The position numbers and the translations under genes are program-made. The notes under the pieces are model-generated. The model did not search any database. It saw nothing but the letters and a program-made list of their open reading frames with translations, and was not told the origin of the DNA. From contig LN554846.1 of NCBI GenBank assembly GCA_000953695.1, positions 1,426,001 through 1,490,000 on the forward strand: 64,000 nucleotides of DNA. Reading direction: 5' to 3'. Positions 1-64,000 of this stretch are shown piece by piece (the stretch's first letter is position 1; each line of letters starts with the position of its first letter). This DNA is from Aliivibrio wodanis. Its GTDB lineage: Bacteria > Pseudomonadota > Gammaproteobacteria > Enterobacterales > Vibrionaceae.

Positions 1-1
1 G

Positions 2-97
2 GTATTCATGTTTGGTTGGAGTATCTTGTTCTACCTATGGGTATTCGTATTCGGTCTACCAGTAGGTCCAGGCGCAGCAACGTTCTACACGCCATAG
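2..97 (+). CDS. C-terminal end of an AbgT-like transporter (partial)
   Basis: The window opens inside a reading frame that ends at a TAG at 95-97. The last 31 residues are strongly hydrophobic (a final membrane helix with FGWSILFYLWVFVFG) followed by LPVGPGAATFYTP. A tail of this kind is what I remember from AbgT-family transporters (p-aminobenzoyl-glutamate or related export and import), but only the last helix is visible, so the family call is tentative. A clear terminator follows. The upstream part lies outside the window. Confidence 0.5.
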   Translation, partial: VFMFGWSILFYLWVFVFGLPVGPGAATFYTP

Positions 98-143
98 TCG
101 GCTATAGAATAAGCGCTTAGAAAAGCATAAAATGAAAGACATA

Positions 144-173
144 AAAAAGGCGATCTTCGGATCGCCTTTTTAT
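144..173 (+). terminator. Rho-independent terminator
   Basis: A 7-bp GC-rich stem (GGCGATC / GATCGCC) with a TTCG tetraloop is flanked by an A-run and a T-run, so it could work in both directions. It ends the transporter gene at the left edge. Confidence 0.85.
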
Positions 174-233
174 TTGCATAATAAAACTGAGAAAGGATAA
201 TGACGATATTCAAAATAGGAAGGTGTGGCTGTA

Positions 234-947
234 ATGCGTCTTGATAAGTTCGTTTGTAAAAGTACAGAGTTAACCAAAGATCAGGTATTAGAGCGTATTC
301 ATATGGGAAGGGTTGTTGTTAATAGTGACGTTGTCACTATTGAATCAACACAAGTTCATGAGAATAATATAGTTACTCTGGATAAACAAAAGTTGGTAGC
401 ACGACCTTTCCGCTACCTTATGATGAATAAACCAGCGAATACTATTTGTTCAAATATCGATGAAGTATATCCCTCTTTATTTAATTATATAAAAGAGGGT
501 AATAATACTGAATTACATGTTGCTGGACGTTTAGATGCCGACACAACAGGACTTGTACTCATAACTGATGATGGTCGTTGGTCTTACAATATAATTACCC
601 CTAGTAAGAAGTGCGATAAAACATATAGAGTAGGTTTGCGAAAACCAATAGCAGAAGAGGCGATTATCACCTTTTCTGAAGGTATTAAGCTTCAAGGTGA
701 AACACAACTAACACGGCCTGCGACCTTAAAAATAATTACACCTCAAGAAGTATTACTTACTATTACCGAAGGCAAGTTTCATCAAGTAAAGCGCATGTTT
801 TCTGCTGTTGGCAATAAAGTTACTTTTCTACATAGAGAGAAGATCGGAAAGATCAGTTTGGATCTTTGTGAGGGGGAGTGGCGATATCTAACTTTAGATG
901 AAGTTAACTCTTTTGATAAAAATAATACCAATTCCAATAATAAATAA
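234..947 (+). CDS. rsuA: 16S rRNA pseudouridine synthase, RsuA family
   Basis: Converts a uridine in 16S rRNA (U516 for E. coli RsuA) to pseudouridine. The N-terminus (MRLDKFVCKS) is the start of an S4-like RNA-binding domain. The catalytic motif GRLDADTTGLVLITDDG lies near residues 102-118 and holds the conserved Asp, and FHQVKRMF sits near residue 186. About 237 residues, normal for RsuA/RluE. I chose ATG 234 because RsuA proteins start MRLDKF and AGGAAGG lies about 10 bases upstream; an in-frame GTG at 225 would overlap that site. RsuA is preferred to RluE from the overall pattern, but specificity is not proven by sequence. Confidence 0.85.
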   Translation: MRLDKFVCKSTELTKDQVLERIHMGRVVVNSDVVTIESTQVHENNIVTLDKQKLVARPFRYLMMNKPANTICSNIDEVYPSLFNYIKEGNNTELHVAGRLDADTTGLVLITDDGRWSYNIITPSKKCDKTYRVGLRKPIAEEAIITFSEGIKLQGETQLTRPATLKIITPQEVLLTITEGKFHQVKRMFSAVGNKVTFLHREKIGKISLDLCEGEWRYLTLDEVNSFDKNNTNSNNK

Positions 948-1017
948 TCATCTAATTAAAAGAATTGGTATAAACATAAGTTTTATGGACAAGATCATTC
1001 GTTGAATGAAAGAGATG

Positions 1018-1821
1018 TTATTTTTTCCTAAAAGGCTGAGTGAGCATTTTATCTAATCGTTGCTCGTTTGTTTTTCGGAACAAGGCAATTCCAATTTTCA
1101 TTTCTGGATGACCATCTCTAGGTTTTACTAGGTAAGTCTTTCCAATTCGATCCCAAACAGATAGAAAGAAACCATAATTATTATTCATTTCAGTAACATG
1201 GATAGAGTGATGAACACGATGTACATCTGGAGTTATAACTAGAGCACGTAAATACCGATCTAACCACTTAGGAATATAAAGGTTACTGTGATTAAACATC
1301 GCACTGACATTTAAAATGATCTCAAAAAGAATAACGGCTTCAACAGGGACCCCTAATACTCCAATGGTTGCAATCTTTATTAACATAGATAAGATCATTT
1401 CAATAGGATGAAAGCGAGTACCTGTTGTTACATCAATATCTTGATCGGAATGGTGCATTCGATGCAGTTTCCAAAGTAAAGGAACTTGGTGGAAAAGACG
1501 ATGTTGGAAATAGATAATCCAGTCTAACAATAAGACTGAAAGGAGAATAGTCAGAAAGTAAGGAGTATTAAGATAATTAAATAATCCAATACTTTCTTGT
1601 TGTGTAATTAAGGCCGCATCAATGGCAAGCAGTGGTAGAGTAAGGCGTAAAATTACACTATTAAAGACAATTAAAGCCAGGTTATTTAACCATCGAAGAG
1701 ATTTTTTTTGACTCAGTTTTTTTCGTGGCCAGGTGTATTCAGCTAAAGCAAAAATGATAAATGCAACGATAAAACAGCCTAAACGAAGGGAGTCATTGTA
1801 TTCAATCCAGTTAATTTCCAT
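1018..1821 (-). CDS. Sterol desaturase / fatty acid hydroxylase family membrane protein
   Basis: An integral membrane di-iron oxygenase-family protein of 267 residues. It has several hydrophobic helices in the first 110 residues and the three histidine clusters expected for the family: QHRLFH, HRMHH and HRVHH. These clusters bind the two irons that hydroxylate or desaturate a lipid carbon. Bacterial members act on varied lipids and the substrate cannot be read from sequence. The gene stands alone on the minus strand and its start lies close to that of the divergent tapT gene, so the two may share a promoter region around 1822-1907. Confidence 0.85.
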   Translation of the reverse strand: MEINWIEYNDSLRLGCFIVAFIIFALAEYTWPRKKLSQKKSLRWLNNLALIVFNSVILRLTLPLLAIDAALITQQESIGLFNYLNTPYFLTILLSVLLLDWIIYFQHRLFHQVPLLWKLHRMHHSDQDIDVTTGTRFHPIEMILSMLIKIATIGVLGVPVEAVILFEIILNVSAMFNHSNLYIPKWLDRYLRALVITPDVHRVHHSIHVTEMNNNYGFFLSVWDRIGKTYLVKPRDGHPEMKIGIALFRKTNEQRLDKMLTQPFRKK

Positions 1822-1907
1822 TAGGAATTCTCTTATAGAACTTGTTATTACTTACACTGTAAGTAAAATGCGCTTCTTTTTCCATATAAATAGCTTGGTT
1901 ATTACAA

Positions 1908-2651
1908 ATGCGTATTCACAAAGTTCACCAATTACACAAAGAGAGATTAGCTCGTTCTACAAAACCCTTCAATGCGCGTGGGGCTAATGTAAACCGCTGT
2001 GAATTTTGCCAAGTCCATAAAGATTACTGTATTTGTGAGCATCAACCTGCAGTTAAGTCTAGTGCTGCTTTTTTGTTGATTATGTTTGATACAGAAGTTT
2101 TAAAACCAAGTAATACTGGAAAGCTAATCGCAGATTTAATCCCTGACACACATGCTTATTTGTGGTCTCGTACAGAGCCAAATCCAGATATGCTAGCTCT
2201 ATTGCAGAATGAATCGTATCAGCCTTTTGTTATTTTCCCTGAAGAGCAAATTGAAAATAAATCTCTTGTAACAAATGAGATCGCTACGGAAGCAGGAAAG
2301 ACACCTTTGTTTATTCTCCTTGATGGTAGTTGGAGGGAAGCGGGGCGCATGTATCGTAAAAGTACTTATCTTCATCAATTACCAGTATTGTCGTTTAACA
2401 GTGATCATCTTTCTAGTTATATCATGCGAAAAGCTTCTAAAGATCATCAGCTAGCTACAGCTGAAGTGGCAAGTTTGGTGCTTGATTTATTTGGTGAAAG
2501 AGAAAATGCGAAGCACCTTGAGTGCTGGTTTGAACTGTTTAGAGAGCATTATTTATACAGCAAACGCCCAGTAAAAGGGGTAGAGCGTGGAATGGGTTTA
2601 AAACGCTTGATGGAATTTCGTACAGAACTGAAAGTTAATAACCAAATCTAA
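1908..2651 (+). CDS. tapT: tRNA-uridine aminocarboxypropyltransferase (DTW domain)
   Basis: A DTW-domain enzyme of the TapT (YfiP) type that transfers the 3-amino-3-carboxypropyl group of S-adenosylmethionine to U47 of tRNA, giving acp3U. The cysteine cluster near residues 32-43 (CEFCQVHKDYCIC) is the family zinc-like site. The signature loop is present as LLDGSWREAGRM near residue 137, with Ser in the usual Thr position of the DTW-like motif. At 247 residues the length fits. Start ATG 1908 gives MRIHKVHQLHKERLARSTKPF, typical of vibrio homologues. Confidence 0.85.
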   Translation: MRIHKVHQLHKERLARSTKPFNARGANVNRCEFCQVHKDYCICEHQPAVKSSAAFLLIMFDTEVLKPSNTGKLIADLIPDTHAYLWSRTEPNPDMLALLQNESYQPFVIFPEEQIENKSLVTNEIATEAGKTPLFILLDGSWREAGRMYRKSTYLHQLPVLSFNSDHLSSYIMRKASKDHQLATAEVASLVLDLFGERENAKHLECWFELFREHYLYSKRPVKGVERGMGLKRLMEFRTELKVNNQI

Positions 2652-2777
2652 TGGAGTTTTGAGGTTCATTTCACACAAAAAACCAGTGAATATCGATTGG
2701 GTCACAGTCTGTATTTATAAAAATTAGGTAAGATAACACCATAAAAAATTTAGAATAGATTAGGATAAGGATACCTT

Positions 2778-3689
2778 ATGTACTACGGTTTTGATGTGGG
2801 TGGCACAAAGATTGAATTTGGTGCGTTTAATGAAAACCTTGAGCGTATTGCTACTGAGCGAATTCCGACACAAACGGAAGATTACGCATTATTGGTTGAT
2901 GATATTGCAGGCTTAATTGCAAAGTATGACGCTGAGTTTGGTGTTGAAGGCAAAGTTGGTTTAGGTATTCCAGGAATGGAGGATGCCGAAACAGGGGCAC
3001 TATTAACAAGTAATGTTCCTGCTGCTAAAGGTCAGTTTTTACGTAAAGACTTAGAAGCAAAAATTGGTCGTTCAGTAAAAATTGATAATGATGCGAACTG
3101 TTTTGCATTATCAGAAGCGTGGGATGAAGAATTAAAAGATTCCCCTTCAGTAATGGGCCTAATCTTGGGTACAGGCTTTGGTGGTGGTTTAATTTTTGAT
3201 GGTCAAGCATTCTCTGGTTACAGTCATGTAGCAGGGGAGTTAGGTCATTCACGCTTACCAATCGACGCATGGTTTCATTTAGGTGAGAACGCACCTTTAC
3301 TAGGCTGTGGTTGTGGTAATAAAGGTTGTTTAGATAGCTATCTTTCTGGTCGTGGTTTTGAGCTACTTTATGCTCACTATTACGGTGAAGAGAAAAAAGC
3401 GATTGATATCATCAAAGCGAATGAAGCCGGTGATGAAAAAGCGGTAGAACATGTTGAACGCTTTATGGAATTATTAGCTATCTGTTTTGCTAACCTGTTT
3501 ACTTGTTTTGATCCGCATGTAGTTGCACTGGGTGGTGGTTTATCTAACTTTGAATTGATTTATGAAGAGTTACCAAAACGTCTTCCAAAACATTTATTAT
3601 CAGTAGCTCGCGTTCCTCGTATTATTAAAGCGAAACACGGTGATTCTGGCGGTGTTCGTGGCGCGGCATTCTTAAATATTAAAGAATAA
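2778..3689 (+). CDS. nagK: N-acetylglucosamine kinase (ROK family)
   Basis: Phosphorylates N-acetyl-D-glucosamine with ATP to GlcNAc-6-phosphate, used in amino-sugar salvage after chitin breakdown or wall recycling. A ROK-family protein of 303 residues: ATP-binding [10 protein letters not shown] at 6-15, DNDANC at 103-108 containing the catalytic Asp, GELGH at 153-157, and the zinc site CGCGNKGC at 177-184. The start is preceded by AAGGA about 9 bases upstream. A long hairpin terminator follows. A chitinase gene lies 17 kb to the right, in keeping with a chitin-using organism, though the two are not linked in an operon. Confidence 0.93.
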
Positions 3690-3727
3690 ACCGACGCACT
3701 ACACGATAGAATAGAAAATGCAGATAC

Positions 3728-3783
3728 AAAAAGAGCCTCATGTTGTTTGTTATTACTAACAGATAAACAGAGGCTCTTTTTTG
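3728..3783. terminator. Bidirectional terminator between nagK and a minus-strand gene
   Basis: Arms AAAAAGAGCCTC (3728-3739) and GAGGCTCTTTTTT (3770-3782) pair over 12 bp and end in a T-run on either strand. It serves the convergent nagK and the small secreted-protein gene. Confidence 0.85.
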
Positions 3784-3793
3784 ATAGTGGCAA

Positions 3794-4132
3794 TCAATTT
3801 AATAATTCGAAAAATAATTGCCCGTGTTTGATCCCCGTAAATTTAATTTCCATGCCTGAAACGTTTCTGCCAGTAAAATTATCAGGTGTCATATCTAAAA
3901 ATAGGTTTGAGATATTTGCTTCAAGTTCACATGCTGAGAAGTCAAAGTAAAGCCCTTTAGATATACAACGTAATTGAACGGGCTTAGCTCCATAGGCTGC
4001 ATCATCAATACGATATATCGTGCCAATTTCAGGAGCATTCTTTAAACCACCAAGAGCAGCTAGAGGTAAGGTTTCAGAAGCTAATGTAGTATGGGATAGT
4101 AATAAAGCAATGAGGAAAAACTTAACTTTCAT
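3794..4132 (-). CDS. Small secreted protein of unknown function
   Basis: A 112-residue protein with a clear Sec signal peptide (MKVKFFLIALLLSHTTLASE, cleavage likely after ALA/AS-type residues near 19). The mature part has two cysteines (in LRCISKG and SACELE) that could form a disulfide in the periplasm. I do not recognise the family. It stands alone, convergent with nagK and sharing its terminator. The codon choice resembles the neighbours and the signal peptide is good, so it is probably a real gene. Confidence 0.65.
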   Translation of the reverse strand: MKVKFFLIALLLSHTTLASETLPLAALGGLKNAPEIGTIYRIDDAAYGAKPVQLRCISKGLYFDFSACELEANISNLFLDMTPDNFTGRNVSGMEIKFTGIKHGQLFFELLN

Positions 4133-4228
4133 ATCATTTTACTCTTAATATTAAAATTTATTAAATAGTAACGATTTGAAAAATGAAGCGGGGGATTTAT
4201 CGTATGACTCTAGAAGTAAATCACAAAT

Positions 4229-4270
4229 AATAATAATCAGTAATCTATTATTAGATTACTGATTATTTTG
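4229..4270. terminator. Inverted repeat, probable terminator
   Basis: Arms of about 15 bp (AATAATCAGTAATCT and AGATTACTGATTATT) surround a short loop and run into TTTTG. It lies just downstream of the minus-strand SEC-C gene. The stem is AT-rich, so its strength is uncertain. Confidence 0.5.
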
Positions 4271-4276
4271 TTGATA

Positions 4277-4609
4277 TTAAGCACAACATTTTTTGTATTT
4301 TTTACCGCTACCACAAGAACATACATCGTTGCGGTTAGGTGTTTTTTCAAAGCGAGTTGTTTTAGGCTTGTTTAATACGCCTTCAAGCTCAAGAATATTT
4401 TCTTCTTTCTCAGCATTCACTTCGATGTTTGCGAATAAGTCATGCTCAGTAAGCTGCGCTTCAATTTCAACTTTACGATCTTCTGTTTGAACAACTAAAG
4501 TTAGTGGTGCTTCTTCAGTACCTAACTTAACGTCACGCTTAGTGTTAAAACCAGATTTAACGTGGTTTTGACGAGTTTCGATACGACCTTTGAAGAACAT
4601 TTTAGACAT
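4277..4609 (-). CDS. SEC-C zinc-motif protein (PBPRA1643-like)
   Basis: A 110-residue protein whose C-terminus is the SecA-type zinc motif RNDVCSCGSGKKYKKCCA, which binds one zinc through CxCx8CC. The first two thirds form a separate small acidic and beta-rich region with no motif I know. Small stand-alone SEC-C proteins of this layout are common in vibrios and Photobacterium; their role is unknown. The gene is monocistronic, with a hairpin directly after its stop. Confidence 0.75.
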   Translation of the reverse strand: MSKMFFKGRIETRQNHVKSGFNTKRDVKLGTEEAPLTLVVQTEDRKVEIEAQLTEHDLFANIEVNAEKEENILELEGVLNKPKTTRFEKTPNRNDVCSCGSGKKYKKCCA

Positions 4610-4695
4610 CTTGGAGCCTTATAATTTTTGAACACAGTATTTTAAGCACTTTATACCATCAAAGTGCCTAGCAATAAACTAGAATACTAATTTAT

Positions 4696-6477
4696 TTAAA
4701 CTCTCGAACCCAGAGGAATAATTGTTACCTTCTGACCAATATCTACCGACTCGACTTCAGGTTGTACTTCAATTAGGCAGTTTGCTTCGCTCATTGAACG
4801 TAAGATACCCGATCCTTGCTTACCTGTGGTTACTACTTCCATTTGACCATTTTGGTTAATCGAGTAAATACCACGGCTGTATTCAGTTCGGCCAGTGCGA
4901 GAACGAATAAATTCTTTAGCAATTGCCGTAAAAGTCTCAGGTTTCCAGTCATCTTCGCCTTGAAGTTTACGCAATGCAGGTTCAACAAATTGTAAGAACG
5001 CCACCATTACTGCGACAGGGTTACCCGGTAAACCGAAGAAAGGGGTATCACCAATATGACCAAACGCAAGAGGGCGACCCGGACGCATATTTATACGCCA
5101 GAAGTTAATATTCCCCAACTTATCTAGAATCGTTTTAATGTAATCGGCATCACCAACTGAGACACCACCAGAAGATAAGATCATATCCGCTTGTTGTGAT
5201 GCTTGAGAAAGCGTTGATTCTAAAGCGGTTTCACTGTCTTCAATGATGCCAAAATCAATCACTTCACAACCGATCTTCTGTAATAACGCCGTCAACGTGA
5301 AGCGGTTAGAATCATAAATTGAATTGGCTTTTTGTGCTTCACCCGGTGCTTGAACTTCATCACCAGTAGAAAAAATAGCGACTTTTGTTTTTGAAATAAC
5401 AGGAATAGAAGCAATACCTAAAGAAGCAAGCATACCGACTTCAGGAGCCGTAATACGTGAACCTTTAGCCACACAGGTTTGGTCGATAGCAAGATCTTCA
5501 CCTGCTAGACGAACGTTTTGTCCTTTACGAATACCAGATTTTCCTGCATCAAAACGAACTTGATTGCCTTCTTGAGTTGCTTGTTCACGCATGATCACGG
5601 TATTACCATTTTCAGGCACTGGTGCGCCTGTCATGATTTTCGCCGCTTCACCGTGTTGAAGAGGGTGCTCGTAACTGTGACCGGCCATGATCTCGGCAAC
5701 TACGGTGTAGCTTTCACGCTCTATATCATCCCCACAAATCACATAACCATCCATCGCGGAATTATTATGTTGAGGAACATTGATTGGCGATAAAATATCT
5801 TGAGCCGCTAATGCATTAATGGATTCAACTAAAGAGACATTGTTTTGTGAGTTTAGTGGTGTGATGGCCTCTAAAATCTTAGCTCTACCTTGACTAACAG
5901 ATAAAAAAGCAGGTGATAATTCATCACAGTTAGCTGATAGGTCACTTTGTTGTTTATGTTGATGTTGTTTTACGTAGTCAACAATGAACGCAGTTATTGC
6001 ATCGGTATCGTTGATGTCCATTTGAGGCAGTTCTGATTCTGCTTTTGAGTCTGCTGCAATCGCAATGATGTTATCATCTTCTGGGAAGATCCACGGCTTA
6101 CCGACTTCATCACGGTGCAATTCAATCTTGGTGTATGGCAGTTGCTTAAAGCCTTCAATAAGAATCAAATCAAGTTCAGTTTGATCTAACTTATTGATTA
6201 GTTGCTGACAGGTAGTTTCTTCATTAGGCGTTTCAGTAATTAACGCATTACGAAAACGAGAGCTGATCAACATTTGGCTCGCACCAGCTTTACGTAAACG
6301 GTAGCTGTCTTTGCCTTCTTGGTCGATATCAAAATTATGATGAGCGTGTTTTATGACTGCGACTTTTAGTCCCATTTCATTCAGTTTTGGTAATAGCTTT
6401 TCTAATAATGTCGTTTTACCTGTGCCGCTATAAGCAGCAAAACCCAATGAAGGGATAGACGCAGTCGTTAAGCTCAT
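4696..6477 (-). CDS. moeA: MobB-MoeA fusion: molybdopterin cofactor adaptor and molybdotransferase
   Basis: 593 residues, about twice the size of either parent. The N-terminal 170 residues are MobB: Walker A YSGTGKTT at 16-23, then [10 protein letters not shown]. From about residue 190 it is Moe[23 protein letters not shown] and [11 protein letters not shown] mark the MPT-binding and catalytic domain. MoeA inserts molybdate (or tungstate) into adenylated molybdopterin; MobB assists the guanine-dinucleotide step carried out by MobA. The start overlaps the mobA stop by 4 bases, so the two are translated together. As the last gene of the tup-mob operon it links metal uptake to formation of the bis-MGD cofactor needed by the formate dehydrogenase at 41 kb. 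Confidence 0.9.
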
Positions 6478-7058
6478 AATAAAGATCCAAATTGTTCGAG
6501 TTCTTGGGGGCTATTCAAATTGATAAAAGCATTTGGATAGTTAGAGAAATCAGCAAAGACGGTATTACACTCTTTGTATAATAGAATGATTTTTCTATCA
6601 CCACGCGCTAAGAAAGCATCAATTTTAGGAATAATACGTTTGTGCATTAAAGTCACAACCGGTTGCATGTATTCGCCATCATGAGCGACTACAATATCCG
6701 TATCTTCTTTTACCGCATCACACAATAAAGCAACAAGGTTGTCAGGTAGGTTAGGGGAGTCACAAGGAATAAAGCCAACCCAATCAGAATTCATATTGAT
6801 TAAACCTGAATGCATTCCTGCCAATGGCCCTGGGTAATCGCTAAACTGGTCAGAAAACGTGACGCCGTAACTTGTGTATTGTTCGATACTGCGATTAGCG
6901 TTGATGGCAATCTGATCGGTTTGAGGCGCTAATATGTCTATTGCATGTTCGATGAGTGGTTTATTTTTAAAAGCGACAAAACCTTTATCTTGACCACCCA
7001 TACGACGAGCTTGACCACCCGCTAAAATTACCCAACTAGTTTGCTTTGGCTGGAGCAT
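6474..7058 (-). CDS. mobA: Molybdenum cofactor guanylyltransferase
   Basis: Attaches GMP from GTP to molybdopterin, yielding the MGD cofactor. The nucleotide-binding start is [18 protein letters not shown], with [11 protein letters not shown] and the acidic metal-site region [10 protein letters not shown] near residue 100. About 194 residues, the usual length. I chose ATG 7058 (MLQPKQTSW) because AAGGA lies 7-8 bases upstream; a TTG 18 bases earlier is less likely. The start lies 23 bases inside the end of tupC and the stop overlaps the start of the MobB-MoeA gene, so translation is tightly coupled through the operon. Confidence 0.9.
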
Positions 7059-7743
7059 ACTTATCCTTGCTAACAATCACTTTCAATTGTGTTGATTCTA
7101 TCAGCTTTGCGTCCGAAATGGTCCATTGACGATGACAAATTTCAGTTAAGGCATTGGTTTGGTGGCTGGTTACTACAATACTAGAGCCGCGTTCGAGTAG
7201 ATCTTTGGCCATAATAACCAATAATTGTATAGATTCTTGGTCAACGCTCGCACTTGGTTCATCCATTAGTAAAATAGACGGTTTTAGTACCCAAGCTCGT
7301 GCCATAGCGACACGCTGTTTTTCACCACCAGATAAAACAGAAATATGTTCATCTGCTAAGGTTTCTAAACCCACCATGCGTAGAGCATTGATCACCATAT
7401 TACGTTTTTCAAGCTTATTCATGGCGGTGTATTTCATGCCATAAATAACGTTATCGAAAACAGTCCCATCAAATAAAAATGGGTTTTGATGCAGGTACAC
7501 AATTTGATTATTGCCTGAGCGACCAAACAAACGTGCAGTCCAGTGTGGTTGATTAAGGTTAAGCTTACCGGTTGTTGGGTTTTGTAACCCAGATAAAATC
7601 TTAAGTAATGTTGTTTTACCTACGCCATTAGCACCACGTAAATAGACAGATTCTTTTGGCCCTAATGATAAATGTGGGATGTGAAAAAGCACACGATCAT
7701 TAAATCGCATCGATAGATTATCGGCAGTAATTCTTATTGTCAT
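7036..7743 (-). CDS. tupC: Tungstate ABC transporter, ATP-binding protein
   Basis: Powers import of tungstate through TupB. A 235-residue ABC ATPase: Walker [10 protein letters not shown] near residue 38, a Q-loop in YLHQNPF, signature LSGGEKQR and Walker [13 protein letters not shown], then the switch His in VTSHQ. The assignment to tungstate rather than molybdate rests on the neighbouring TupA and TupB types. It sits 12 bases after tupB. It lacks the C-terminal TOBE-like extension found in ModC, as TupC proteins do. Confidence 0.88.
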
Positions 7744-7755
7744 TTTTTATGCCTA

Positions 7756-8454
7756 CTAAGTACGTAAATACCCTTTACCACGAGTGATAGAGAGTAAAAA
7801 GTTTAACACCAGAGCTAAAATTAATAGCACCATACCAAGAGCAACCCCTTGAGCAAACGCACCTTTTTGGCTTTCCATAGCGATTGCGGTTGGAATGTTT
7901 CGTGTAACATTAAAGATGTTACCGCCGACCATCATAGAGCAGCCGACTTCGGTGATAATTCGAGAAAATCCTGCAATAACAGCTGCTAGGATAGGAAACC
8001 GTGTTTCCCAAATTAAGCTACCAAATGCTCGTGGCAACGAAGCTCCTAGAGTAAATGCAGTTTCCCAGACTCGTCGATCACTGTGTTGAAATGCGCCGTG
8101 CATCATCGCGACCATAATAGGGAAACAGATAAACATTTGACCGATGATCATCGCTTCTTGAGTAAAAAGTAGTTGCCAATCACCAAGGGGACCTGAACGA
8201 GAGAGCATCATATACAGCAATAAACCGATAACGACAGTAGGTACCGATTGTAAGGTATTAATAATAGAGAGCAGTAGCCACCGCCCAGGAAACGAGCCAT
8301 AAGCAAGCGTAAAAGCGAGCAATAGTGCAGGAAGTAATACAACCGCCATTGCAAATAATGAGACAGAAAACGAAACACCGACGATGCTCCATAATGCCGT
8401 ATCACCACTGAACAGTAATTGAATGGCTTCGTGAGAGGTGGCTAATATAGTCAT
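7756..8454 (-). CDS. tupB: Tungstate ABC transporter, permease
   Basis: Inner-membrane channel of the tungstate importer. 232 residues with about five to six hydrophobic helices. The EAA-type cytoplasmic loop that docks the ATPase reads ETAFTLGASLPRAFGSLIW, near residue 136. It starts only 3 bases after the tupA stop, so the two are co-transcribed. TupB-type permeases are close to the tungstate (Tup) branch rather than ModB; the call is supported by TupA next to it. Confidence 0.88.
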   Translation of the reverse strand: MTILATSHEAIQLLFSGDTALWSIVGVSFSVSLFAMAVVLLPALLLAFTLAYGSFPGRWLLLSIINTLQSVPTVVIGLLLYMMLSRSGPLGDWQLLFTQEAMIIGQMFICFPIMVAMMHGAFQHSDRRVWETAFTLGASLPRAFGSLIWETRFPILAAVIAGFSRIITEVGCSMMVGGNIFNVTRNIPTAIAMESQKGAFAQGVALGMVLLILALVLNFLLSITRGKGYLRT

Positions 8455-8457
8455 GGA

Positions 8458-9279
8458 TTATTTAGCGTCCGCAGTGAACAGTTGCTTGCCACTCAGTTTG
8501 AAACTATTAATCAATGCTTGGCCTTTATCGCTGACTAACCAATCACTGAATGCTTGAGCACCTTTGGTGTTTAAATTGTTGTAACGCTCAGGGTTAATAA
8601 GAATCACTTGGTAAGGGTTAAATAGACGCTTGTCGCCTTCAACCATGATCTCAAGGTCAAGTTTGTTCTGGTAAGCTAACCAAGTGCCACGGTCTGTTAA
8701 TGTGTAAGCTTGTAGCTCAGAGGTCATATTCAATGTTGGTCCCATACCTTGGCCAACGGCTTTGTAGCCACCGAAGTTTGGTTCAATTTTCGCTTGAGAC
8801 CATAAGATCAGTTCTTTTTTGTTTGTACCAGAATCATCACCGCGAGAAACAAACGTTGCATTAGTTTCTGCCATTTTCTCAAATGCAGCAGTCACGTCTT
8901 TCATACCGTGGATGTGTGCAGGATCAGCTTTAGGGCCAACAAGTACGAAATCATTGTACATTAGTGCTTTTGGTTCAATACCGTAGCCTTTTTCAACAAA
9001 ATCAGCTTCTGCTTTAGGTGCATGAGTCATCACTAAATCAACATCACCGTTTTCGCCCATTTTTAGCGCTTTGCCTGTGCCTGCAGCTAATACTTGAACT
9101 TCATAACCTGAATCTTTTTTAAACACAGGTAAGATATAATCTAGTAGACCCGAGTGGTAAGTACTTGTTGTTGTCGCTAGACGTACAACGCTTGCGTCAT
9201 CCGCATATACATTCGTTGCCGAAAAAGAACCCAGAGCCACAACAGCCATTGCTGAAAACGTACTGATTTTATTGTTCAT
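8458..9279 (-). CDS. tupA: Tungstate-binding periplasmic protein
   Basis: Captures tungstate in the periplasm for TupBC. 273 residues with a signal peptide (MNNKISTFSAMAVVALGSFS, cleavage after VYA). The family oxyanion-binding signature is clear: ATTTSTYHSGLLDYILPVF just after the signal sequence, then TGKALKMGENGDVDLVMTHAP and FVSRGDDSGTNKKE. These Thr/Ser and Arg residues form the oxyanion pocket in TupA. It is the first gene of the tupABC-mobA-mobB/moeA operon and is preceded by a sequence with sigma-54 promoter spacing (9349-9364). Confidence 0.92.
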   Translation of the reverse strand: MNNKISTFSAMAVVALGSFSATNVYADDASVVRLATTTSTYHSGLLDYILPVFKKDSGYEVQVLAAGTGKALKMGENGDVDLVMTHAPKAEADFVEKGYGIEPKALMYNDFVLVGPKADPAHIHGMKDVTAAFEKMAETNATFVSRGDDSGTNKKELILWSQAKIEPNFGGYKAVGQGMGPTLNMTSELQAYTLTDRGTWLAYQNKLDLEIMVEGDKRLFNPYQVILINPERYNNLNTKGAQAFSDWLVSDKGQALINSFKLSGKQLFTADAK

Positions 9280-9348
9280 GTTATATCCATGTAATGAAGT
9301 TAAATATCACTGCAAATGCAATGAGTGAATAGACTTATTGGCTATAAA

Positions 9349-9364
9349 GCAATCCTTATGCCAA
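9349..9364 (-). promoter_or_regulatory. Probable sigma-54 promoter of the tup-mob operon
   Basis: On the minus strand the sequence reads TTGGCATAAGGATTGC. The GG and GC elements are separated by exactly 10 bases, the rule for -24/-12 promoters. It lies about 70 bases before the tupA start. It matches, at 15 of 16 bases, the putative promoter before the DUF3305 gene at 37338. Confidence 0.8.
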
Positions 9365-9453
9365 ATTTTTTGCTGATATTTTTATCCATAAGATAATGAT
9401 ATATAAGCAATTGAAGGGTATTTTCACATAAAAACCCTACAAAAAATGTGACT

Positions 9454-9468
9454 AGGACAAAATGTCTC
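9454..9468. promoter_or_regulatory. Candidate enhancer site A for the adjacent sigma-54 regulator
   Basis: AGGACAAAATGTCTC fits a palindrome of the form RGGACA-N3-TGTCYC. It lies about 90-100 bases upstream of the tupA sigma-54 promoter and about 100 bases before the regulator gene. A weaker related sequence (GGATACATTTTGTAG) lies at 9477-9491. The same motif recurs before the formate dehydrogenase operon. Confidence 0.6.
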
Positions 9469-9510
9469 ATACGAAAGGATACATTTTGTAGAATTAAAGG
9501 TAGAATAAGT

Positions 9511-9525
9511 AGGACATTTTGACCC
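9511..9525. promoter_or_regulatory. Candidate enhancer site B for the adjacent sigma-54 regulator
   Basis: AGGACATTTTGACCC is a second copy of the palindrome, centred 57 bases from site A and about 37 bases before the regulator start. It could activate the tup operon from a distance and also allow autoregulation of the regulator gene. Confidence 0.6.
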
Positions 9526-9561
9526 ACATATCTCGTTAAAGCGCATAAATTAGGAAGCTCT

Positions 9562-10980
9562 ATGGTCTCGAAATCAGATTGGAATGCATTTTCAGTACTT
9601 GTTGTTGATGATGAAGTTGGTATGCAAACCATACTAAAAAAAGCATTAAGTAAACAATTTGGACAAGTTCATACCGTTGGAACCATTGAAGATGCCGAAG
9701 CTATTCGTCAATCTCACCATCTTGATTTGATCATTCTTGATATCAATTTACCCGGCCAAACTGGGTTAGAGTGGCAGGAAAGTATTGCCTGTGACTCGCG
9801 AAATTATGACGTTATATTTATGACTGGATACGCAGAGTTAGATACTGCAATTCAGGCGTTGCGTTTAGGTGCTGCTGATTTTATTTTAAAACCGTTTAAT
9901 CTTGAAAATATGCTGCAAGCGGTGAAGCGCTGTATGGACCGTCGCTTAGTCGAGAGAACCAACTTTGCATTACAGCGAGAAGTGGAAAAAAACAACCCAA
10001 TTGAAATGATCGGTAACGCTGAAAAAACCATAGAATTAAAGCAAATGGTTGCCCAACTTGCGCCATCAAATGCCGCCGTATTAATTGAAGGTGAATCGGG
10101 TACAGGTAAAGAGCTTGTGGCTCGTGGTTTACACCAATTAAGTCACCGTAACGGCCCGTTTGTTCCTCTTAACTGTGGTGCTATTGCGCCTGATCTTCTT
10201 GAAAGTGAACTATTTGGTCATACATCAGGTGCCTTTACTGGCGCTAAGAAAGGACGTGAAGGATTATTTAGAGTCGCTAACGGTGGAACTCTATTTTTAG
10301 ATGAGATTGGTGAAATGCCCATTGGAATGCAATCGTCCCTTCTACGAGCCTTAGAGCAGAAAGCCATTCGACCTGTGGGTTCTGAAAAAGAGATCCCTGT
10401 TGATGTTCGTATCGTAGCGGCAACCAACCGAAATCTTCTTGAAGAAGTTGAAAAGGGGAATTTTAGAAAAGATCTCTTCTATCGCTTGAATGTCCTTACC
10501 GTTTCACTGCCAGCCTTGCGTGAGCGTAAAGCTGATTTGGCCTGTTTAACAGAGCATTTTTCCCACATGATCGCGAAAGAAATGGGGTTAAAACCAATTC
10601 ACTGGGCACACGAAGACATCGTTGCTATGGCTCAATATGATTGGCCCGGAAATATTCGTGAGCTTAAAAATATGATTGAGCGTTGTATTTTACTCGGTAA
10701 ACCACCAGTAGATCACTGGGCTAGTTTACAAGGTGATACGCCACTGCATCAATCGCCTAGTCAAGAGCCGATTTTAAATCAAGAACCAACGGAATGTACT
10801 TGTATGCCAGAGATGGATGAGTATCCAGATCAGTGGACATTAAAAGAAGTTGAAAAGAAGCACATAATTACGGTTGTCGATTTGCATGACGGGAACAAGT
10901 CAGCGGCAGCAAGGCAACTAGGTGTTGCTCGTAAAACATTAGAGAGAAAATTTAAAGAGTGGAGTGAAGAGATCGCATGA
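9562..10980 (+). CDS. Sigma-54-dependent response regulator (NtrC family)
   Basis: A 472-residue activator with three parts. Receiver domain 1-125 with acidic pocket DDE at 16-18 and phosphoacceptor Asp60. AAA+ domain 150-385 with Walker A GESGTGKE (177-184), the sigma-54-contacting loop GAFTGA (223-228) and Walker B GGTLFLDE. C-terminal Fis-type helix-turn-helix with NKSAAARQLGVARKTLERKF. It forms an operon with the kinase that follows (4-base ATGA overlap). It diverges from tupA, whose promoter has sigma-54 spacing, so tungstate uptake and cofactor genes are the likeliest targets. The matching palindromes before the formate dehydrogenase operon add a second target. The ligand sensed is unknown. 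Confidence 0.9.
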   Translation: MVSKSDWNAFSVLVVDDEVGMQTILKKALSKQFGQVHTVGTIEDAEAIRQSHHLDLIILDINLPGQTGLEWQESIACDSRNYDVIFMTGYAELDTAIQALRLGAADFILKPFNLENMLQAVKRCMDRRLVERTNFALQREVEKNNPIEMIGNAEKTIELKQMVAQLAPSNAAVLIEGESGTGKELVARGLHQLSHRNGPFVPLNCGAIAPDLLESELFGHTSGAFTGAKKGREGLFRVANGGTLFLDEIGEMPIGMQSSLLRALEQKAIRPVGSEKEIPVDVRIVAATNRNLLEEVEKGNFRKDLFYRLNVLTVSLPALRERKADLACLTEHFSHMIAKEMGLKPIHWAHEDIVAMAQYDWPGNIRELKNMIERCILLGKPPVDHWASLQGDTPLHQSPSQEPILNQEPTECTCMPEMDEYPDQWTLKEVEKKHIITVVDLHDGNKSAAARQLGVARKTLERKFKEWSEEIA

Positions 10981-13019
10981 TGTTATCTCCTCTTTTATGG
11001 AAACGTAGAATCAAAACCATGGTGAGATACCGTTTATTGTGGTTAAACTCTGTTCCTTTATTTCTCACATTGCTTGCTTTAGTGATTATTACTGCGTTTT
11101 GGTCGGTGCATTATACGTGGCAAAACGCACTCAATGATGTAGGAAGTAAATTATCCGTAGCAAACAACAGTATTGATTTTTTACAGCAAGAACAAGGCGC
11201 GGAACTCCATAGTTTTGTTGAATCTTATCAATTCCAAATAAGATTAAAAAATAATGATCCACAACTTCAATATTGGGCAGAGAACCAAGCAGATAATTAT
11301 AACTCTGACTTTATTGTTGTTCATCCTGCTAACTATATTGAACATTTACCAGAGTCATCAGTTAAAGCATTATCATTAGGAATATCGCGTACCTTTTTTC
11401 AGGTAATGAGCAATACTGATTTATATAACATTAGTCCTCAATTGAGTACTCGAGTTCAGGTGATTAATAAGAATGATGGCAGCATAGAAAAACGTGGATT
11501 AGTAAGTAGAACGTTAATTCCTATCTTTAGTGATGACGGTAACTTAGCGTGGATAGTTGATAGTGGAATCATTTTAAATAACAGTACATTACTTGTTGAT
11601 CGTATTCGAGATCTTATCTATCCAGAGGGAGATTTAGCGCCGGATAATTATGGAACGGTAACTCTATTTCTAGACGATTTACGTATTAGTACCAATGTTC
11701 CACTGCATAATGACTTTGCGAATAAATCACTCAATCAGGGACGAGCAATAGGCACAAGTGTCTCAGTCGTCGTAAAAGAGAGAGTGATTGAAAAGGGTGA
11801 GCGTTGGGTTAATCGAGCTTATGTATATAACGATTGGTATATCTCTGCTTATCAACCGATAAAAGACATGAACGATAACGTGATAGGAATGCTATATACC
11901 GGTTATTTAGAGTGGCCGTTACTTAAGCAATACTTACAGAATTTAGTGGAAGCTGGGGTAACCATACTCATTACTTTATTGTTATCCACTATTTTCGTGC
12001 ATCGTGGAGCAAGAGATCTCTTTCAACCAATTGAAAAAATTCACTATGTGGTGAAGTCAGTTCAAATGGGTAAAGATGTTCGTATTGGTGAATTGGGGTT
12101 AGATAATAGTCACGAACTTGCGAGCCTGGCACAGCAATTTGATAATATGCTCGATCAGTTGCAACAGAGAAACATAGAGATCCAACGAGCATCAAAAAAT
12201 TTGGAATCTAAAGTTGAATCTCGTACCGCCAGTTTGCATGAAAAAACCATTGAACTAGAGCAATACATTAAGTTATTAAAACAAGCGCAAGATAAGCTCA
12301 TTATGAGTGAAAAACTGGCCTCTCTTGGTGAGTTAACGGCAGGGATCGCTCATGAAATAAATAATCCAACCGCGGTAATTTTAGGTAACGCGGAGTTGAT
12401 TAAATATGAGTTGGGAGAGGGCGCTGAAGTTATTTCGGAAGAGCTTGATGCGATAATGGAGCAAATAGATCGAATTCGTAATATCACGCGCAGTCTGTTG
12501 CAATATAGTCGACAAGGTGGAATTCAAGATCAAGTCACTTGGCAGTATATTAATCCAATTATCGAAGAGAGTGTGACGCTCGTGAGAACAGGAGCGCACA
12601 AGCGAGATATTGAGGTAGAGTTTGATTTTGAGCAACCACCGCGAGTTGAGGTCAATCGACATCATTTGTTGCAGATCTTAGTTAACCTGCAAATGAACGG
12701 TATTCATGCGATGAACAGTAAAGGGAAATTGATTATTCGTAGTCGTACGTGGTGTGAAGACGGTAAAGAACGAGGTGCTATTATTGAAGTTGAAGATTTT
12801 GGTTGTGGCATGTCATCAGAACAATTAAATCGGATCTTTGATCCATTTTATACCACTAAACGTGATGGTACCGGTCTTGGTCTTTCTGTTTCGCAGAGTT
12901 TATTAAGCCAAACCGATGGAGAAATAAAAGTGCGATCACAGCTTGGTGAAGGTTCTACGTTTATTATTTATTTACCAATAAAATCAGAGCATCATCAATT
13001 CGATAATTTGGTTGGATAA
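10977..13019 (+). CDS. Sensor histidine kinase with periplasmic Cache domain
   Basis: The 680-residue partner of the preceding regulator. TM1 at about 22-44, a periplasmic region at 45-315, TM2 at about 322-341, HAMP, a coiled coil, then HisKA with phospho-acceptor His459 in GIAHEINNP and an ATPase domain with an N-box (NLQMNG), G1 (VEDFGCGM) and G2 (GTGLGLSVS). The periplasmic part resembles Cache_3-Cache_2 sensors: FLDDLRISTNV, RAIGTSVS, NDWYISAYQPIKD and GMLYTGYLE. Genetic context suggests a cue tied to tungstate, molybdate or formate metabolism, but this is inference. Confidence 0.88.
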   Translation: MMLSPLLWKRRIKTMVRYRLLWLNSVPLFLTLLALVIITAFWSVHYTWQNALNDVGSKLSVANNSIDFLQQEQGAELHSFVESYQFQIRLKNNDPQLQYWAENQADNYNSDFIVVHPANYIEHLPESSVKALSLGISRTFFQVMSNTDLYNISPQLSTRVQVINKNDGSIEKRGLVSRTLIPIFSDDGNLAWIVDSGIILNNSTLLVDRIRDLIYPEGDLAPDNYGTVTLFLDDLRISTNVPLHNDFANKSLNQGRAIGTSVSVVVKERVIEKGERWVNRAYVYNDWYISAYQPIKDMNDNVIGMLYTGYLEWPLLKQYLQNLVEAGVTILITLLLSTIFVHRGARDLFQPIEKIHYVVKSVQMGKDVRIGELGLDNSHELASLAQQFDNMLDQLQQRNIEIQRASKNLESKVESRTASLHEKTIELEQYIKLLKQAQDKLIMSEKLASLGELTAGIAHEINNPTAVILGNAELIKYELGEGAEVISEELDAIMEQIDRIRNITRSLLQYSRQGGIQDQVTWQYINPIIEESVTLVRTGAHKRDIEVEFDFEQPPRVEVNRHHLLQILVNLQMNGIHAMNSKGKLIIRSRTWCEDGKERGAIIEVEDFGCGMSSEQLNRIFDPFYTTKRDGTGLGLSVSQSLLSQTDGEIKVRSQLGEGSTFIIYLPIKSEHHQFDNLVG

Positions 13020-13458
13020 AAAAGAAACAGGAAAAATGTTATCCGCTTCACAAAATATGGAACAACTTTAAAATTTGTACTTTTTATAGCCATAATGTTT
13101 ACGAAATTCGTTGATATTAAGACGACGATATAAGATAGTTAGCACGTCCGGTTATGACCCCGAACAGTACTAAATTAAGCCACATTCTGAGACGTGTGGC
13201 TTTCCTTTTTCTTCCCCTTTACTTCTTGTTTTACCTATTCTTTTCTAGATGTATCCATTCTATGTTGTATTAAAAAATCTAATCAATAATGACGATATTA
13301 TCAGTCTGATCTGTATGTAATTGAGCTTTATTTTGTTCGATAAGTTGTCCTTTCATACATATATGAACCCAAAATGAATAATGTGCTCACTAATCATTAA
13401 GATACGACCCTGTAATCTTACTCCTAAGTTAACGAATGAATCTACTTGGAGAAAAATC
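13020..13458. other. Intergenic region with a structured segment and hairpin
   Basis: 439 bases without a convincing gene. The first third holds an imperfect stem (GTCCGG ... CCGAAC, around 13147-13165) followed by the terminator-like hairpin at 13178-13201. The rest is AT-rich. The frame that extends back from the glycosyltransferase to 13381 lacks a good ribosome site and is treated as non-coding. Confidence 0.4.
13178..13210 (+). terminator. Rho-independent terminator
   Basis: AGCCACA / TGTGGCT form a stem with a loop of about 10 bases, followed by TTCCTTTTT. It may end the kinase transcript or a short RNA that starts within 13020-13150. Confidence 0.7.
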
Positions 13459-14190
13459 ATGAGTCCATTAAGCATTGTAATCATCACATTAAATGAAGAA
13501 AAACGAATCGGTCGTTTATTGGAAGATTTAACAAAACAAACAAATCAAAACTTTGAAGTGATCATTGTTGATTCAAACAGCGAAGATGCTACATGTGAAG
13601 TTGCTCAGGCCTTTGCTGCGAGTATTCCTGATTTAACGATTCACAAAATGGATAAACGTGGTGTTAGCCTAGGTCGTAATACTGGCGCATCACTCGCTAA
13701 GCATGAACGCTTACTATTTTTAGATGCAGACGTAAGCCTAAAAACAGATTTTCTTGAGAGAGCAGCAACACAATTAGCTGAGAAAAAATTAGAAGTCGCT
13801 GGTGTGTATATGGGCTCTAAAGGGCTTCCTATTGCTCATCGAGTAGGCTACGGCTTATTTAACTTAGGCTTATTTGCTACTCAATTCACTTTTCCAACTG
13901 CCGTTGGTGCGTGTATTTTCTCAACAAAGCGTGCGCACAATGAATTGCAAGGTTTTGATGAAAACATCACTTTATGTGAAGACTGTGATTATGTGAAACG
14001 AGCAAGCCAAACCTGGCGTTTTCGATTTTTACCAATGACGTTTGAGTTTGATCCACGTCGATTAGACCAAGATGGTTTATTTACGATGGGGGCTACGTAT
14101 TTAAAAGCCAATATTCGTCGCTTTTTCTTTGGTGAGATGCGCAATAACGAGATGGAATATAAATTCGGTCATTATTCTGAGCAAAAGTAA
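13459..14190 (+). CDS. Glycosyltransferase family 2
   Basis: A GT-A fold enzyme of 243 residues that moves a sugar from a nucleotide-sugar donor to an unknown acceptor. The start SIVIITLNEEKRIGRLLEDL is the classic GT2 nucleotide-binding strand. DSNSEDAT follows near residue 36, the metal-binding DXD is present as FLDADVS near 93, and CEDCDYVKRA matches the ED-type acceptor site. Start ATG 13459 has GGAG 7-8 bases upstream. The next gene, a DedA/LssY membrane protein, starts about 20 bases later, so the two likely act together on an envelope glycan or lipid. Confidence 0.85.
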   Translation: MSPLSIVIITLNEEKRIGRLLEDLTKQTNQNFEVIIVDSNSEDATCEVAQAFAASIPDLTIHKMDKRGVSLGRNTGASLAKHERLLFLDADVSLKTDFLERAATQLAEKKLEVAGVYMGSKGLPIAHRVGYGLFNLGLFATQFTFPTAVGACIFSTKRAHNELQGFDENITLCEDCDYVKRASQTWRFRFLPMTFEFDPRRLDQDGLFTMGATYLKANIRRFFFGEMRNNEMEYKFGHYSEQK

Positions 14191-14205
14191 CCAGCATAGG
14201 TAAGC

Positions 14206-15489
14206 GTGCTTATGTATGATTCTATGGCATTATTTACGGGCGCATTATTAGATGCGCTCATAGGACCAAATTTATTTGTGCCGGGTGAGCCGTTCTTAAT
14301 TGCAGCCGGTTTTCAGCTTCATCAAGGAGTTTGGGCTGGCGTTATTGCGGTATTGTTCGGTGGTCTTATTGGTGATCAACTCAGTTATTGGATTGGACGT
14401 CGCTTTGGCCGAAAGGCTCAGACACGATTAATGAACTGGCAACCCAAAACTCGCCGACCCATTGCACGATGTCGCTTGTTACTCCAGAGAAAAGGTAATT
14501 CGGTCTTACTGTTTGCTCGCTTATTAGGACCAGTGGCTTGGATCGTTCCCTTTATCGCTGGTGTAAATAATATCGAGTGGCGACGGTTTTCATTGTTTGC
14601 ATCTATTGGATTATTACTTGGCGTGGGTCAATTTGTCTTATGGGGGTATTTACTCTCTTATGGGATTGATGCCTTTCCATGGATGAGTGATATGACACTA
14701 TTTGTCACCGAGCATAAACAATCAATAGTGACCTTGTTACTGATAGTTATTTTTTTCGTGATGGCAAAGAAGTTTCAATGGAAAAATATTGGCAAGAAAT
14801 CAGTAGCAGTGGTTGTGAGTGCTATTATTTATTTGAATTATAGTCATTTTTTTTGGGTCGCTGATGATGTAATAGAAAAGCCAATTCCTGCACCATTGCA
14901 TTTTGATGAAACAAAAACATCTTTCAAAGCTTTCCCAGGAGTGTCTTCGTTTTTTGATGCGCAAGCGGTTAATATCGCACTTATTGGGCATCACCCTCAA
15001 TCTATAATGGTGCAATTAGGTTGGATTGAGAATAAAACATTTTCTCGTGATGATATTGAATTTTTTGATTATCTCTCACTGATTAAGAATAAAACGCCAC
15101 CGGTTTCTGATCTATTTTGGAACGGGCGGATACAAGATATGGCATTTCAATTACCGGGCGATTTATTAAAGAGAAGTCATATTCGGTGGTGGAGTGCAGG
15201 TAAGAACGAAAATAATGAACAAGTATGGTTAGGAGCACTAAGTTACGATGATGGGTTAACGATTACTGCGTATCGAGGTATTGTGACTATGTTACATAGC
15301 ATTGATCCGAATGTAGATGAGGAAAGAGAACGATTAAAAACGAGTATTGATACTCTTTTTCTCGATTTATCGACCTTAAATATAGCTTATGCAGAACCGA
15401 TCACTGAAGATGAACAACATGATTACTATTCTGATGGAAAGATACTAGTTATTGGTTCATCACAGAGTTTACTCATCGCAAATAATTAG
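14206..15489 (+). CDS. DedA-type membrane protein with LssY-like C-terminal domain
   Basis: 427 residues. The first 170 form a DedA/VTT domain: FVPGEPFLIAAG, GGLIGDQLSYWIGRRFG and FARLLGPVAWIVPFIAG are the re-entrant-loop motifs seen in undecaprenyl-phosphate or phospholipid flippases. A further helix lies near residue 200. The remaining 230 residues are soluble and resemble the LssY C-terminal domain (HHPQSIMVQLGWIE, RIQDMAFQLPGD, HIRWWSAG). The start may be GTG 14206 or ATG 14212; both are close to an AGG. It lies directly after the glycosyltransferase. The function of the LssY part is not known to me. Confidence 0.75.
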   Translation: MLMYDSMALFTGALLDALIGPNLFVPGEPFLIAAGFQLHQGVWAGVIAVLFGGLIGDQLSYWIGRRFGRKAQTRLMNWQPKTRRPIARCRLLLQRKGNSVLLFARLLGPVAWIVPFIAGVNNIEWRRFSLFASIGLLLGVGQFVLWGYLLSYGIDAFPWMSDMTLFVTEHKQSIVTLLLIVIFFVMAKKFQWKNIGKKSVAVVVSAIIYLNYSHFFWVADDVIEKPIPAPLHFDETKTSFKAFPGVSSFFDAQAVNIALIGHHPQSIMVQLGWIENKTFSRDDIEFFDYLSLIKNKTPPVSDLFWNGRIQDMAFQLPGDLLKRSHIRWWSAGKNENNEQVWLGALSYDDGLTITAYRGIVTMLHSIDPNVDEERERLKTSIDTLFLDLSTLNIAYAEPITEDEQHDYYSDGKILVIGSSQSLLIANN

Positions 15490-15513
15490 GGTCGTTTTGA
15501 CCCTAATTTAGAT
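15483..15513. terminator. Bidirectional terminator between convergent genes
   Basis: AATTAGGGTC and GACCCTAATT pair around GTTTT. It separates the DedA gene from the minus-strand kinase operon. Confidence 0.7.
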
Positions 15514-15549
15514 TGTCAGAATATGATGTTTAATAAAGCAGAAAAACGA

Positions 15550-16914
15550 TCACTCTTTTACTCGTGGGAAGGTTAGGGTGGCTTTTAGTCCTCCCATTGC
15601 ACTCTTTGATAATTCAAGCGAGCCGCGATAACTGTGCGCCATTTCACTCACAATATTTAGCCCAAGACCTGTTCCTGGAGTCGTTTCATCCAAACGGATA
15701 CCACGTTTAATGACTTGTTCAAATTCTGATTCAGGAATACCTTCACCATCATCCTCAATCATTATACGAATTTGATTTGCTTCAACTTCCTTAGAATGAA
15801 CACGGATCATTGAATGTGCCCATTTATATCCATTTTCAAGTAAGTTTCCTAGCATCTCATCGAGATCAGTTTTATCGACGGCGATATGATCTTCACTGTC
15901 TAGCTCATTTATTAATATCACTTCACGTTCAGCATAGACTTTATCAAATGCCATTGAGATCGCATCTACGCGTTCAGAGGGTGAGGTAGCCACTGAGAGG
16001 ATATTCATTGAACCTGCCATGCGAGCACGACTAAGGTGATAATCAATATGTGCTTGCAGTTGAGCAATAGGGGCAGACAGACGATTTTTATCTTCAACGC
16101 TCAAATATTCTAATTCATTTTTAAGTACCGATAGAGGCGTCTTTAATGAATGAGATAAATTACCTGCATGATGACGAGCACGTTCAAGTAACTCTTGGTA
16201 GTGAAATAATAGTGCGTTGAGATCTGAAACCAAGGGCGCGATTTCTTGAGGATAATGCTGACCTAATGCCTGTTGTTCACCTTTACGCAGCATCACTAAC
16301 TCAGATTGCATTTTAGCTAAAGGGCGCAGTGACCAACTGACTTGAATACCGATAAGAAATAGTACCCCACTGAATAATAAGCCAAGAATGATCCAGAGCT
16401 GGCCTGTAAGTTGATGTAAGGTTTTTTCTAATGGATCTTCATCAAGACCAACAGTGATGGTTATTGGCTGTTTAATTTCAGGAAGGTAAATATTTTTTTG
16501 TATATAAATAAGCTCTTCGTTATTAGCGCCTTTCACTTTTGGTTTAATAGATAAGCCATCTTCTTTGAATGTGAGCTTTTTATCCCACAATGAACGCGAA
16601 CGTAGTTCATCTCCTTTGGTTGATGCCGTCCAATAAAGACCACTGTAAGGCTGACTAAAGCGAGGATCAGATAAACGCGATGGCATGATGAGGTTGCCTT
16701 TGCTATTTACTTCGACATTAGCGGTGATCTCATCCATTGACAGTAATAGCTGACTTTTTACATCTTGGACTAGATAATCGTTTACTAATTTAGGGATACC
16801 AATTCCCGCAGCAAATATCATGGCAGACAGCCAAAAAGCCGCAGCAAGAAGCAAGCGGCTTTTTAAGCTCAATTTTTTAAAGGTATGTTTAAATTGTCTC
16901 GGTGATGTATTCAC
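15550..16914 (-). CDS. Sensor histidine kinase, PhoQ-like
   Basis: A 454-residue membrane kinase. TM1 lies near 20-40, a periplasmic sensor runs to about 170, TM2 near 170-190, then a HAMP-like linker. The phospho-acceptor His lies in the H-box GNLSHSLKTPLSVLKNE, with an N-box LLENGYKWA, G1 DDGEGI and G2 GTGLGLNIV. It is transcribed after its OmpR-type regulator with a 15-base gap. The layout PepSY-regulator-kinase and the H-box resemble the vibrio system called CarRS or VprAB, which controls lipid A glycine addition; I give that as a possibility, not an identification. Confidence 0.8.
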   Translation of the reverse strand: MNTSPRQFKHTFKKLSLKSRLLLAAAFWLSAMIFAAGIGIPKLVNDYLVQDVKSQLLLSMDEITANVEVNSKGNLIMPSRLSDPRFSQPYSGLYWTASTKGDELRSRSLWDKKLTFKEDGLSIKPKVKGANNEELIYIQKNIYLPEIKQPITITVGLDEDPLEKTLHQLTGQLWIILGLLFSGVLFLIGIQVSWSLRPLAKMQSELVMLRKGEQQALGQHYPQEIAPLVSDLNALLFHYQELLERARHHAGNLSHSLKTPLSVLKNELEYLSVEDKNRLSAPIAQLQAHIDYHLSRARMAGSMNILSVATSPSERVDAISMAFDKVYAEREVILINELDSEDHIAVDKTDLDEMLGNLLENGYKWAHSMIRVHSKEVEANQIRIMIEDDGEGIPESEFEQVIKRGIRLDETTPGTGLGLNIVSEMAHSYRGSLELSKSAMGGLKATLTFPRVKE

Positions 16915-16929
16915 AGTAGACCTTTATAT

Positions 16930-17586
16930 TTAAGGATTTAATTGATAACCAAGGCCACGAACCGTTTTAATAATTTGTGGCGCAATTTTTTTACGAATAC
17001 GACCGATAAATACTTCCACCGTGTTTGAATCACGATCAAAATCTTGCTTATAAATATGCTCTACAAGCGTGGTTCTTGAAATAACCTTATCGGGATTATG
17101 CATAAAGTAGGCAACAACTTTGTACTCTAATGCTGTTAAGCTTACTGCTTGTTCTTGCCATAACACTTTTGAGCTACGTGTATCTAAACTTAATTCCCCA
17201 ATTTTTAAAATAGGAGAGGCGTTACCAGAAGCGCGGCGTAATTGAGCACGAATACGAGCGATCAATTCAACCATTTCAAAAGGCTTGGTTAAATAATCAT
17301 CAGCCCCTGCATTAAGTCCTTCAACACGCTGAGATAGGGTATCGCGAGCACTTAGAATAATGACGGGTGTATTGATGTTTTCATCTCGAATACTTTTCAA
17401 TACGGTCAACCCACTTAATTTTGGTAAACCAAGATCGAGAACGATAGCATCCCACTCTTCAGTTGTTGCGCGATATAAGGCATCAATTCCGTCTTGGGAT
17501 AATTCAGGAACCCAATCAGCACCTTCTAAGGTTTCAATGATTTGTTCACCTAAACGCGGATCATCTTCTACGACTAAAATTTTCAT
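16930..17586 (-). CDS. OmpR-family response regulator
   Basis: 218 residues. The receiver has acidic pocket EDD near 7-9, phospho-acceptor Asp in IVLDLGLP (about 51) and the conserved Lys in LTKPFE. The C-terminal winged helix (SLTALEYKVVAYFM, DRDSNTVEVFIGRIRKKI, IKTVRGLGYQL) binds DNA. It lies between a PepSY-protein gene (32-base gap) and its kinase. High similarity to the vibrio regulator CarR/VprA is suspected from memory; if so its targets would include lipid A modification genes, none of which lie in this window. Confidence 0.85.
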   Translation of the reverse strand: MKILVVEDDPRLGEQIIETLEGADWVPELSQDGIDALYRATTEEWDAIVLDLGLPKLSGLTVLKSIRDENINTPVIILSARDTLSQRVEGLNAGADDYLTKPFEMVELIARIRAQLRRASGNASPILKIGELSLDTRSSKVLWQEQAVSLTALEYKVVAYFMHNPDKVISRTTLVEHIYKQDFDRDSNTVEVFIGRIRKKIAPQIIKTVRGLGYQLNP

Positions 17587-17618
17587 TATTATTCTCTTAG
17601 TAATTATCTTTTTTGTTG

Positions 17619-18008
17619 TTATTTAAGAGCTGCGCGAATATCGCGGCCTTTGATCTCTGTGATTGCTAAGGTTGCTGCATCATATTCAACTTTGATTATA
17701 TTGCTTTCATGAACCAGTTTTAATTCGTAGGTCCATTCATTGTCGTCTTCATCCAGCTCTACTTTGATAATTCGGCCATGAAAGTCTTTCTCAACCATAG
17801 CGTAAAGCTCAGAAAATGGCTTTACTAAACCGGCTTGAACTGCGTCATAAACTTCATCTTGATCTTCATCTATATCTATTTTAGCGCCATTTTGCTGAAC
17901 ATCTTGAATGAGCTGATGCCCATCAGGGTGATCATTAGCAAAAGCACTTTGTGATAATGGAAAAAAGGTGAATAGGGCAGCAAGGTATATGGCTGGTTTT
18001 TTTAGCAT
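17619..18008 (-). CDS. Secreted PepSY-domain protein
   Basis: 129 residues with a signal peptide (MLKKPAIYLAALFTFFPLSQSAFA) and one PepSY-like unit: a helix-strand pattern with GRIIKVELDEDDNEWTYELKLV, then IIKVEYDAATLAITEI. PepSY proteins of this size often precede two-component genes and are thought to modulate envelope proteases or sensors. It is the first gene of a three-gene minus-strand operon with the regulator and kinase, so a role in signal input is plausible. Confidence 0.75.
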   Translation of the reverse strand: MLKKPAIYLAALFTFFPLSQSAFANDHPDGHQLIQDVQQNGAKIDIDEDQDEVYDAVQAGLVKPFSELYAMVEKDFHGRIIKVELDEDDNEWTYELKLVHESNIIKVEYDAATLAITEIKGRDIRAALK

Positions 18009-18337
18009 GATGCTTCCTAATTAAGTCAATATAGGAGAAGTATAAAACAGCGAAGATGAATAGAACATGAATTTTATTCAGAAGAAAATCTCATAAAGAA
18101 AGTTCAACTTACCCTAATCATAATGAGTTATTTTGATAAATGTGTAAATTATTCTGGGTGGTTGTGCTATTTCATGGTGTTATTTATAAGTTATTGATTT
18201 TAAGTTTTAATTCTTAATTTGTGTGATGGAAATCATAATTATATGACTGTTTTTTTGCCTTTTTTAAAAATATTTCACTGGTTTTACGTTTTTCAAGCTG
18301 CTAGAGTCCCATCCCTCACGCATCTAGTGGGATACCC
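18009..18337. other. AT-rich divergent promoter region
   Basis: 329 bases between the divergent PepSY and BCCT genes. The only feature I can point to is a CRP-like site at 18222-18237. A short hairpin (TCCCA ... TGGGA) lies just before the BCCT start. Confidence 0.4.
18222..18237. promoter_or_regulatory. Possible CRP-binding site
   Basis: TGTGATGGAAATCATA matches TGTGA-N6-TCACA at 9 of 10 conserved bases. It lies about 100 bases before the BCCT start, a position that could act on either divergent gene. Confidence 0.35.
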
Positions 18338-19894
18338 ATGTTTAAAAATAGCAATGAAAATAGCGATAAACTAGTTCCAACACTTACTATAGGATTTATC
18401 CTTTTATTTCTTCTCTTTGCTCTTGTTGATCTATCAACATTTACTGCAACGATTCAAACCATGTTTATGTCGGCATCGACAATGTTTGGTTTGTGGTGGC
18501 AGTGGTTAATGATCATCACGTTTGTTTTAGCTCTTATTATTGCGATGAGCAGTTATGGCAAAATCAAAATGGGTGGTGAAGAAAAACCAACGTTCGGTAC
18601 GTTCAAATGGGTCGCAATGATCATGTGTACCTTACTTGCAGGCGGAGGCGTTTTCTGGTCAGCCGCTGAACCTATCTTTCACTTCATTACTCCTTCTCCA
18701 ACTTTTTCTGATGTTAAAACCGGCACTCTTGCAGCAGTAACTCCTGCATTAAGCCAAAGCTTTTTACATTGGGGTTTCCTAGCATGGGCTGTATTGGGCA
18801 CATTAAGTACGATTGTACTAATGTACGCACATTATAACTGCGGTGTTAAATTACGTCCTCGTGCGCTGCTATACCCGATTTTAGGTAACAAACTTGAAAA
18901 CCATTGGTTAGGCTCAGTGATTGATGCTTGTTCAATTATTGCGGTTGCCGCAGGTACAATTGGACCAATTGGTTTCTTAGCTACGCAACTTAGTTATAGT
19001 TTAACCGTGCTAACAGGCCTTGAAAGCTCGCTGATGAGTCAAATCGGTCTTTTATCTATGATTGTGGCAATTTATTCAGTTTCAGCCTTTACAGGGATGG
19101 ACAAGGGCTTACAGTGGTTAAGCCGAATGAATGTTATTGGCGCTGTTACGTTATTAGTCGCAATTCTGGTGCTAGGCCCAACAAGCTTTATCTTTACTGA
19201 GTTTGGTCTTGCATTTGGCAGCTATATTCAACACCTACCTGAAATGAGCTTGAGCACTACAGATCCTGCATGGAACTCGTGGTGGACATGGTTCTTCTGG
19301 GGTTGGTTTATTGGTTTCGCTCCAATGATGGCTATCTTTATTGCACGTATTTCTAAAGGTCGTAGTATCCGTGAGCTTGTGATTACAGTAGCAATTATTG
19401 CTCCTATCGCGACAAACTTCTGGTTCTCAGCATTGGGTGGTACAGGTATCTTCCTTGAGCTACAAACTCCGGGCAGTATTTCTGGACCATTACAAGAAGC
19501 GGGCTTACCTGCGGTATTACTGGCGTCATTAGAACAACTGCCATTAAGCTGGTTGTTAATTCCTGCATTCTTAGTACTGACAACGACATTTGTTGCTACA
19601 ACAGGTGATTCAATGGCGTACTCAATTGCAATGGCAGTTGAAGGAACGGATAAGCCGTCACGTTTCCAACGTCTGTTTTGGGCATTAATGATGGGTGTGG
19701 TTGCTGGCGTACTATTGATTGCAGGAGATGGTGGATTAAACGCTCTGCAATCTTTCATTGTGATCACAGCGGTTCCAGTTTCAATCCTACTTGGTTTTGC
19801 ATTGATTTCAGCACCTATTGCTGTATTACGAATGAAAAGTGCCGAGCAAGAGAATCAATCTGAAGCAGTTAATCAAAAAACAGCGACAGTATAA
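18338..19894 (+). CDS. BCCT-family transporter
   Basis: A 518-residue membrane carrier for betaine, choline, carnitine or a related trimethylammonium compound, with about 12 helices. Family marks: FWSAAEPIFHF near residue 108, and the core segment WWTWFFWGWFIGFAPMMAIFIARISKGRSIREL (about 313-345) with the tryptophan-rich substrate box. The usual glycine motif (GMGIG-like) is replaced by LLAGGGVFW, so substrate and coupling ion cannot be assigned. It is a single-gene unit with a good terminator after it. Confidence 0.85.
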   Translation: MFKNSNENSDKLVPTLTIGFILLFLLFALVDLSTFTATIQTMFMSASTMFGLWWQWLMIITFVLALIIAMSSYGKIKMGGEEKPTFGTFKWVAMIMCTLLAGGGVFWSAAEPIFHFITPSPTFSDVKTGTLAAVTPALSQSFLHWGFLAWAVLGTLSTIVLMYAHYNCGVKLRPRALLYPILGNKLENHWLGSVIDACSIIAVAAGTIGPIGFLATQLSYSLTVLTGLESSLMSQIGLLSMIVAIYSVSAFTGMDKGLQWLSRMNVIGAVTLLVAILVLGPTSFIFTEFGLAFGSYIQHLPEMSLSTTDPAWNSWWTWFFWGWFIGFAPMMAIFIARISKGRSIRELVITVAIIAPIATNFWFSALGGTGIFLELQTPGSISGPLQEAGLPAVLLASLEQLPLSWLLIPAFLVLTTTFVATTGDSMAYSIAMAVEGTDKPSRFQRLFWALMMGVVAGVLLIAGDGGLNALQSFIVITAVPVSILLGFALISAPIAVLRMKSAEQENQSEAVNQKTATV

Positions 19895-19916
19895 GATAGA
19901 AACATAGAACGAATGA

Positions 19917-19953
19917 GAGGCTTATCGCAGAATCTGCGGTAGGCCTTTTTTAT
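19917..19953 (+). terminator. Rho-independent terminator
   Basis: AGGCTTATCGCAGA / TCTGCGGTAGGCCT form a long, nearly perfect stem followed by TTTTTT, directly after the BCCT gene. Confidence 0.85.
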
Positions 19954-20007
19954 TGCCTGTTATTTGAGTGTAATTGAAGTCTCAATGTTAACGAGGACAG
20001 AGTTATT

Positions 20008-20535
20008 ATGGATGTAATTATTCTAAATGGGACAGGCAGTTCAGGAAAAACGAGTATAGCTAAACAACTTCAAGAGAAGCTTTCAAATCAATATCTCAAT
20101 TTTAGTATTGATAGTGTTCTCTATGCTTTGCCACCATCTGATTTACAAAAAATGATGCAAGGCTTACCTATAAAGCGAGACGGGTATGATTATGCTCAAT
20201 TAACACAAGGTTACCATAATAGTATTAAAGGCTTATTAAAAGCTGGTTGTCGTTTAATTATTGATAGTGCTTGGATAGATAAGCAAGAAATTGATAATTT
20301 AAATAAAGTATTAGAGCCATTTTCTGTACTTAGAGTCGGTGTAAAGTGTCGACTGTCAGTATGTGAAGAAAGAGAAAAAAATCGAGGCGATAGAGCAATT
20401 GGATTAGCAAAATCAGAGTTTCCAGTCGTTCATCAGTATATGAATTATGATCTAATTGTTGATACTACTGAGAACAGTCCAAATAGAGCCGCTAAAGAAG
20501 TGATAAATTACTTAAATAAAATGTCAGAAGCATAG
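20008..20535 (+). CDS. P-loop kinase of the chloramphenicol phosphotransferase-like family
   Basis: A 175-residue P-loop protein. Walker A is GTGSSGKTS at about 8-16, followed by FSIDSVLYALPP and a substrate loop, LIIDSAWID near residue 87, and the lid KCRLSVCEEREKNRGDRAIG. This layout fits the CPT-like family, founded on the Streptomyces enzyme that phosphorylates chloramphenicol. Most homologues have unknown substrates, so drug resistance should not be assumed. It is a single gene with AACGAGGACAG before the start. Confidence 0.7.
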   Translation: MDVIILNGTGSSGKTSIAKQLQEKLSNQYLNFSIDSVLYALPPSDLQKMMQGLPIKRDGYDYAQLTQGYHNSIKGLLKAGCRLIIDSAWIDKQEIDNLNKVLEPFSVLRVGVKCRLSVCEEREKNRGDRAIGLAKSEFPVVHQYMNYDLIVDTTENSPNRAAKEVINYLNKMSEA

Positions 20536-20595
20536 GATTATTTGTTCATTTTTCTTGATTAAATGAGTTAATAGCAGCGTTTAGTGAAGTAGGCA

Positions 20596-20630
20596 TAATA
20601 ATGGGCCGATATAAATGGCCCATTATTATA
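20596..20630. terminator. Bidirectional terminator
   Basis: AATGGGCC and GGCCCATT form a stem around a short loop, between the convergent kinase and chitinase genes, with AT-rich flanks. Confidence 0.7.
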
Positions 20631-20646
20631 TTAGATGTTTATTTGA

Positions 20647-22356
20647 TTAGATTTTTTTCCATACTCCCCATTCACCAGCGGTTTCAGGGTTATTACCTTG
20701 AGTCCACCACTGAGCTTGATATGTTATGTTGTTAACTGTCACTTGATCACCAGTATTATAAACTGCTGTCGCACTCCATGTAGAATTAGGGTCAGTTGGC
20801 TCAACAGGCGTCGGTGGAGTTGGCTCTACAGGTGTAGGTGGAGTTGGTTCAACAGGCGTTGGTTCTACTGGTGTCGGCGGAGTAGGCTCAACTGGAGGAA
20901 TAGTTGGAGTACCGCTGATTACTTCCCAAACACCAGTAGTACTGGTTGTAGGGTTATCACCTTGGTTCCACCACTTAGCTTGGTAAGTTACTCCATTTAC
21001 AACCACTTGATCGCCAGTATTATAAACTTTGTTAGCATCCCAAGAATTTGTTGGATCTACAGGATCGGTTGGATCAGTCGGTTTTGGTGGTAATACATCA
21101 ACAACACGTGTAACAGGCCAGTTAGCGTGAGATTCATAGAAATTAGTCACACATTTCTCATAGTCGCCCGGGACAAGTGCTGAATACGCAGTTTGGAAAC
21201 CAACTAATTCACATTCGAATGAAGCACCTTCTGGACGATCTGCATAATATTTCCAGTTACCATCCCAGTTAGTGTAAAGCACATCCGTTGCCCCGTTTAG
21301 GTTCAAACTGCCATAAGGTGTTTGTTGCCAACAAGTATTTGTCTCGTCAGCTTCAACTGGGATTTGGTAATGTTTTGCTAATCCTTCCCAATAACGAATA
21401 CGGTTAACTGGTTGGCCTTTATCTTTGTTTTGTTCCCCACACTCGATACCACCATTAATCACATTAATCGTTGTGCCAAACCCATAACCAATACCTGCAT
21501 CAGTCTCACGCTGAGATGGTGTCCAAGTACGATCAATAACATGAAGCATCGCAGGCTTTGGTGCTTGTGGTGTCAAGAAGAACCACACGGCAGATGCTAG
21601 GTTTAGCCAAGAATCAGCAACTAATCCTGGATTATTTAGTAATACTGTTGCATCACCATCGTACATTACTTCAGAGAAAGCACCGTAGTTAAAATGGTAA
21701 GAGAGCTGTTTAGCCCCACGACCGAAGTACCCTTGTCCTGCTGCACATGGCCAACGTTTGTTTTGCCAATCATTTTGACCACAACCTGTTGTATAACCTT
21801 CTTGACCTTCAGACCAACCCATCTCACGAACATGAACTAACGCTTGTTGCCACTCCTCAAGCCCTAATGGGTTATCCCATGTATTATCTACAGCAATATG
21901 GCCACCAGTCTCTTGAGAGAAGTGGGCGAAAGCAGTAACGATAGACTTCTTACAAATCGCATCGGAATCACGTCCGTCTGTGTAATCACCACAAAAAGCA
22001 GGGAATTTACCGATTGCGCGCAAGAAGCGTGTATAGGTATATTCAGGTGCCGCCATTTGAGTTAAGAAAAACCACTCAGATTGAGGGAAAACACGTTCAA
22101 CACGTTTAACATTAGCAGGGTTTGTTTCAACCCCTGCATCAATGGCTTCAACTGCTGTGTTAGGTAGTGTTTCTAAAGCTTTAGCCCATACATCATACAT
22201 CGGGTCTAATGTTTTTGCCGCTTCAGCAGCATCAATCTCAGCTTGGGTAACGATGTAACCTGTTGGGTTTTCAGGATCTGGTTGAGGGTTCATTGTAAAG
22301 CTATTCGCCGAAAAACTGCAGGCAAGCAGTGTAGGCAGTACAGCAAGTTTAAACAT
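20647..22356 (-). CDS. Secreted GH19 chitinase with two chitin-binding domains
   Basis: 569 residues. A signal peptide (MFKLAVLPTLLACSFSANS) leads to a GH19 catalytic domain at about 60-370. The first catalytic Glu lies in AHFSQETGGH, and YFGRGAKQLSYHFNYG and the INVINGGIECG region are GH19 signatures. After a cysteine-bearing stretch come two CBM5/12 chitin-binding modules (WDANKVYNTGDQVVVNG and WSATAVYNTGDQVTVNN, each with YQA-WW) joined by a Pro-Glu-Thr-rich linker of VEPTPPTP repeats. It would degrade chitin outside the cell, supplying GlcNAc for NagK. The linker DNA is repetitive (about 20770-20900) and may vary in length between strains. Confidence 0.92.
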   Translation of the reverse strand: MFKLAVLPTLLACSFSANSFTMNPQPDPENPTGYIVTQAEIDAAEAAKTLDPMYDVWAKALETLPNTAVEAIDAGVETNPANVKRVERVFPQSEWFFLTQMAAPEYTYTRFLRAIGKFPAFCGDYTDGRDSDAICKKSIVTAFAHFSQETGGHIAVDNTWDNPLGLEEWQQALVHVREMGWSEGQEGYTTGCGQNDWQNKRWPCAAGQGYFGRGAKQLSYHFNYGAFSEVMYDGDATVLLNNPGLVADSWLNLASAVWFFLTPQAPKPAMLHVIDRTWTPSQRETDAGIGYGFGTTINVINGGIECGEQNKDKGQPVNRIRYWEGLAKHYQIPVEADETNTCWQQTPYGSLNLNGATDVLYTNWDGNWKYYADRPEGASFECELVGFQTAYSALVPGDYEKCVTNFYESHANWPVTRVVDVLPPKPTDPTDPVDPTNSWDANKVYNTGDQVVVNGVTYQAKWWNQGDNPTTSTTGVWEVISGTPTIPPVEPTPPTPVEPTPVEPTPPTPVEPTPPTPVEPTDPNSTWSATAVYNTGDQVTVNNITYQAQWWTQGNNPETAGEWGVWKKI

Positions 22357-22542
22357 AGGTAACGCTCCTTGTAGTTAATTACACAATAAAAATAAGTTGG
22401 AATAACTATAGAAGTTTTTATAAATTATGGTTATCTGAGTCGATGGATCTGTTTTAACTATGCGAGTAGTATCAAAGAGTATAAATTATAGACAAAAGTA
22501 GATTCATAGTGTGATTTGTGGTGTAGAAAGGGAAATGTATTA

Positions 22543-22989
22543 ATGGTATTGGTCAAGACAGCAGAAAAAATCGATTTAAAGACGATCTATGAAATTGAAA
22601 CGGAGGTATTTGGTTCTCATGGTTATCCTTCTTTTTTCATTCGACAAGCGTTTGATTGTTGGTCCAATGGATTGTTGGTTGCAAAAAGTGAAGATCAAGT
22701 ACTCGGCTACGCACTTCAAGTCCCATCAAGCCAATCTTTAGGCGACGCTTGGGTATTATCCTTAGCGGTTTCTGAGCAAGCGCAAGGGAAGGGGCTAGGA
22801 AAGAAATTACTAGAAACGGCGATTGAAAATGCCAAAGATTATAAACGATTATTATTAACGGTTTGCCCTAAAAATACAGGAGCGTATGCCTTATATAAAT
22901 CGTATGGTTTTTATTTATTAGAAGAAGAACAAGACTATTTTGATATTGGTGAAGATCGTCTCGTTCTTGCCCTAGATATTGTTGAGTAA
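22543..22989 (+). CDS. GNAT N-acetyltransferase (RimI-like)
   Basis: A 148-residue GNAT. The acetyl-CoA loop is present as VSEQAQGKGLGKKLLETAI near residue 82, followed by CPKNTGAYALYKSYGFYLLEEEQDYF, the C-terminal part typical of RimI-type enzymes. ATG 22543 is chosen because AAGGGA lies about 10 bases upstream; the earlier in-frame GTG has no such site. It may be co-transcribed with the next GNAT, 57 bases downstream. The substrate is unknown. Confidence 0.75.
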   Translation: MVLVKTAEKIDLKTIYEIETEVFGSHGYPSFFIRQAFDCWSNGLLVAKSEDQVLGYALQVPSSQSLGDAWVLSLAVSEQAQGKGLGKKLLETAIENAKDYKRLLLTVCPKNTGAYALYKSYGFYLLEEEQDYFDIGEDRLVLALDIVE

Positions 22990-23046
22990 CTTGTTATTGT
23001 ATCTTATTGAAAATAAAAAATAGCTAGCATTAAAGGTGGAGAGAGC

Positions 23047-23466
23047 ATGGAAATCGATTATAAAGTCAATGAGCCCATTACGGCTGAGCAGTTTATTACC
23101 TTACTAAAGAAAACCTCTTTAGGTGTTCGTCGTCCCATTGATAGCGTAGAAAAAATACAAGCCATGCTTGATAATTCAAATTTGATTGTTACGGCATGGG
23201 GAGATGGAGAACTCATTGGTATTGCACGTTCGGTGACAGACTTTAATTTTTGTTGTTACTTATCGGACTTAGCGGTTGATGAAAGCATTCAGTCAGTAGG
23301 TATTGGAAAGTATCTTATTTTGGTAACCAAAGAAGAGCTGACACCTGATTGCAAATTGATTTTGTTAGCAGCTCCACAAGCAGAAGGTTATTACCCCAAA
23401 ATTGGTTTTGAAGCGCACAATAGTGCATGGGTTTTATCCGATGCAAGTCAGTTAAAGCTATTTTAA
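23047..23466 (+). CDS. GNAT N-acetyltransferase
   Basis: 139 residues. Core motif LSDLAVDESIQSVGIGKYLI near residue 76 with the acetyl-CoA pyrophosphate loop in degenerate form (SVGIGK), then ILLAAPQAEGYYPKIGFEAH. This layout matches small GNATs related to YjdJ- or aminoglycoside-type acetyltransferases. GGTGGAGAGAGC precedes the start. The next gene begins 9 bases after its stop, so it belongs to a rightward run ending near 26191. Confidence 0.75.
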   Translation: MEIDYKVNEPITAEQFITLLKKTSLGVRRPIDSVEKIQAMLDNSNLIVTAWGDGELIGIARSVTDFNFCCYLSDLAVDESIQSVGIGKYLILVTKEELTPDCKLILLAAPQAEGYYPKIGFEAHNSAWVLSDASQLKLF

Positions 23467-23475
23467 GGTAAAGTC

Positions 23476-24264
23476 ATGACATCAATAAGTGTATTAGGGT
23501 GTGGTTGGTTAGGATTTCCATTAGCAAAGCATTTGGTGAGTAATGGTTTTATTGTTAAAGGGTCTGTTCGTAATAAAGAAAAGTCAGCGTTATTAGATAA
23601 TGAATCGGTGACTCCGTTTTTGTTGGATATTGACGGTGAGGTAACAGGGCAATCATGGGAACAATTTTTAGACTCAGAGCTTTTAATTATAGCTATTCCT
23701 TCTAAGAACCAAGCAGGCTTTACTTCTCTGCTCTCTATTTTAGAATCTTCTTCTATTAAACATGTGATTTTTGTTAGTTCAACGTCGGTATATGCGGATA
23801 ACAATGCCGTGGTTACTGAAGATGTTGCTGCCTCTGAATCTTCTGTATTATTTCAAATTGAATCTCTATTTTCTCAATCATCAGCATTTACAACAGCAGT
23901 GATCCGTTTTAGTGGTTTAGTGGGCTATCAAAGAAATCCGGGGCGATTTTTTCAAAAAAGTGGCCGCTCGGTCAGTAATCCAGACGCTCCTGTAAATATG
24001 ATCCATCAAGATGATTGTGTTGAGTTAATTACGCAGATTATAAAGCAAGAAAAGTGGGATGAAGTGTTTAATGCATGTGCTGATAGCCACCCAAGTAAAC
24101 GTGAATTTTATACCCAAGCAACTCAAGAAATTGGGGTTAAAACACCTGAGTTTATTGAATCAGAAACCCAAACCTTTAAAATTATTAGCAATGAAAAAAT
24201 CAAAAAGTCACTGGGTTATGAGTTCATTTATCCAGATGTAATGCAAATTTCTTATGACATTTAA
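23476..24264 (+). CDS. NAD(P)-binding epimerase/reductase family protein (YeeZ-like)
   Basis: A 262-residue Rossmann-fold protein. The dinucleotide loop is VLGCGWLGFPLAKHL at residues 5-19. VIFVSSTSVYADN near residue 95 carries the Ser-Tyr pair of the extended SDR type, and DAPVNMIHQDDCVELI near 176 fits a sugar-epimerase-like C-terminus. YeeZ homologues are poorly characterised. It sits in a tight run with GNAT and sulfurtransferase genes. Confidence 0.7.
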   Translation: MTSISVLGCGWLGFPLAKHLVSNGFIVKGSVRNKEKSALLDNESVTPFLLDIDGEVTGQSWEQFLDSELLIIAIPSKNQAGFTSLLSILESSSIKHVIFVSSTSVYADNNAVVTEDVAASESSVLFQIESLFSQSSAFTTAVIRFSGLVGYQRNPGRFFQKSGRSVSNPDAPVNMIHQDDCVELITQIIKQEKWDEVFNACADSHPSKREFYTQATQEIGVKTPEFIESETQTFKIISNEKIKKSLGYEFIYPDVMQISYDI

Positions 24265-24288
24265 ACGCCATTAATTAAGGACAGAATA

Positions 24289-25149
24289 ATGAGTAATCCA
24301 CTAGAAATTAGTCCATTAGCAATTAATCCACTGGTAACAACAGCATGGTTAGCGGAACATATTGATGATGATAACCTTGTGATTGTTGATGCCTACATGG
24401 CGAATGTCGTCGGTAAAGAACCGTTAGTTTATGATGCGTTTTCTTGCCTTCCTACAGCACGTAAGTTAGATATTGAAGTGGATTTTTGTGATCATTCTTC
24501 TTCTCAAAGTCACGCACTACCCACTGAGCAACAGTTTACTCAAGCCGTCCAAGCGCTAGGTATTAATAGCGACAGCGTGGTTGTTCTTTATGATAACCAA
24601 GGTATTTATTCTGCTCCTAGAGCGTGGTGGACATTTAAAACGATGGGGTTTGAAAATGTCTATGTATTGGATGGTGGGCTACCTCAATGGATAAAAGAGG
24701 GAAGAGAAACAGCGTCAGAATACACAACAATATTGACATTAGGTAATGCGACAGCGAAAGAAGTGAAAGGCTTAGCGTGTGATTCAGAAGAGGTTCTCAG
24801 TGTAATAAATACAGATGTGGCAATTTTAGATGCGCGTGCAGAAATGCGTTTTCTCGGAAAAGCACCTGAGCCGCGTGAGGGCGTTCGTAGTGGACATATT
24901 CCCACGTCAAAAAACCTCCCGTTTTCTATCTTATTAGATGGATATACTTATCAAGATAAAGCGATTCTTATTTCTATTTTTTCTGAGCGTGTTTCCTCTC
25001 TGGATACTAAAACCTATTTCAGTTGTGGCTCAGGTATCACTGCATGTATCTTGATCTTAGCTGCGGTATCTATTGGCTATAAAGAGGTCACTTTATACGA
25101 TGGCTCATGGGCAGATTGGGGAACTAATCATGCATTACCTATCGAATAA
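24289..25149 (+). CDS. Sulfurtransferase (3-mercaptopyruvate/thiosulfate type)
   Basis: 286 residues with two rhodanese domains, the layout of SseA. The first, inactive domain includes VVLYDNQGIYSAPRAWWTFKTMG; the second carries the catalytic Cys in FSCGSGITACILILA near residue 246. CGSGITA matches the 3-mercaptopyruvate sulfurtransferase loop (CGSGVTA) better than the thiosulfate type (CRKGVTA). It would transfer sulfane sulfur to thiol acceptors. The start is preceded by AAGGACAG. Confidence 0.82.
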   Translation: MSNPLEISPLAINPLVTTAWLAEHIDDDNLVIVDAYMANVVGKEPLVYDAFSCLPTARKLDIEVDFCDHSSSQSHALPTEQQFTQAVQALGINSDSVVVLYDNQGIYSAPRAWWTFKTMGFENVYVLDGGLPQWIKEGRETASEYTTILTLGNATAKEVKGLACDSEEVLSVINTDVAILDARAEMRFLGKAPEPREGVRSGHIPTSKNLPFSILLDGYTYQDKAILISIFSERVSSLDTKTYFSCGSGITACILILAAVSIGYKEVTLYDGSWADWGTNHALPIE

Positions 25150-25167
25150 TCAAAGTAAGGGTTGCTA

Positions 25168-25386
25168 ATGCGAGACAGTTTACGAAAGAAGATCATCGAA
25201 GTATGTGATAAGAAAATAGCGCAGAAAGGAGATGACGTTGGCTTATCTTTTTACGCCTTCTTTGCCAATAAAAACGATGATCCAGAATTATTAATGGAAG
25301 CGGCAACGTGGTGGATATCTACCCATAAATTGGATCACTTTGAAAAAGCGACCAAAATAAAAGCTATGATTGAAGATAAACAATAA
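25168..25386 (+). CDS. Small DUF6500-like protein
   Basis: A 72-residue helical protein: MRDSLRKKIIEVCDKK followed by VGLSFYAFFANKNDDPELL and a C-terminal helix. I recall this pattern from the DUF6500 family, whose role is unknown. Start ATG 25168 is taken since AGTAAGGG lies 7 bases upstream. It is 18 bases after the sulfurtransferase and about 13 bases before the PhzF gene, so it is likely translated from the same message. Confidence 0.65.
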   Translation: MRDSLRKKIIEVCDKKIAQKGDDVGLSFYAFFANKNDDPELLMEAATWWISTHKLDHFEKATKIKAMIEDKQ

Positions 25387-25399
25387 AAGGAATAAACAA

Positions 25400-26191
25400 A
25401 TGGAATTGGATATTTACATTATAGATGCGTTTACTTATACACAATTTAAAGGGAACTCAGCAGCAGTTGTGCCTGTTAAAGAGTGGTTGTCAGAGACGCT
25501 AATGCAATCTATAGCAGCAGAGAATAATTTATCAGAAACTGCATTCATTAAAGAAATAGAAGCTAATGTTTTTGAAATACGTTGGTTTTCTCCAATGACT
25601 GAAATCGACTTTTGTGGTCATGCAACATTAGCCTCATCTTATGTGTTGTATGAATACCTAGGGATAGAAGGGTGTATTACTTTTCAAACCCTTAAAGTTG
25701 GAAATTTAGTGGTTAAAAAGAATGTTGATAATCGTATTGAGATGAGTTTTCCTAATTTAGCACCAGAAGTAATTTCTTCTGTGCCATCGCAATTAATTGA
25801 TGGGCTATCGATTAAACCGGAGGAGATTTTACGTAATCAGCAAGCGTATGTTGTTGTGTACCAGGATGAAAAAGATGTTCTATCTGTTGAGCGTAATAAT
25901 AAGTTATTAGAGCAATTGGTTCCTTATGACGTTGTTGTAACAGCACCATCTCAACAATATGATTTTGTGTCTCGTTATTTTTGGCCTGCAAATGGAGGTG
26001 ATGAAGACCCTGTAACAGGATCAATTCATGCAGCTCTAGTGCCATATTGGAGTGAAAAACTTGGTAAAAAAGAATTGGTTGCTTATCAAGCTTCAGCACG
26101 TAGTGGAGTTTTATATTGCCAATTAAATTCAGGTTCTGTGATGGTTTCTGGTGATGCAATGTTGTATTTAAAGGGGAAGATTTACGTATAA
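25400..26191 (+). CDS. PhzF-family isomerase
   Basis: 263 residues. PhzF folds use a catalytic Glu in the first half, here NNLSETAFI near residue 45, and the DFCGHATLAS loop near 70. The second half holds RYFWPANGGDEDPVTGSIHAALVPYW, the family's phosphate/carboxylate-binding loop. Founding members isomerise a phenazine precursor, but most vibrio copies act on unknown small molecules. ATG 25400 has AAAAGGAA about 10 bases upstream; a longer frame from 25370 is unlikely. Confidence 0.85.
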   Translation: MELDIYIIDAFTYTQFKGNSAAVVPVKEWLSETLMQSIAAENNLSETAFIKEIEANVFEIRWFSPMTEIDFCGHATLASSYVLYEYLGIEGCITFQTLKVGNLVVKKNVDNRIEMSFPNLAPEVISSVPSQLIDGLSIKPEEILRNQQAYVVVYQDEKDVLSVERNNKLLEQLVPYDVVVTAPSQQYDFVSRYFWPANGGDEDPVTGSIHAALVPYWSEKLGKKELVAYQASARSGVLYCQLNSGSVMVSGDAMLYLKGKIYV

Positions 26192-26266
26192 ATGGGAATT
26201 AAATGCAAATAGAAATATGCCAAGGAACATCAAGGTTTGAAAGAAAGTAGCAAGATAGTATTTAGT

Positions 26267-26304
26267 AAAACCCTAATACCAACTTCAATTGGTACTAGGG
26301 TTTA
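26267..26304 (+). terminator. Terminator-like hairpin
   Basis: AAACCCTAATACCAA and TTGGTACTAGGGTTT pair with one bulge. It closes the rightward run that ends with the PhzF gene. Confidence 0.65.
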
Positions 26305-26417
26305 ATAAGCGTCGAATATCTCAAGTCAATACTGAGTTATGGTCTACAATTGAAGTACACTTAAACCAAGCCTTAGACGACTGTATTTTAAAATAACAAA
26401 CAGGATAAAATGCATAT

Positions 26418-26882
26418 ATGGATAGAATCACCTTTCAAAAAGTCACCGCCTGTGAGTATCCATCACTGTTTTCTATTTATAAAAAATACCTATATCCAGC
26501 GATTAGTAGCAGCTTTGGCTGGAATGAAGATTATCAGCTACACCGTTTTTCAGTCTCTTATCAACCAGAGTGGTTTGATTGGATCATGTTTAATGGAGAA
26601 CGTTTAGGGATAGTCTGTACAAAACAAGAAGAAGTAACCGTCCATATTCATTTGCTAGTAATTTTTGAAAAATACCAAAAAAAAGGTATAGGCTCTGCTG
26701 TGATGAAATATATCCAACGATCTTATAGTGACAAGGTAACAAAGTGCCATCTTTCAGCTTTCAAATCTAATCAACAGGTGATCGATTTTTATTTATCATT
26801 AGGTTATAAAACAGTGAGTGAAGATGAGTACTTTATTGATATGGAATATTCACTTTGTTTTAATGGTTATTTGGGATATTAA
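26418..26882 (+). CDS. GNAT N-acetyltransferase
   Basis: 154 residues. LVIFEKYQKKGIGSAVMKYI near residue 82 is the acetyl-CoA loop, and HLSAFKSNQQVIDFYLSLGYKTVSE the C-terminal signature. An N-terminal half with PSLFSIYKKYLYP and WNEDYQL shows it is a member of a group seen in vibrios. The stop overlaps by 4 bases the stop region of the convergent GST gene, a tight arrangement with no terminator between them. Confidence 0.75.
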   Translation: MDRITFQKVTACEYPSLFSIYKKYLYPAISSSFGWNEDYQLHRFSVSYQPEWFDWIMFNGERLGIVCTKQEEVTVHIHLLVIFEKYQKKGIGSAVMKYIQRSYSDKVTKCHLSAFKSNQQVIDFYLSLGYKTVSEDEYFIDMEYSLCFNGYLGY

Positions 26883-27529
26883 AGACTAAAAATAGTAATA
26901 GGAGCGTCTTGATGCCATTTGGGATACACCGTCATAACTTTTGAAAAAATAGGATTATTGTACTGTCTAATTAACCAATCACGTAAACTAGGAAGAGAAG
27001 CTTGCCCATACCATTTTTTATCCACACGTGAAAATTGGCGAATGAAAGGTAAAAGAGCATAGTCGACTAAGCTAGGAGTATTCCCCATAATGTAAGCGTG
27101 CTGAGATAAACGTTGTTCAATTTCCATCAACCATTCGCAGCACATATCACGATACTCTACTTCATTGTCATCATGATAACGAGAAGCCGCTCGGTACTTT
27201 TGTAAGGCATCCACAAATTCAGTGTCACTGCGATAGATTAACTCTAGCATTACAGACAACATCCCTTCATCGTGTGCATACAGTCGATTATTAGGATCGG
27301 ATTGATTTAGTGCCCATATCATCACATCAATGCTTTCATCAATAACGGTTCCATCACTAAGTAGCAATACGGGAACTGTCCCTTTTGGTGAAATAGAGAG
27401 CATTTCTTCTGGTTTATTATTCATATCAATATCACGGAGTACGACCACTTGATGTGCGTGCATTATTCCAAGGCGAGCGCGCATTGCATAGGGACATTGT
27501 CGTAATGAATAAAGAATGGGTGATGTCAT
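26879..27529 (-). CDS. Glutathione S-transferase domain protein
   Basis: 216 residues. The N-terminal thioredoxin-like domain holds the possible catalytic Cys in LRQCPYAMRARL and the glutathione-binding turn GTVPVL with DESIDVM (the conserved Glu-Ser). The C-terminal helical domain spans about 90-216. This CPYAMRAR type resembles bacterial GSTs of the omega or glutaredoxin-like group; the substrate is unknown. Convergent with the GNAT gene. Confidence 0.8.
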   Translation of the reverse strand: MTSPILYSLRQCPYAMRARLGIMHAHQVVVLRDIDMNNKPEEMLSISPKGTVPVLLLSDGTVIDESIDVMIWALNQSDPNNRLYAHDEGMLSVMLELIYRSDTEFVDALQKYRAASRYHDDNEVEYRDMCCEWLMEIEQRLSQHAYIMGNTPSLVDYALLPFIRQFSRVDKKWYGQASLPSLRDWLIRQYNNPIFSKVMTVYPKWHQDAPITIFSL

Positions 27530-27710
27530 AATTAAATCCCTAAAATAGAAAGCGTTACGAGCATCTTATCGGATAGAGCAAAGATGTTCACGAAGAAAAG
27601 TCATGATCTAGATCAATAAAAGCCTAAGTGAGTGGTAATAAAAGCGTGAGACGAGTAGAATGCCCCCTCAAAAAAATTATTACATAAAAACCGAAGCGAG
27701 CAATTTCATA

Positions 27711-29963
27711 ATGAGTAGAAAACTTGAATTATTGGCACCTGGTGGTGATGTTGAAGCGATTAAAGCGGCCATCGTTGCAGGGGCAAATGCTGTTTACTGT
27801 GGTCTAGATATGTTCAACGCACGTAACCGCGCATCCAATCTTTCATTTGATGAGCTAAATGGTGTGTTACGACTTGCTCATGAATACGGCTGTGAAGTAT
27901 TCCTGACATTGAACGTTGTGATTCTTGAGCATGAAATTAAATCATTAGTGAAGTTACTGAATCAATTAGTAAACACAACACTTGATGGCATCATTGTTCA
28001 AGATTTAGGTGTCTTTAACCTGATCAAAAAACATTTCCCGACCTTAGATGTTCACGCTTCTACTCAGTTAACCACACACAATGAAGGCCAGATTCACTTT
28101 CTTTCAAAAGTAGGTGCATCACGCGTTAATTTATCTCGTGAATTGAATATTGAAGAAATTAAAGAGATGACAGCTGTGGCTCATGAGCACGATATCCTAA
28201 CAGAGGTGTTTGTTCATGGTTCACTGTGTATTGCTTTCTCTGGTCAATGTTACTCAAGCTCAGTGAGTGTGGGTAACTCGGGTAACCGTGGCCGTTGTAG
28301 CCAAGCGTGTCGTGATGAATACGAAGTAACAAACGTTGGCACTAAGTACCCATTAAACTTAAAAGATAACTCAGCGTATTTTGATCTTCCTGAGTTAGTT
28401 GACGCTAAAGTCGATTCATTGAAAATCGAAGGTCGTATTAAAGGTGCTCATTACGTATATACCGTAGTTGAAAACTGGCGTAAAAATATCAATAAATTTG
28501 TTGAGACAGGCGAGCTATATGAAGATGACTCAAATCTACATAAAGTGTTTAACCGTGGTTTAACCAACAAATTCTTGAAAGGTAATTTGACCAAAGACAT
28601 GTTCATCGACAACCCTCGTGATAACAGCGTAAATTATGCCGTTGATCAGAGTAACGCGATTGATGTCGTTCAGATCCAAGAAGTGAAACAAGAGCTTTAC
28701 ACTGATAAGAATGCTATTGGTGCAACACTTGAAGAAAAAATAAAATCTCTAAGTATCGATAAAATTGCGGTTACTATTGCGTTTAAAGCGGTATTAGGTG
28801 AGCCATTAACAGTGGTTATTACACCAAGAGATGAAGTTCAAGACACGTTTGAAGTGAAATCAGCATCGCTATTAAGCGAAGCGGGTCAAAAAGCGATTAC
28901 ATCAAAAGAGCTAGAAAAACGCTTTAAAGGTGTGATTAATCCTAACTATGAATTACTAGGTTATGATTTCTCTGAGTTAGGTGAAAACTTAGCGGTTCCA
29001 TTCCGCGAGCTTACTGAGCTTAAAGATCAAGTTGCTTTCTTATTGAATGATTCTAAAGACGTCATTAAATACGTAGAAGTAGAGGCGTTACCGCAACAGC
29101 CAAAAGTAGAAGAGAAAGCTAAGCTATCTATGCTTATTGCTGATGTTGCTGACTTAAATGTATGTGATGCAACAGATGCGGATATTTACTTTAAGTTACC
29201 AGAAAGCTTCAAAAAGCGTGATCGTAAGTACATCAATATCTTCTTAGAGAACCCACGTTTGATCCCATGGTTCCCTGCGGTTCTTATTGGTAAAGATTAC
29301 GACGAAGCCGTTAAAGTACTTGAAGAAGTAAAACCGGCTCGTATCGTAACCAATAATACAGGTATTGCTTATAAAGCTTTTGAAATGGGTATTGAATGGG
29401 TTGCAGGTCCATTCTTAAATACAACTAACTCACACGCGTTAGTGACAATGAAAGAAACGCTAAACTGTGCGGGTGCGTTTATTTCAAACGAGATCAATAA
29501 AGGTCAGATGAAACACATTCGTCGTCCTGAAAACTTCAAATTAGCTTACAGCATTTATCACCCAATCTTGATGATGACAAGCCGTCAGTGTTTCTTCCAG
29601 CAAACAGTAGGTTGTAATAAGCCAGCGATTGAAGCGGGTTGTATGCTGAAGTGTGAGAAAGCGACCACGATTACTAACGTGAAAGGCATTTCATTCGCTG
29701 TAGATAAACAAAAAGGTGGCTACCCAAGCATCTACAACCACGAACAGTTCTTAAACATGGATATCGTGACAGATTTCTCTGATTTGTTTGATGAGTTCTT
29801 TATCGATTTAACTAACATTGGTGGTGGTTCTAAAGAACAAGCTGATAAAGTTGAGTTAGTTAAACACTTTGAGAAGCTAATTAATGGCGATATGAGTGTT
29901 CAAGATGAATTGTTTACAATGGTTCCAATCAATACTAACGACCAATATCAACAAGGTTTGTAG
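27711..29963 (+). CDS. U32-family protein (RlhA/YdcP-like)
   Basis: 750 residues from ATG 27711 (MSRKLELLAPGG), the conserved start of U32 proteins; an upstream in-frame start at 27660 is less likely. Motifs: NAVYCGLDMFNARNRASNLS, HASTQLT, FVHGSLCIAFSGQCYSSS and SGNRGRCSQACRDEYE hold the cysteines that bind an Fe-S cluster in U32 enzymes. The Cys set continues in GCNKPAIEAGCMLKCEK. Members hydroxylate RNA (RlhA modifies C2501 of 23S rRNA, TrhP tRNA), so an RNA hydroxylase role is likely. The length exceeds E. coli RlhA (about 650) by a C-terminal extension. Confidence 0.75.
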   Translation: MSRKLELLAPGGDVEAIKAAIVAGANAVYCGLDMFNARNRASNLSFDELNGVLRLAHEYGCEVFLTLNVVILEHEIKSLVKLLNQLVNTTLDGIIVQDLGVFNLIKKHFPTLDVHASTQLTTHNEGQIHFLSKVGASRVNLSRELNIEEIKEMTAVAHEHDILTEVFVHGSLCIAFSGQCYSSSVSVGNSGNRGRCSQACRDEYEVTNVGTKYPLNLKDNSAYFDLPELVDAKVDSLKIEGRIKGAHYVYTVVENWRKNINKFVETGELYEDDSNLHKVFNRGLTNKFLKGNLTKDMFIDNPRDNSVNYAVDQSNAIDVVQIQEVKQELYTDKNAIGATLEEKIKSLSIDKIAVTIAFKAVLGEPLTVVITPRDEVQDTFEVKSASLLSEAGQKAITSKELEKRFKGVINPNYELLGYDFSELGENLAVPFRELTELKDQVAFLLNDSKDVIKYVEVEALPQQPKVEEKAKLSMLIADVADLNVCDATDADIYFKLPESFKKRDRKYINIFLENPRLIPWFPAVLIGKDYDEAVKVLEEVKPARIVTNNTGIAYKAFEMGIEWVAGPFLNTTNSHALVTMKETLNCAGAFISNEINKGQMKHIRRPENFKLAYSIYHPILMMTSRQCFFQQTVGCNKPAIEAGCMLKCEKATTITNVKGISFAVDKQKGGYPSIYNHEQFLNMDIVTDFSDLFDEFFIDLTNIGGGSKEQADKVELVKHFEKLINGDMSVQDELFTMVPINTNDQYQQGL

Positions 29964-29986
29964 ATTTAACCGATAGATGACAAGAT

Positions 29987-30020
29987 AAAGCCGCGATCAC
30001 ACCTCGCGGCTTTTTTTTGT
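29987..30020 (+). terminator. Rho-independent terminator
   Basis: AAGCCGCGA and TCGCGGCTT form a 9-bp GC-rich stem followed by a run of Ts. It ends the U32 gene. Confidence 0.92.
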
Positions 30021-30086
30021 CTATAATTAAGGAAAATAGAAATTAGTTAGTGATAATAATAAAAATCAAGTATGAGAGGTAAGACA

Positions 30087-30599
30087 ATGGTGACATTAGA
30101 ATTATTGACCAGACAAGACGGCTCAGATCTTTTGGCATTTGAATCAGAAAATAAAGAGTGGTTTGAATCTTTCATTGAAGCACGAGATGATGACTTTTTC
30201 AGTCAAGAGGGTATCGATGAACATATTGTATCGTGTTTGTCAGATCATGAAAGTGGGAAGACATACCCAATGTTGATTAAAGATGAAAAAGGCATTATTT
30301 GTGGTCGAGCTAACTTATACAATATAAATTCAGAAGACAGCTCAGCATATATTGGTTATCGAATTGGAGAGGCTTTTATTTCAAGAGGTATAGCAACGTA
30401 TGCGACAAAAGCATTAATTGAATTTGCTAAAGTGTCTCTAGATTTATCAACATTGATAGCAATGGCATCTACTGATAATTTTGCATCTCATCAAGTACTG
30501 AAAAAGAATAACTTTAAGCAGACAGGGTTTAAGCCAGAATTTACGATTGTTGAGGGCGAGATTATTGATTGCTATGAATTTCGATGCCTAATCCAATAA
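30087..30599 (+). CDS. GNAT N-acetyltransferase (RimJ/RimL type)
   Basis: 170 residues. GYRIGEAFISRGIATYATKALIEFAK near residue 90 is the acetyl-CoA loop, followed by MASTDNFASHQVLKKNNFKQTG, the RimJ/RimL signature for protein or small-molecule N-acetylation. ATG 30087 is chosen since GAGAGGTAAG lies just upstream; the earlier ATG at 30072 would overlap that site. A single gene after a terminator. Confidence 0.75.
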   Translation: MVTLELLTRQDGSDLLAFESENKEWFESFIEARDDDFFSQEGIDEHIVSCLSDHESGKTYPMLIKDEKGIICGRANLYNINSEDSSAYIGYRIGEAFISRGIATYATKALIEFAKVSLDLSTLIAMASTDNFASHQVLKKNNFKQTGFKPEFTIVEGEIIDCYEFRCLIQ

Positions 30600-30679
30600 T
30601 AGTTGCAGCAAGAATAGACTAGGCATAGCGGTAAGAGATTCCTTACTATATAATTTCTCGTTTCAAAGGAATTTCTATA

Positions 30680-31030
30680 ATGGAAATGATCATCGTCTCT
30701 TCTGAAAAACAGAAACGTTTAATTATGATTTTTGCTCGCATGAAAGCAAAGATGTCAGATAAAGCGTTACTGAAAAATTTGGATGCATATCAAATTAACT
30801 CAACGGCTTACCCTGCATTTAAAAAAGCACAAGATCTTCGTGTTGAGCGCATTCATTTACCTTTTGGTGATGATAAAACAGGTTCATTAGATGGCGGTGA
30901 CTTCTTGTTCCGTTATCTTTCTAAAGGCTATATTTGTCTTGGTGATTTTGAAGGCCAACCAAAACCAGATCTAGCTCCATGGGGCGTTCGTTCTGTTCGT
31001 CGTCAACCTAAAATCGGTTTCGGGCTGTAA
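30680..31030 (+). CDS. Hypothetical protein, 116 residues
   Basis: I do not recognise the family. The protein has no signal peptide or membrane segment. It begins with MEMIIVSSEKQKR, has a basic middle and a distinctive end, GDDKTGSLDGGDFLFRYLSKGYICLGDFEGQPKPDLAPWGVRS. GGAATTTC precedes the start and codon use matches the neighbours. The run of Gly-Asp and aromatic residues near 75-100 looks like a folded beta domain. Probably a conserved vibrio gene. Confidence 0.6.
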   Translation: MEMIIVSSEKQKRLIMIFARMKAKMSDKALLKNLDAYQINSTAYPAFKKAQDLRVERIHLPFGDDKTGSLDGGDFLFRYLSKGYICLGDFEGQPKPDLAPWGVRSVRRQPKIGFGL

Positions 31031-31235
31031 TAGGTTAAAACTATCAATTACAGGATAGTTATAGCTGCATCATAATATTGATTAGCTAATCAGAATTAAA
31101 TTGCAATGGGAGTATTCTATAAAACTCAATGTTATGAGTTTGGTAGAGCTTCCATTAATTATTTCAATGCAAGCACCATCACTCTTAAAGTTACCTGATT
31201 AACGGATTATCCAAATTGCTATTAAAGGAAATTAA

Positions 31236-34118
31236 ATGAAAGCAACATCGTTATCGTCGATATTGGCACTGAGTGCATTATCTCTTTCTATGTTAAGTAT
31301 GAATAGCTCAGCAAATGTGAGTTCGATTCCCGTGATTGGTGGGGTAGTAAACTCTGCTGAAATCTTAAAAAATCAGATAAATACATCAGTAACCTATACG
31401 ACTAAAACGGTGCGTGATGCGGCTATTTTTACTATAGCAGGCATCACATTAGATGCTTATATTCTATCTCTTCCGCTTGATAGCCGTGTCAAGGCTCGTG
31501 TTATAGCTCAATTATCAAATCCTTCATATGCAATTCCTTTAGGGCATTTCCTCTATACTTTCGTGGATAAATATGGAGATATGGATAACGACGATGCCTT
31601 CAAAGAATATTTAAAAACTATCTACGATGAGAAGATGTTACGTGAATTTAGTCATTCTTTATTTACCTTAGATAAGATGAAACAAGAGGCTAAGCCAGAT
31701 ACTTCAGATAGCCACCACCAAGGGTTAAACATCGATCGAAAATTCATTGCTAACATGGTTGTTGTTTATGATGAACTAGTTCAGATTGGTGAATGGAAAG
31801 ATCTTGAGCAACTGCCTGAGCGCTATACTTATCTCTCAGATACGCCAGAAGACAGAAAAGTTATTGATAGAATCCAACCGATTATTATTTCTGGCATGAC
31901 TCAGACGGTTGCTGGTATGGATGAAGGAGACATTCGTGCGGCGCTAGAGCGAATTATTGATGATGCTAAACCTGAGAATAAAGGTAAAATTAATAATAAA
32001 GCGGAAGCCTTAACCATCACCTTAATTGATTTTGTTCGTTTGAATGTATTGAAATCGTATCGTCAGTTTATTTATCAAGAATCTCGAAAAGAAGCTTTAA
32101 ATGATTGGCTTCAACAGACATTTAAAGATGATCCAAATTATTTGATAGCTTATCTAGAGTCTCGTCAAGAGCGTCGATTGGCGGTACAAGTTACTGTTGA
32201 TGGGTTGCAGCAAGGCTTGATTCAAGGTTTAGTATCACCCACTGAAACGCCTTTTTTAAAACACATTTATCAAGATCACCTCAAGCATAAAGATTATAAG
32301 CCTCAAACAGAACCAACATCAGAGCCAGAGCATGAGCAGCAACTTTCATTTTTAAAGCGCTTGGTAGAAAAAGAGTATAACGACCCTAATTATTTGCCAT
32401 TTTTTACTCAATTGTATAAGCAATATGAGGAAAGTATTGTAAATGTCGGTATCTCATCGACACCCACCATTAGTGTGCGTAACTTGCCTATTATTAAAAC
32501 AGGTGCGAAAGTTTCTGGTAAAGGAGGGACGGGCATCCCCAATTTTCACTTTGTTGATAGAAAAGAAGATCGTGCCTATTACTTCTTTGGTAACGATGCA
32601 TTGCAATTGGATCGTTTGATGGACGCGAACAAGGTTCAAACTATGTTCGATCGTTTGGATTACCTAGTTACGTTAAATTGTAATGCTCAATATGATTGGA
32701 ATGCACACACGACTTATGATGGGCTTGTTAATTTAGGTGCGGGTGAAAGTTTACGAGATTTTGGTGAAAAACGCTGTTTACGTGAACTAACCCAACGAGC
32801 GAAAATAGAAAAAAATATCGTTGAAATACGCTCTGATTTAATAAAAGACATTCGTGTTTACCAAGAGATTTTCATTTTAAATATTTACGGAAAATTGACT
32901 CAAAAATGGAAAATTCAACAACATCTAGAGTCTCTTGCTAATTTAGAGCAAGAAGGGATGCCAGATTACACCTTAATCTATAATCCATGGCCTGATCATT
33001 TTGCGCATTTTACTGGTCCTTTTAGCGATGAAATACTCATGCCAACAGGAGAGTTAAACCGACTGGATTATTGGTTAACTCAATTTACGAATACTTATAA
33101 AGATGCAGGTGTTTATGAGCGTACCTTATGGGGAATGGCAGGAGATCACGGTTTATCTCCGGTGTATTATTCATTAAATCCTGAGAAACAAGTATTTGAA
33201 ACGCTTCAAGCGGAGTTAGACTATCCACTTGTAATAAAGAAAATTTCATCCGATGAAGGAGAGGGGCCTAAAATTACTAATGCCCTTAATTATGAGAGCA
33301 ATAAAGAAGTAGACGTGGTGGTGGCTTCGACTGCTGGTGGTAACTTTATGATGGATTTCTTTAATTCTGCTCAAGGTTGGAAAGTGCAGCCCACGTACGC
33401 AGAACTGACTAGCTGGATGCCTGTGAATGCACCACAAGGAAAATCCATTAATGTGATGAATGAGATTACTTCTCGCTTAAAAGAATCGCTAGACTATCTT
33501 GTTGTTAGAGAAAGTGCCTGTACGTTAGATAACTGTGAGGTACGAATTATTGGTTTCAAAGAAGGCATTAGAGTTGATGAATTGATCACTAAAAAAGGTG
33601 GGCGATTATTTTACCATCCAGAGATTAATTCTCCTCAACTGTTAGAGCTTAACGTGTTAAACCCTTATCTTCCTCAACCAAATGAGAAAGAATTAGCAGA
33701 GTATAAAAAATATTATCAGCGTTGTGTTGTACAAGCCACTACTAGTGATGTGAGTTCGTGGTGTACTCAAGAAGAGTGGAGAGCATTAACGGCTTATTCC
33801 ACAAGACCTGATTCAATCAATCAATTAGCACAAATTTATGAAGAAGATAGAGCAGGGACGATCAACCTATTTCCTAAATTTGGTGTTGGCTTTAATACTA
33901 AAGTTCCTGGGCGACATGCAGGAGAGCACTATTTAGAGAAAGATGCCTTTTTAGGGTTCTGGGGAAGTCCTGTAGATAAAGATATGACACCATTGACGAT
34001 TCATGAAAATGGATCTTTAGCACCAACGTTATATCAATATCTTACGAATGAAGTGGTTACTGTTGGTGATAATGGCTGGGGTTATCCCTCACTCCTTAAT
34101 GAGCTGAGCACTCAATGA
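31236..34118 (+). CDS. Large secreted alkaline-phosphatase-superfamily (nucleotide pyrophosphatase-like) protein
   Basis: 960 residues with a signal peptide (MKATSLSSILALSALSLSMLS). A helical N-terminal part runs to about 380. From there a phosphodiesterase-like core is suggested: GKGGTGIPNFHFVD near residue 430 (candidate Thr nucleophile), DHFAHFTGPFSDEIL near 588, GMAGDHG near 632 and GRHAGEHY near 897, giving the Asp/His residues expected for two metal sites. Cysteine pairs near 765 and 830-840 suggest an extracytoplasmic fold. The superfamily call is good; the exact substrate and N-terminal domain are unknown. Confidence 0.7.
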   Translation: MKATSLSSILALSALSLSMLSMNSSANVSSIPVIGGVVNSAEILKNQINTSVTYTTKTVRDAAIFTIAGITLDAYILSLPLDSRVKARVIAQLSNPSYAIPLGHFLYTFVDKYGDMDNDDAFKEYLKTIYDEKMLREFSHSLFTLDKMKQEAKPDTSDSHHQGLNIDRKFIANMVVVYDELVQIGEWKDLEQLPERYTYLSDTPEDRKVIDRIQPIIISGMTQTVAGMDEGDIRAALERIIDDAKPENKGKINNKAEALTITLIDFVRLNVLKSYRQFIYQESRKEALNDWLQQTFKDDPNYLIAYLESRQERRLAVQVTVDGLQQGLIQGLVSPTETPFLKHIYQDHLKHKDYKPQTEPTSEPEHEQQLSFLKRLVEKEYNDPNYLPFFTQLYKQYEESIVNVGISSTPTISVRNLPIIKTGAKVSGKGGTGIPNFHFVDRKEDRAYYFFGNDALQLDRLMDANKVQTMFDRLDYLVTLNCNAQYDWNAHTTYDGLVNLGAGESLRDFGEKRCLRELTQRAKIEKNIVEIRSDLIKDIRVYQEIFILNIYGKLTQKWKIQQHLESLANLEQEGMPDYTLIYNPWPDHFAHFTGPFSDEILMPTGELNRLDYWLTQFTNTYKDAGVYERTLWGMAGDHGLSPVYYSLNPEKQVFETLQAELDYPLVIKKISSDEGEGPKITNALNYESNKEVDVVVASTAGGNFMMDFFNSAQGWKVQPTYAELTSWMPVNAPQGKSINVMNEITSRLKESLDYLVVRESACTLDNCEVRIIGFKEGIRVDELITKKGGRLFYHPEINSPQLLELNVLNPYLPQPNEKELAEYKKYYQRCVVQATTSDVSSWCTQEEWRALTAYSTRPDSINQLAQIYEEDRAGTINLFPKFGVGFNTKVPGRHAGEHYLEKDAFLGFWGSPVDKDMTPLTIHENGSLAPTLYQYLTNEVVTVGDNGWGYPSLLNELSTQ

Positions 34119-34384
34119 TATGTAACACTTTGTGGTTGCTGCTGATAATTGCTAGTTATCACATTGTTGCGGCTGTGTTTTGTGTTAAGTTGTTCAAAGA
34201 TAATGTTTAAATTAAGATGTTAGTTTGTGAGTGAGTCTATATTTCTTAATATTAATACTGATATTATATTTAACACAATAACCATCAATTTTATAAATAT
34301 GTAGATGGAATGAGGTAAGAATGGTTGGCTTAAACTGTTCTTACTGCGAATTATTTGATAGCAGTCACAATAAAAGAGAAAAAT

Positions 34385-36277
34385 ATGCATCTAACATTAA
34401 AAACAAAGCTTGTAATAACAAGTGTCGCTCTTATCGTTTTAACCATTATCTCTCTCGGGACATTTTCATACCAAACCATGAAAACACAAGCTTGGGATGG
34501 TATTCGTAGTGAGAGTGGAAATACTGCAAAAGCCTATAGTTTAGGTATTGGGGATTGGTTTAAGGGACGCCAAGATGCCATTACTGCAATGAAAGATGCC
34601 ATTGAGCGAGACCCAAATTTAGACGTTGTTGCACACCTAAAACAGACATTTACTTCGGGTGGTTTTGGTTTAAGCTATTATGGAAATGCAGAAGGTGTGA
34701 TGCAGCGTCAAGATCCATCATTAAATAAAGCGGGTTATGATCCACGAACTCGTGGTTGGTATAAAGAAACTCTAGCTGCCAACAAAGCGATTACTACAAA
34801 GCCTTATGTTAGTCATACCATGCAAGCATTAGTGGTAACGCTAACTGAACCAGTTCGAAAAAATGGCCAAATTATTGGTGTTACTGCATCAAATTTAGCA
34901 TTAGGCACCCTGATTGAAGATGTTTTAGACATTCCAGTACCAGGGAAAGGCTACGCAATGTTACTTGATATCAGTAATAAGATTGTTGTTGCTCACCCTA
35001 ATGAAAAAATTGCCTTAAAACCAATTGCAGATCTTGGTAAAGGCTTTGATGCGAATAACTTAAATAAAGAAATATCATCCGATGGTTTTTTCTTTACCGA
35101 AGAGAACGGTAGAGAAGAAGCAGTAATGATAACAGCTGTGCCTCATACGAATTGGGCAATTGCGTTAGTGATGGATAAAGAAACCTTAGAAGCGCCGTTA
35201 AATGCAATGCTATTTAAACTAATACTTATTGGTGGTTTAATCTTATTATTTGTTTCATTATTTACCGGCTGGTTAGTTACACGTCAACTACGTGAACTAG
35301 GTACCGTATCAGAAGCGTTAGCAGATATTGCAAATGGTGACGGGGATTTAACGGTACGAATTAATGTTAAATCAGATGATGAAGTAGGAAAGCTGGCAGA
35401 AAACTTTAATCAGTTTGTGTCTCGCTTACACACTATGGCATCTAACTTACGTGAAATAACCTTAGAGCTAAACCAGTCAGCAGCAGACTCAGCAGATTCG
35501 GCACTTAAACGCAGTGATAGTATACGCCATCAACAAGATGAAATTACTATGGTTGCTACCGCAGTTACTGAGATGGCAAGTGCAACACAAGAAATTGCGG
35601 GTAATGCAGAAAATACGGCAAAATCTGCATCGCAAGCTGTTGATTTAACAAAAGAGGGGCATCAACAAGCGACTCAAAGCCAAGCATCAATTGGTAATCT
35701 TGCGCGTGAAGTAAATAGTGCGGTTGGTATCATTGAAGATCTTGATGGTCATGCTCAAAAAATCAGTTCAATTCTTGCGACAATTCGTTCAATTGCAGAG
35801 CAAACGAATCTATTGGCGTTAAATGCAGCGATTGAAGCTGCACGAGCAGGTGAGCAGGGTCGAGGTTTTGCGGTAGTAGCAGACGAAGTTCGAGTGTTAT
35901 CGCAACGTACTCATACTTCTACTGAGGAGATCCAAGCAATGATTGAGACACTGCAATCGACGACACAAGAAGCAGTATCGGTTATGTCAGATAGCCATCA
36001 CTTAGCAGAAACGAGTGTTAAAGATGTCGATGAAGCAGGAGTTAGTATTGATAATATTGCTGATCAAATTAACCTTATCAGTGATATGGCAACACAAATA
36101 GCTTCAGCAGCAGAAGAGCAATCAAGCGTGACCTCTGAAATTAGCCGCAATACGGAAGGCGTACAAGAAGTTGCAAACCAAATGGCCTCAGAAGCAGAAA
36201 GTGCAGCACAACAAGCAGAAGCATTAAAATCATTGGCAGATTCGTTAGAAGAGGAAATTAAGCGCTATAAGCTTTAA
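34385..36277 (+). CDS. Methyl-accepting chemotaxis protein with double Cache sensor
   Basis: 630 residues from ATG 34385 (AAGAGAAA upstream). TM1 near 10-30, a periplasmic dCache domain at about 35-275, TM2 near 280-300, HAMP, and a cytoplasmic signalling rod whose hairpin tip is [32 protein letters not shown]. The sensor has YDPRTRGWY, the core of amino-acid-binding dCache receptors, but the later conserved Asp position in GVTASN reads Asn, so the ligand may differ. It would feed the CheA/CheW array. Confidence 0.88.
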
Positions 36278-36333
36278 ACATGAAAGTAGTGCCTTAGTGC
36301 CTCATTCATAAATAGAGCGTAAGTGGTTAGTTT

Positions 36334-36371
36334 TAAAGACGAGTAAGAGTGTTTACTCGTCTTTAATTTTC
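36334..36371. terminator. Bidirectional terminator
   Basis: AAAGACGAGTAA and TTTACTCGTCTTT pair around a 5-base loop, flanked by T-rich sequence, between the chemoreceptor and the convergent fdhD. Confidence 0.85.
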
Positions 36372-36378
36372 TTAGGCC

Positions 36379-37251
36379 CTAAACACTAGCCCCTTGAGAC
36401 TCACTTCCAAGCGCCGCTTCACCTTTCACATCAAAATTGATTTTTTCATGGCCAGCAAATACTTGGAAGCGTTTACCTTTAGCGCGAGCAATAATCGTAA
36501 TGCCAAATTTCTGCGCCAAATCTAAGCCCATTTGTGTTACGCCTGAGCGAGAAAGTAAAACGGGAATACCCATTTGAGCAACTTTGATCACCATTTCAGA
36601 GGTTAAACGCCCAGTGGTGTAAAACAGCTTATTGTCGCCCGTACCACGGTTTAACCATAATTCACCCGCAAGTGTATCAACCGCATTATGACGGCCTACA
36701 TCTTCCACAAAAGAAAGCACTTGGTTGTTTTCACAAATCGCACAGCCATGAACTGCGCCAGCCGCTTTATAGGTGTCATTATGATAAGTCAGCGCTTCTA
36801 ATGATGCATAAAGATCTGATTGGTTAATCGTGACTTGAGGCACTTGGTAATTCTCAAGTTGCTTCATAACGTTGCCATACATGGTGCCTTGACCGCAGCC
36901 AGAGGTAACCGTCTTCTTCTTTAAATTCTCTTTAACGTGTTCGGTGGTCTCTTTAGTATTCACCGCGGCTGTTTTGGTTTCCCAATCAATCATGATGGAT
37001 TCTAATAACGTCACATCGCTAATAAAATGTTGATTCTTTAAATAGCCAACAACTAATTCAGCAGGGCGTGCACCTAACGTCATTAGAGTCACCACTTCTT
37101 GCCAATTCAACATAACCGTTAATGGTTGTTCACACGCGACTTCTTTTGTTAGCTTCTCACCGTATTCATCATAAACATCCACAGTAAGAGTTTGTTTAGG
37201 TACAGCGCCAGTAGTTATTATTCTTGGTGATTGGCTCAAAGTAAGCTCCAA
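36379..37251 (-). CDS. fdhD: Formate dehydrogenase accessory sulfurtransferase
   Basis: 290 residues. Carries sulfur from IscS to the bis-MGD cofactor of formate dehydrogenase, a step needed for activity. Conserved features are the loop VTSGCGQGTMYG near residue 117, the GRHNAVD motif near 195 and YTTGRLTSEMVIKVAQMGIPVLLSRSGVT near 220. E. coli FdhD has a CxxC at the active loop; here only one Cys (SGCGQG) is present, as in some other gammaproteobacterial members from memory. It diverges from the DUF3305-DUF3306 genes and has its own sigma-54-type promoter. Confidence 0.9.
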   Translation of the reverse strand: MELTLSQSPRIITTGAVPKQTLTVDVYDEYGEKLTKEVACEQPLTVMLNWQEVVTLMTLGARPAELVVGYLKNQHFISDVTLLESIMIDWETKTAAVNTKETTEHVKENLKKKTVTSGCGQGTMYGNVMKQLENYQVPQVTINQSDLYASLEALTYHNDTYKAAGAVHGCAICENNQVLSFVEDVGRHNAVDTLAGELWLNRGTGDNKLFYTTGRLTSEMVIKVAQMGIPVLLSRSGVTQMGLDLAQKFGITIIARAKGKRFQVFAGHEKINFDVKGEAALGSESQGASV

Positions 37252-37285
37252 ATTAATGAGATTTAAGGTAATTAACGTATTACAC

Positions 37286-37301
37286 GCAAATTTTATACCA
37301 C
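37286..37301 (-). promoter_or_regulatory. Probable sigma-54 promoter of fdhD
   Basis: The minus strand reads GTGGTATAAAATTTGC, with GG and GC exactly 10 bases apart. It would give an untranslated leader of about 20-25 bases to fdhD. Confidence 0.6.
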
Positions 37302-37316
37302 AGGATGAGTTGTGGT
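37297..37316. promoter_or_regulatory. Inverted repeat between divergent sigma-54 promoters
   Basis: ACCACA and TGTGGT arms, separated by 8 bases, lie between the fdhD and DUF3305 promoters. It differs from the GGGACA-N3-TGTCCC palindrome. It may bind a different regulator or be incidental. Confidence 0.35.
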
Positions 37317-37337
37317 TAAATTAGAAATAAACCGTTG

Positions 37338-37353
37338 TTGGTATAAGGATTGC
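37338..37353 (+). promoter_or_regulatory. Probable sigma-54 promoter of the DUF3305-DUF3306 genes
   Basis: TTGGTATAAGGATTGC has exact GG-N10-GC spacing and differs from the tupA promoter at one base. It lies about 50 bases before the GTG start of the DUF3305 gene. Confidence 0.75.
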
Positions 37354-37403
37354 TTTATAGTGTGAATAGAGATAAAAAAGCCTCATAAAAAGAAGGGTGA
37401 CTT

Positions 37404-37865
37404 GTGGATCAAAAAACAGAAAATCAATGGCCACTTCAGTTTGAAGTGATTGAAGAAACCAAACAAGTAGGACGTTGGAGTGCGCCATCTTGGCATATTG
37501 GTGACATTCATCTTTATGAGAAAAAAACACAAGCAGCGCAAAGTAACGGCATCTTGTTTGAGCGTGAGCTAGAAATATTCTTAGATGAACGAACCGATTA
37601 CCGTTTTAACTTAAGCTCTCAAGATCCTAAGCTATTTTTTGCCTTTGAAAATGATAATGATGTACTTACCCCAGTAATGATCACGGCTTCACAAAGCTTG
37701 ATAGGGCAATACATGGATGGTGATTACGTTGTGCTATCGATTGGAATGCCACTACCTGTACAAGCATGGTTAGAAGCTTTTATTGGCAAAAACGGTGAAC
37801 TGATAGAAGTTCGTAGAAAGAAACGTAAAGGTGCGGGGCGCGCAAGTGAGCAACTTCCTAAGTAG
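37404..37865 (+). CDS. DUF3305 protein of the formate dehydrogenase cluster
   Basis: 153 residues, GTG start with AAGAAGGG about 9 bases upstream. The sequence around QVGRWSAPSWHIGDIHLYE, ILFERELEIFLDERTDYRFNLSSQDP and PVQAWLEAFIGKNGELIEVRRKKRKGAG fits DUF3305 as I recall it. The family is encoded with formate dehydrogenase genes in proteobacteria and its role is unknown; it may help assembly or maturation. The C-terminus is basic. It overlaps the next gene by 20 bases, so the two are translationally coupled. Confidence 0.7.
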   Translation: MDQKTENQWPLQFEVIEETKQVGRWSAPSWHIGDIHLYEKKTQAAQSNGILFERELEIFLDERTDYRFNLSSQDPKLFFAFENDNDVLTPVMITASQSLIGQYMDGDYVVLSIGMPLPVQAWLEAFIGKNGELIEVRRKKRKGAGRASEQLPK

Positions 37866-38406
37866 ATGGGCACTGAGAAAACAGAAGGTAAAACAAGGTG
37901 AAGAGGTCAGTGATGAGCCGATTCAAGCACCGTCAACACCTGTTATTGACGCTTCTGTCGAGGATGTTGAAACAGCATCAATTCTAGAAGAGGCAGAATC
38001 AACGCCTGAGATAGCTCTGCCTACTGAGGCCGATCTAGGTGAAATTACAGGAACCAGCAATGTCAGCCAATTTATGGCAACAGGGGTAGATAAAAACCTG
38101 AAAAAAGCCGCATTGCGTAAGATGTTTTTGAACCCTGAATTTGCAATGGAAGATGAGCCAAACTACTCAACACCACCAAATTTGGATAGTGAAACTGCAG
38201 CCAAATTACGAGATTGGATGGTAGAGCCAGTTGAAGAAGAAGACGAGAGTGAGCAAGAGTCAGTGGCAGAGCAATTATCAAAAGAAGCATCAGAACAACA
38301 GCAAAAATTAACCGCTAAAAATGAAGTAATAAACAGTAATGATAATGAATATCAATACGTTACTGACGGCGAAAAAGCCTCAAGTGAGACAAAAAAGACC
38401 ACTTAA
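37846..38406 (+). CDS. DUF3306 protein of the formate dehydrogenase cluster
   Basis: About 186 residues from GTG 37846 (reading MSNFLSRWALRKQK after initiation). The N-terminus is basic, then an acidic and low-complexity region, and a conserved central stretch NVSQFMATGVDKNLKKAALRKMFLNPEFAMED, which matches DUF3306 from memory. The C-terminal third is Glu/Gln-rich and probably disordered. An alternative GTG 15 bases upstream is possible. As with DUF3305, function is unknown but linkage to formate dehydrogenase is strong. Confidence 0.65.
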   Translation: MSNFLSRWALRKQKVKQGEEVSDEPIQAPSTPVIDASVEDVETASILEEAESTPEIALPTEADLGEITGTSNVSQFMATGVDKNLKKAALRKMFLNPEFAMEDEPNYSTPPNLDSETAAKLRDWMVEPVEEEDESEQESVAEQLSKEASEQQQKLTAKNEVINSNDNEYQYVTDGEKASSETKKTT

Positions 38407-38410
38407 ACAA

Positions 38411-38449
38411 TCGGGACATTTTGAACCAAGGTGAGACAAAATGTCCCGA
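38411..38449. promoter_or_regulatory. Paired enhancer sites (C and D) upstream of the formate dehydrogenase operon
   Basis: GGGACATTTTGAACC at 38413-38427 and GAGACAAAATGTCCC at 38433-38447 are two copies of the palindrome found between tupA and the sigma-54 regulator. Their outer arms TCGGGACATTTTG and CAAAATGTCCCGA are perfect 13-bp inverted repeats. Centres are 20 bases apart (two helical turns), and they lie 80-115 bases before the sigma-54 promoter, the usual place for an enhancer-binding protein. Confidence 0.7.
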
Positions 38450-38526
38450 CAAAAAACACCGCCTGCCAAATAGTCTAAAAATACCGCATTTTACCCAATT
38501 AATATTTCTAATTATTACCCATTAAG

Positions 38527-38542
38527 TTGGTACGGTTATTGC
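38527..38542 (+). promoter_or_regulatory. Probable sigma-54 promoter of the formate dehydrogenase operon
   Basis: TTGGTACGGTTATTGC matches TGGCACG-N4-TTGC with one substitution and exact GG-N10-GC spacing. The start of the first gene is about 65 bases downstream. Confidence 0.85.
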
Positions 38543-38609
38543 GATATAACACCTAGAAACCAGTCACAGAACTGAATAGGCCCAAATGGGGTCAAGAATA
38601 GGTGAAGCA

Positions 38610-40286
38610 ATGTTAACCCAATTTTTAGCACAATCTGAAACAACGAATGCCAAAGCGCGTCAGTTCGCTATTGCGCAAACCGTTGAGTTAAACAACTTAA
38701 TTCCCCCAACGGTTAGTTACGAAAGCCGTGGTAACTTGATCATCATTGGACCTACCAGCATTATTGTTGATGTTGCCGAGCAGTTCTCAGAGCTGAACAG
38801 TATCACACTGGTATCAACCGAATCCGATGCACACGATAAAGAGACTGAAAGAACGGTTTACCATGCTAAAGATTTAAGCATTAAAGGCTTTTTAGGCGCA
38901 TTTGATGTTGAGTGTACGCTAAATGGTGAACGCGTTAATCTAGCAAAAGCAACCATTGGTGCCGCTGCATTCGATCTTGTGTTAGACATGAAACTAGACA
39001 GTGTAATGTCAGAGCAAGTGCCAGTACCTGGTTACTATCCTGTAGGTCGTGGCTACCCAACACTTGCACAAGTGCTTGATGAATTACCAGCGCTTGTTGG
39101 TACGTTTGATAAACCAAAATACTTTCGCTTAAATCCAGAGTTATGTGCACACAGTTCACGTGGTGTAAAAGGGTGTGAGCGTTGTGTTGATGCTTGTCCT
39201 GCTGGCGCACTAACCAGTGAAGGATCTGATCAAACAGGTCACCACATTCAAATTAACCCATACCTTTGTCAAGGTGTTGGTACCTGTGCAACGGCTTGTC
39301 CGACTGAAGCTATTAGCTATGCATTACCAGAAGCGGAAAAAACACAAAACTTCGCAACTCGTCTATTAGCAAACTACAAGAAAGAGGGTGGTGAAACACC
39401 AATTATCGCTTTCTGTAGTGATCGTCATGAAAACTTTAATGTGATGGCACTAAAAACCATGCCAGATCATGTTATCCCAGTCGTTCTTGATGAGCTTCTT
39501 TCTGTCGGTATTGATACCTGGTTCTCTGCACTTGTTAATGGTGCAGCACAAATCCTTTTCATTGCCAGCCGTAGAATGCCAGAAACCATTCAGCGTGTGT
39601 TAACGCAAGAAGTCGAAATCGCACAGGCTTTCTTATCTCAACTAGGGTTAGATCCTCAACGCATCCAAGTGGTTTACATGGAAGCGTTACACGAAATGAC
39701 GCTTGTCGATACGCCATTAGCGGTAATTGAACAACCTTTAACAGGCAATAAGCGTGCACGTTTAATGGGCGCGTTAGATCACCTTGCTGCTGATGCGACA
39801 TCAAACAATATCGAAATTACCGAAATTCAATCTCTTCCTTCTCATGCGCCTTATGGCAGTGTGAGCTGTGAAACGAAAGACTGTACTTTATGTATGAGTT
39901 GTGTGGCGGTTTGTCCTACTCGTGCACTGCACAGTGATCCAGATTCACCAACATTAAAATTCATTGAGCAAGATTGTGTTCAATGTGGCCTGTGTGTTAG
40001 CGCCTGTCCAGAAAAAGTATTGAGCATGAAAGTGCAAATGAACTGGAGCCAAGCAGAGCGTCAAGAAACACAAATTATGCATAAAGAAGATGCCGCTTGT
40101 TGTATTACTTGTGGAACGCCTTTCGCTCCAGCATCAATGATTGAAATGCTAAGAGTTAAGTTACAGGGTAACCCTCACTTTAGCGATGAGGCTTCTATCA
40201 GTCGTCTATACATGTGTGAAGATTGTCGAGTGAAAGACATCTTTACCGATCTTTCTGCAAATCCAGAAAAACAATTAAAGGTGTAA
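38610..40286 (+). CDS. Multi-cluster 4Fe-4S ferredoxin-like protein of the formate dehydrogenase operon
   Basis: 558 residues from ATG 38610 (AGGTGAAGC upstream). Four ferredoxin-like motifs are visible: CERCVDACP, CQGVGTCATACP, CTLCMSCVAVCP and CVQCGLCVSACP, plus isolated Cys pairs near the end (CCITCG, CEDCRVKD). The N-terminal region (about 1-165) has no motif I know. It would relay electrons or support assembly of the formate dehydrogenase. It leads the operon and precedes a TorD-like chaperone by about 5 bases. Confidence 0.8.
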   Translation: MLTQFLAQSETTNAKARQFAIAQTVELNNLIPPTVSYESRGNLIIIGPTSIIVDVAEQFSELNSITLVSTESDAHDKETERTVYHAKDLSIKGFLGAFDVECTLNGERVNLAKATIGAAAFDLVLDMKLDSVMSEQVPVPGYYPVGRGYPTLAQVLDELPALVGTFDKPKYFRLNPELCAHSSRGVKGCERCVDACPAGALTSEGSDQTGHHIQINPYLCQGVGTCATACPTEAISYALPEAEKTQNFATRLLANYKKEGGETPIIAFCSDRHENFNVMALKTMPDHVIPVVLDELLSVGIDTWFSALVNGAAQILFIASRRMPETIQRVLTQEVEIAQAFLSQLGLDPQRIQVVYMEALHEMTLVDTPLAVIEQPLTGNKRARLMGALDHLAADATSNNIEITEIQSLPSHAPYGSVSCETKDCTLCMSCVAVCPTRALHSDPDSPTLKFIEQDCVQCGLCVSACPEKVLSMKVQMNWSQAERQETQIMHKEDAACCITCGTPFAPASMIEMLRVKLQGNPHFSDEASISRLYMCEDCRVKDIFTDLSANPEKQLKV

Positions 40287-40291
40287 TGACC

Positions 40292-40891
40292 ATGAATGAA
40301 CAACAACAAGTAAGACAAGAAATCTATGGTTTATTAGCGCATTTGTTTCGTATTGCACCAGATCAAATGGTGATTGATTGGTTAAGTACCCTTGAAGTTG
40401 AAGGCAATGACAATCATGAGATGAGTCAAGCATGGGTTGCGGTTTCAAAAGCGGCTCAAGAATCAAATCAAGAAGCACTAACAGACGAATACCAAAACCT
40501 ATTCATTGGCGTTGGCCGTGGTGAAGTGATGCCGTTTGGCTCATGGCACATAGCGGGCGCTTTAATGGAAAAACCGTTAGTTGCCCTTCGTCAAGACCTT
40601 ATGCAATTAGGTTTTGAGCGAGCAGATGACGTAAAAGAGCCTGAAGATCATATCTCAGCATTATGTGAAGTAATGGCGATGCTTATTGAAGCGAATGATG
40701 CAGAAGTTCTGCAACAACGATTCTTTAACCGTCATATCCAACCTTGGTATGTCGCACTGTGTGAGCAAATCAATAACGCTGAAAATGCGGATTTCTACAA
40801 ATCAGTGACACAACTAGTTGAGGCGTTTTTCATTGTAGAACAAACGCGCTTTGCAAAAAATCCAAACGCAATTGAAGTCACAGAAGTATAA
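40292..40891 (+). CDS. TorD/DmsD-family maturation chaperone
   Basis: 199 residues. Almost wholly helical, with the family markers YQNLFIGVGRGEVMPFGSWHIAG (about 66-88) and ALMEKPLVALRQDLMQLGF. Such chaperones bind the Tat signal and guard cofactor insertion of molybdo-enzymes, here presumably the alpha subunit made just downstream. ATG 40292 was chosen since AAAGGTG lies about 9 bases upstream; an earlier ATG at 40286 overlaps the previous stop. Confidence 0.85.
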   Translation: MNEQQQVRQEIYGLLAHLFRIAPDQMVIDWLSTLEVEGNDNHEMSQAWVAVSKAAQESNQEALTDEYQNLFIGVGRGEVMPFGSWHIAGALMEKPLVALRQDLMQLGFERADDVKEPEDHISALCEVMAMLIEANDAEVLQQRFFNRHIQPWYVALCEQINNAENADFYKSVTQLVEAFFIVEQTRFAKNPNAIEVTEV

Positions 40892-40970
40892 AAGTTGTTG
40901 TGACTTAAAAGAATTAAAACCATAAAAACAGACGCCCATTCCAAGTGAATTGGAAGCAAAGGAGCATTGA

Positions 40971-41168
40971 ATGAGCAATAAAAATACGGACCTAAACCGC
41001 CGCACGTTACTGAAGGGCCTTGCAACTGCAGCTGCCGCAGGAACAGTAGCCGCAGCCGTTTCAGGAACAGCAAGTGCAAGCACAGTAACGGATAAAAAAG
41101 ACGTTGAGAAGAAAGGCGATGGATATCGCGAAACTCAACACATTCGTGACTATTACGATAGCCTATAA
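40971..41168 (+). CDS. Small Tat-signal protein of formate dehydrogenase region
   Basis: 65 residues. Twin-arginine signal DLNRRTLLKGLATAAAAGTVAAA, then a short basic tail ending THIRDYYDSL. Proteins like this (formate dehydrogenase region Tat target family) occur just before fdhA in many proteobacteria; they have no cofactor motif and may be a small subunit or assembly factor. AAAGGAGC precedes the ATG. A 12-base gap separates it from the alpha-subunit gene. Confidence 0.85.
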   Translation: MSNKNTDLNRRTLLKGLATAAAAGTVAAAVSGTASASTVTDKKDVEKKGDGYRETQHIRDYYDSL

Positions 41169-41180
41169 CGGAGCTTAATA

Positions 41181-44036
41181 ATGAAATTGACTAAACGTTC
41201 CGATTCGGTACAAAAGCAAGAGAACCAGCTGGGCATTACACGTCGTATGTTCATGCGTACTTCAACGATTGCTGCGGGTGCAGTAGCAAGTGCAAGCATG
41301 TTTGTTCCAAGCATGATGAAAAAAGCACAAGCGAAAGAAGTGCCAGTTGATGCACCAACAGAAGTGAAACGTACAATTTGTTCTCACTGTTCTGTTGGTT
41401 GTGGTATCTACGCTGAAGTACAAAATGGCGTATGGACTGGTCAAGAGCCAGCATTTGATCACCCATTTAACGCAGGCGGTCACTGTGCAAAAGGCGCAGC
41501 ACTGCGTGAGCATGGTCATGGTGAACGTCGTCTAAAATACCCAATGAAGCTAGAAAATGGCAAATGGGTAAAACTGTCTTGGGATCAAGCGATCGAAGAG
41601 ATCGGCAACAAAGCACTTGAGATCCGCAAAGAATCAGGTCCAGACTCAGTGTACTGGTTAGGTTCTGCGAAGCACAACAACGAACAAGCGTATTTGTACC
41701 GTAAAATGGCATCACTATGGGGTACAAACAACGTCGATCACCAAGCGCGTATTTGTCACTCAACCACAGTAGCCGGTGTTGCAAACACTTGGGGCTATGG
41801 TGCAATGACGAACTCATTCAATGACATGCATAACTGTAAATCTATGCTATTCATTGGTTCAAACCCTGCAGAAGCTCACCCAGTAGCAATGCAACATATT
41901 CTGATCGCAAAAGAGAAGAATGGTTGTAAGATCGTTGTTGCCGACCCACGTCGTACACGTACAGCAGCAAAAGCGGATCACTATGTTTCATTGCGTCCGG
42001 GTTCAGATGTTGCCTTCATTTGGGGCGTTTTGTACCACGTTTTTGCAAACAAATGGGAAGATCAAGAATTCATTAACCAACGTGTGTTTGGTATGGATGA
42101 GATCCGCACAGAAGTAGCAAAATGGAATCCAGCAGAAGTTGAGCGCGTAACAGGCATTACAGAAGCTGAAGTGTACGAAACTGCAAAACTGCTTTCAGAA
42201 AACCGTCCAGGTTGTGTTGTTTGGTGTATGGGTGGTACTCAACATACAACAGGTAACAACAACACGCGTGCTTACTGTGTACTAGAACTTGCACTTGGTA
42301 ACATGGGTAAATCAGGCGGCGGCGCAAACATCTTCCGTGGTCACGATAACGTACAAGGCGCAACGGATTTAGGTGTTCTTTCAGATACGCTTCCTGGCTA
42401 CTACGGTGTTGGTGAAGGCGCATGGAAACACTGGTCAAAAGTGTGGGATCTCGATTACTCATGGGTTCAAAACCGATTCGACCAAGGTAAATACAACGGC
42501 AAAACGCCGATGAACAACTTTGGTATTCCTGTCTCTCGTTGGGTTGATGGTGTTTTAGAAGACAAAGCAAACATCGAACAAAACGACAATATCCGTGCAA
42601 TGTTCTACTGGGGTCACGCAGTAAACTCACAAACACGTGGTACTGAGATCAGAAAAGCAATGAAACAACTGGATATGATGGTTATCGTTGATCCATACCC
42701 AACCGTTGCTGCTGTAATGAATGATCGTACTGACGGTGTATACCTTCTTCCTGCAACAACGCAGTTTGAAACGCACGGTTCAGTAACGGCATCAAACCGT
42801 TCATTCCAATGGCGTGAGCAAGTAATTCAGCCGTTGTTTGAATCAAAACCTGACCACGAGATCATGTACCTACTGACTAAAAAGTTAGGTTACTCAGATC
42901 AACTGTTCAAAAACATCAAAATTGATGAGAACAATCAACCTGTAATTGAAGACATTACTCGTGAATTCAACAAAGGTATGTGGACAATCGGCTACACAGG
43001 TCAAAGCCCAGAGCGTATTAAAGCGCACACACAAAACTGGCACACGTTCCACAAAACAACGCTAGAAGCAGAAGGCGGCCCAGTTAATGGTGAAACCTAC
43101 GGTCTTCCTTGGCCTTGTTGGGGCACGCCAGAAATGAAGCACCCAGGTACGCACATTCTTTATGATACGTCTAAACCTGTAGCGCAAGGCGGCGGTAACT
43201 TCCGTACTCGTTTTGGTGTGGAATTTGAAGGCGAAAGCTTACTAGCAGAAGACAGCTACCCTGTAGGGTGTGAGATTGAAGATGGTCACCCAGAATTTAC
43301 TGACAAACTGCTTAAGCAACTTGGTTGGTGGGACGATCTGACTCCAGCTGAAAAAACAGCAGCAGAAGGTAAAAACTGGAAAACCGATCTATCTGGCGGT
43401 ATTCAACGTGTTGCTATTAAACACGGTTGTATGCCTTTTGGTAATGCAAAAGCACGTGCGATTGTATGGACGTTCCCTGACCGTGTTCCACAACACCGTG
43501 AGCCGTTATACACACCACGTCGTGATTTAGTTGCTGATTACCCAACATGGGATGACCGCGCGGCTAACTTCCGTATACCAACATTGTACAAAACAATTCA
43601 AGACCAAGATAAGTCAAAAGAATACCCAATTATTCTGACATCTGGCCGTCTGGTTGAGTACGAAGGTGGTGGTGAAGAAACACGTTCAAACCCATGGCTT
43701 GCAGAGCTTCAACAAGAAATGTTTGTCGAAGTTAACCCGAAAGACGCAAACGACATCGGCTTTAAAGACGGTGATATGGTTTGGGTTGAAGGGGCAGAGA
43801 AAGGTCGAATTCACGTTAAAGCAATGGTGACACGTCGTGTTAAACCTGGCTTAGCGTTCGTACCATTCCACTTTGGCGGTAAATTCCAAGGTGAAGACTT
43901 AACGACTAAGTATCCAGAAGGGACGGTTCCATACGTTATTGGCGAAGCAGCAAACACAGCAACCACTTATGGTTATGATCCTGTAACACAAATGCAGGAA
44001 ACCAAAGTGACACTATGTAAAATCACGAAAGCGTAA
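41181..44036 (+). CDS. fdhA: Formate dehydrogenase, catalytic alpha subunit (Cys type)
   Basis: 951 residues. Oxidises formate to CO2 using Mo- or W-bis-MGD and a 4Fe-4S cluster. A Tat signal (ITRRMFMRTST) directs it to the periplasm. The cluster is bound by Cys67, Cys70, Cys74 and Cys102. The metal-ligand residue, selenocysteine in E. coli FdnG, is Cys192 (codon TGT in ARICHS). The C-terminal region (from about 830) is the molydopterin-dinucleotide-binding domain (FEVNPKDANDIG). It is followed by beta and gamma subunits. The tungstate uptake and cofactor genes at 4.7-9.3 kb share its putative regulatory sites. Confidence 0.95.
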   Translation: MKLTKRSDSVQKQENQLGITRRMFMRTSTIAAGAVASASMFVPSMMKKAQAKEVPVDAPTEVKRTICSHCSVGCGIYAEVQNGVWTGQEPAFDHPFNAGGHCAKGAALREHGHGERRLKYPMKLENGKWVKLSWDQAIEEIGNKALEIRKESGPDSVYWLGSAKHNNEQAYLYRKMASLWGTNNVDHQARICHSTTVAGVANTWGYGAMTNSFNDMHNCKSMLFIGSNPAEAHPVAMQHILIAKEKNGCKIVVADPRRTRTAAKADHYVSLRPGSDVAFIWGVLYHVFANKWEDQEFINQRVFGMDEIRTEVAKWNPAEVERVTGITEAEVYETAKLLSENRPGCVVWCMGGTQHTTGNNNTRAYCVLELALGNMGKSGGGANIFRGHDNVQGATDLGVLSDTLPGYYGVGEGAWKHWSKVWDLDYSWVQNRFDQGKYNGKTPMNNFGIPVSRWVDGVLEDKANIEQNDNIRAMFYWGHAVNSQTRGTEIRKAMKQLDMMVIVDPYPTVAAVMNDRTDGVYLLPATTQFETHGSVTASNRSFQWREQVIQPLFESKPDHEIMYLLTKKLGYSDQLFKNIKIDENNQPVIEDITREFNKGMWTIGYTGQSPERIKAHTQNWHTFHKTTLEAEGGPVNGETYGLPWPCWGTPEMKHPGTHILYDTSKPVAQGGGNFRTRFGVEFEGESLLAEDSYPVGCEIEDGHPEFTDKLLKQLGWWDDLTPAEKTAAEGKNWKTDLSGGIQRVAIKHGCMPFGNAKARAIVWTFPDRVPQHREPLYTPRRDLVADYPTWDDRAANFRIPTLYKTIQDQDKSKEYPIILTSGRLVEYEGGGEETRSNPWLAELQQEMFVEVNPKDANDIGFKDGDMVWVEGAEKGRIHVKAMVTRRVKPGLAFVPFHFGGKFQGEDLTTKYPEGTVPYVIGEAANTATTYGYDPVTQMQETKVTLCKITKA

Positions 44037-44049
44037 GGGGTGATATAAA

Positions 44050-44658
44050 ATGGCTAGAATGAAATTCTTATGTGACACCAAGCGTTGTATTGAATGTAAC
44101 GGCTGTGTCACAGCATGTAAAAACGAAAATGATGATGCGCTAGAGTGGGGCATCCAACGTCGTCGCGTAGTAACACTAAACGACGGTGAGCCGGGTGAAA
44201 CATCAATCTCTGTAGCATGTATGCACTGTACAGATGCGCCTTGTATGGCGGTTTGTCCTGCGGATTGTTTTGAACACACAGAAGATGGCATTGTATTGCA
44301 TAACAAAGATCTTTGTATCGGTTGTGGCTACTGCCTATTTGCTTGCCCATTTGGTGCGCCGCAGTTCCCTAAACAGGGTGCGTTTGCTGAGCGTGGCAAA
44401 ATGGACAAATGTACATTCTGTGCAGGTGGACCAGAAACAGAAGCGGGTTCAAAAGAAGAACGTGAAAAATACGGCGCAAACCGTATCGCAGAAGGTAAAT
44501 TGCCAATGTGTGCTTCATTATGTTCAACCAAAGCACTGCTTGCTGGTGATGCAGAGAAGGTATCTGACATCTTCCGTCAACGTGTTGTAGAGCGTGGCGC
44601 AAAAGACGCAGGTTGGACAAACGGTGAAGACTTATCGTTCGATGCGACTAAGAGCTAA
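44050..44658 (+). CDS. fdhB: Formate dehydrogenase, 4Fe-4S beta subunit
   Basis: 202 residues. Carries electrons from the alpha subunit to the cytochrome b. It holds several Cys quartets: CDTKRCIECNGCVTACKNEN, CMHCTDAPCMAVCPADC, CIGCGYCLFACPFG and CTFCAGG, the pattern for up to four 4Fe-4S clusters. It lacks its own export signal and would be carried with the alpha subunit by Tat. The start lies 13 bases after fdhA. A short C-terminal tail replaces the membrane helix seen in FdnH. Confidence 0.9.
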   Translation: MARMKFLCDTKRCIECNGCVTACKNENDDALEWGIQRRRVVTLNDGEPGETSISVACMHCTDAPCMAVCPADCFEHTEDGIVLHNKDLCIGCGYCLFACPFGAPQFPKQGAFAERGKMDKCTFCAGGPETEAGSKEEREKYGANRIAEGKLPMCASLCSTKALLAGDAEKVSDIFRQRVVERGAKDAGWTNGEDLSFDATKS

Positions 44659-44674
44659 TCCGGTGGAGAGAGCG

Positions 44675-45694
44675 ATGTTGAAACAACTAAAACGTCTTTC
44701 TCTTTCGTTATTGCTGCCAGTATTGGCAGCATTAACACTGACATTTGCTATGCCTAGCATGGCAAATGACAGTGTAGCCGCGAAAAGTGCAGAGAAAGAG
44801 ATGACCCAACTTGGTGGTGCTGATTTTTGGCGTCAAGTAAAAGCGGGCGAAGAAGGCTATACGACGTCACAGTCACCAGAGCACGGCGTACTTATCAGTA
44901 CCGCTGGCGAAACCTGGTATGTGTTAAAAGAGAAGTGGATGTCACCATTAGGTGCATTAGCGATCTTTGGTAGTTTAGCAATGGTGACACTGGCGTATTT
45001 TACCATTGGTCCCCTAAAATTAAGCAAACCAAAAACAGGACGACGAATTCAACGTTGGAGCAAAATGGACCGTGCATTGCATTGGAGCATGGCGTTCACA
45101 TTTTTAACTCTGGCGTTCAGCGGTTTATGTTTGGTTTATGGTAAGCACTTTTTAAAACCGGTATTACCAACCGATATTTGGGGCATGATCATTTATGCCG
45201 CGAAGCAGTATCACAACTACATGGGCCCAATCTTTGGCATTCTATTAATGACTGTTTTAGTGAAATGGTGGAGAAAATCCATTGTAAACATGACAGACAT
45301 TACATGGTTCATGAAAATGGGCGGCATGGTTGGTAAGCATAAAGGCACGCATCCATCAGCGGGTTTCTCAAACGGTGGTGAAAAAGCGATTTTCTGGCTT
45401 CTAATCTGGTTTGGTGCAATCGCTGCGATCAGTGGTTTTGTGCTAGATTTCCCTATCTTCGGCCAATTACGTCGTGATATGGAATTATCTAACTTGATCC
45501 ACATGTTCTCAGCACTGATCTTGATTTGTGGTTTCATCTTCCACATCTACATTGGTCTGTTTGGTATGGAAGCCGCACTAGAAGGCATGGTGACAGGCGA
45601 TGTTGACGAAACATGGGCTAAAGAACACCACGATTTATGGTATGAAGAAGTAAAAGACTTACCAGAGAATCAGCCAAAAGATAAAAACAGCTAA
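44675..45694 (+). CDS. Formate dehydrogenase, cytochrome b556 gamma subunit
   Basis: 339 residues from ATG 44675, with GGAGAGAG upstream. An N-terminal signal-like segment is followed by four or more membrane helices. Conserved His residues that ligate haem: ALHWSMAFTFL, KQYHNYMGPIFGILLM, and LIHMFSALILICGFIFHIY. It accepts electrons from the beta subunit for the quinone pool or a periplasmic acceptor. It ends the operon, just before a strong terminator. The signal-peptide N-terminus is an extension relative to FdnI. Confidence 0.88.
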   Translation: MLKQLKRLSLSLLLPVLAALTLTFAMPSMANDSVAAKSAEKEMTQLGGADFWRQVKAGEEGYTTSQSPEHGVLISTAGETWYVLKEKWMSPLGALAIFGSLAMVTLAYFTIGPLKLSKPKTGRRIQRWSKMDRALHWSMAFTFLTLAFSGLCLVYGKHFLKPVLPTDIWGMIIYAAKQYHNYMGPIFGILLMTVLVKWWRKSIVNMTDITWFMKMGGMVGKHKGTHPSAGFSNGGEKAIFWLLIWFGAIAAISGFVLDFPIFGQLRRDMELSNLIHMFSALILICGFIFHIYIGLFGMEAALEGMVTGDVDETWAKEHHDLWYEEVKDLPENQPKDKNS

Positions 45695-45732
45695 TAACGA
45701 GTTAAGATTCGTATAGCGAAAATGTGTAAAAC

Positions 45733-45768
45733 TAAAAGCCGAGCAGGGTAACTTGCTCGGCTTTTTGA
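45733..45768 (+). terminator. Rho-independent terminator of the formate dehydrogenase operon
   Basis: AAAGCCGAGCA / TTGCTCGGCTTTTT pair over a GC-rich stem and end in a T-run. Confidence 0.92.
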
Positions 45769-45937
45769 CGTTTAAAAAACAGCCTTCTCAAACTTAGTCA
45801 CGATGTCGGTCCTATTTATCTTTGCTATATTTATAACGTTAATACTCTCGACAGAATATGTGCGAAAGCGAACTCAAAAATTAATCTTGAATAAATAATG
45901 CTAAGAACTCTGTTGATTTGCGTAGAAGGGAGGCGGA

Positions 45938-46132
45938 ATGGAACTATTACATGAAGAAAAAGTATGTTGCCCTTATTGCAATGAAGTGATTGTAATTGTC
46001 GTTGACTCTGAAGATCTTGACCAAGAATATATTGAAGATTGCAGCGTTTGTTGCCAGCCGATTAGAGTTCAGGTTACCACCAACCTCAATGAGGAATTAG
46101 TGGTGATTACCTATAATGAAAATGATGCCTAA
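45938..46132 (+). CDS. Small CPXCG zinc-ribbon protein
   Basis: 64 residues. Two cysteine pairs, CPYCN near residue 11 and CSVCCQPI near 37, form a zinc ribbon of the CPXCG family. GAGGCGGA lies before the ATG. Acidic flanks suggest a cytoplasmic protein. It stands alone after the formate dehydrogenase terminator; function is unknown. Confidence 0.8.
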   Translation: MELLHEEKVCCPYCNEVIVIVVDSEDLDQEYIEDCSVCCQPIRVQVTTNLNEELVVITYNENDA

Positions 46133-46302
46133 TCGGTCATACTTAGATGAGATGTCTTGGTATTTTTCTGAATAAAGAGTAGTCGTAGTCTTTACTAAAA
46201 TAGATATGCGTTACCATTTTAATAATCCAGTAAAAATTCTCTTGATCTAAACTTAGCTTGAGGTTTTATGCTTATCCTAAATAAAAAAGAAGGGGATAGG
46301 CT

Positions 46303-46452
46303 ATGCAAAATAACTACATAAAAGAATTAGCAATTAAGAGTTATCAGGAAGAGATAACCAGAGAATATATCAATTCAAGAAAGCGTACATTTCATTATCC
46401 AAGCTTTTTTTCTGGGCTAATTGCAGCGGTGTTTCTGGTTGGTTTTTTTTGA
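46303..46452 (+). CDS. Possible small single-span membrane protein, 49 residues
   Basis: A frame starting with MQNNYIKELAIKSYQEEITR, then basic NSRKRTFHYPS and a hydrophobic C-terminal helix FFSGLIAAVFLVGFF. It has a strong ribosome site (AAGGGGATAGG, about 6-8 bases before ATG). The tail-anchored layout and the good start support it as real. I know no family. It lies between the zinc-ribbon and glyoxalase-like genes. Confidence 0.5.
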   Translation: MQNNYIKELAIKSYQEEITREYINSRKRTFHYPSFFSGLIAAVFLVGFF

Positions 46453-46521
46453 TTTAAACGAAAAATGGTATTTGAAAAATCACATGGAAGAACGTAATCA
46501 ATATTTATATAAGGGAAGTAA

Positions 46522-46929
46522 ATGAATTTTAATCAAGTTACGTTGGCGGTTCATGACATAAATTTGGCTGTCGATTTCTATAAAGCTCTTGGGTTAACTC
46601 AAATTGTTGGTAATGAACACTACGCCCGTTTTTCGTTTCCTGATGGTGATGCAACATTCTCTATTTATCTAGATACTGATAAAAAGGGGCTCGATTGTCG
46701 AGGTGTGATTTACTTTGAGCATGAAGAACTCGAACAATTGGTAGAGTCGCTAAAAAGCAAAGATATAGTCTTTTCTCAAGAACTGATAATGCAATCTTAC
46801 CTATGGAAAGAAGCGGCATTAAGTGATCCTTCAGGAAACAAAATAAAATTATATTGGGCTGGTGAAAATCGTTTGAACCCACCTTGGAAACTGAAGAGCG
46901 CACCTAATAAGGGGGATACCTTAACGTAG
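46522..46929 (+). CDS. VOC (glyoxalase/bleomycin resistance) superfamily protein
   Basis: 135 residues. Starts with the beta-alpha-beta unit MNFNQVTLAVHDINLAVDFYKALG; the second unit ends LSDPSGNKIKLYWAG, the usual metal-binding position of VOC proteins. Single-domain length implies a dimer. Which reaction or ligand it handles is unknown. AAGGGAAG precedes the start. It lies just outside the integron cassettes. Confidence 0.78.
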   Translation: MNFNQVTLAVHDINLAVDFYKALGLTQIVGNEHYARFSFPDGDATFSIYLDTDKKGLDCRGVIYFEHEELEQLVESLKSKDIVFSQELIMQSYLWKEAALSDPSGNKIKLYWAGENRLNPPWKLKSAPNKGDTLT

Positions 46930-47170
46930 CAAAAGTCCAATCAACACCATTCAACCTATTGTTAATATTATCAATAGGTTGAATCATTAAAAAAATACGA
47001 GTTCGAAAGCAAAATTAAAAGAAATCGAATGAAATCTATTTATGAAAGGGTATGATGTACGAATGAAAAACATACATCGTCATTAATTTTTAACGGCAAG
47101 ATTCGAAATCAATAAGTTCGTTGAGAATTAGAGGTGTATGTATAAGGGTTATATTGGCAAAAGGTGAATT

Positions 47171-47710
47171 ATGTTTACAGTGGAAATTGATAGTGAATTG
47201 AAATTGGCACTTATTGAGCCATCTTTTGCGAAAAAGTACTTTGACATCGTATCAAAGGAAGAAGCTTATTTGTCTCAATGGCTTGCTTGGCCACCACACG
47301 CAAAATCTGAAGATTTCTTTCTACGCTTTGTACGTAAATCGTTACTTGATTATGCGGAAGGCAAAGGAATGGTTTGTGGCATGATTTACCAAGGTGAATT
47401 AGTCGGTAATGTCAGCTTCAATACGATTAATCATAATTTGAAAATGGCTGAGATTGGTTATTGGCTCAGTGAGTCTTATCAAGGTAAGGGCATTATTACT
47501 CGCGCCGTGTCTAAGTTAATCGAGATTGCATTCACCGATTTACAGCTTGAGAAAATTCAAATAGCAGCAGGCGAGAACAACCTACCAAGCCGTAAGGTTT
47601 GTGAACGTTTGGGTATGACATTAGAAGGTATTATTTCTAATCGTGAAAACCTGAATGGCCGCATTATCAATCATGCAGTTTATGGTTTAGCGAAGCAGCC
47701 TGTGAGTTAA
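47171..47710 (+). CDS. GNAT N-acetyltransferase (RimL-like)
   Basis: 179 residues. EIGYWLSESYQGKGIITRAVSKLI near residue 95 is the acetyl-CoA loop and AAGENNLPSRKVCERLGMTLEG the RimJ/RimL C-terminal pattern. Such genes acetylate ribosomal-protein N-termini or unknown amines. It lies close to the left edge of the cassette region but I see no attC on either side, so I treat it as chromosomal. Confidence 0.75.
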   Translation: MFTVEIDSELKLALIEPSFAKKYFDIVSKEEAYLSQWLAWPPHAKSEDFFLRFVRKSLLDYAEGKGMVCGMIYQGELVGNVSFNTINHNLKMAEIGYWLSESYQGKGIITRAVSKLIEIAFTDLQLEKIQIAAGENNLPSRKVCERLGMTLEGIISNRENLNGRIINHAVYGLAKQPVS

Positions 47711-47838
47711 CTGCATAAAGCGACAGGTTGTCGCCAGTGAACAATACCAACGAGTTTATATTGTTGATTTATTTGGGTTTTAAAAAATGTGAGATGTTTT
47801 GGTAGAATCGGTAGGGATAAGTTTTATAGGTGAACTGT

Positions 47839-47853
47839 AGGACATTTTGTCGT
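47839..47853. promoter_or_regulatory. Isolated copy of the GGACA-N3-TGTC palindrome
   Basis: AGGACATTTTGTCGT matches the candidate sigma-54 enhancer motif of 9.5 and 38.4 kb at the core. No sigma-54-type promoter lies nearby, so it may be incidental or act from a distance on the first cassette. Confidence 0.3.
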
Positions 47854-47882
47854 AGAAAGAGTGTTAGCATGATGAGGAAACA

Positions 47883-48902
47883 ATGAATTTCAAAAGACTT
47901 TTTACGCAAGAAGATAATGTTGATCATGGCTTCGGTATTCATAGTTATCTAGAGGTGTTTAACGAAACTTTTTATAAAACAAGTAAAGTTTCTTTTTATC
48001 AATTTCTCAATGACTTCAAAGATGTCCCCAAGTGGCTAATTTTATCGGATTATGCGTTATATGATAAGAATAAAAAAAGAGATGTGATTACTTTCACGAT
48101 CGTTCCTTATATAGCTTCCTTGGAAGTTTTTGAAAATGCGATCAACAACTTATCACCTAAGGATCTAAAAAAGTCCAAGAAAATAGATGACAAGTTTATA
48201 GAACTGTTAAACAAAGGTCCTTTTTATAATATTTCAATCTCATTAGGTAAGAAACGTCGCTTACATCAGAATGAGCAGTTTTATTTCAAAACCAAATTTG
48301 AAATGATGATTAAAGAATTAATGATATGGTGTGAAAAAACTCCAGAGGCAAAAGAACATTATGAAAAATTGATTGTAAAATTAGGTATATTAATTCATGA
48401 GGTGTCTAAAAAAGGTGGTAACTACAAAATAATAAGAGATATTGAAATTTTATCTACCTTTGTTGCGTATTTTGCTTTTGAAATAGCAAAGGAAATTAAT
48501 ATTGAAAAAATCTGTTGGTTTTCTGATCGTGACACATTGCTAAACTACAAAAAGTCAAAGTTTGAAAGTCCGATTATATTTGACTTTATCAGTCATTTGT
48601 TTTTCTTGTTTTGTAACTCTGAAAATATTGAATCAACAGATAAGTTGTTAGTTGCAATACCTGAAGATAAAAATGGAAATGTGTGGTATGACACTTTGAA
48701 TCGTGTTCCAGACTTGATTGCAGGAACATTTTCTGACTTCGACTCGCAGAACTTAAGAGCGAGTCATAGTAAGTTTATTCCAATTATTGAAAAGCTTTTT
48801 ATTAACGAAAACAGGAACATATTCTTTAACCTTGAGTTAGCACCCAAGAAACATTTTTCTGCCACACGCTTAGTTTGGCAGAGTACAGAAAAATCATGCT
48901 AA
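47883..48902 (+). CDS. Hypothetical cassette protein, 339 residues
   Basis: The first cassette-borne gene, followed directly by an attC site. Very AT-rich. No signal peptide or membrane helices. Segments include WLILSDYALYDKNKKRDVITFTIVPY near residue 52, EINIEKICWFSDRDTLLNYK near 205 and LVAIPEDKNGNVWYDTLNRVPDLIAGTFSDF near 258. The spacing of SDYAL, WFSDRD and the Asp-rich end is loosely like DUF3800-type nuclease folds, but I cannot identify it. An accessory, possibly defence-related gene is a guess only. Confidence 0.65.
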   Translation: MNFKRLFTQEDNVDHGFGIHSYLEVFNETFYKTSKVSFYQFLNDFKDVPKWLILSDYALYDKNKKRDVITFTIVPYIASLEVFENAINNLSPKDLKKSKKIDDKFIELLNKGPFYNISISLGKKRRLHQNEQFYFKTKFEMMIKELMIWCEKTPEAKEHYEKLIVKLGILIHEVSKKGGNYKIIRDIEILSTFVAYFAFEIAKEINIEKICWFSDRDTLLNYKKSKFESPIIFDFISHLFFLFCNSENIESTDKLLVAIPEDKNGNVWYDTLNRVPDLIAGTFSDFDSQNLRASHSKFIPIIEKLFINENRNIFFNLELAPKKHFSATRLVWQSTEKSC

Positions 48903-48991
48903 CAAGCATTTAAGACTGATTCGCAACGCTTGGCGTTTTCGCTTCGCTCAAATATAGCCAAGCGTCGCTCACACCTTAATGCGGCGTTAGC
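48899..48991 (+). repeat. Integron attC site 1 (VCR-like)
   Basis: Starts at GCTAACAAGC, overlapping the stop of the previous gene, and ends at GCGGCGTTAGC (cleavage at G|TTAGC, 48986). Internal arms AACGCTTGGCG and GCCAAGCGT pair. This is the typical length and structure of a vibrio VCR-type site. Confidence 0.88.
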
Positions 48992-49006
48992 AAACAAGGC
49001 GGACAT

Positions 49007-49450
49007 ATGGAAATCCGAAAGTATAGTAGTAGGTATCGATCGCAATGTATTGAAGCGTTTGAAAGTAATATTGGTCAATACTTTGATTCATCAGAGCGTG
49101 CAGAGTTTATCGAATATCTTGATGCTTTGTCGGAAAGCTCTGAATATTATATTTGCCTTGAAAGCGGTGGTGAGAAATTGCTTGGTTGTGGTGGTATTGG
49201 GTTAAATTCATCAGTTGCTTCTTTGGCTTGGGGATTGGTTCATAAAGACTTTCATGGTCAAGGTATAGGAACACAGCTAACGGATTTTAGACTGTCTTAT
49301 ATAAAGCACAATATCTCATTAGATAAGGTGAAAATCGAAACGTCCCAACACACTCAAGGTTTTTACGAGAAACGGGGTTTTACAGTAACTAAAACCACCC
49401 CAAATGGTTTTGGTGCAGGAATTGATTGTGTAGCAATGGAATTGATGTAA
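49007..49450 (+). CDS. Cassette GNAT N-acetyltransferase
   Basis: 147 residues between two attC sites. GLVHKDFHGQGIGTQLTDFRLSYI near residue 77 is the acetyl-CoA loop, and TSQHTQGFYEKRGFTVTKT the end motif. GNATs are frequent integron cargo; the acceptor is unknown. AAGGCGG precedes the ATG, which starts only 16 bases after the cassette boundary. Confidence 0.8.
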   Translation: MEIRKYSSRYRSQCIEAFESNIGQYFDSSERAEFIEYLDALSESSEYYICLESGGEKLLGCGGIGLNSSVASLAWGLVHKDFHGQGIGTQLTDFRLSYIKHNISLDKVKIETSQHTQGFYEKRGFTVTKTTPNGFGAGIDCVAMELM

Positions 49451-49467
49451 ATTGTTGAATTTGTTTG

Positions 49468-49591
49468 CTAACAAAGTATTTAAGAGGGGCTCTCAACGCT
49501 TGGCATTTTTGCATCTACTTCAAATTTAGTGTTTACGGTACAATGCTTTAAGTTGAGTGGCGGCGTTGTTCACCCCTTAAAGCGGCGTTAG
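49468..49591 (+). repeat. Integron attC site 2 (VCR-like)
   Basis: From CTAACAAAGTATTTAAG to AAAGCGGCGTTAG. Pairing arms TTTAAGAGGGG and CCCCTTAAA, with AACGCTTGGC in the left half. About 124 bases, the classic VCR length. Confidence 0.9.
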
Positions 49592-49607
49592 TTTTTAGGA
49601 GTGCTTT

Positions 49608-50444
49608 ATGTCATATAGAAGTTTAATCGAAAATATTTCCGTTTTATTCAATTCGAGGCTAAATGAAATATCAGTACACTATAACTTGGAATACGGAAAT
49701 GAATTTGAAGTTGCACTCTGTCATGTGATTAGTTCATTTTTGCCTAAAAAAGCAGGAGTATGTCGAGGGTTTGTTGTTGACTCCGAAGGAAATAAAGTTG
49801 GAGATGACATAATTATTTACGATAAATCATCATATAATACTCTAAGGGGGATTCGTGATGGAGACTTCTCGTTGAAACAGCAAATACCTATTGAAGCTGT
49901 ATATGCATATATAGAAGCAAAAAGTACCGTCTACCTTGAAAGTGATAATCGAAATACTTTGCAAAAAGCGTTGAAACAACAGAGTCAAGTTCGAGAACTA
50001 ATTGGAAAGAGAACCCGCCGTGAAATCAGTGACATAACTCCGTACCTATCACTTCCACAGCAACTGGTTCAAAGCTCCTCTGAGTGGCCAAATTACAAAA
50101 ACCCTCCTTTTACATCAATATGGACAAGGCAAGTCAAGAAAACCCCTAGTTCAAATGACGTTCTGTCAGCTGATGAAATTGTTTCAAGTTTAGATAGAAT
50201 GGGCTGTGATTACCTAATTGATCTATTGGTACTTGGAGAAGACTGTATATCTATACCTATTGTTAAAAGTACACGTAACTACAGTGGTCCGTTTTACACC
50301 AATGGAAAATACCCACATTTATCTACAGTAAATTATGGTACTTCATATGGACTTGGTATGGTTTCTATCTTACAAGCAATTGACTGGATTGAGCTTTCAG
50401 CAATTGATTGGAATAAAGTTGTTTTTGGCGCAATTAAAGACTAA
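49608..50444 (+). CDS. Cassette DUF6602-like protein, possible nuclease fold
   Basis: 278 residues. Motifs GFVVDSEGNKVGDDIIIYDKSS (about 55-76) and PIEAVYAYIEAKSTVYLES (about 93-110) together look like a PD-(D/E)XK-type core (Asp, then ExK). This is the conserved face of DUF6602 proteins, which occur in mobile and defence loci. The C-terminal half (WPNYKNPPFTSIWTRQ, YGLGMVSILQAIDWIE) is unassigned. Cassette position and lack of a partner gene suggest it works alone. Nuclease activity is inference. Confidence 0.7.
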   Translation: MSYRSLIENISVLFNSRLNEISVHYNLEYGNEFEVALCHVISSFLPKKAGVCRGFVVDSEGNKVGDDIIIYDKSSYNTLRGIRDGDFSLKQQIPIEAVYAYIEAKSTVYLESDNRNTLQKALKQQSQVRELIGKRTRREISDITPYLSLPQQLVQSSSEWPNYKNPPFTSIWTRQVKKTPSSNDVLSADEIVSSLDRMGCDYLIDLLVLGEDCISIPIVKSTRNYSGPFYTNGKYPHLSTVNYGTSYGLGMVSILQAIDWIELSAIDWNKVVFGAIKD

Positions 50445-50447
50445 AAA

Positions 50448-51161
50448 ATAAGGATTAAGCGCTGCGAAGCCAGCGTTAAATCCCGGGTGTTGAACAAGCC
50501 CGTAGCCACTTCTTTATAGTAAATTGTACGATCTAGCTTGGTAGGTGCATCGCCTTGAGTCTTTATTCAAGGCGAGTGAGGCCAAGATAAGATTACGATA
50601 GTAATTTTATCAATGGGTTAGCTATTTTTAAAATCGTCTTATATGTTGTTTCTCCTCTGGTTTAACTTTAGCCATTATCCTTATTCTGTTTGCCTTTCGG
50701 CTATCTCGGTCGTGTTATTCCCACGCACTCTATGTCATGTAGACGACGAGGGCAGGTTCGTATTGCTTTGGTGCGGATGGGTATAATGCTTGGCGGAGTT
50801 TGATAATTTAAAGTATGGCGATAGAAAAACTGTAAGCCATTGCGGTCGAGTTTAACGGTGCTCCACGAGTGAGTGCTAATTAAACCGGCGAAGAAGTTTT
50901 TTAAATCAGTCGTGCTTAATGTATCGGGAGAGCGGTCAAAGAACTCGCTAATCCGGCGTACCACTCGAGAATAGGCATCAATGGTAGCAGGTCGTTTACC
51001 TTGCAGAGTTAAGTTGGTAAGGTGTAATTCATAAAGGCGATGATATCGCTCTAGTTCAGTTGGGCTCATGGTGTTTACTCCTGTTATCCGCCATCGAAAT
51101 GATGGAGGTACAGAGAGTATGGACGATACAGGTTTTACTCTGCCGCGAAGCGGCTTCGTTC
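50448..51161 (-). mobile_element. E element copy 1 (full, 714 bp): putative attC-targeting non-autonomous element
   Basis: Begins ATAAGGATTAAGCGCTGCG after the DUF6602 stop codon and ends GCGGCTTCGTTC just before AACAAAGC of an attC. The left end has hairpins: GGATTAAGCGCTG/CCAGCGTTAAATCC, CGGG/CCCG around GTTGAACAAG, CGCCTTGA/TTCAAGGCG, and GATAAGATTAC/AGTAATTTTATC. The right end has GCCGC-GAA-GCGGC. It carries a short gene at 50701-51069. Structured ends plus a shared gene fragment are consistent with a non-autonomous relative of IS91-type elements. Confidence 0.6.
50701..51069 (-). CDS. Chimeric 122-residue protein: tyrosine-recombinase N-terminus fused to transposase-like zinc tail
   Basis: The first 90 residues (MSPTELERYHRLYELHLTNL, then DAYSRVVRRISEFFDRSPDT and DLKNFFAGLI) are the SAM-like DNA-binding domain found at the N-terminus of tyrosine recombinases. 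The last 30 (IRTKAIRTCPRRLHDIECVGITRPR) resemble the C-terminal zinc tail of IS91-family transposases. The catalytic domains of both proteins are absent. It looks like the product of an internal deletion in a two-gene element. Expression is unproven; it could bind element ends. In copy 2 this frame is broken by a stop. Confidence 0.5.
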   Translation of the reverse strand: MSPTELERYHRLYELHLTNLTLQGKRPATIDAYSRVVRRISEFFDRSPDTLSTTDLKNFFAGLISTHSWSTVKLDRNGLQFFYRHTLNYQTPPSIIPIRTKAIRTCPRRLHDIECVGITRPR

Positions 51162-51283
51162 AACAAAGCATTTAATAGTGATTCTCAACGTTTGGCATTT
51201 TGACTATGCGTTGGTTTAAGTGATTAAGGTGGTATGCGGCGTCTTCGGCATTGCGTTGCTCACACCTTAATTGGGCGTTATAT
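51162..51283 (+). repeat. Integron attC site 3
   Basis: Begins AACAAAGCATTTAATAGTG directly after E element 1 and ends TTGGGCGTTATAT. Left arm AACGTTTGGC and a right arm near GCGTTGCTCACACC are present. The element sits exactly at the first bases of this site. Confidence 0.82.
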
Positions 51284-51298
51284 GTGCAGGAGAGTTGC

Positions 51299-52186
51299 GT
51301 GGATTCTGTAAATCATCATTATATCCCTCAACTATATCTTCGAGGGTTTACTGCCGAAAACGGTAGGCTACAAGTATTCGATAAAGTGCACAACAAATTT
51401 AAAAAAGATAAAGAAACACCAAGGACAGTGCTTTTTGAAAAACACCGAAATACAATAAAAGTAGATGGTGTACGAACAGATCATATCGAAAAGTTATACG
51501 GTAAAATTGAAACCCCATTCGCTGATTTTTTTAATTTAATTAGAAAAGGGATCTCGCAAGAGGCATTAATATCTGAAAATGGTATTTACTTATTAAAATT
51601 TTTTGTAGCTAGCCAATTTTGGAGAATGCCGCTTTTAGATGAATTTTCTGATGAATACATTCTCAAATTGGATTTAAATAAATTTGGAAACAGAATTACT
51701 ATAAATGGCTGCAATTTAGGGGATGTAAAGTTTATAAAAAAATTGATTAAAGATGATGAGAATTTTCGTTATTATTTTAGATGTTTTTATCTTCCTTTAT
51801 TAACATTTGATTCTCAAGTTCATGCTCATGACTATGACTGCTGGAGGCTGCACACTGTATCGCCAGAGTATGGAGGTTGGGATAACTTTCTAACCTGTGA
51901 TAATCCATTGGTTGCTGAAAACGTACTTGATATGTTTGCATTTGAGTCTAAATTTATTTTACCGTTATCTAAAACTCAATTAGTAACGTATTCTCCCAGT
52001 GGTAAAAATCATGATGATTTTCCACCTATATTTAGTACTAAATTAGCAATGGCTATGAACTTACAAAGTAAAAAGTATCTTGTAGGAGCAAATAAAGATT
52101 ACATGTCAAAGGTTATTGAACTTCAAGAAAGTATATATGGTTCAGATATAGATAAATTACGAGATGAACTGTTTGAGCACATATAA
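51299..52186 (+). CDS. Cassette DUF4238 protein
   Basis: 295 residues from GTG 51299 (AGGAG upstream). The N-terminus NHHYIPQLYLRGF is the DUF4238 signature (HHxxPxxYLRxF), followed by FDKVHNKFKK and FEKHRNT. DUF4238 proteins are common accessory genes; some sit in toxin or defence contexts but function is unknown. The gene is AT-rich compared with chromosomal neighbours, as expected for a cassette. Confidence 0.8.
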   Translation: MDSVNHHYIPQLYLRGFTAENGRLQVFDKVHNKFKKDKETPRTVLFEKHRNTIKVDGVRTDHIEKLYGKIETPFADFFNLIRKGISQEALISENGIYLLKFFVASQFWRMPLLDEFSDEYILKLDLNKFGNRITINGCNLGDVKFIKKLIKDDENFRYYFRCFYLPLLTFDSQVHAHDYDCWRLHTVSPEYGGWDNFLTCDNPLVAENVLDMFAFESKFILPLSKTQLVTYSPSGKNHDDFPPIFSTKLAMAMNLQSKKYLVGANKDYMSKVIELQESIYGSDIDKLRDELFEHI

Positions 52187-52189
52187 CAA

Positions 52190-52903
52190 ATAAGGATTAA
52201 GCGCTGCGAAGCCAGCGTTAAATCCCGGGTGTTGAACAAGCCCGTAGCCACTTCTTTATAGTAAATTGTACGATCTAGCTTGGTAGGTGCATCGCCTTGA
52301 CTCTTTATTCAAGGCGAGTGAAGCCAAGATAAGATTACGATAGTAACTTTATCAATGAGTTAGCTATTTTTAAAATCGTCTTATTTGTTGTTTCTCCTCT
52401 GGTTCAACCTCAGCCATTATCCTTATTATGTTTGCCTTTCGGCTATCTCGGTCGTGTTATTCCCATGTACTCCATGTCATGCTGGCAGTGTGGGCAGGTT
52501 CGAATTGCTTTGGCTCGGATGGGTATAATGCTTGGCGGAGTTTGATAATTTAAAGTGTAGCGATAGAAAAACTGTAAGCCATTGCGGTCGAGTTTAACGG
52601 TGCTTCACAAGTGAGTGCTAATCAAACTGGCGAAGAAGCTTTTTAAATCAGTCGTACTTAATGTATCGGGACAACGGTCGAAGAACTCGCTAATCCGGTG
52701 GACCGCTTGAGAATAGGCATCAATGATGACAGGTCGTTTACCTTGCAGAGTTAAGTTGGTAAGGTGTAATTCATAAAGGCGATGATATCGCTCTAATTCA
52801 GTTGGGCTCATGGTGTTTACTCCTGTTATCCGCCATCGAAATGATGGAGGTACAGAGAGTATGGACGATACAGGTTTTACTCTGCCGCGAAGCGGCTTCG
52901 TTC
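52190..52903 (-). mobile_element. E element copy 2 (full, 714 bp)
   Basis: Same length and ends as copy 1 and nearly identical in sequence. It lies between the DUF4238 stop and a different attC, again at the first bases of the site. The recombinase-derived frame at 52605-52811 is broken: a TGG-to-TGA change ends it after ISTHL. The zinc tail keeps CPHC (CPHCQHDMEYMG) where copy 1 has CPRR. Confidence 0.6.
52605..52811 (-). pseudogene. Broken recombinase N-terminal fragment in E copy 2
   Basis: Reads like residues 1-67 of the chimeric protein of copy 1, then stops at ISTHL because of a TGG-to-TGA change near 52605-52611. The downstream part still encodes the zinc tail in the expected place. 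Confidence 0.6.
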
Positions 52904-52997
52904 AGCAAGGTGTTTAAACGGAATAAAAACATTGGGTAACGTTTCACTTCGCTGCACATTATAACCCACAATTTTTGTTCGCTTAACGCGGCGTTAT
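52904..52997 (+). repeat. Integron attC site 4
   Basis: From AGCAAGGTGTTTAAACGG, directly after E copy 2, to TTAACGCGGCGTTAT. Contains the paired arms TGGGTAACG/ATAACCCA and TTTAAACG/CGCTTAACG. Confidence 0.78.
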
Positions 52998-53018
52998 GAG
53001 TATCTGGCATATTCCATA

Positions 53019-53046
53019 ATGACAATGGAACGACACTCTGTATAAT
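53019..53046 (+). promoter_or_regulatory. Probable sigma-70 promoter inside a cassette
   Basis: ATGACA at 53019-53024, 16 bases, and TATAAT at 53041-53046 precede the lipoprotein gene by about 30 bases. It would let the cassette be expressed without an upstream integron promoter. Confidence 0.5.
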
Positions 53047-53075
53047 GGTGCGATTAATTGCGAATGGCACTAAAC

Positions 53076-53456
53076 ATGAAAAAATTAATTCTATTAGCAG
53101 GAATAGCTTTAAGTGGTTGTACTTTAAATCAAGAATTGGGAGCACTCTCGATGGCTACTGATTCAATGGAAGACCGAGAAAAAACTAGATTTGTTGCAGT
53201 ACACTATGGCGTCCTATTAAAATGTGATCCTGACTATGAGCACTTGCCAGATTTGGCGACAAGGTTTAAAGAGCTATCTGAAGTTGCTCCCCAAACTGCT
53301 TGGGCTTTAAAGTCTGTGACTGGTGATTTACCCCCGGCAAAATCCAATCCCTTTATTGATTGTGATAAAGCGAAAAAGAATGTGGAGCATTGGATAGACA
53401 CAAAGGAATACTATTATCACGGGCAGGGGCAGTGGGTGGTGTATAAGGACGAGTAA
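53076..53456 (+). CDS. Cassette lipoprotein of unknown function
   Basis: 126 residues from ATG 53076. Signal peptide MKKLILLAGIALSGCTLNQ has a lipobox (ALSGC), so Cys15 is the lipidated residue. The mature part is short, acidic and holds two further Cys (KCDPD, DCDKAKK). No family recognised. The cassette has its own promoter and is followed by E copy 3. It could be a surface or periplasmic lipoprotein. Confidence 0.7.
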   Translation: MKKLILLAGIALSGCTLNQELGALSMATDSMEDREKTRFVAVHYGVLLKCDPDYEHLPDLATRFKELSEVAPQTAWALKSVTGDLPPAKSNPFIDCDKAKKNVEHWIDTKEYYYHGQGQWVVYKDE

Positions 53457-53482
53457 GCACAGAGCAAACATACTCATAACAA

Positions 53483-53763
53483 ATAAGGATTAAGCGCTGC
53501 GAAGCCAGCGTTAAATCCCGGATGTTGAACAAGCCCGTAGCCACTTCTTTATAGTAAATTGTACGATCTAGTTTGGTAGGTGAATCGCCTTGAGTCTTTT
53601 CTCAAGGCGAGTGAGGCCAAGATAAGATTACGATAGTAATTTTATCAATGGATTAGCTATTTTTTAAATCGTCTTATTTGTTGTTTCTCCTCTGGTTTAA
53701 CCTTAGCCATTATCCTTATTATGTTTGCCTTTCGGCTATCTCTGCCGCGAAGCGGCTTCGTTC
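53483..53763 (-). mobile_element. E element copy 3 (internally deleted, 281 bp)
   Basis: Has both E ends but lacks about 433 internal bases. The junction reads GGCTATCTC|TGCCGCGAAG, joining two places where full copies both have CTC, so a 3-base microhomology deletion is likely. It carries no gene. It again sits right after a cassette gene and immediately before an attC. Confidence 0.55.
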
Positions 53764-53865
53764 AGCAAAGCAATCAACACGATCTTATTACACTCGGCAT
53801 TCGTGGTTTAGAGTATAATTGGCTTGGTAATTAAGGCGTTCGCACGTGTTATTGCGGCGTTATAA
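53764..53865 (+). repeat. Integron attC site 5
   Basis: From AGCAAAGCAATCAACACG to ATTGCGGCGTTAT. Left arm CAACACG pairs with CACGTGTT-type right sequence. Located right after E copy 3. Confidence 0.78.
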
Positions 53866-53877
53866 TTTTTCTTAGTA

Positions 53878-53928
53878 TTGCTGAATATTTATACTTGCAC
53901 TATAATTGGTACAAAATTAAGTACAATT
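53878..53928 (+). promoter_or_regulatory. Promoter and operator of a toxin-antitoxin cassette
   Basis: TTGCTG-N17-TATAAT (53878-53906) is a good sigma-70 promoter. An inverted repeat, TTGGTAC and GTACAAT arms around AAAATTAA, overlaps its -10 and lies before the antitoxin start, as expected for an autoregulated module. Confidence 0.65.
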
Positions 53929-53939
53929 AAGGTGCTATT

Positions 53940-54218
53940 ATGACTCGACTAAGATTGGACCAAGATATTCAACCACTTTCAGAATTTAGAGCTGGCGTAG
54001 CGTCGTTTATTCGTCAAATTAACGAAACTCGTAGGCCTTTAGTTATCACTCAGCGTGGTAAAGGCGTCGCTGTTGTTTTAGACGTTGCTGAGTATGAAGC
54101 TATGCAAGAGAAAATAGAGTTACTGGAAGAGATGCAACAAGCTGAAGCACAAATCGCTAGTGGTTTCGGTTTATCAAATGACGATGCTCGTTCTAAAATC
54201 TTAGCGCGCTTACGTTAA
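53940..54218 (+). CDS. Phd/YefM-family antitoxin
   Basis: 92 residues. The N-terminal half RLDQDIQPLSEFRAGVASFIRQINETRRPLVITQRGKGVAVVLDVAEYEA is the Phd/YefM DNA-binding fold; the C-terminal third is an acidic helix that would wrap the toxin. It overlaps the toxin start by 1 base. It represses its own promoter in known relatives. Confidence 0.9.
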   Translation: MTRLRLDQDIQPLSEFRAGVASFIRQINETRRPLVITQRGKGVAVVLDVAEYEAMQEKIELLEEMQQAEAQIASGFGLSNDDARSKILARLR

Positions 54219-54505
54219 TGAATGTTATTTGGTCGCCGTTTGCTTTAGACAAAATAGGGCAGACAGCAGACTACATAGCATTAGACAATCCATCAGCGGC
54301 AGAAAACTGGGTTAACGATGTATTCGATAAAGCTGAGAATTTAGGTTCATTTCCAGAGTTGGGTCGTCTTGTCCCTGAGCTGAATAAAGCGAATTATCGT
54401 GAAATCATTTTTGGTAATTACCGCATTATTTATAGCGTAACGTTAAGCATAAATATTTTAACGGTTCGTAACTGTAGTCAATTGCTGGCTATGGCTGATA
54501 TATAA
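54218..54505 (+). CDS. RelE/ParE-family toxin
   Basis: 95 residues. MNVIWSPFALDKIGQTADYIALDNPSAAENWVNDVF, PELGRLVPELNKANYREIIFGNYRIIYSV and the C-terminal stretch match ParE/RelE toxins, which cut mRNA or poison gyrase. The motif YREIIFGNYRIIY is characteristic. It is directly downstream of its antitoxin. Addiction modules of this type are typical of vibrio integron cassettes and may stabilise the array. Confidence 0.9.
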   Translation: MNVIWSPFALDKIGQTADYIALDNPSAAENWVNDVFDKAENLGSFPELGRLVPELNKANYREIIFGNYRIIYSVTLSINILTVRNCSQLLAMADI

Positions 54506-54516
54506 AATTATAACAA

Positions 54517-54603
54517 ATAAGGATTAAGGGCTGCGTAGTCAGCGTTAAATCCCGGGTGTTGAACAAGCCCGTAGCCACTTCTTTATAGTAAATTGTGCGA
54601 TCT
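54517..54603. repeat. E element copy 4 (left end only)
   Basis: ATAAGGATTAAGGGCTGCG to CGATCT, about 87 bases of the E left end. It is followed by unrelated sequence and an attC-like right end (TTTAGGGCGTTAT, ending 54706), so this cassette boundary is degraded or hybrid. Confidence 0.55.
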
Positions 54604-54723
54604 TTTTGAAATCTAGCTTATAAATCCTGGATGTTTACCGAAATTGTTTCTTCATTCTCTCGTTCTGCGGCAAGAGATAATAGTTCAAGGTCTTTAGGGC
54701 GTTATAATTTTTAAGGTAACGAT

Positions 54724-55254
54724 ATGATTAATAAATCAAAGTTGAAATCTATAGCATTTACGACAATGAGACTTGAGGTTGAAAATGTTGACTCTTATTT
54801 GGCGTCAGGATTGTTGAAATCACAGTTATTGTCTGAAATTGTTAGCTTACTTTCTCCCTCAGTTGTTGAATCATTACCTCCATATTTTCATGCTATTAAT
54901 ACTGAATCGGATGCTGAAATCTGGCTTTTGAAAATGGTATCAGAAAGCCATTTGTTTTCAGTTAAACGTAAAGGTTTTGACCCGATTATTGGTTTCGTTT
55001 TCCTTTATGAATCAGATAATGCTACAGCTCATTTAGGTTATCTATTAGCTGAACCTAGTTGGCATCAAGGTTACGGTAGTGAGTTATTATTTGGTTTACT
55101 TAAAAGCTGTCGTGATAACCAATTAGTAGAAAAACTTATTGGTGGTGTAGATATTGGAAATGTAGTTTCAGCAAAGTTACTTGAAAAAGTTGGTTTTGTT
55201 GCAACTCAAGAGAGTGGCAATGGCGTCATTTTCTACGAATGTGTGTTGTCTTAA
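54724..55254 (+). CDS. Cassette GNAT N-acetyltransferase
   Basis: 176 residues. HLGYLLAEPSWHQGYGSELLFGLL near residue 100 holds the acetyl-CoA loop, and GGVDIGNVVSAKLLEKVGFVATQ the typical C-terminal end. The first 90 residues form the substrate side and are not informative. TTAAGGTAACG precedes the start. Integron cassettes commonly carry such genes of unknown substrate. Confidence 0.8.
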   Translation: MINKSKLKSIAFTTMRLEVENVDSYLASGLLKSQLLSEIVSLLSPSVVESLPPYFHAINTESDAEIWLLKMVSESHLFSVKRKGFDPIIGFVFLYESDNATAHLGYLLAEPSWHQGYGSELLFGLLKSCRDNQLVEKLIGGVDIGNVVSAKLLEKVGFVATQESGNGVIFYECVLS

Positions 55255-55261
55255 CCACAAA

Positions 55262-55449
55262 TTATAACAAACGACTATGGTGTCAATAATTCAGTTTTGG
55301 AGTTCCCCCTCAAGCTGAAGCTTTTTTATTACTAATACTTCCAAGCTCAGGGAGATTACTTATTGGTATGTTCAAACTTCTATTATGATGAAATATTGGT
55401 AGGTTTTTGATTGGGGCAGGGTGAAGGTGAAGTCCTACAGTCTCGTTAA
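55262..55449 (+). repeat. Cassette end with type-2 boundary (repeat R2, copy a)
   Basis: Starts TAACAAACGACTATGG and ends TCCTACAGTCTCGTTAAC. From about 55360 it matches R2 copies at 57030 and 58116 (TTCTATTATGATGAAATATT). It acts as the right boundary of the GNAT cassette. Confidence 0.55.
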
Positions 55450-55461
55450 CTGGTTCTCGGT

Positions 55462-55965
55462 TTAAATTAATTCACCGATACTGGCTCTAATGTCTGCAAT
55501 TGTAATAAACAGTTTGTTATCAGTGTCTTTGAACGCAGTAAAACCGTATTTCTCATAGAAATATTCAGCGCCATCTTTTGAGTCAACAATGACAACAGGG
55601 AAGGCGACTGTTTCACTTGCCATTAATAGTTTTCTAAGCGCATCAATCAAAAGCCATTCACCGAAACCTTGACCTTTATATCTATGGTCAACGGCTAAGC
55701 GAGCAATCAAACCACCAGAAGTTACACTGTAATGTTTCTTCTGTAATTTAGGAGGTAAATCCTGAATATCAATCGGAGTCATGGTTAATGTGTAATAACC
55801 AATAATGTGCTCAGGACATTGTTTATCTTCAAGAACAAAGGTACGAGTATTGTCTTTCTTAGCTTGTTGGCTTGCCATAACTTTCAAGTAATTATTGAGT
55901 GAGGTAATACCACAATCAAAACGGTTTCGGTCATGTTTAGCTTTTTCTAATTGGACAGTATTCAT
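55462..55965 (-). CDS. GNAT-family toxin (TacT-like)
   Basis: 167 residues. LIARLAVDHRYKGQGFGEWLLIDAL near residue 86 is the acetyl-CoA loop, followed by VVIVDSKDGAEYFYEKYGF. This GNAT, next to a DUF1778 antitoxin, fits TacT/AtaT-type toxins that acetylate charged tRNA and stop translation. It overlaps the antitoxin by 1 base. The module reads leftward, against the direction of the cassettes. Confidence 0.85.
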   Translation of the reverse strand: MNTVQLEKAKHDRNRFDCGITSLNNYLKVMASQQAKKDNTRTFVLEDKQCPEHIIGYYTLTMTPIDIQDLPPKLQKKHYSVTSGGLIARLAVDHRYKGQGFGEWLLIDALRKLLMASETVAFPVVIVDSKDGAEYFYEKYGFTAFKDTDNKLFITIADIRASIGELI

Positions 55966-56237
55966 TATTGAGTTTTATTCATATAACGTGAAGCGGCTTG
56001 TTGTAACTTGCTATTTGGTTTGGCTGGTTGGTCTAACGCAGTCATTAAACTCATAGCATCTTGCTGACTTAGTTGTAAGGCACGTTCACGTTCCATAATA
56101 GTTTTTGCTTTTTCTACAGCCGCACTAAGCACAAATGAGTTAATGCTAGACATACCGGCAATAGCCGCAGCTTGAGACAGTAGTTCTTGTGTCTCAATAT
56201 CTACACGTGCTGTAATACGAGGTAATGCAGTAGCCAT
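55965..56237 (-). CDS. DUF1778-family antitoxin (TacA-like)
   Basis: 90 residues from the ATG at 56237 (GGAG 5-6 bases upstream). The ribbon-helix-helix N-terminus MATALPRITARVDIETQELL binds DNA, and MSSINSFVLSAAVEKA follows; the C-terminal helix wraps the toxin. Two copies of a GTG-CAAAGTG-CAC operator lie upstream. It is the first gene of the pair. Confidence 0.85.
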   Translation of the reverse strand: MATALPRITARVDIETQELLSQAAAIAGMSSINSFVLSAAVEKAKTIMERERALQLSQQDAMSLMTALDQPAKPNSKLQQAASRYMNKTQ

Positions 56238-56251
56238 AATAATCTCCATTG

Positions 56252-56322
56252 TGTGTCAAAGTGGCACAAGTGAATTCTAGTTTAATTATTATGCGCTGAC
56301 AAGTTGGTGTCACTTTGGCACG
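56252..56322. promoter_or_regulatory. Twin operators of the DUF1778/GNAT toxin module
   Basis: GTGTCAAAGTGGCAC (56253-56267) and GTGTCACTTTGGCAC (56307-56321) are variants of one palindrome, in inverted orientation, spaced about 54 bases apart. A cassette boundary GTTAGC follows at about 56324. Confidence 0.6.
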
Positions 56323-56382
56323 CAGTTAGCAAATGCATTAACATAACTTACCACGCTCGGGGAAATCAGAAAGGGGTACGAA

Positions 56383-56742
56383 ATGAATCAGCATGAAAAA
56401 CTAAATTATGTAGAGTTTGGTGCAAAGGACTTAGAATCAACTAAATCATTTTTCTCTTCAGTTTTTGGTTGGAATTTTGTCGACTATGGTCCGGAATATT
56501 CAGCGTTTTCCAATCAGGGTTTAGACGGTGGTTTCTTTAAGGCAGATTCTTGCAGCCAGACAAATTCTGGCGGGGCTCTTTTGGTCTTTTACAGTGCGGA
56601 TATCGAATCTACATTGAGTAAAGTTGTTCAAAGTGATGGTGAAATCATTCGTCCTATATTTGAGTTTCCTGGTGGCTGTCGCTTTCACTTTCTAGAGCCA
56701 AGCGGCAATGAGTTCGCAGTTTGGTCGGAAGCTCGCATATAA
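56383..56742 (+). CDS. Cassette VOC-family protein
   Basis: 119 residues with the glyoxalase/bleomycin-resistance fold: MNQHEKLNYVEFGAKDLESTKSFFSSVFGWNFVDYG, then LLVFYSADIESTL and HFLEPSGNEFAVWSE. The metal residues are only partly conserved (Glu in the last strand). Bleomycin-type resistance cannot be claimed. It is preceded by AGAAAGGGG. Confidence 0.8.
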   Translation: MNQHEKLNYVEFGAKDLESTKSFFSSVFGWNFVDYGPEYSAFSNQGLDGGFFKADSCSQTNSGGALLVFYSADIESTLSKVVQSDGEIIRPIFEFPGGCRFHFLEPSGNEFAVWSEARI

Positions 56743-56745
56743 CAA

Positions 56746-56909
56746 ATAAGGATTAAGCGCTACCAGCGTTAAATCTCCTCTGGTTTCACTTTAGCCATTA
56801 TCCTTATTATGTTTGCCTTTCGGCTATCTCGATCGCGTTATACCCACGCACTCCATGTCATGCAGACAATGAGGGCAGTTTCGTATTGCTTTGGCTCAAA
56901 TGGGTATAG
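56746..56909 (-). repeat. E element copy 5 (fragment)
   Basis: E left end ATAAGGATTAAGCGC joined, by an internal deletion, to the part that encodes the zinc tail (minus strand RNCPHCLHDMECVGITRS). The tail keeps the CPHC pair. The copy continues into unrelated sequence that matches copy 8 near 62570-62620, then a type-2 cassette end. Confidence 0.5.
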
Positions 56910-57023
56910 TTACTCGATAGTGCCGGAGATGAGGATAGGGACAAAAGTATTTTGATTCGAGTGATTGATTTTGAAGTTAGGCATAACAGTGCTTTGTGAC
57001 GAATAATTAAGATTAGATCACAA

Positions 57024-57114
57024 GTAGTTAGTGTGTCCAGGCTTCTATTATGATGAAATATTGATAGGAATTTAGTTGGGACTGGGTGGGGAGTAATCCT
57101 ATAGCCTCGTTAGG
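57024..57114 (+). repeat. Cassette end of type 2 (repeat R2, copy b)
   Basis: AGTTAGTGTGTCCAGGCTTCTATTATGATGAAATATTGATAGG through AATCCTATAGCCTCGTTAG. Homologous to R2 copies a and c. It directly precedes the GIY-YIG gene. Confidence 0.6.
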
Positions 57115-57131
57115 TTATTACAGGGAATGTT

Positions 57132-57971
57132 ATGATCCGAAGCATTAATAGTGACGAAAAAATATGCGTCGTAAGATATAAAGATAAATTTCATCTTGCT
57201 GTGGGTGGACAGTTTGAAATTATGTTACATCAGCATAAATTTGAACATATTTCAGACGCAGTTGCGCAAGCCTTAAAAGTAATTGCTCGTAGCGAGATTA
57301 ATACCGAATACTGGAGTGAATCTAAAGGTGGGATAGATAACATTTTCCTACTTAGGAAAGAAAAAAAGAAACAAAAAGCGCATCTTTGGAATGGCGTAGA
57401 TACATTTTGTCGAATGTGGAGCACTGGTGGACTAAATGCTAAGAAAGATGACTTTATCTTATCTAGCTCAACTTATGGCAAGGAAATTTGTTCTTTATGT
57501 CAAAATCGAGCTCCTGATGGGTATCATTATCCAACAGACATCAGTTCTGTTGATGACGGTGAAGATGTCATGTTGTCAAAATTTGCGTCAACAGATATTA
57601 ATTATATGCGCAAGAGTGAAATCTATACATATGTGTTAGCACTTGAGGGTGGCTATTACTATGTTGGTCAAGCTATTGAGCCAGAAAAACGAATTAAATC
57701 TCATTTTAATGGAAAAGGATCTTCATGGACGAAACTGCATACACCCGTGGAAGTCATTTCGATCGAAGCGACAGATACAGAAAACTGGAAAATAGCAGAA
57801 ACAATTGAGAATAGTATCGTATTAGAAAACATGGTTGCTCATGGATGGAAATTCGTCAGAGGTGGTTTCTGGAGTTTGGTAGATGACGTTGCAACTGAAA
57901 AAACGTTAGTAAATCAGTCTCGGTATTTATCCTCCCTTGGTTTTGACGCTGAGAAAGTTTTAGCTCCGTAA
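57132..57971 (+). CDS. Cassette protein with GIY-YIG nuclease-like domain
   Basis: 279 residues. From about 165 it reads YTYVLALEGGYYYVGQAIEPEKRIKSHFNGKGSSWTKLH, the GIY-YIG core (GG.YYVG with a downstream Arg-His pair), and ends with a Glu in ETIENSIVLEN and WKFVRGGFWS, which fit the catalytic Glu and the family closing motif. A CSLC pair near 133 may bind zinc with other Cys/His. The N-terminal 130 residues (FCRMWSTGGLN and earlier) are unassigned. It probably cuts DNA; possible roles include defence against phage or mobile DNA. Confidence 0.75.
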   Translation: MIRSINSDEKICVVRYKDKFHLAVGGQFEIMLHQHKFEHISDAVAQALKVIARSEINTEYWSESKGGIDNIFLLRKEKKKQKAHLWNGVDTFCRMWSTGGLNAKKDDFILSSSTYGKEICSLCQNRAPDGYHYPTDISSVDDGEDVMLSKFASTDINYMRKSEIYTYVLALEGGYYYVGQAIEPEKRIKSHFNGKGSSWTKLHTPVEVISIEATDTENWKIAETIENSIVLENMVAHGWKFVRGGFWSLVDDVATEKTLVNQSRYLSSLGFDAEKVLAP

Positions 57972-57978
57972 CCTACAA

Positions 57979-58115
57979 ATAAGGATTAAGCTCAGCCAGC
58001 GTTAAATGCCGGGTGTTGAACAAGCCCGTAGCCACTTCTTATAGTAAATTGTACTATCTAGTTTGGTAGGTGCATCGTCTTGAGTCTTTATCAAGGCAAG
58101 CGAGGCTAAGATAAT
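57979..58115 (-). repeat. E element copy 6 (left part)
   Basis: ATAAGGATTAAGCTCAGCCAGCG to the CGTCTTGAG/TCAAGGCAAGCGAGG hairpin, about 137 bases of E. The E copy then joins the R2 repeat. Confidence 0.55.
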
Positions 58116-58208
58116 TAGTTATTGGTATATTCAATCTTCTATTATGCTGACATGTGGATAGGATCTTGTCTGAGAATGGGCGAGGGAGAAACCCTACAGC
58201 CTCGTTAG
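58116..58208 (+). repeat. Cassette end of type 2 (repeat R2, copy c)
   Basis: TTAGTTATTGGTATATTCAATCTTCTATTATG to AAACCCTACAGCCTCGTTAG. Boundary of the S66 cassette. Confidence 0.6.
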
Positions 58209-58241
58209 TTTACTTAATCAAATTATGGAGGATTAAATTAA

Positions 58242-59246
58242 GTGTTATATCCAAAGGCTTTAATTGGTGGTGACAAAATCGGTTTTTTCTCACCGTCATC
58301 ACCTGCAACTGTGTTTGCCGAAATTCGATTTGAACGAGCCAAAGCTTACCTAAAATCAAAAGGTTTTGAACTGGTTGCAGGTTCTCTAACTGGAAAAACA
58401 GATTCCTATCGTTCAGGGTCGATTCAAGAACGTGCGAATGAGTTAAATGAACTTATTCGTGACCCAAGTGTTCGTTGTATTATGTCTACGATTGGTGGGA
58501 ATAATAGCAATGCACTATTGCCATATATTGATTATGAAGCCCTACGTAATGACCCTAAAATAATCATAGGCTACTCAGATGTTACCGCATTACTAATGGG
58601 AATTTATGCCCAGACAGGGTTAATTACATTTTATGGCCCTGCTTTAGTTGCTTCATTTGGAGAGCTTCCACCGCTAGTTGATGATACGTTTGATTCATTC
58701 ATCGATATACTGTCGTCAACTTCAAGTATGTATTCTTATGTTATGCCAAAAGAATGGACAGATGTTCGTATTAACTGGGATACGCAAGACACAAGCAAGC
58801 CTACCTACTCAAATGAATGGGAGTTTATCGGTAAGGGGATTGTTCAAGGTCGCATTGTAGGTGGTAACTTAAATACAATAGCTGGTATATGGGGAAGCCC
58901 GTATATGCCAACGATCCAGCAAGGTGACATCTTATTTATTGAAGATTCATTAAAAGGTATTGAAACGGTAGAGCGCTCTTTTGCTCATTTACTTGCTTGC
59001 GGTGTTTTTGACAAAGTAGGGGCTATTATATTAGGTAAGCATGAGCTATTCGATGATAAGGGGACAGACCGAACACCACTTGATGTACTTCTTGAGGTGT
59101 TGAATGGTAAGGAAACACCAATATTTTATGGTTTCGATAGCTGCCATACTCATCCTATGCTCGTTACGCCACTAGGCATTCAAGGGAGAATCGACTTTGA
59201 TAATAATAGGTTTACCCTTGAAGAGAGGTGGGCATCAGCAAACTAA
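58242..59246 (+). CDS. Cassette S66 peptidase (MccF/LD-carboxypeptidase-like)
   Basis: 334 residues, GTG start with GGAGG 10 bases upstream. Serine peptidases of family S66 have a Ser-Glu-His triad. The Ser lies in IIGYSDVTALLMG near residue 110, the Glu region in IVGGNLNTIAGIWGSPY and ILFIEDSLKG, and the His in DSCHTHPM near 299. S66 includes LD-carboxypeptidases of peptidoglycan recycling and MccF, which destroys microcin C. The full-length N-terminal GGDKIGFFSPSSPA also matches. Cassette placement makes peptide-antibiotic immunity a reasonable guess. It is directly followed by an attC left half. Confidence 0.85.
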   Translation: MLYPKALIGGDKIGFFSPSSPATVFAEIRFERAKAYLKSKGFELVAGSLTGKTDSYRSGSIQERANELNELIRDPSVRCIMSTIGGNNSNALLPYIDYEALRNDPKIIIGYSDVTALLMGIYAQTGLITFYGPALVASFGELPPLVDDTFDSFIDILSSTSSMYSYVMPKEWTDVRINWDTQDTSKPTYSNEWEFIGKGIVQGRIVGGNLNTIAGIWGSPYMPTIQQGDILFIEDSLKGIETVERSFAHLLACGVFDKVGAIILGKHELFDDKGTDRTPLDVLLEVLNGKETPIFYGFDSCHTHPMLVTPLGIQGRIDFDNNRFTLEERWASAN

Positions 59247-59283
59247 CAAGCGTTTTAGACTAATTCGCAACGCTTGGCATTTC
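59243..59283 (+). repeat. attC left half (partial)
   Basis: CTAACAAGCGTTTTAGACTAATTCGCAACGCTTGGC is the left arm of a VCR-like site, but it runs straight into a truncated gene instead of a right arm. It marks a deletion through the attC. Confidence 0.75.
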
Positions 59284-59576
59284 TCATTATCTTTGTTTAT
59301 CAACGACCAGAACTAGCATGGCAGTTTGTGCAAGCTAGAGAGATTGTTGAAGGGCGAAAGATCCTCCCAGAACACTTTGTTCAACAATTTTTTGGTTCCC
59401 AGGCTGTAGTTGAACAACTTAAACAGAAATTTGGACAAAGAATACAGGTCGATTTGCTGCTAAAAGATAATGATGGTTCACTAGAAATTATCATAGTAAT
59501 GTAAATTCACTAAAACCATACTTAAAACCAACATACACTCCTGAAGAAGTCGAAGAAATAGTAGGAATTAAATGAT
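59280..59576 (+). pseudogene. Truncated and frameshifted zeta-toxin-family remnant
   Basis: The frame from about 59284 to 59504 encodes PELAWQFVQAREIVEGRKILPEHFV and VDLLLKDNDGS, the C-terminal part of zeta-toxin-family (P-loop kinase) proteins. The N-terminal P-loop half is missing. A 1-base shift near 59487 moves the rest into the frame that reads HSNVNSLKPYLKPTYTPEEVEEIVG, ending in ATGA at 59576. The left cut lies inside an attC, suggesting deletion between cassettes. Confidence 0.65.
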
Positions 59577-59724
59577 GAATACAAATACTAACACAGCCTC
59601 ACCGTTATCTCGCTTTGTAAAGAATGCTTCATCAAGGGATAAAAAGAAGGTTTATAAAAAAGTAATAGCAGCAGCTATAGAGTCGCAAATTAGCATTATA
59701 AAAAAGGCTCAATCTCACGCCTAA
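59572..59724 (+). CDS. Small 50-residue protein downstream of zeta remnant
   Basis: MMNTNTNTASPLSRFVKNAS, then a basic helix KKKVYKKVIAAAIESQI and a short tail. It starts within the ATGA of the zeta remnant stop (or at ATG 59575). Small proteins of this sort follow zeta-toxin genes in vibrios and relatives, from memory. Toxin loss makes its role unclear. Confidence 0.55.
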   Translation: MMNTNTNTASPLSRFVKNASSRDKKKVYKKVIAAAIESQISIIKKAQSHA

Positions 59725-59739
59725 ATCTTGGCATAATAA

Positions 59740-59906
59740 ATAAGGATTAAGCGCTGTGCAGCCAGCGTTAAATTCCGGGTGTTGAACAAGCCCGTAGCCA
59801 CGTATTCGTTGCAAGCCTTTAGAACAATACATGCTGCAAGATGAACAGCAAGAGCTCAAGGGTGGGTAAAGTGCCAATTCATAAAGGCGATGATATCGTT
59901 CTAGTT
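59740..59906 (-). repeat. E element copy 7 (two fragments)
   Basis: ATAAGGATTAAGCGCTGTGCAG (59740-59804) is an E left end. The piece AATTCATAAAGGCGATGATATCG (59876-59906) matches the region around the recombinase start. Between them is unrelated sequence. It then joins the right half of an attC at 59907-59977 (TTAACGCTGCGTTATAT). Confidence 0.5.
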
Positions 59907-59989
59907 AAGTTTAGTGTTTACGGTGGTATGGTTTAGGTAAGGTGGTAGTGTGCTCACTACTTAACGCTGCGTTATATGCAGTGTTAGGT

Positions 59990-60258
59990 TCAAAATAGAT
60001 CGCTATGTGAGCCAATCCTTGCAAGTTGTAGTTGCCCATCAAATATACGATAAATGAGTACTAAGTCTGGTTTTATATGACAGTCGCGAAACCCACTCCA
60101 ATTTCCCGTTAAAGAATGATCTACATTTTTAGGGTCTAATGTTTCATTTCTTTGTAATTTTGAGATGATATTGCCAACTTCGATGATATCGGGGATTGGC
60201 ATTTTGTTATCTTCTTAAAATCCTTTTTAAATTGCGTTGAGTATTCTAGGTTATACAT
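59990..60258 (-). pseudogene. YafQ-family toxin, broken by a 1-base deletion
   Basis: The start at 60258 overlaps the antitoxin stop, typical of dinJ-yafQ, and reads MYNLEYSTQFKKDFKKITK. Then the frame shifts. The rest (from 60202) encodes PDIIEVGNIISKLQRNETL and SLTGNWSGFRDCHIKPDLVLIYRIFD, the YafQ fold with catalytic His/Asp. Adding one A to the A-run just before ATGCC restores one continuous frame. The toxin is therefore probably inactive unless the ribosome slips there. Confidence 0.75.
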
Positions 60259-60529
60259 TTGTCACTTTGCCTTCAGTGAGATCAGAAAACATCTCATCTA
60301 TAGAGTTGGCTTTGTGTCCTTTATTTTCAACAAGTTCTTTCATTGCAGCAGCAGAAACTTCATTTGGCTGAGGAACTCGTAGCTCAAATGGAATACCACC
60401 ATGGTTAATAACAGCTTTAGCAAATAGCTTAATTGCTTGTGATGTGCTTAGGCCAACTTCACTGCAGATACTAGTGAAAGCAAGTTTGGTATCATGGTCT
60501 ATGCGGGTACTTAGCATTTCATTTTTCAT
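60251..60529 (-). CDS. RelB/DinJ-family antitoxin
   Basis: 92 residues: MKNEMLSTRIDHDTKLAFTSICSEVGLSTSQAIKLFAKAVINHGGIPFELR, the ribbon-helix-helix DinJ type, with a C-terminal acidic tail that would block the toxin. The TAA overlaps the toxin ATG. It would still repress its own promoter even if the toxin is dead. Confidence 0.88.
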   Translation of the reverse strand: MKNEMLSTRIDHDTKLAFTSICSEVGLSTSQAIKLFAKAVINHGGIPFELRVPQPNEVSAAAMKELVENKGHKANSIDEMFSDLTEGKVTNV

Positions 60530-60550
60530 AATTAGACCTTAATAAGTTAT

Positions 60551-60577
60551 ACTTTGTAATACATAGTTGTACAAAGT
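60551..60577. promoter_or_regulatory. Operator of the DinJ-type antitoxin
   Basis: Perfect 8-base arms ACTTTGTA and TACAAAGT, separated by 11 bases, lie just upstream of the antitoxin start. Confidence 0.6.
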
Positions 60578-60595
60578 CTATATACATATAAGAAA

Positions 60596-60708
60596 TGCGT
60601 CAACACGATATCTTACCTTCGGCGTTCTAGGGTTCTTTGAATTTACCGTATTAAATGGTAGATTTAGGCTTAATCTACATGGTAGCAAACGTGTTATAAA
60701 GGCGTTGT
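60596..60708 (+). repeat. Integron attC site (VCR-like) after the DinJ module
   Basis: GCGTCAACACG to CGTGTTATAAAGGCGTTG. Left arm GTCAACACG pairs with CGTGTTATAAAGGC; internal arms TAGGCTTAATCTAC and GTAGATTTAGG also pair. Resembles attC site 5. Confidence 0.7.
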
Positions 60709-60736
60709 TCGGTTGTTGAAAAAATAGGAGTTTAAA

Positions 60737-61069
60737 TTGCTAGAAATCAAAACAATAGGGCTTTTCTTTGTAACCGCTATTGCAGAAATATTGGGCTGCT
60801 ACTTGCCTTACCTTTGGTTAAAAGAAGATAAATCTATCTGGTTATTAGTGCCTGCAGCTTTCTGTCTTGCTCTATTTGCATGGTTATTGTCTTTACATCC
60901 GACAGCTGCTGGTAGAGTTTATGCCGCTTACGGTGGTGTCTATATTTTTGTCGCAATTTTATGGTTGTGGGTTGTAGATGGCATCCGTCCCAGCTTATGG
61001 GATATTGTAGGTGCTTCAGTCGCGATACTAGGAATGGCAATCATAATGTTTGCCCCAAGAACGACATAA
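60737..61069 (+). CDS. ynfA: YnfA/UPF0060-family membrane protein
   Basis: 110 residues, four hydrophobic helices: [61 protein letters not shown] and [19 protein letters not shown]. The YAAYGGVYI motif is the UPF0060 signature. The family is related to small multidrug-resistance proteins but its role is unsettled. It starts with TTG (AATAGGAG 8 bases upstream). It is followed at 21 bases by the Nudix gene with no attC between, so the two share a cassette. Confidence 0.85.
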
Positions 61070-61090
61070 CAACACTTTAAGAGGTTAATT

Positions 61091-61543
61091 ATGATCCCAT
61101 TAAATACATCAATTGTGTCAGGCGTGGCATTATCTAAAATTGATGGCGAAGTGAAAATGCTACTCATGAAAAGAGTAAAAGGTGGCTTTTGGTGTCATGT
61201 CGCTGGCTCAATTGAAGAAGATGAAACCGGCATTGATGCTATCGTTCGTGAGTTTAAGGAAGAGACTCAAATTGAAGTGTCAAACCTATACAATGCTCAG
61301 TTTTTAGAGCAGTTTTATGAAGCGAGTGTGAATGTAATTCAGCTTATCCCTGTTTTCGTTGTGATGTGTCCACCAGAGCAAGAGGTGGTGCTAAATGAAG
61401 AACACACAGAATATAAGTGGTGTAGTTTAGAAGACGCACTAGAGTTAGCCCCATTTCCAAATCAACACGCTGTGTTTAAGCACGTGTGGTCGTATTTTGT
61501 AGAAAAGCCAGTCAATGCGCTTTATCGGGTAGATGTTGGCTAA
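61091..61543 (+). CDS. Cassette Nudix hydrolase
   Basis: 150 residues. The Nudix box reads GSIEEDETGIDAIVREFKEETQIEV; the consensus GX5EX7REUXEEXGU is met except that the final Gly is Gln. The REFKEE part binds Mg2+ and the enzyme hydrolyses a nucleoside diphosphate-X compound. A basic pocket MKRVKGGFWCHVAG precedes the box. Neighbouring YnfA suggests a joint cassette; the substrate is unknown. Confidence 0.85.
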   Translation: MIPLNTSIVSGVALSKIDGEVKMLLMKRVKGGFWCHVAGSIEEDETGIDAIVREFKEETQIEVSNLYNAQFLEQFYEASVNVIQLIPVFVVMCPPEQEVVLNEEHTEYKWCSLEDALELAPFPNQHAVFKHVWSYFVEKPVNALYRVDVG

Positions 61544-61560
61544 TAAACCATTTAAATCTT
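61541..61560 (+). repeat. Degenerate attC left arm
   Basis: TAATAAACCATTTAAATC resembles the TAACAAAGCATTTAA left arm of attC sites, but no right arm or core follows. It may be a relic of a lost cassette boundary. Confidence 0.35.
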
Positions 61561-61578
61561 CTATGGAGGAATGGCGTA

Positions 61579-61739
61579 ATGAGCAATCGTGATCTATTTT
61601 CAGAGTTAAGTTCAGCTCTTGTTGAAGCTAAAGAGCATTCAGAGGGTAAAGTTACTCTCAAAACTCACCAAGTAAATGACTCCGTGAGCTAAATGTCTCA
61701 CCAGAGGAAATCGTCAGTATTCGGGAGCAACTCAATATG
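61579..61739 (+). pseudogene. Truncated, frameshifted antitoxin-like fragment
   Basis: The frame MSNRDLFSELSSALVEAKEHSEGK is the start of an XRE/MqsA-type antitoxin. It stops at 61692, but shifting one base near 61685 allows RELNVSPEEIVSIREQLNMS to continue, the family's linker to the helix-turn-helix. After that it is cut and replaced by the start of the next gene (MSSVSEKDWKLF). The DNA-binding half is missing. Confidence 0.65.
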
Positions 61740-62060
61740 TCATCTGTCTCAGAGAAAGATTGGAAATTATTTCGGAAGCTACAAGTGGAATTAACGTCGA
61801 AAGCTTGTGATCTAGTATTTAAGAAAGTTGAAAATATAGCCAATAATCGAGGTGGTAAAGAACATCAATCGTATTTGGACTTGTATCGTTTGATTGGCGA
61901 AGAAGATGCCAAAATTGCTGAGATGTTTAATAACCCAACTCGAAACAATGTATTGATGAAAATTGTTTTCTTAAAAAAGTATGGAATATTGAGTGATGAT
62001 CAGCTTCATTTCTTTAGTGAAGAAACACAAGAGTTTGTGAGTAGCTTGCTCGAAGAGTAA
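61737..62060 (+). CDS. Cassette hypothetical protein, 107 residues
   Basis: Starts MSSVSEKDWKLFRKLQVELTSK and continues as several helices: YLDLYRLIGEEDAKIAEMFNN and LMKIVFLKKYGILSDDQLHFFSEETQEFV. I have a dim memory of similar multi-helical proteins in integron cassettes, with no function. No Cys or His cluster. It may use the ATG that interrupts the antitoxin fragment, or a fused frame. The coding character looks real. Confidence 0.6.
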   Translation: MSSVSEKDWKLFRKLQVELTSKACDLVFKKVENIANNRGGKEHQSYLDLYRLIGEEDAKIAEMFNNPTRNNVLMKIVFLKKYGILSDDQLHFFSEETQEFVSSLLEE

Positions 62061-62092
62061 ACGTAATAATCCAAGTAAATTATAGGTGACGT

Positions 62093-62353
62093 ATGTTAAA
62101 AGTAATTGATGTTGATTTGGTAGCTGACTTTACACTTGAGCTTACTTTTAGTGACGGTTATGCCGGTGAAGCAAACTTAACTGAGTATTTCCAAAAAGAA
62201 GCATTTAGCCATGTAGCTAATTTTCAAAAGTTTGCATTAACGGCTGACGGCTCTCTTGATTGGAGTGGTGTTGAATTATCAGCGGCAACGTTAAAAGAAA
62301 TCACGGTTGATAGTTATATTGAATCTGATTTAACGCCTTTTGACGTTAAATAA
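62093..62353 (+). CDS. DUF2442 protein
   Basis: 86 residues: MLKVIDVDLVADFTLELTFSDGYAGEANLTEYFQKEAF and LDWSGVELSAATL. This matches DUF2442, often found next to a DUF4160 protein in toxin-antitoxin-like pairs. No DUF4160 partner is visible here, so it may be an orphan half of a module or a separately acting cassette gene. Confidence 0.75.
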   Translation: MLKVIDVDLVADFTLELTFSDGYAGEANLTEYFQKEAFSHVANFQKFALTADGSLDWSGVELSAATLKEITVDSYIESDLTPFDVK

Positions 62354-62388
62354 ATGGAAATGATAATTAAACAGGCTTCATTTGTTAT

Positions 62389-62546
62389 ATCTCCTCTGGT
62401 TTAAATTCAGCCATTATATTTATTATGTTTGCCTTTTCGGCTATATCGGTCGCGTTATTCCCACGCATTCCATGTCATGTTGACAGTGTGGGCAAGCTCT
62501 TACTGCTTTGGTACGGATAGTCATAGTCGTTGTCGGAGTTTGATAA
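62389..62546 (-). repeat. E element copy 8 (internal fragment)
   Basis: TCTCCTCTGGTTTAAATTC to TCGGAGTTTGATA matches E internal sequence and includes the zinc-tail region (minus strand RACPHCQHDMECVGITRP). It then continues in sequence shared with copy 5 (GATAGGGACAAA ... TTTTGGTTCGG). Confidence 0.5.
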
Positions 62547-62640
62547 AAAACGCGAAGCATGAGTTGTTCGTCGATGATGATAGGGACAAAGATATTTTGG
62601 TTCGGGTGGTCGATTTTTAAGTTGGGCAGGATTTTGGTTT

Positions 62641-62675
62641 GGGGGTTCGGGAGAAATCCTACAGCTTCGTTATAT
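62641..62675 (+). repeat. Cassette end of type 2 (repeat R2, copy d, right end)
   Basis: GGTTCGGGAGAAATCCTACAGCTTCGTTATAT. Matches the last 30 bases of R2 copies a to c. Boundary of the HigBA cassette. Confidence 0.55.
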
Positions 62676-62700
62676 GTACAAATTCGCATCAATACTTGAT

Positions 62701-62718
62701 TATAGGTTTAAACCTATA
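62701..62718. promoter_or_regulatory. Perfect 18-base palindromic operator of HigBA
   Basis: TATAGGTTTAAACCTATA is a perfect palindrome that overlaps the start of the -10 TATAAT (62717-62722). A TTGAT-type -35 lies at about 62695. A related half-site TAGCCTATA lies just downstream. This is where an HigA-type regulator would bind. Confidence 0.7.
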
Positions 62719-62755
62719 TAATATGTAGCCTATATTGAGGTTGTAGGGAATTATT

Positions 62756-63100
62756 ATGTGGGAAGTTATTACTACGGATACATTTGATGAATGGTTTGAT
62801 TCACTAAACGATTCAGAACGTGCAAATGTGATCGCAGGTATGTTGTTACTTCAAAATAAAGGCCCGCATCTTTCTAGACCTTACGCTGATACTGTTTATG
62901 GCTCGAAGTTTACAAATATGAAAGAGCTTCGTGTTCAAAGTAACGGTGATCCATTGAGAGCATTTTTTGCCTTCGATCCTGAGCGTAAAGGTATTTTATT
63001 ATGTGCTGGTAACAAAGGCGGTAATGAAAAACGTTTTTACAAACAGATGATCCCAATAGCAGATCAAGAATTTCAAGCTCATTTGAATAATAGAGGGTAA
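62756..63100 (+). CDS. higB: HigB-family toxin (Gp49-like)
   Basis: 114 residues. MWEVITTDTFDEWFDSLNDSERANVIAGMLLL, LSRPYADTVYGSKFTNMKELRVQ and LRAFFAFDPERKGILLCAGNKGGNEKRFYKQMI are the HigB/Gp49 pattern of ribosome-dependent mRNA interferases. It precedes its antitoxin by 4 bases, the reverse order typical of higBA. Confidence 0.88.
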   Translation: MWEVITTDTFDEWFDSLNDSERANVIAGMLLLQNKGPHLSRPYADTVYGSKFTNMKELRVQSNGDPLRAFFAFDPERKGILLCAGNKGGNEKRFYKQMIPIADQEFQAHLNNRG

Positions 63101-63104
63101 TAAT

Positions 63105-63407
63105 ATGGCTCGTACACTTCAAGAAATCATGGCGAATGAAAAGCCAGAAGTTGTTGCTCAAGCTCAAGAGTTGGCAACAGAAATGTTATTAAATATTCAT
63201 TTAGCAGAGTTACGTGAAAGAGCGGCTTTAACTCAGAATGAATTAGCTTTAGCTATGGGTGTAAAACAACCGACTATTTCTGGTATGGAAAAAGTAGGGC
63301 AAGATATTAAATTGTCATCACTAAAAAAATATATTGAAGCAACGGGCGGCAAGTTACGTCTTGATGTTGAAATGTCAGATGGTAGTCACTTTGGTTTTGC
63401 GGTGTGA
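63105..63407 (+). CDS. higA: HigA-family antitoxin (XRE)
   Basis: 100 residues. The helix-turn-helix LRERAALTQNELALAMGVKQPTISGME lies near 36-62; a C-terminal strand region follows (YIEATGGKLRLDVEMSDGSHF). The N-terminus (LQEIMANEKPE) wraps the toxin in known pairs. It would bind the palindrome at 62701-62718. Confidence 0.9.
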   Translation: MARTLQEIMANEKPEVVAQAQELATEMLLNIHLAELRERAALTQNELALAMGVKQPTISGMEKVGQDIKLSSLKKYIEATGGKLRLDVEMSDGSHFGFAV

Positions 63408-63421
63408 TGTACTTATAACAA

Positions 63422-63489
63422 ATAAGGATTACGCGCTGTGCAGCCAGCGTTAAATTCCGGGTATTGAACAAGCCCGTAGCTACTACTTC
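63422..63489. repeat. E element copy 9 (left end)
   Basis: ATAAGGATTACGCGCTGTGCAGCC to CCGTAGCTACTA, 15 bases after the higA stop. After it the sequence is unlike E and leads to a possible boundary TCTCGTTTAGCC at 63513-63524. Confidence 0.5.
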
Positions 63490-63618
63490 CTCGATTAAAT
63501 GCATAGTTTCTACTTAATGTCTCGTTTAGCCATTAGAAACAGCTCACCAAAATTACGTTTGGTATGATTTGCTGTTAATGTATGCAAATAAGTACAAAAA
63601 TCACTCATAAGGAAATTC

Positions 63619-64000
63619 ATGGAAGAACTTCAAGGTGGGCGTGAAGGGCAGGTTTTTCGCTCTGAACACAAGGTTTATCGACCACGTGGTAAGTGGTCTA
63701 AAACGATACATAGCTTGTTGTCCCATATTACCGAGAATGGCTTTAATGCAGCCCCTAAGCCTTACGGTTTTGATGACAAAGATAATGAAATCTTATCTTA
63801 TGTAGAAGGAGACGTTTTCAATTATCCGCTAAAAGGTAATATTGCCACGACTGAAGCACTAACTTCGGCTGCTAAACTTCTTCGTTTATACCACGATGCA
63901 TCTAGTTCGTTTCTATTAAATCATTCGGTTGAATCACTAGAGTGGATGCTCCCTAGTAGAGAGCCCATGGAAGTTATCTGTCATGGAGACTACGCGCCAT
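63619..64000 (+). CDS. Phosphotransferase of the aminoglycoside/choline kinase family (partial, runs off the edge)
   Basis: 127 residues are visible from ATG 63619 (AAGGAAAT upstream). N-terminus EELQGGREGQVFRSEHKVYRP, then ILSYVEGDVFNYPL, and the catalytic loop begins CHGDYAP just at the edge (the Brenner motif HGDxxxxN). This is an APH-type kinase fold. It could phosphorylate an aminoglycoside or another small molecule; resistance cannot be claimed. Its cassette continues outside the window. Confidence 0.75.
   Translation, partial: MEELQGGREGQVFRSEHKVYRPRGKWSKTIHSLLSHITENGFNAAPKPYGFDDKDNEILSYVEGDVFNYPLKGNIATTEALTSAAKLLRLYHDASSSFLLNHSVESLEWMLPSREPMEVICHGDYAP

Follow-up and report, generated by a model that had tools for sequence, protein, structure and literature searches.

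Group IIC-attC introns insert at the R'' box of the attC bottom strand, with the consensus TTGT/T (PMC7923331), and the IS1111-attC insertion sequences (IS110/IS1111 family) target attC according to the passage of PMC9229058 that cites them. The association of IS91-like elements with attC has also been noted before, through ISShvi3, an IS91-like element that adjoins an attC in a Shewanella integron (PMC9229058); that report, to which the elements analyzed here are likened by description, covers one case and contains no insertion point, target rule or shortened derivatives. Within the IS91 family, IS801 gives rise to miniature derivatives by one-ended transposition (PMC3189936). No description of a target rule for IS91-type elements at attC was found in a literature search that left subscription papers mostly out of reach.

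Here, we analyzed a window of 64,000 nucleotides from the genome of Aliivibrio wodanis (contig LN554846.1, positions 1,426,001 to 1,490,000; all positions below are counted within this window unless a locus is named). The window contains an open frame of 122 aa (50701-51069, minus strand) that starts with ATG directly downstream of an AGGAG-type ribosome-binding site. Residues 1-88 correspond to the N-terminus of a tyrosine recombinase, with a match to PF13495 (Phage_int_SAM_4) over residues 12-88 that exceeds the curated Pfam cut-off (E = 6.1 × 10−18), and the last 34 residues derive from the C-terminus (residues 322-355) of an IS91-type Y2 transposase. A first-pass annotation had described this ORF as a chimera of a recombinase N-terminal part and the zinc tail of an IS91-like transposase, both without catalytic parts. 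The chimera and the lack of catalytic parts are borne out: the catalytic domain of the parent recombinase (residues 112-270), the transposase HUH motif (residue 158) and the transposase tyrosines (235 onwards) are all missing. The tail, however, does not correspond to the zinc domain of IS91 transposases in Pfam, which occupies residues 22-103 of the transposase, i.e. the opposite end. As annotated, the tail occurs in four copies in the window, with CPRR, a broken form of the CPHC pair, in the fused ORF at 50.7 kb, and CPHC at 52.4, 56.8 and 62.4 kb, but the recombinase-transposase junction is confined to two of them (50.8 and 52.5 kb), of which a single one has an open frame. A parallel with ORF121 of IS91, which is of similar length, was rejected: the ORF at that place in E. 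coli IS91 shows neither a Pfam match nor any sign of a SAM-like domain. We consider it likely, with a probability of about 0.85 on the sequence evidence, that the fused ORF arose as a by-product of internal deletion in a 2.3-kb element that encodes a tyrosine recombinase and an HUH/Y2 transposase; this element and its shortened derivatives would be mobilized in trans and insert at the R'' box of attC.

A search of the same genome with 711 bp around the fused ORF yielded 20 matches, including two loci where the two halves stand about 2 kb apart. An intact parent of 2,302 bp, both ends of which match those of the window copy, is located on chromosome 2 (L032; C2:770375-772676), and a second, damaged copy lies in a chromosome 1 array close to an integron integrase. 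This is the ancestor postulated by the first-pass annotation, intact at one locus and degraded at the other, with the two halves in neighbouring genes of one element. Both parent genes are intact and overlap by 4 bp. The recombinase (295 aa, L032 1468-2355) matches Phage_int_SAM_4 and Phage_integrase and is 100% identical to the fused ORF over residues 1-88 of the latter; the transposase (355 aa, L032 2352-3419) matches Y2_Tnp and Zn_Tnp_IS91 (PF04986, E = 1.5 × 10−42; PF14319, E = 1.7 × 10−25) and contains the motifs HPHIH and YLSRY. The possibility that the parent recombinase is an integron integrase was rejected, given a score of 86.6 bits against a family cut-off of 265 and the absence of the IntI-specific insertion from the alignment; the IntI of this genome is a distant relative, with 28% identity. 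Three Y2 transposase genes were found in the genome, the third being a 398-aa open frame (L035, G000:C3:86695-87228) on a 92-kb contig.

Like members of the IS91 family, the parent encodes a Y2 transposase with the IS91 zinc-binding domain and has a left end formed by GAAC and a GC-rich hairpin. Unlike IS91 and IS801 (PMC3189936), it carries an additional tyrosine recombinase gene, and the target of its group is TTGTT^RRRY in attC as opposed to GAAC/CAAG-type tetranucleotides; because target preference is a defining character, we refer to the parent as an IS91-type element rather than a typical IS91 member. A recombinase and IS91 transposase pair on a Sinorhizobium meliloti plasmid has the same gene order, with a transposase that is about 30% identical and no annotated integron context.

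The fused ORF lies within the first of three shortened derivatives with a left end in the window, denoted mini-element 1 (719 bp, 50443-51161, minus strand; left, GAAC, end at 51161 and right end at 50443 by alignment to L032), mini-element 2 (719 bp, 52185-52903, minus strand) and mini-element 3 (286 bp, 53478-53763, minus strand). All three sit between a cassette gene and an attC. The stop codon of a 278-aa cassette ORF (49608-50444, plus strand) overlaps the right end of mini-element 1, which was taken in by the attC of this cassette. That attC (51158-51283, plus strand) has recognizable R'' and R' core boxes and paired arms, the R'' box (GTTCAAC) being completed by the GAAC of mini-element 1, and was detected at 73.4 bits (E = 4.9 × 10−17) by a covariance model, R1, built from 12 attC sites that touch no element; the covariance model was used because single-sequence DNA folding of the site was not distinctive (z = −0.49). 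A 311-aa cassette ORF (51251-52186, plus strand) is located upstream of mini-element 2, the attC of which is degenerate and falls under the model threshold, and the attC abutting mini-element 3 (53760-53865, plus strand) was detected by R1 with E = 4.3 × 10−4. The attC sites of the array are of the Vibrio type. The genome encodes two integron integrases, one on chromosome 1 at a distance of about 357 kb and the other on chromosome 2; thus, the window is an attC cluster without a nearby integrase. The location at integron attC sites had not figured in the first-pass annotation.

The left end of mini-element 1 (GAACGAAGCCGCTTCGCGGCAGAG; 51138-51161, minus strand) consists of GAAC and an adjoining GC-rich hairpin, an arrangement known from the left ends of IS91-family elements (PMC3189936), and the combination of GAAC with the GC-rich stem-loop GAACGAAGCCGCTTCGCGGC is near-invariant among the 42 elements with a recognizable left end that we collected, a set that includes full-length and shortened elements, not all of them independent. 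When the window copies are read on the recombinase-to-transposase strand, the flank ends with TTTGTT (TTGCT in two copies), the element starts with GAACGAAGCCGC and ends with CCTTATTTGTT (TTTTTT in mini-element 1), and the rest of the R'' box comes next, i.e. the R'' core box is split on the attC bottom strand at GTT^RRRY. Exact TTGTT precedes 36 of the 42 elements, and in 30 of the 42, model R1 placed an attC directly against the left end, with the register conserved; in three more, including the aadA1 attC, the site is clear from arm pairing, four cases are doubtful, and the remaining five lack a recognizable attC. We found relatives of the recombinase (E ≤ 1 × 10−60) in 37 of 329 Vibrionaceae genomes, and right ends in 103 of the 329. 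The insertion point is one base away from that of group IIC-attC introns, which are retrotransposing ribozymes with a reverse transcriptase, whereas the two genes of the parent have only recombinase and transposase Pfam matches. The IS1111-attC elements differ from those described here in their ends and in possessing a DEDD transposase (PMC11187229) as opposed to HUH/Y2. On a Photobacterium damselae plasmid (L138 182-1654), a group II intron reverse transcriptase gene was observed near a recombinase+IS91 element that in turn adjoins an attC-like sequence.

A full element of this type is also present on the E. coli IncC plasmid RCS41_p (L055 3893-6228; 2,336 bp counted from GAAC to TTGTT), with a recombinase that is 66% identical. 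It lies in a class 1 integron, where it is flanked by aadA1 and qacEdelta1, and it interrupts the aadA1 attC, for which the uninterrupted aadA1 attC of R100 represents the empty site. The plasmid flanks join as GAATTGTT^AGACATT; the 5-bp sequence TTGTT is common to the target and the right end of the element, such that no duplication and a 5-bp duplication look alike. Here, AGAC is the remainder of R'' (GTTRRRY, bottom strand) and GAAC is brought by the element, and both junctions, GTT-GAAC and GTT-AGAC, fit GTTRRRY. When complete E. coli genomes were searched by megablast, the RCS41_p element gave no match, and a search for empty sites of the Aliivibrio insertions via relatives of two cassette ORFs recovered only distant relatives with uninformative flanks.

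These junctions are suggestive of a mechanism in which the full element and its shortened derivatives would be mobilized in trans by the proteins of the parent and would enter attC on its bottom strand, splitting R'' between GTT and RRRY. With GAAC at the start of the element and TTTGTT at its end, both junctions would read GTTRRRY again, the attC would keep a complete R'' box, and the element would become an inner part of the cassette, between the gene and attC; because the GAAC of the element rebuilds the R'' box, the host cassette may retain its mobility. If the polarity is as in IS91 and IS801 (PMC3189936), the left end (GAAC, hairpin) would serve as the terminus and the end on the transposase side as the origin. 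The HUH transposase, the recombinase or both are candidates for the inserting enzyme, and the recombinase may either determine the target or catalyse the insertion itself. In a stronger version, which we regard as rather unlikely, integration would be a cassette-like tyrosine recombinase reaction at the GTTRRRY core, and the HUH transposase would only make a circular, possibly single-stranded, form. Such a reaction would fit the observation that both junctions conform to the attC core consensus, as well as the full catalytic domain of the recombinase in intact copies and its distant relationship to the IntI of the genome. However, the insertions are at R'', whereas IntI recombines cassettes at R', and the score of the recombinase is under the integron-integrase cut-off. 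In addition, IS91 and IS801 bear a target-like tetranucleotide at one end, too (PMC3189936), and HUH chemistry explains the pattern equally well.

Conceivably, the elements could follow a general preference for TTGTT or similar AT-rich targets, and insertions at attC would then merely reflect the abundance of such targets in cassette arrays, which are non-essential. Some copies outside recognizable attC (L070, L078, L086), most of them still located after TTGTT, are in line with this possibility. However, it appears improbable in view of the exact register at attC in 30 of the 42 elements and the interruption of the aadA1 attC by another, given that attC-like pairing comparable to that at the insertions (score of at least 14) was absent from all 214 TTGTT sites that served as controls, which came from 45 kb of the window that is not integron sequence.

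The deletion origin of the fused ORF is apparent from the alignment of mini-element 1 with the parent. Mini-element 1 combines bases 1-355 of the parent with its last ~364 bases, with both ends and the reading frame kept. The two segments meet at AAAT|TATC (50800-50807, minus strand), where they share 1 bp of microhomology, and the intervening 1.58 kb has been lost. Judged by these sequences, the fused ORF was created when a two-gene transposable element lost its interior, in agreement with the collapse proposed by the first-pass annotation. The alignment takes in almost all of the 719 bp, so that a chance match can be discounted. The left part is identical to the intact parent (355/355), whereas the right part is less similar (338/357, 94.7%), and mini-element 1 is evidently a mosaic, the left part of which was recently exchanged with the parent. 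Mini-element 2 has the identical junction, but its identity to the parent is 94.6% in the left part and 95.5% in the right part, and its ORF is stopped after 68 aa. The recent exchange with the parent would account for the ORF being open in mini-element 1 but stopped in mini-element 2; together with a deletion that was in frame, presumably by chance, it would explain why the fused ORF is open. The first-pass annotation had named recurrence of the exact chimera in many genomes as an argument against its own reading; among 329 Vibrionaceae genomes, the junction (no more than 2 mismatches) was found in the window's genome only, in these two copies.

Mini-elements 1 and 2 retain both ends of the parent and lack the transposase gene, and thus are non-autonomous (MITE-type) elements. 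Their identical junction in two unrelated cassettes fits movement after the deletion, i.e. the non-autonomous spread envisaged at first pass, although conversion of one neighbouring copy by the other, rather than transposition, could have given the same result. The right end of mini-element 1 is mutated, with TTTTTT in place of TTTGTT, and therefore this copy may be immobile. Mini-element 3, which is also present in two congeneric genomes (G001 and G007), keeps both ends but has a different junction and has lost the recombinase gene. Further derivatives with junctions of their own are 752 bp (G010, with a stop like that of mini-element 2), 484 bp (G008) and 1034 bp long (G012, where the junction lies at an 11-bp direct repeat and the resulting fusion of 227 aa is in frame), so that the six derivatives compared with the parent (719, 719, 286, 752, 484 and 1034 bp) represent five different junctions, with microhomology from 1 to about 11 bp. 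Yet another shortened element, on the Photobacterium toruni plasmid NZ_CP101696.1 (L140 516-881), is located at an attC-like site and encodes a 121-aa SAM-only ORF that is annotated as a gene. At least five derivatives, then, have junctions other than that of mini-elements 1 and 2, and internal deletion is therefore recurrent. One-ended transposition was rejected as the origin of mini-elements 1-3, in which both ends are present. Like these, the IS801 miniatures are short derivatives that lost the transposase, but they are continuous right-end fragments, whereas the derivatives described here keep both ends and have lost the middle.

It is highly improbable that the 122-aa protein is a retained product, i.e. 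a dead recombinase fragment that would bind element ends or attC and regulate transposition or cassette recombination: a complete SAM-like domain, the start codon and the ribosome-binding site are preserved, and the SAM domain is in frame in independent derivatives (the 227-aa fusion and the 121-aa plasmid ORF), but the sister copy and the 752-bp derivative are stopped, mini-element 3 lacks the gene, the junction is confined to one genome, the open frame is accounted for by the recent exchange with the parent, and the Cys pair of the tail is broken. Thus, the suggestion of a retained DNA-binding product in the first-pass annotation found no support. The frame is open in a single copy in a single genome. 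The protein is probably not under selection; a functional mini-protein is possible but without support.

The mini-protein itself appears to be a case of ordinary decay, and it is the landing site that may matter. The HUH/Y2 element inserts within a base of the group IIC intron point by unrelated chemistry, which suggests that both types of element exploit the folded bottom strand of attC, and insertion at R'' would give cassettes a route to gain inserts without loss of the recombination site. The related copy in the class 1 integron of an E. coli IncC plasmid indicates that the group has reached clinically relevant integrons. More tentatively, and with the odds somewhat against it, IS91-type elements of a lineage that acquired a tyrosine recombinase might use R'' of attC as a harmless landing site, the rebuilt core boxes keeping the cassette mobile and so carrying the element and its shrunken forms through chromosomal and clinical class 1 integrons. 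If this is the case, repeated insertion and shrinkage would mean that the elements shape cassettes and perhaps help join genes to attC sites.

Beyond the three mini-elements, the window contains remnants of the parent, all on the minus strand: a 92-bp right-end remnant without a left end (54512-54603), a right end with the transposase tail (56741-56908, a CPHC copy), two further right-end remnants (57974-58114 and 63417-63488), a remnant of three non-adjacent parent pieces (59735-59911) and a transposase-tail remnant with neither end (62367-62564, also a CPHC copy). In five cassettes (at 54.5, 56.7, 58.0, 59.7 and 63.4 kb), the right (transposase-side) end is kept and the left end is gone each time, and in most of these, no ordinary 5' half of attC follows. 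Decay after insertion is the simplest reading, although it is noteworthy that the same side was lost repeatedly; one-ended transposition is not favoured for these remnants because the expected AACAAAG start of attC is absent after the break. Judging from translations only, the window also contains two toxin-antitoxin-like cassettes, with Phd/YefM and RelE-like products (53940-54505) and DUF1778 and GNAT-like products (55462-56249). Finally, three cassettes end with a second type of 3' end, a 61-nt repeat (55363-55423, 57028-57088 and 58122-58182) that is unlike the Vibrio-type attC; in at least two of the three copies, CCTCGTTA is found shortly after this repeat.
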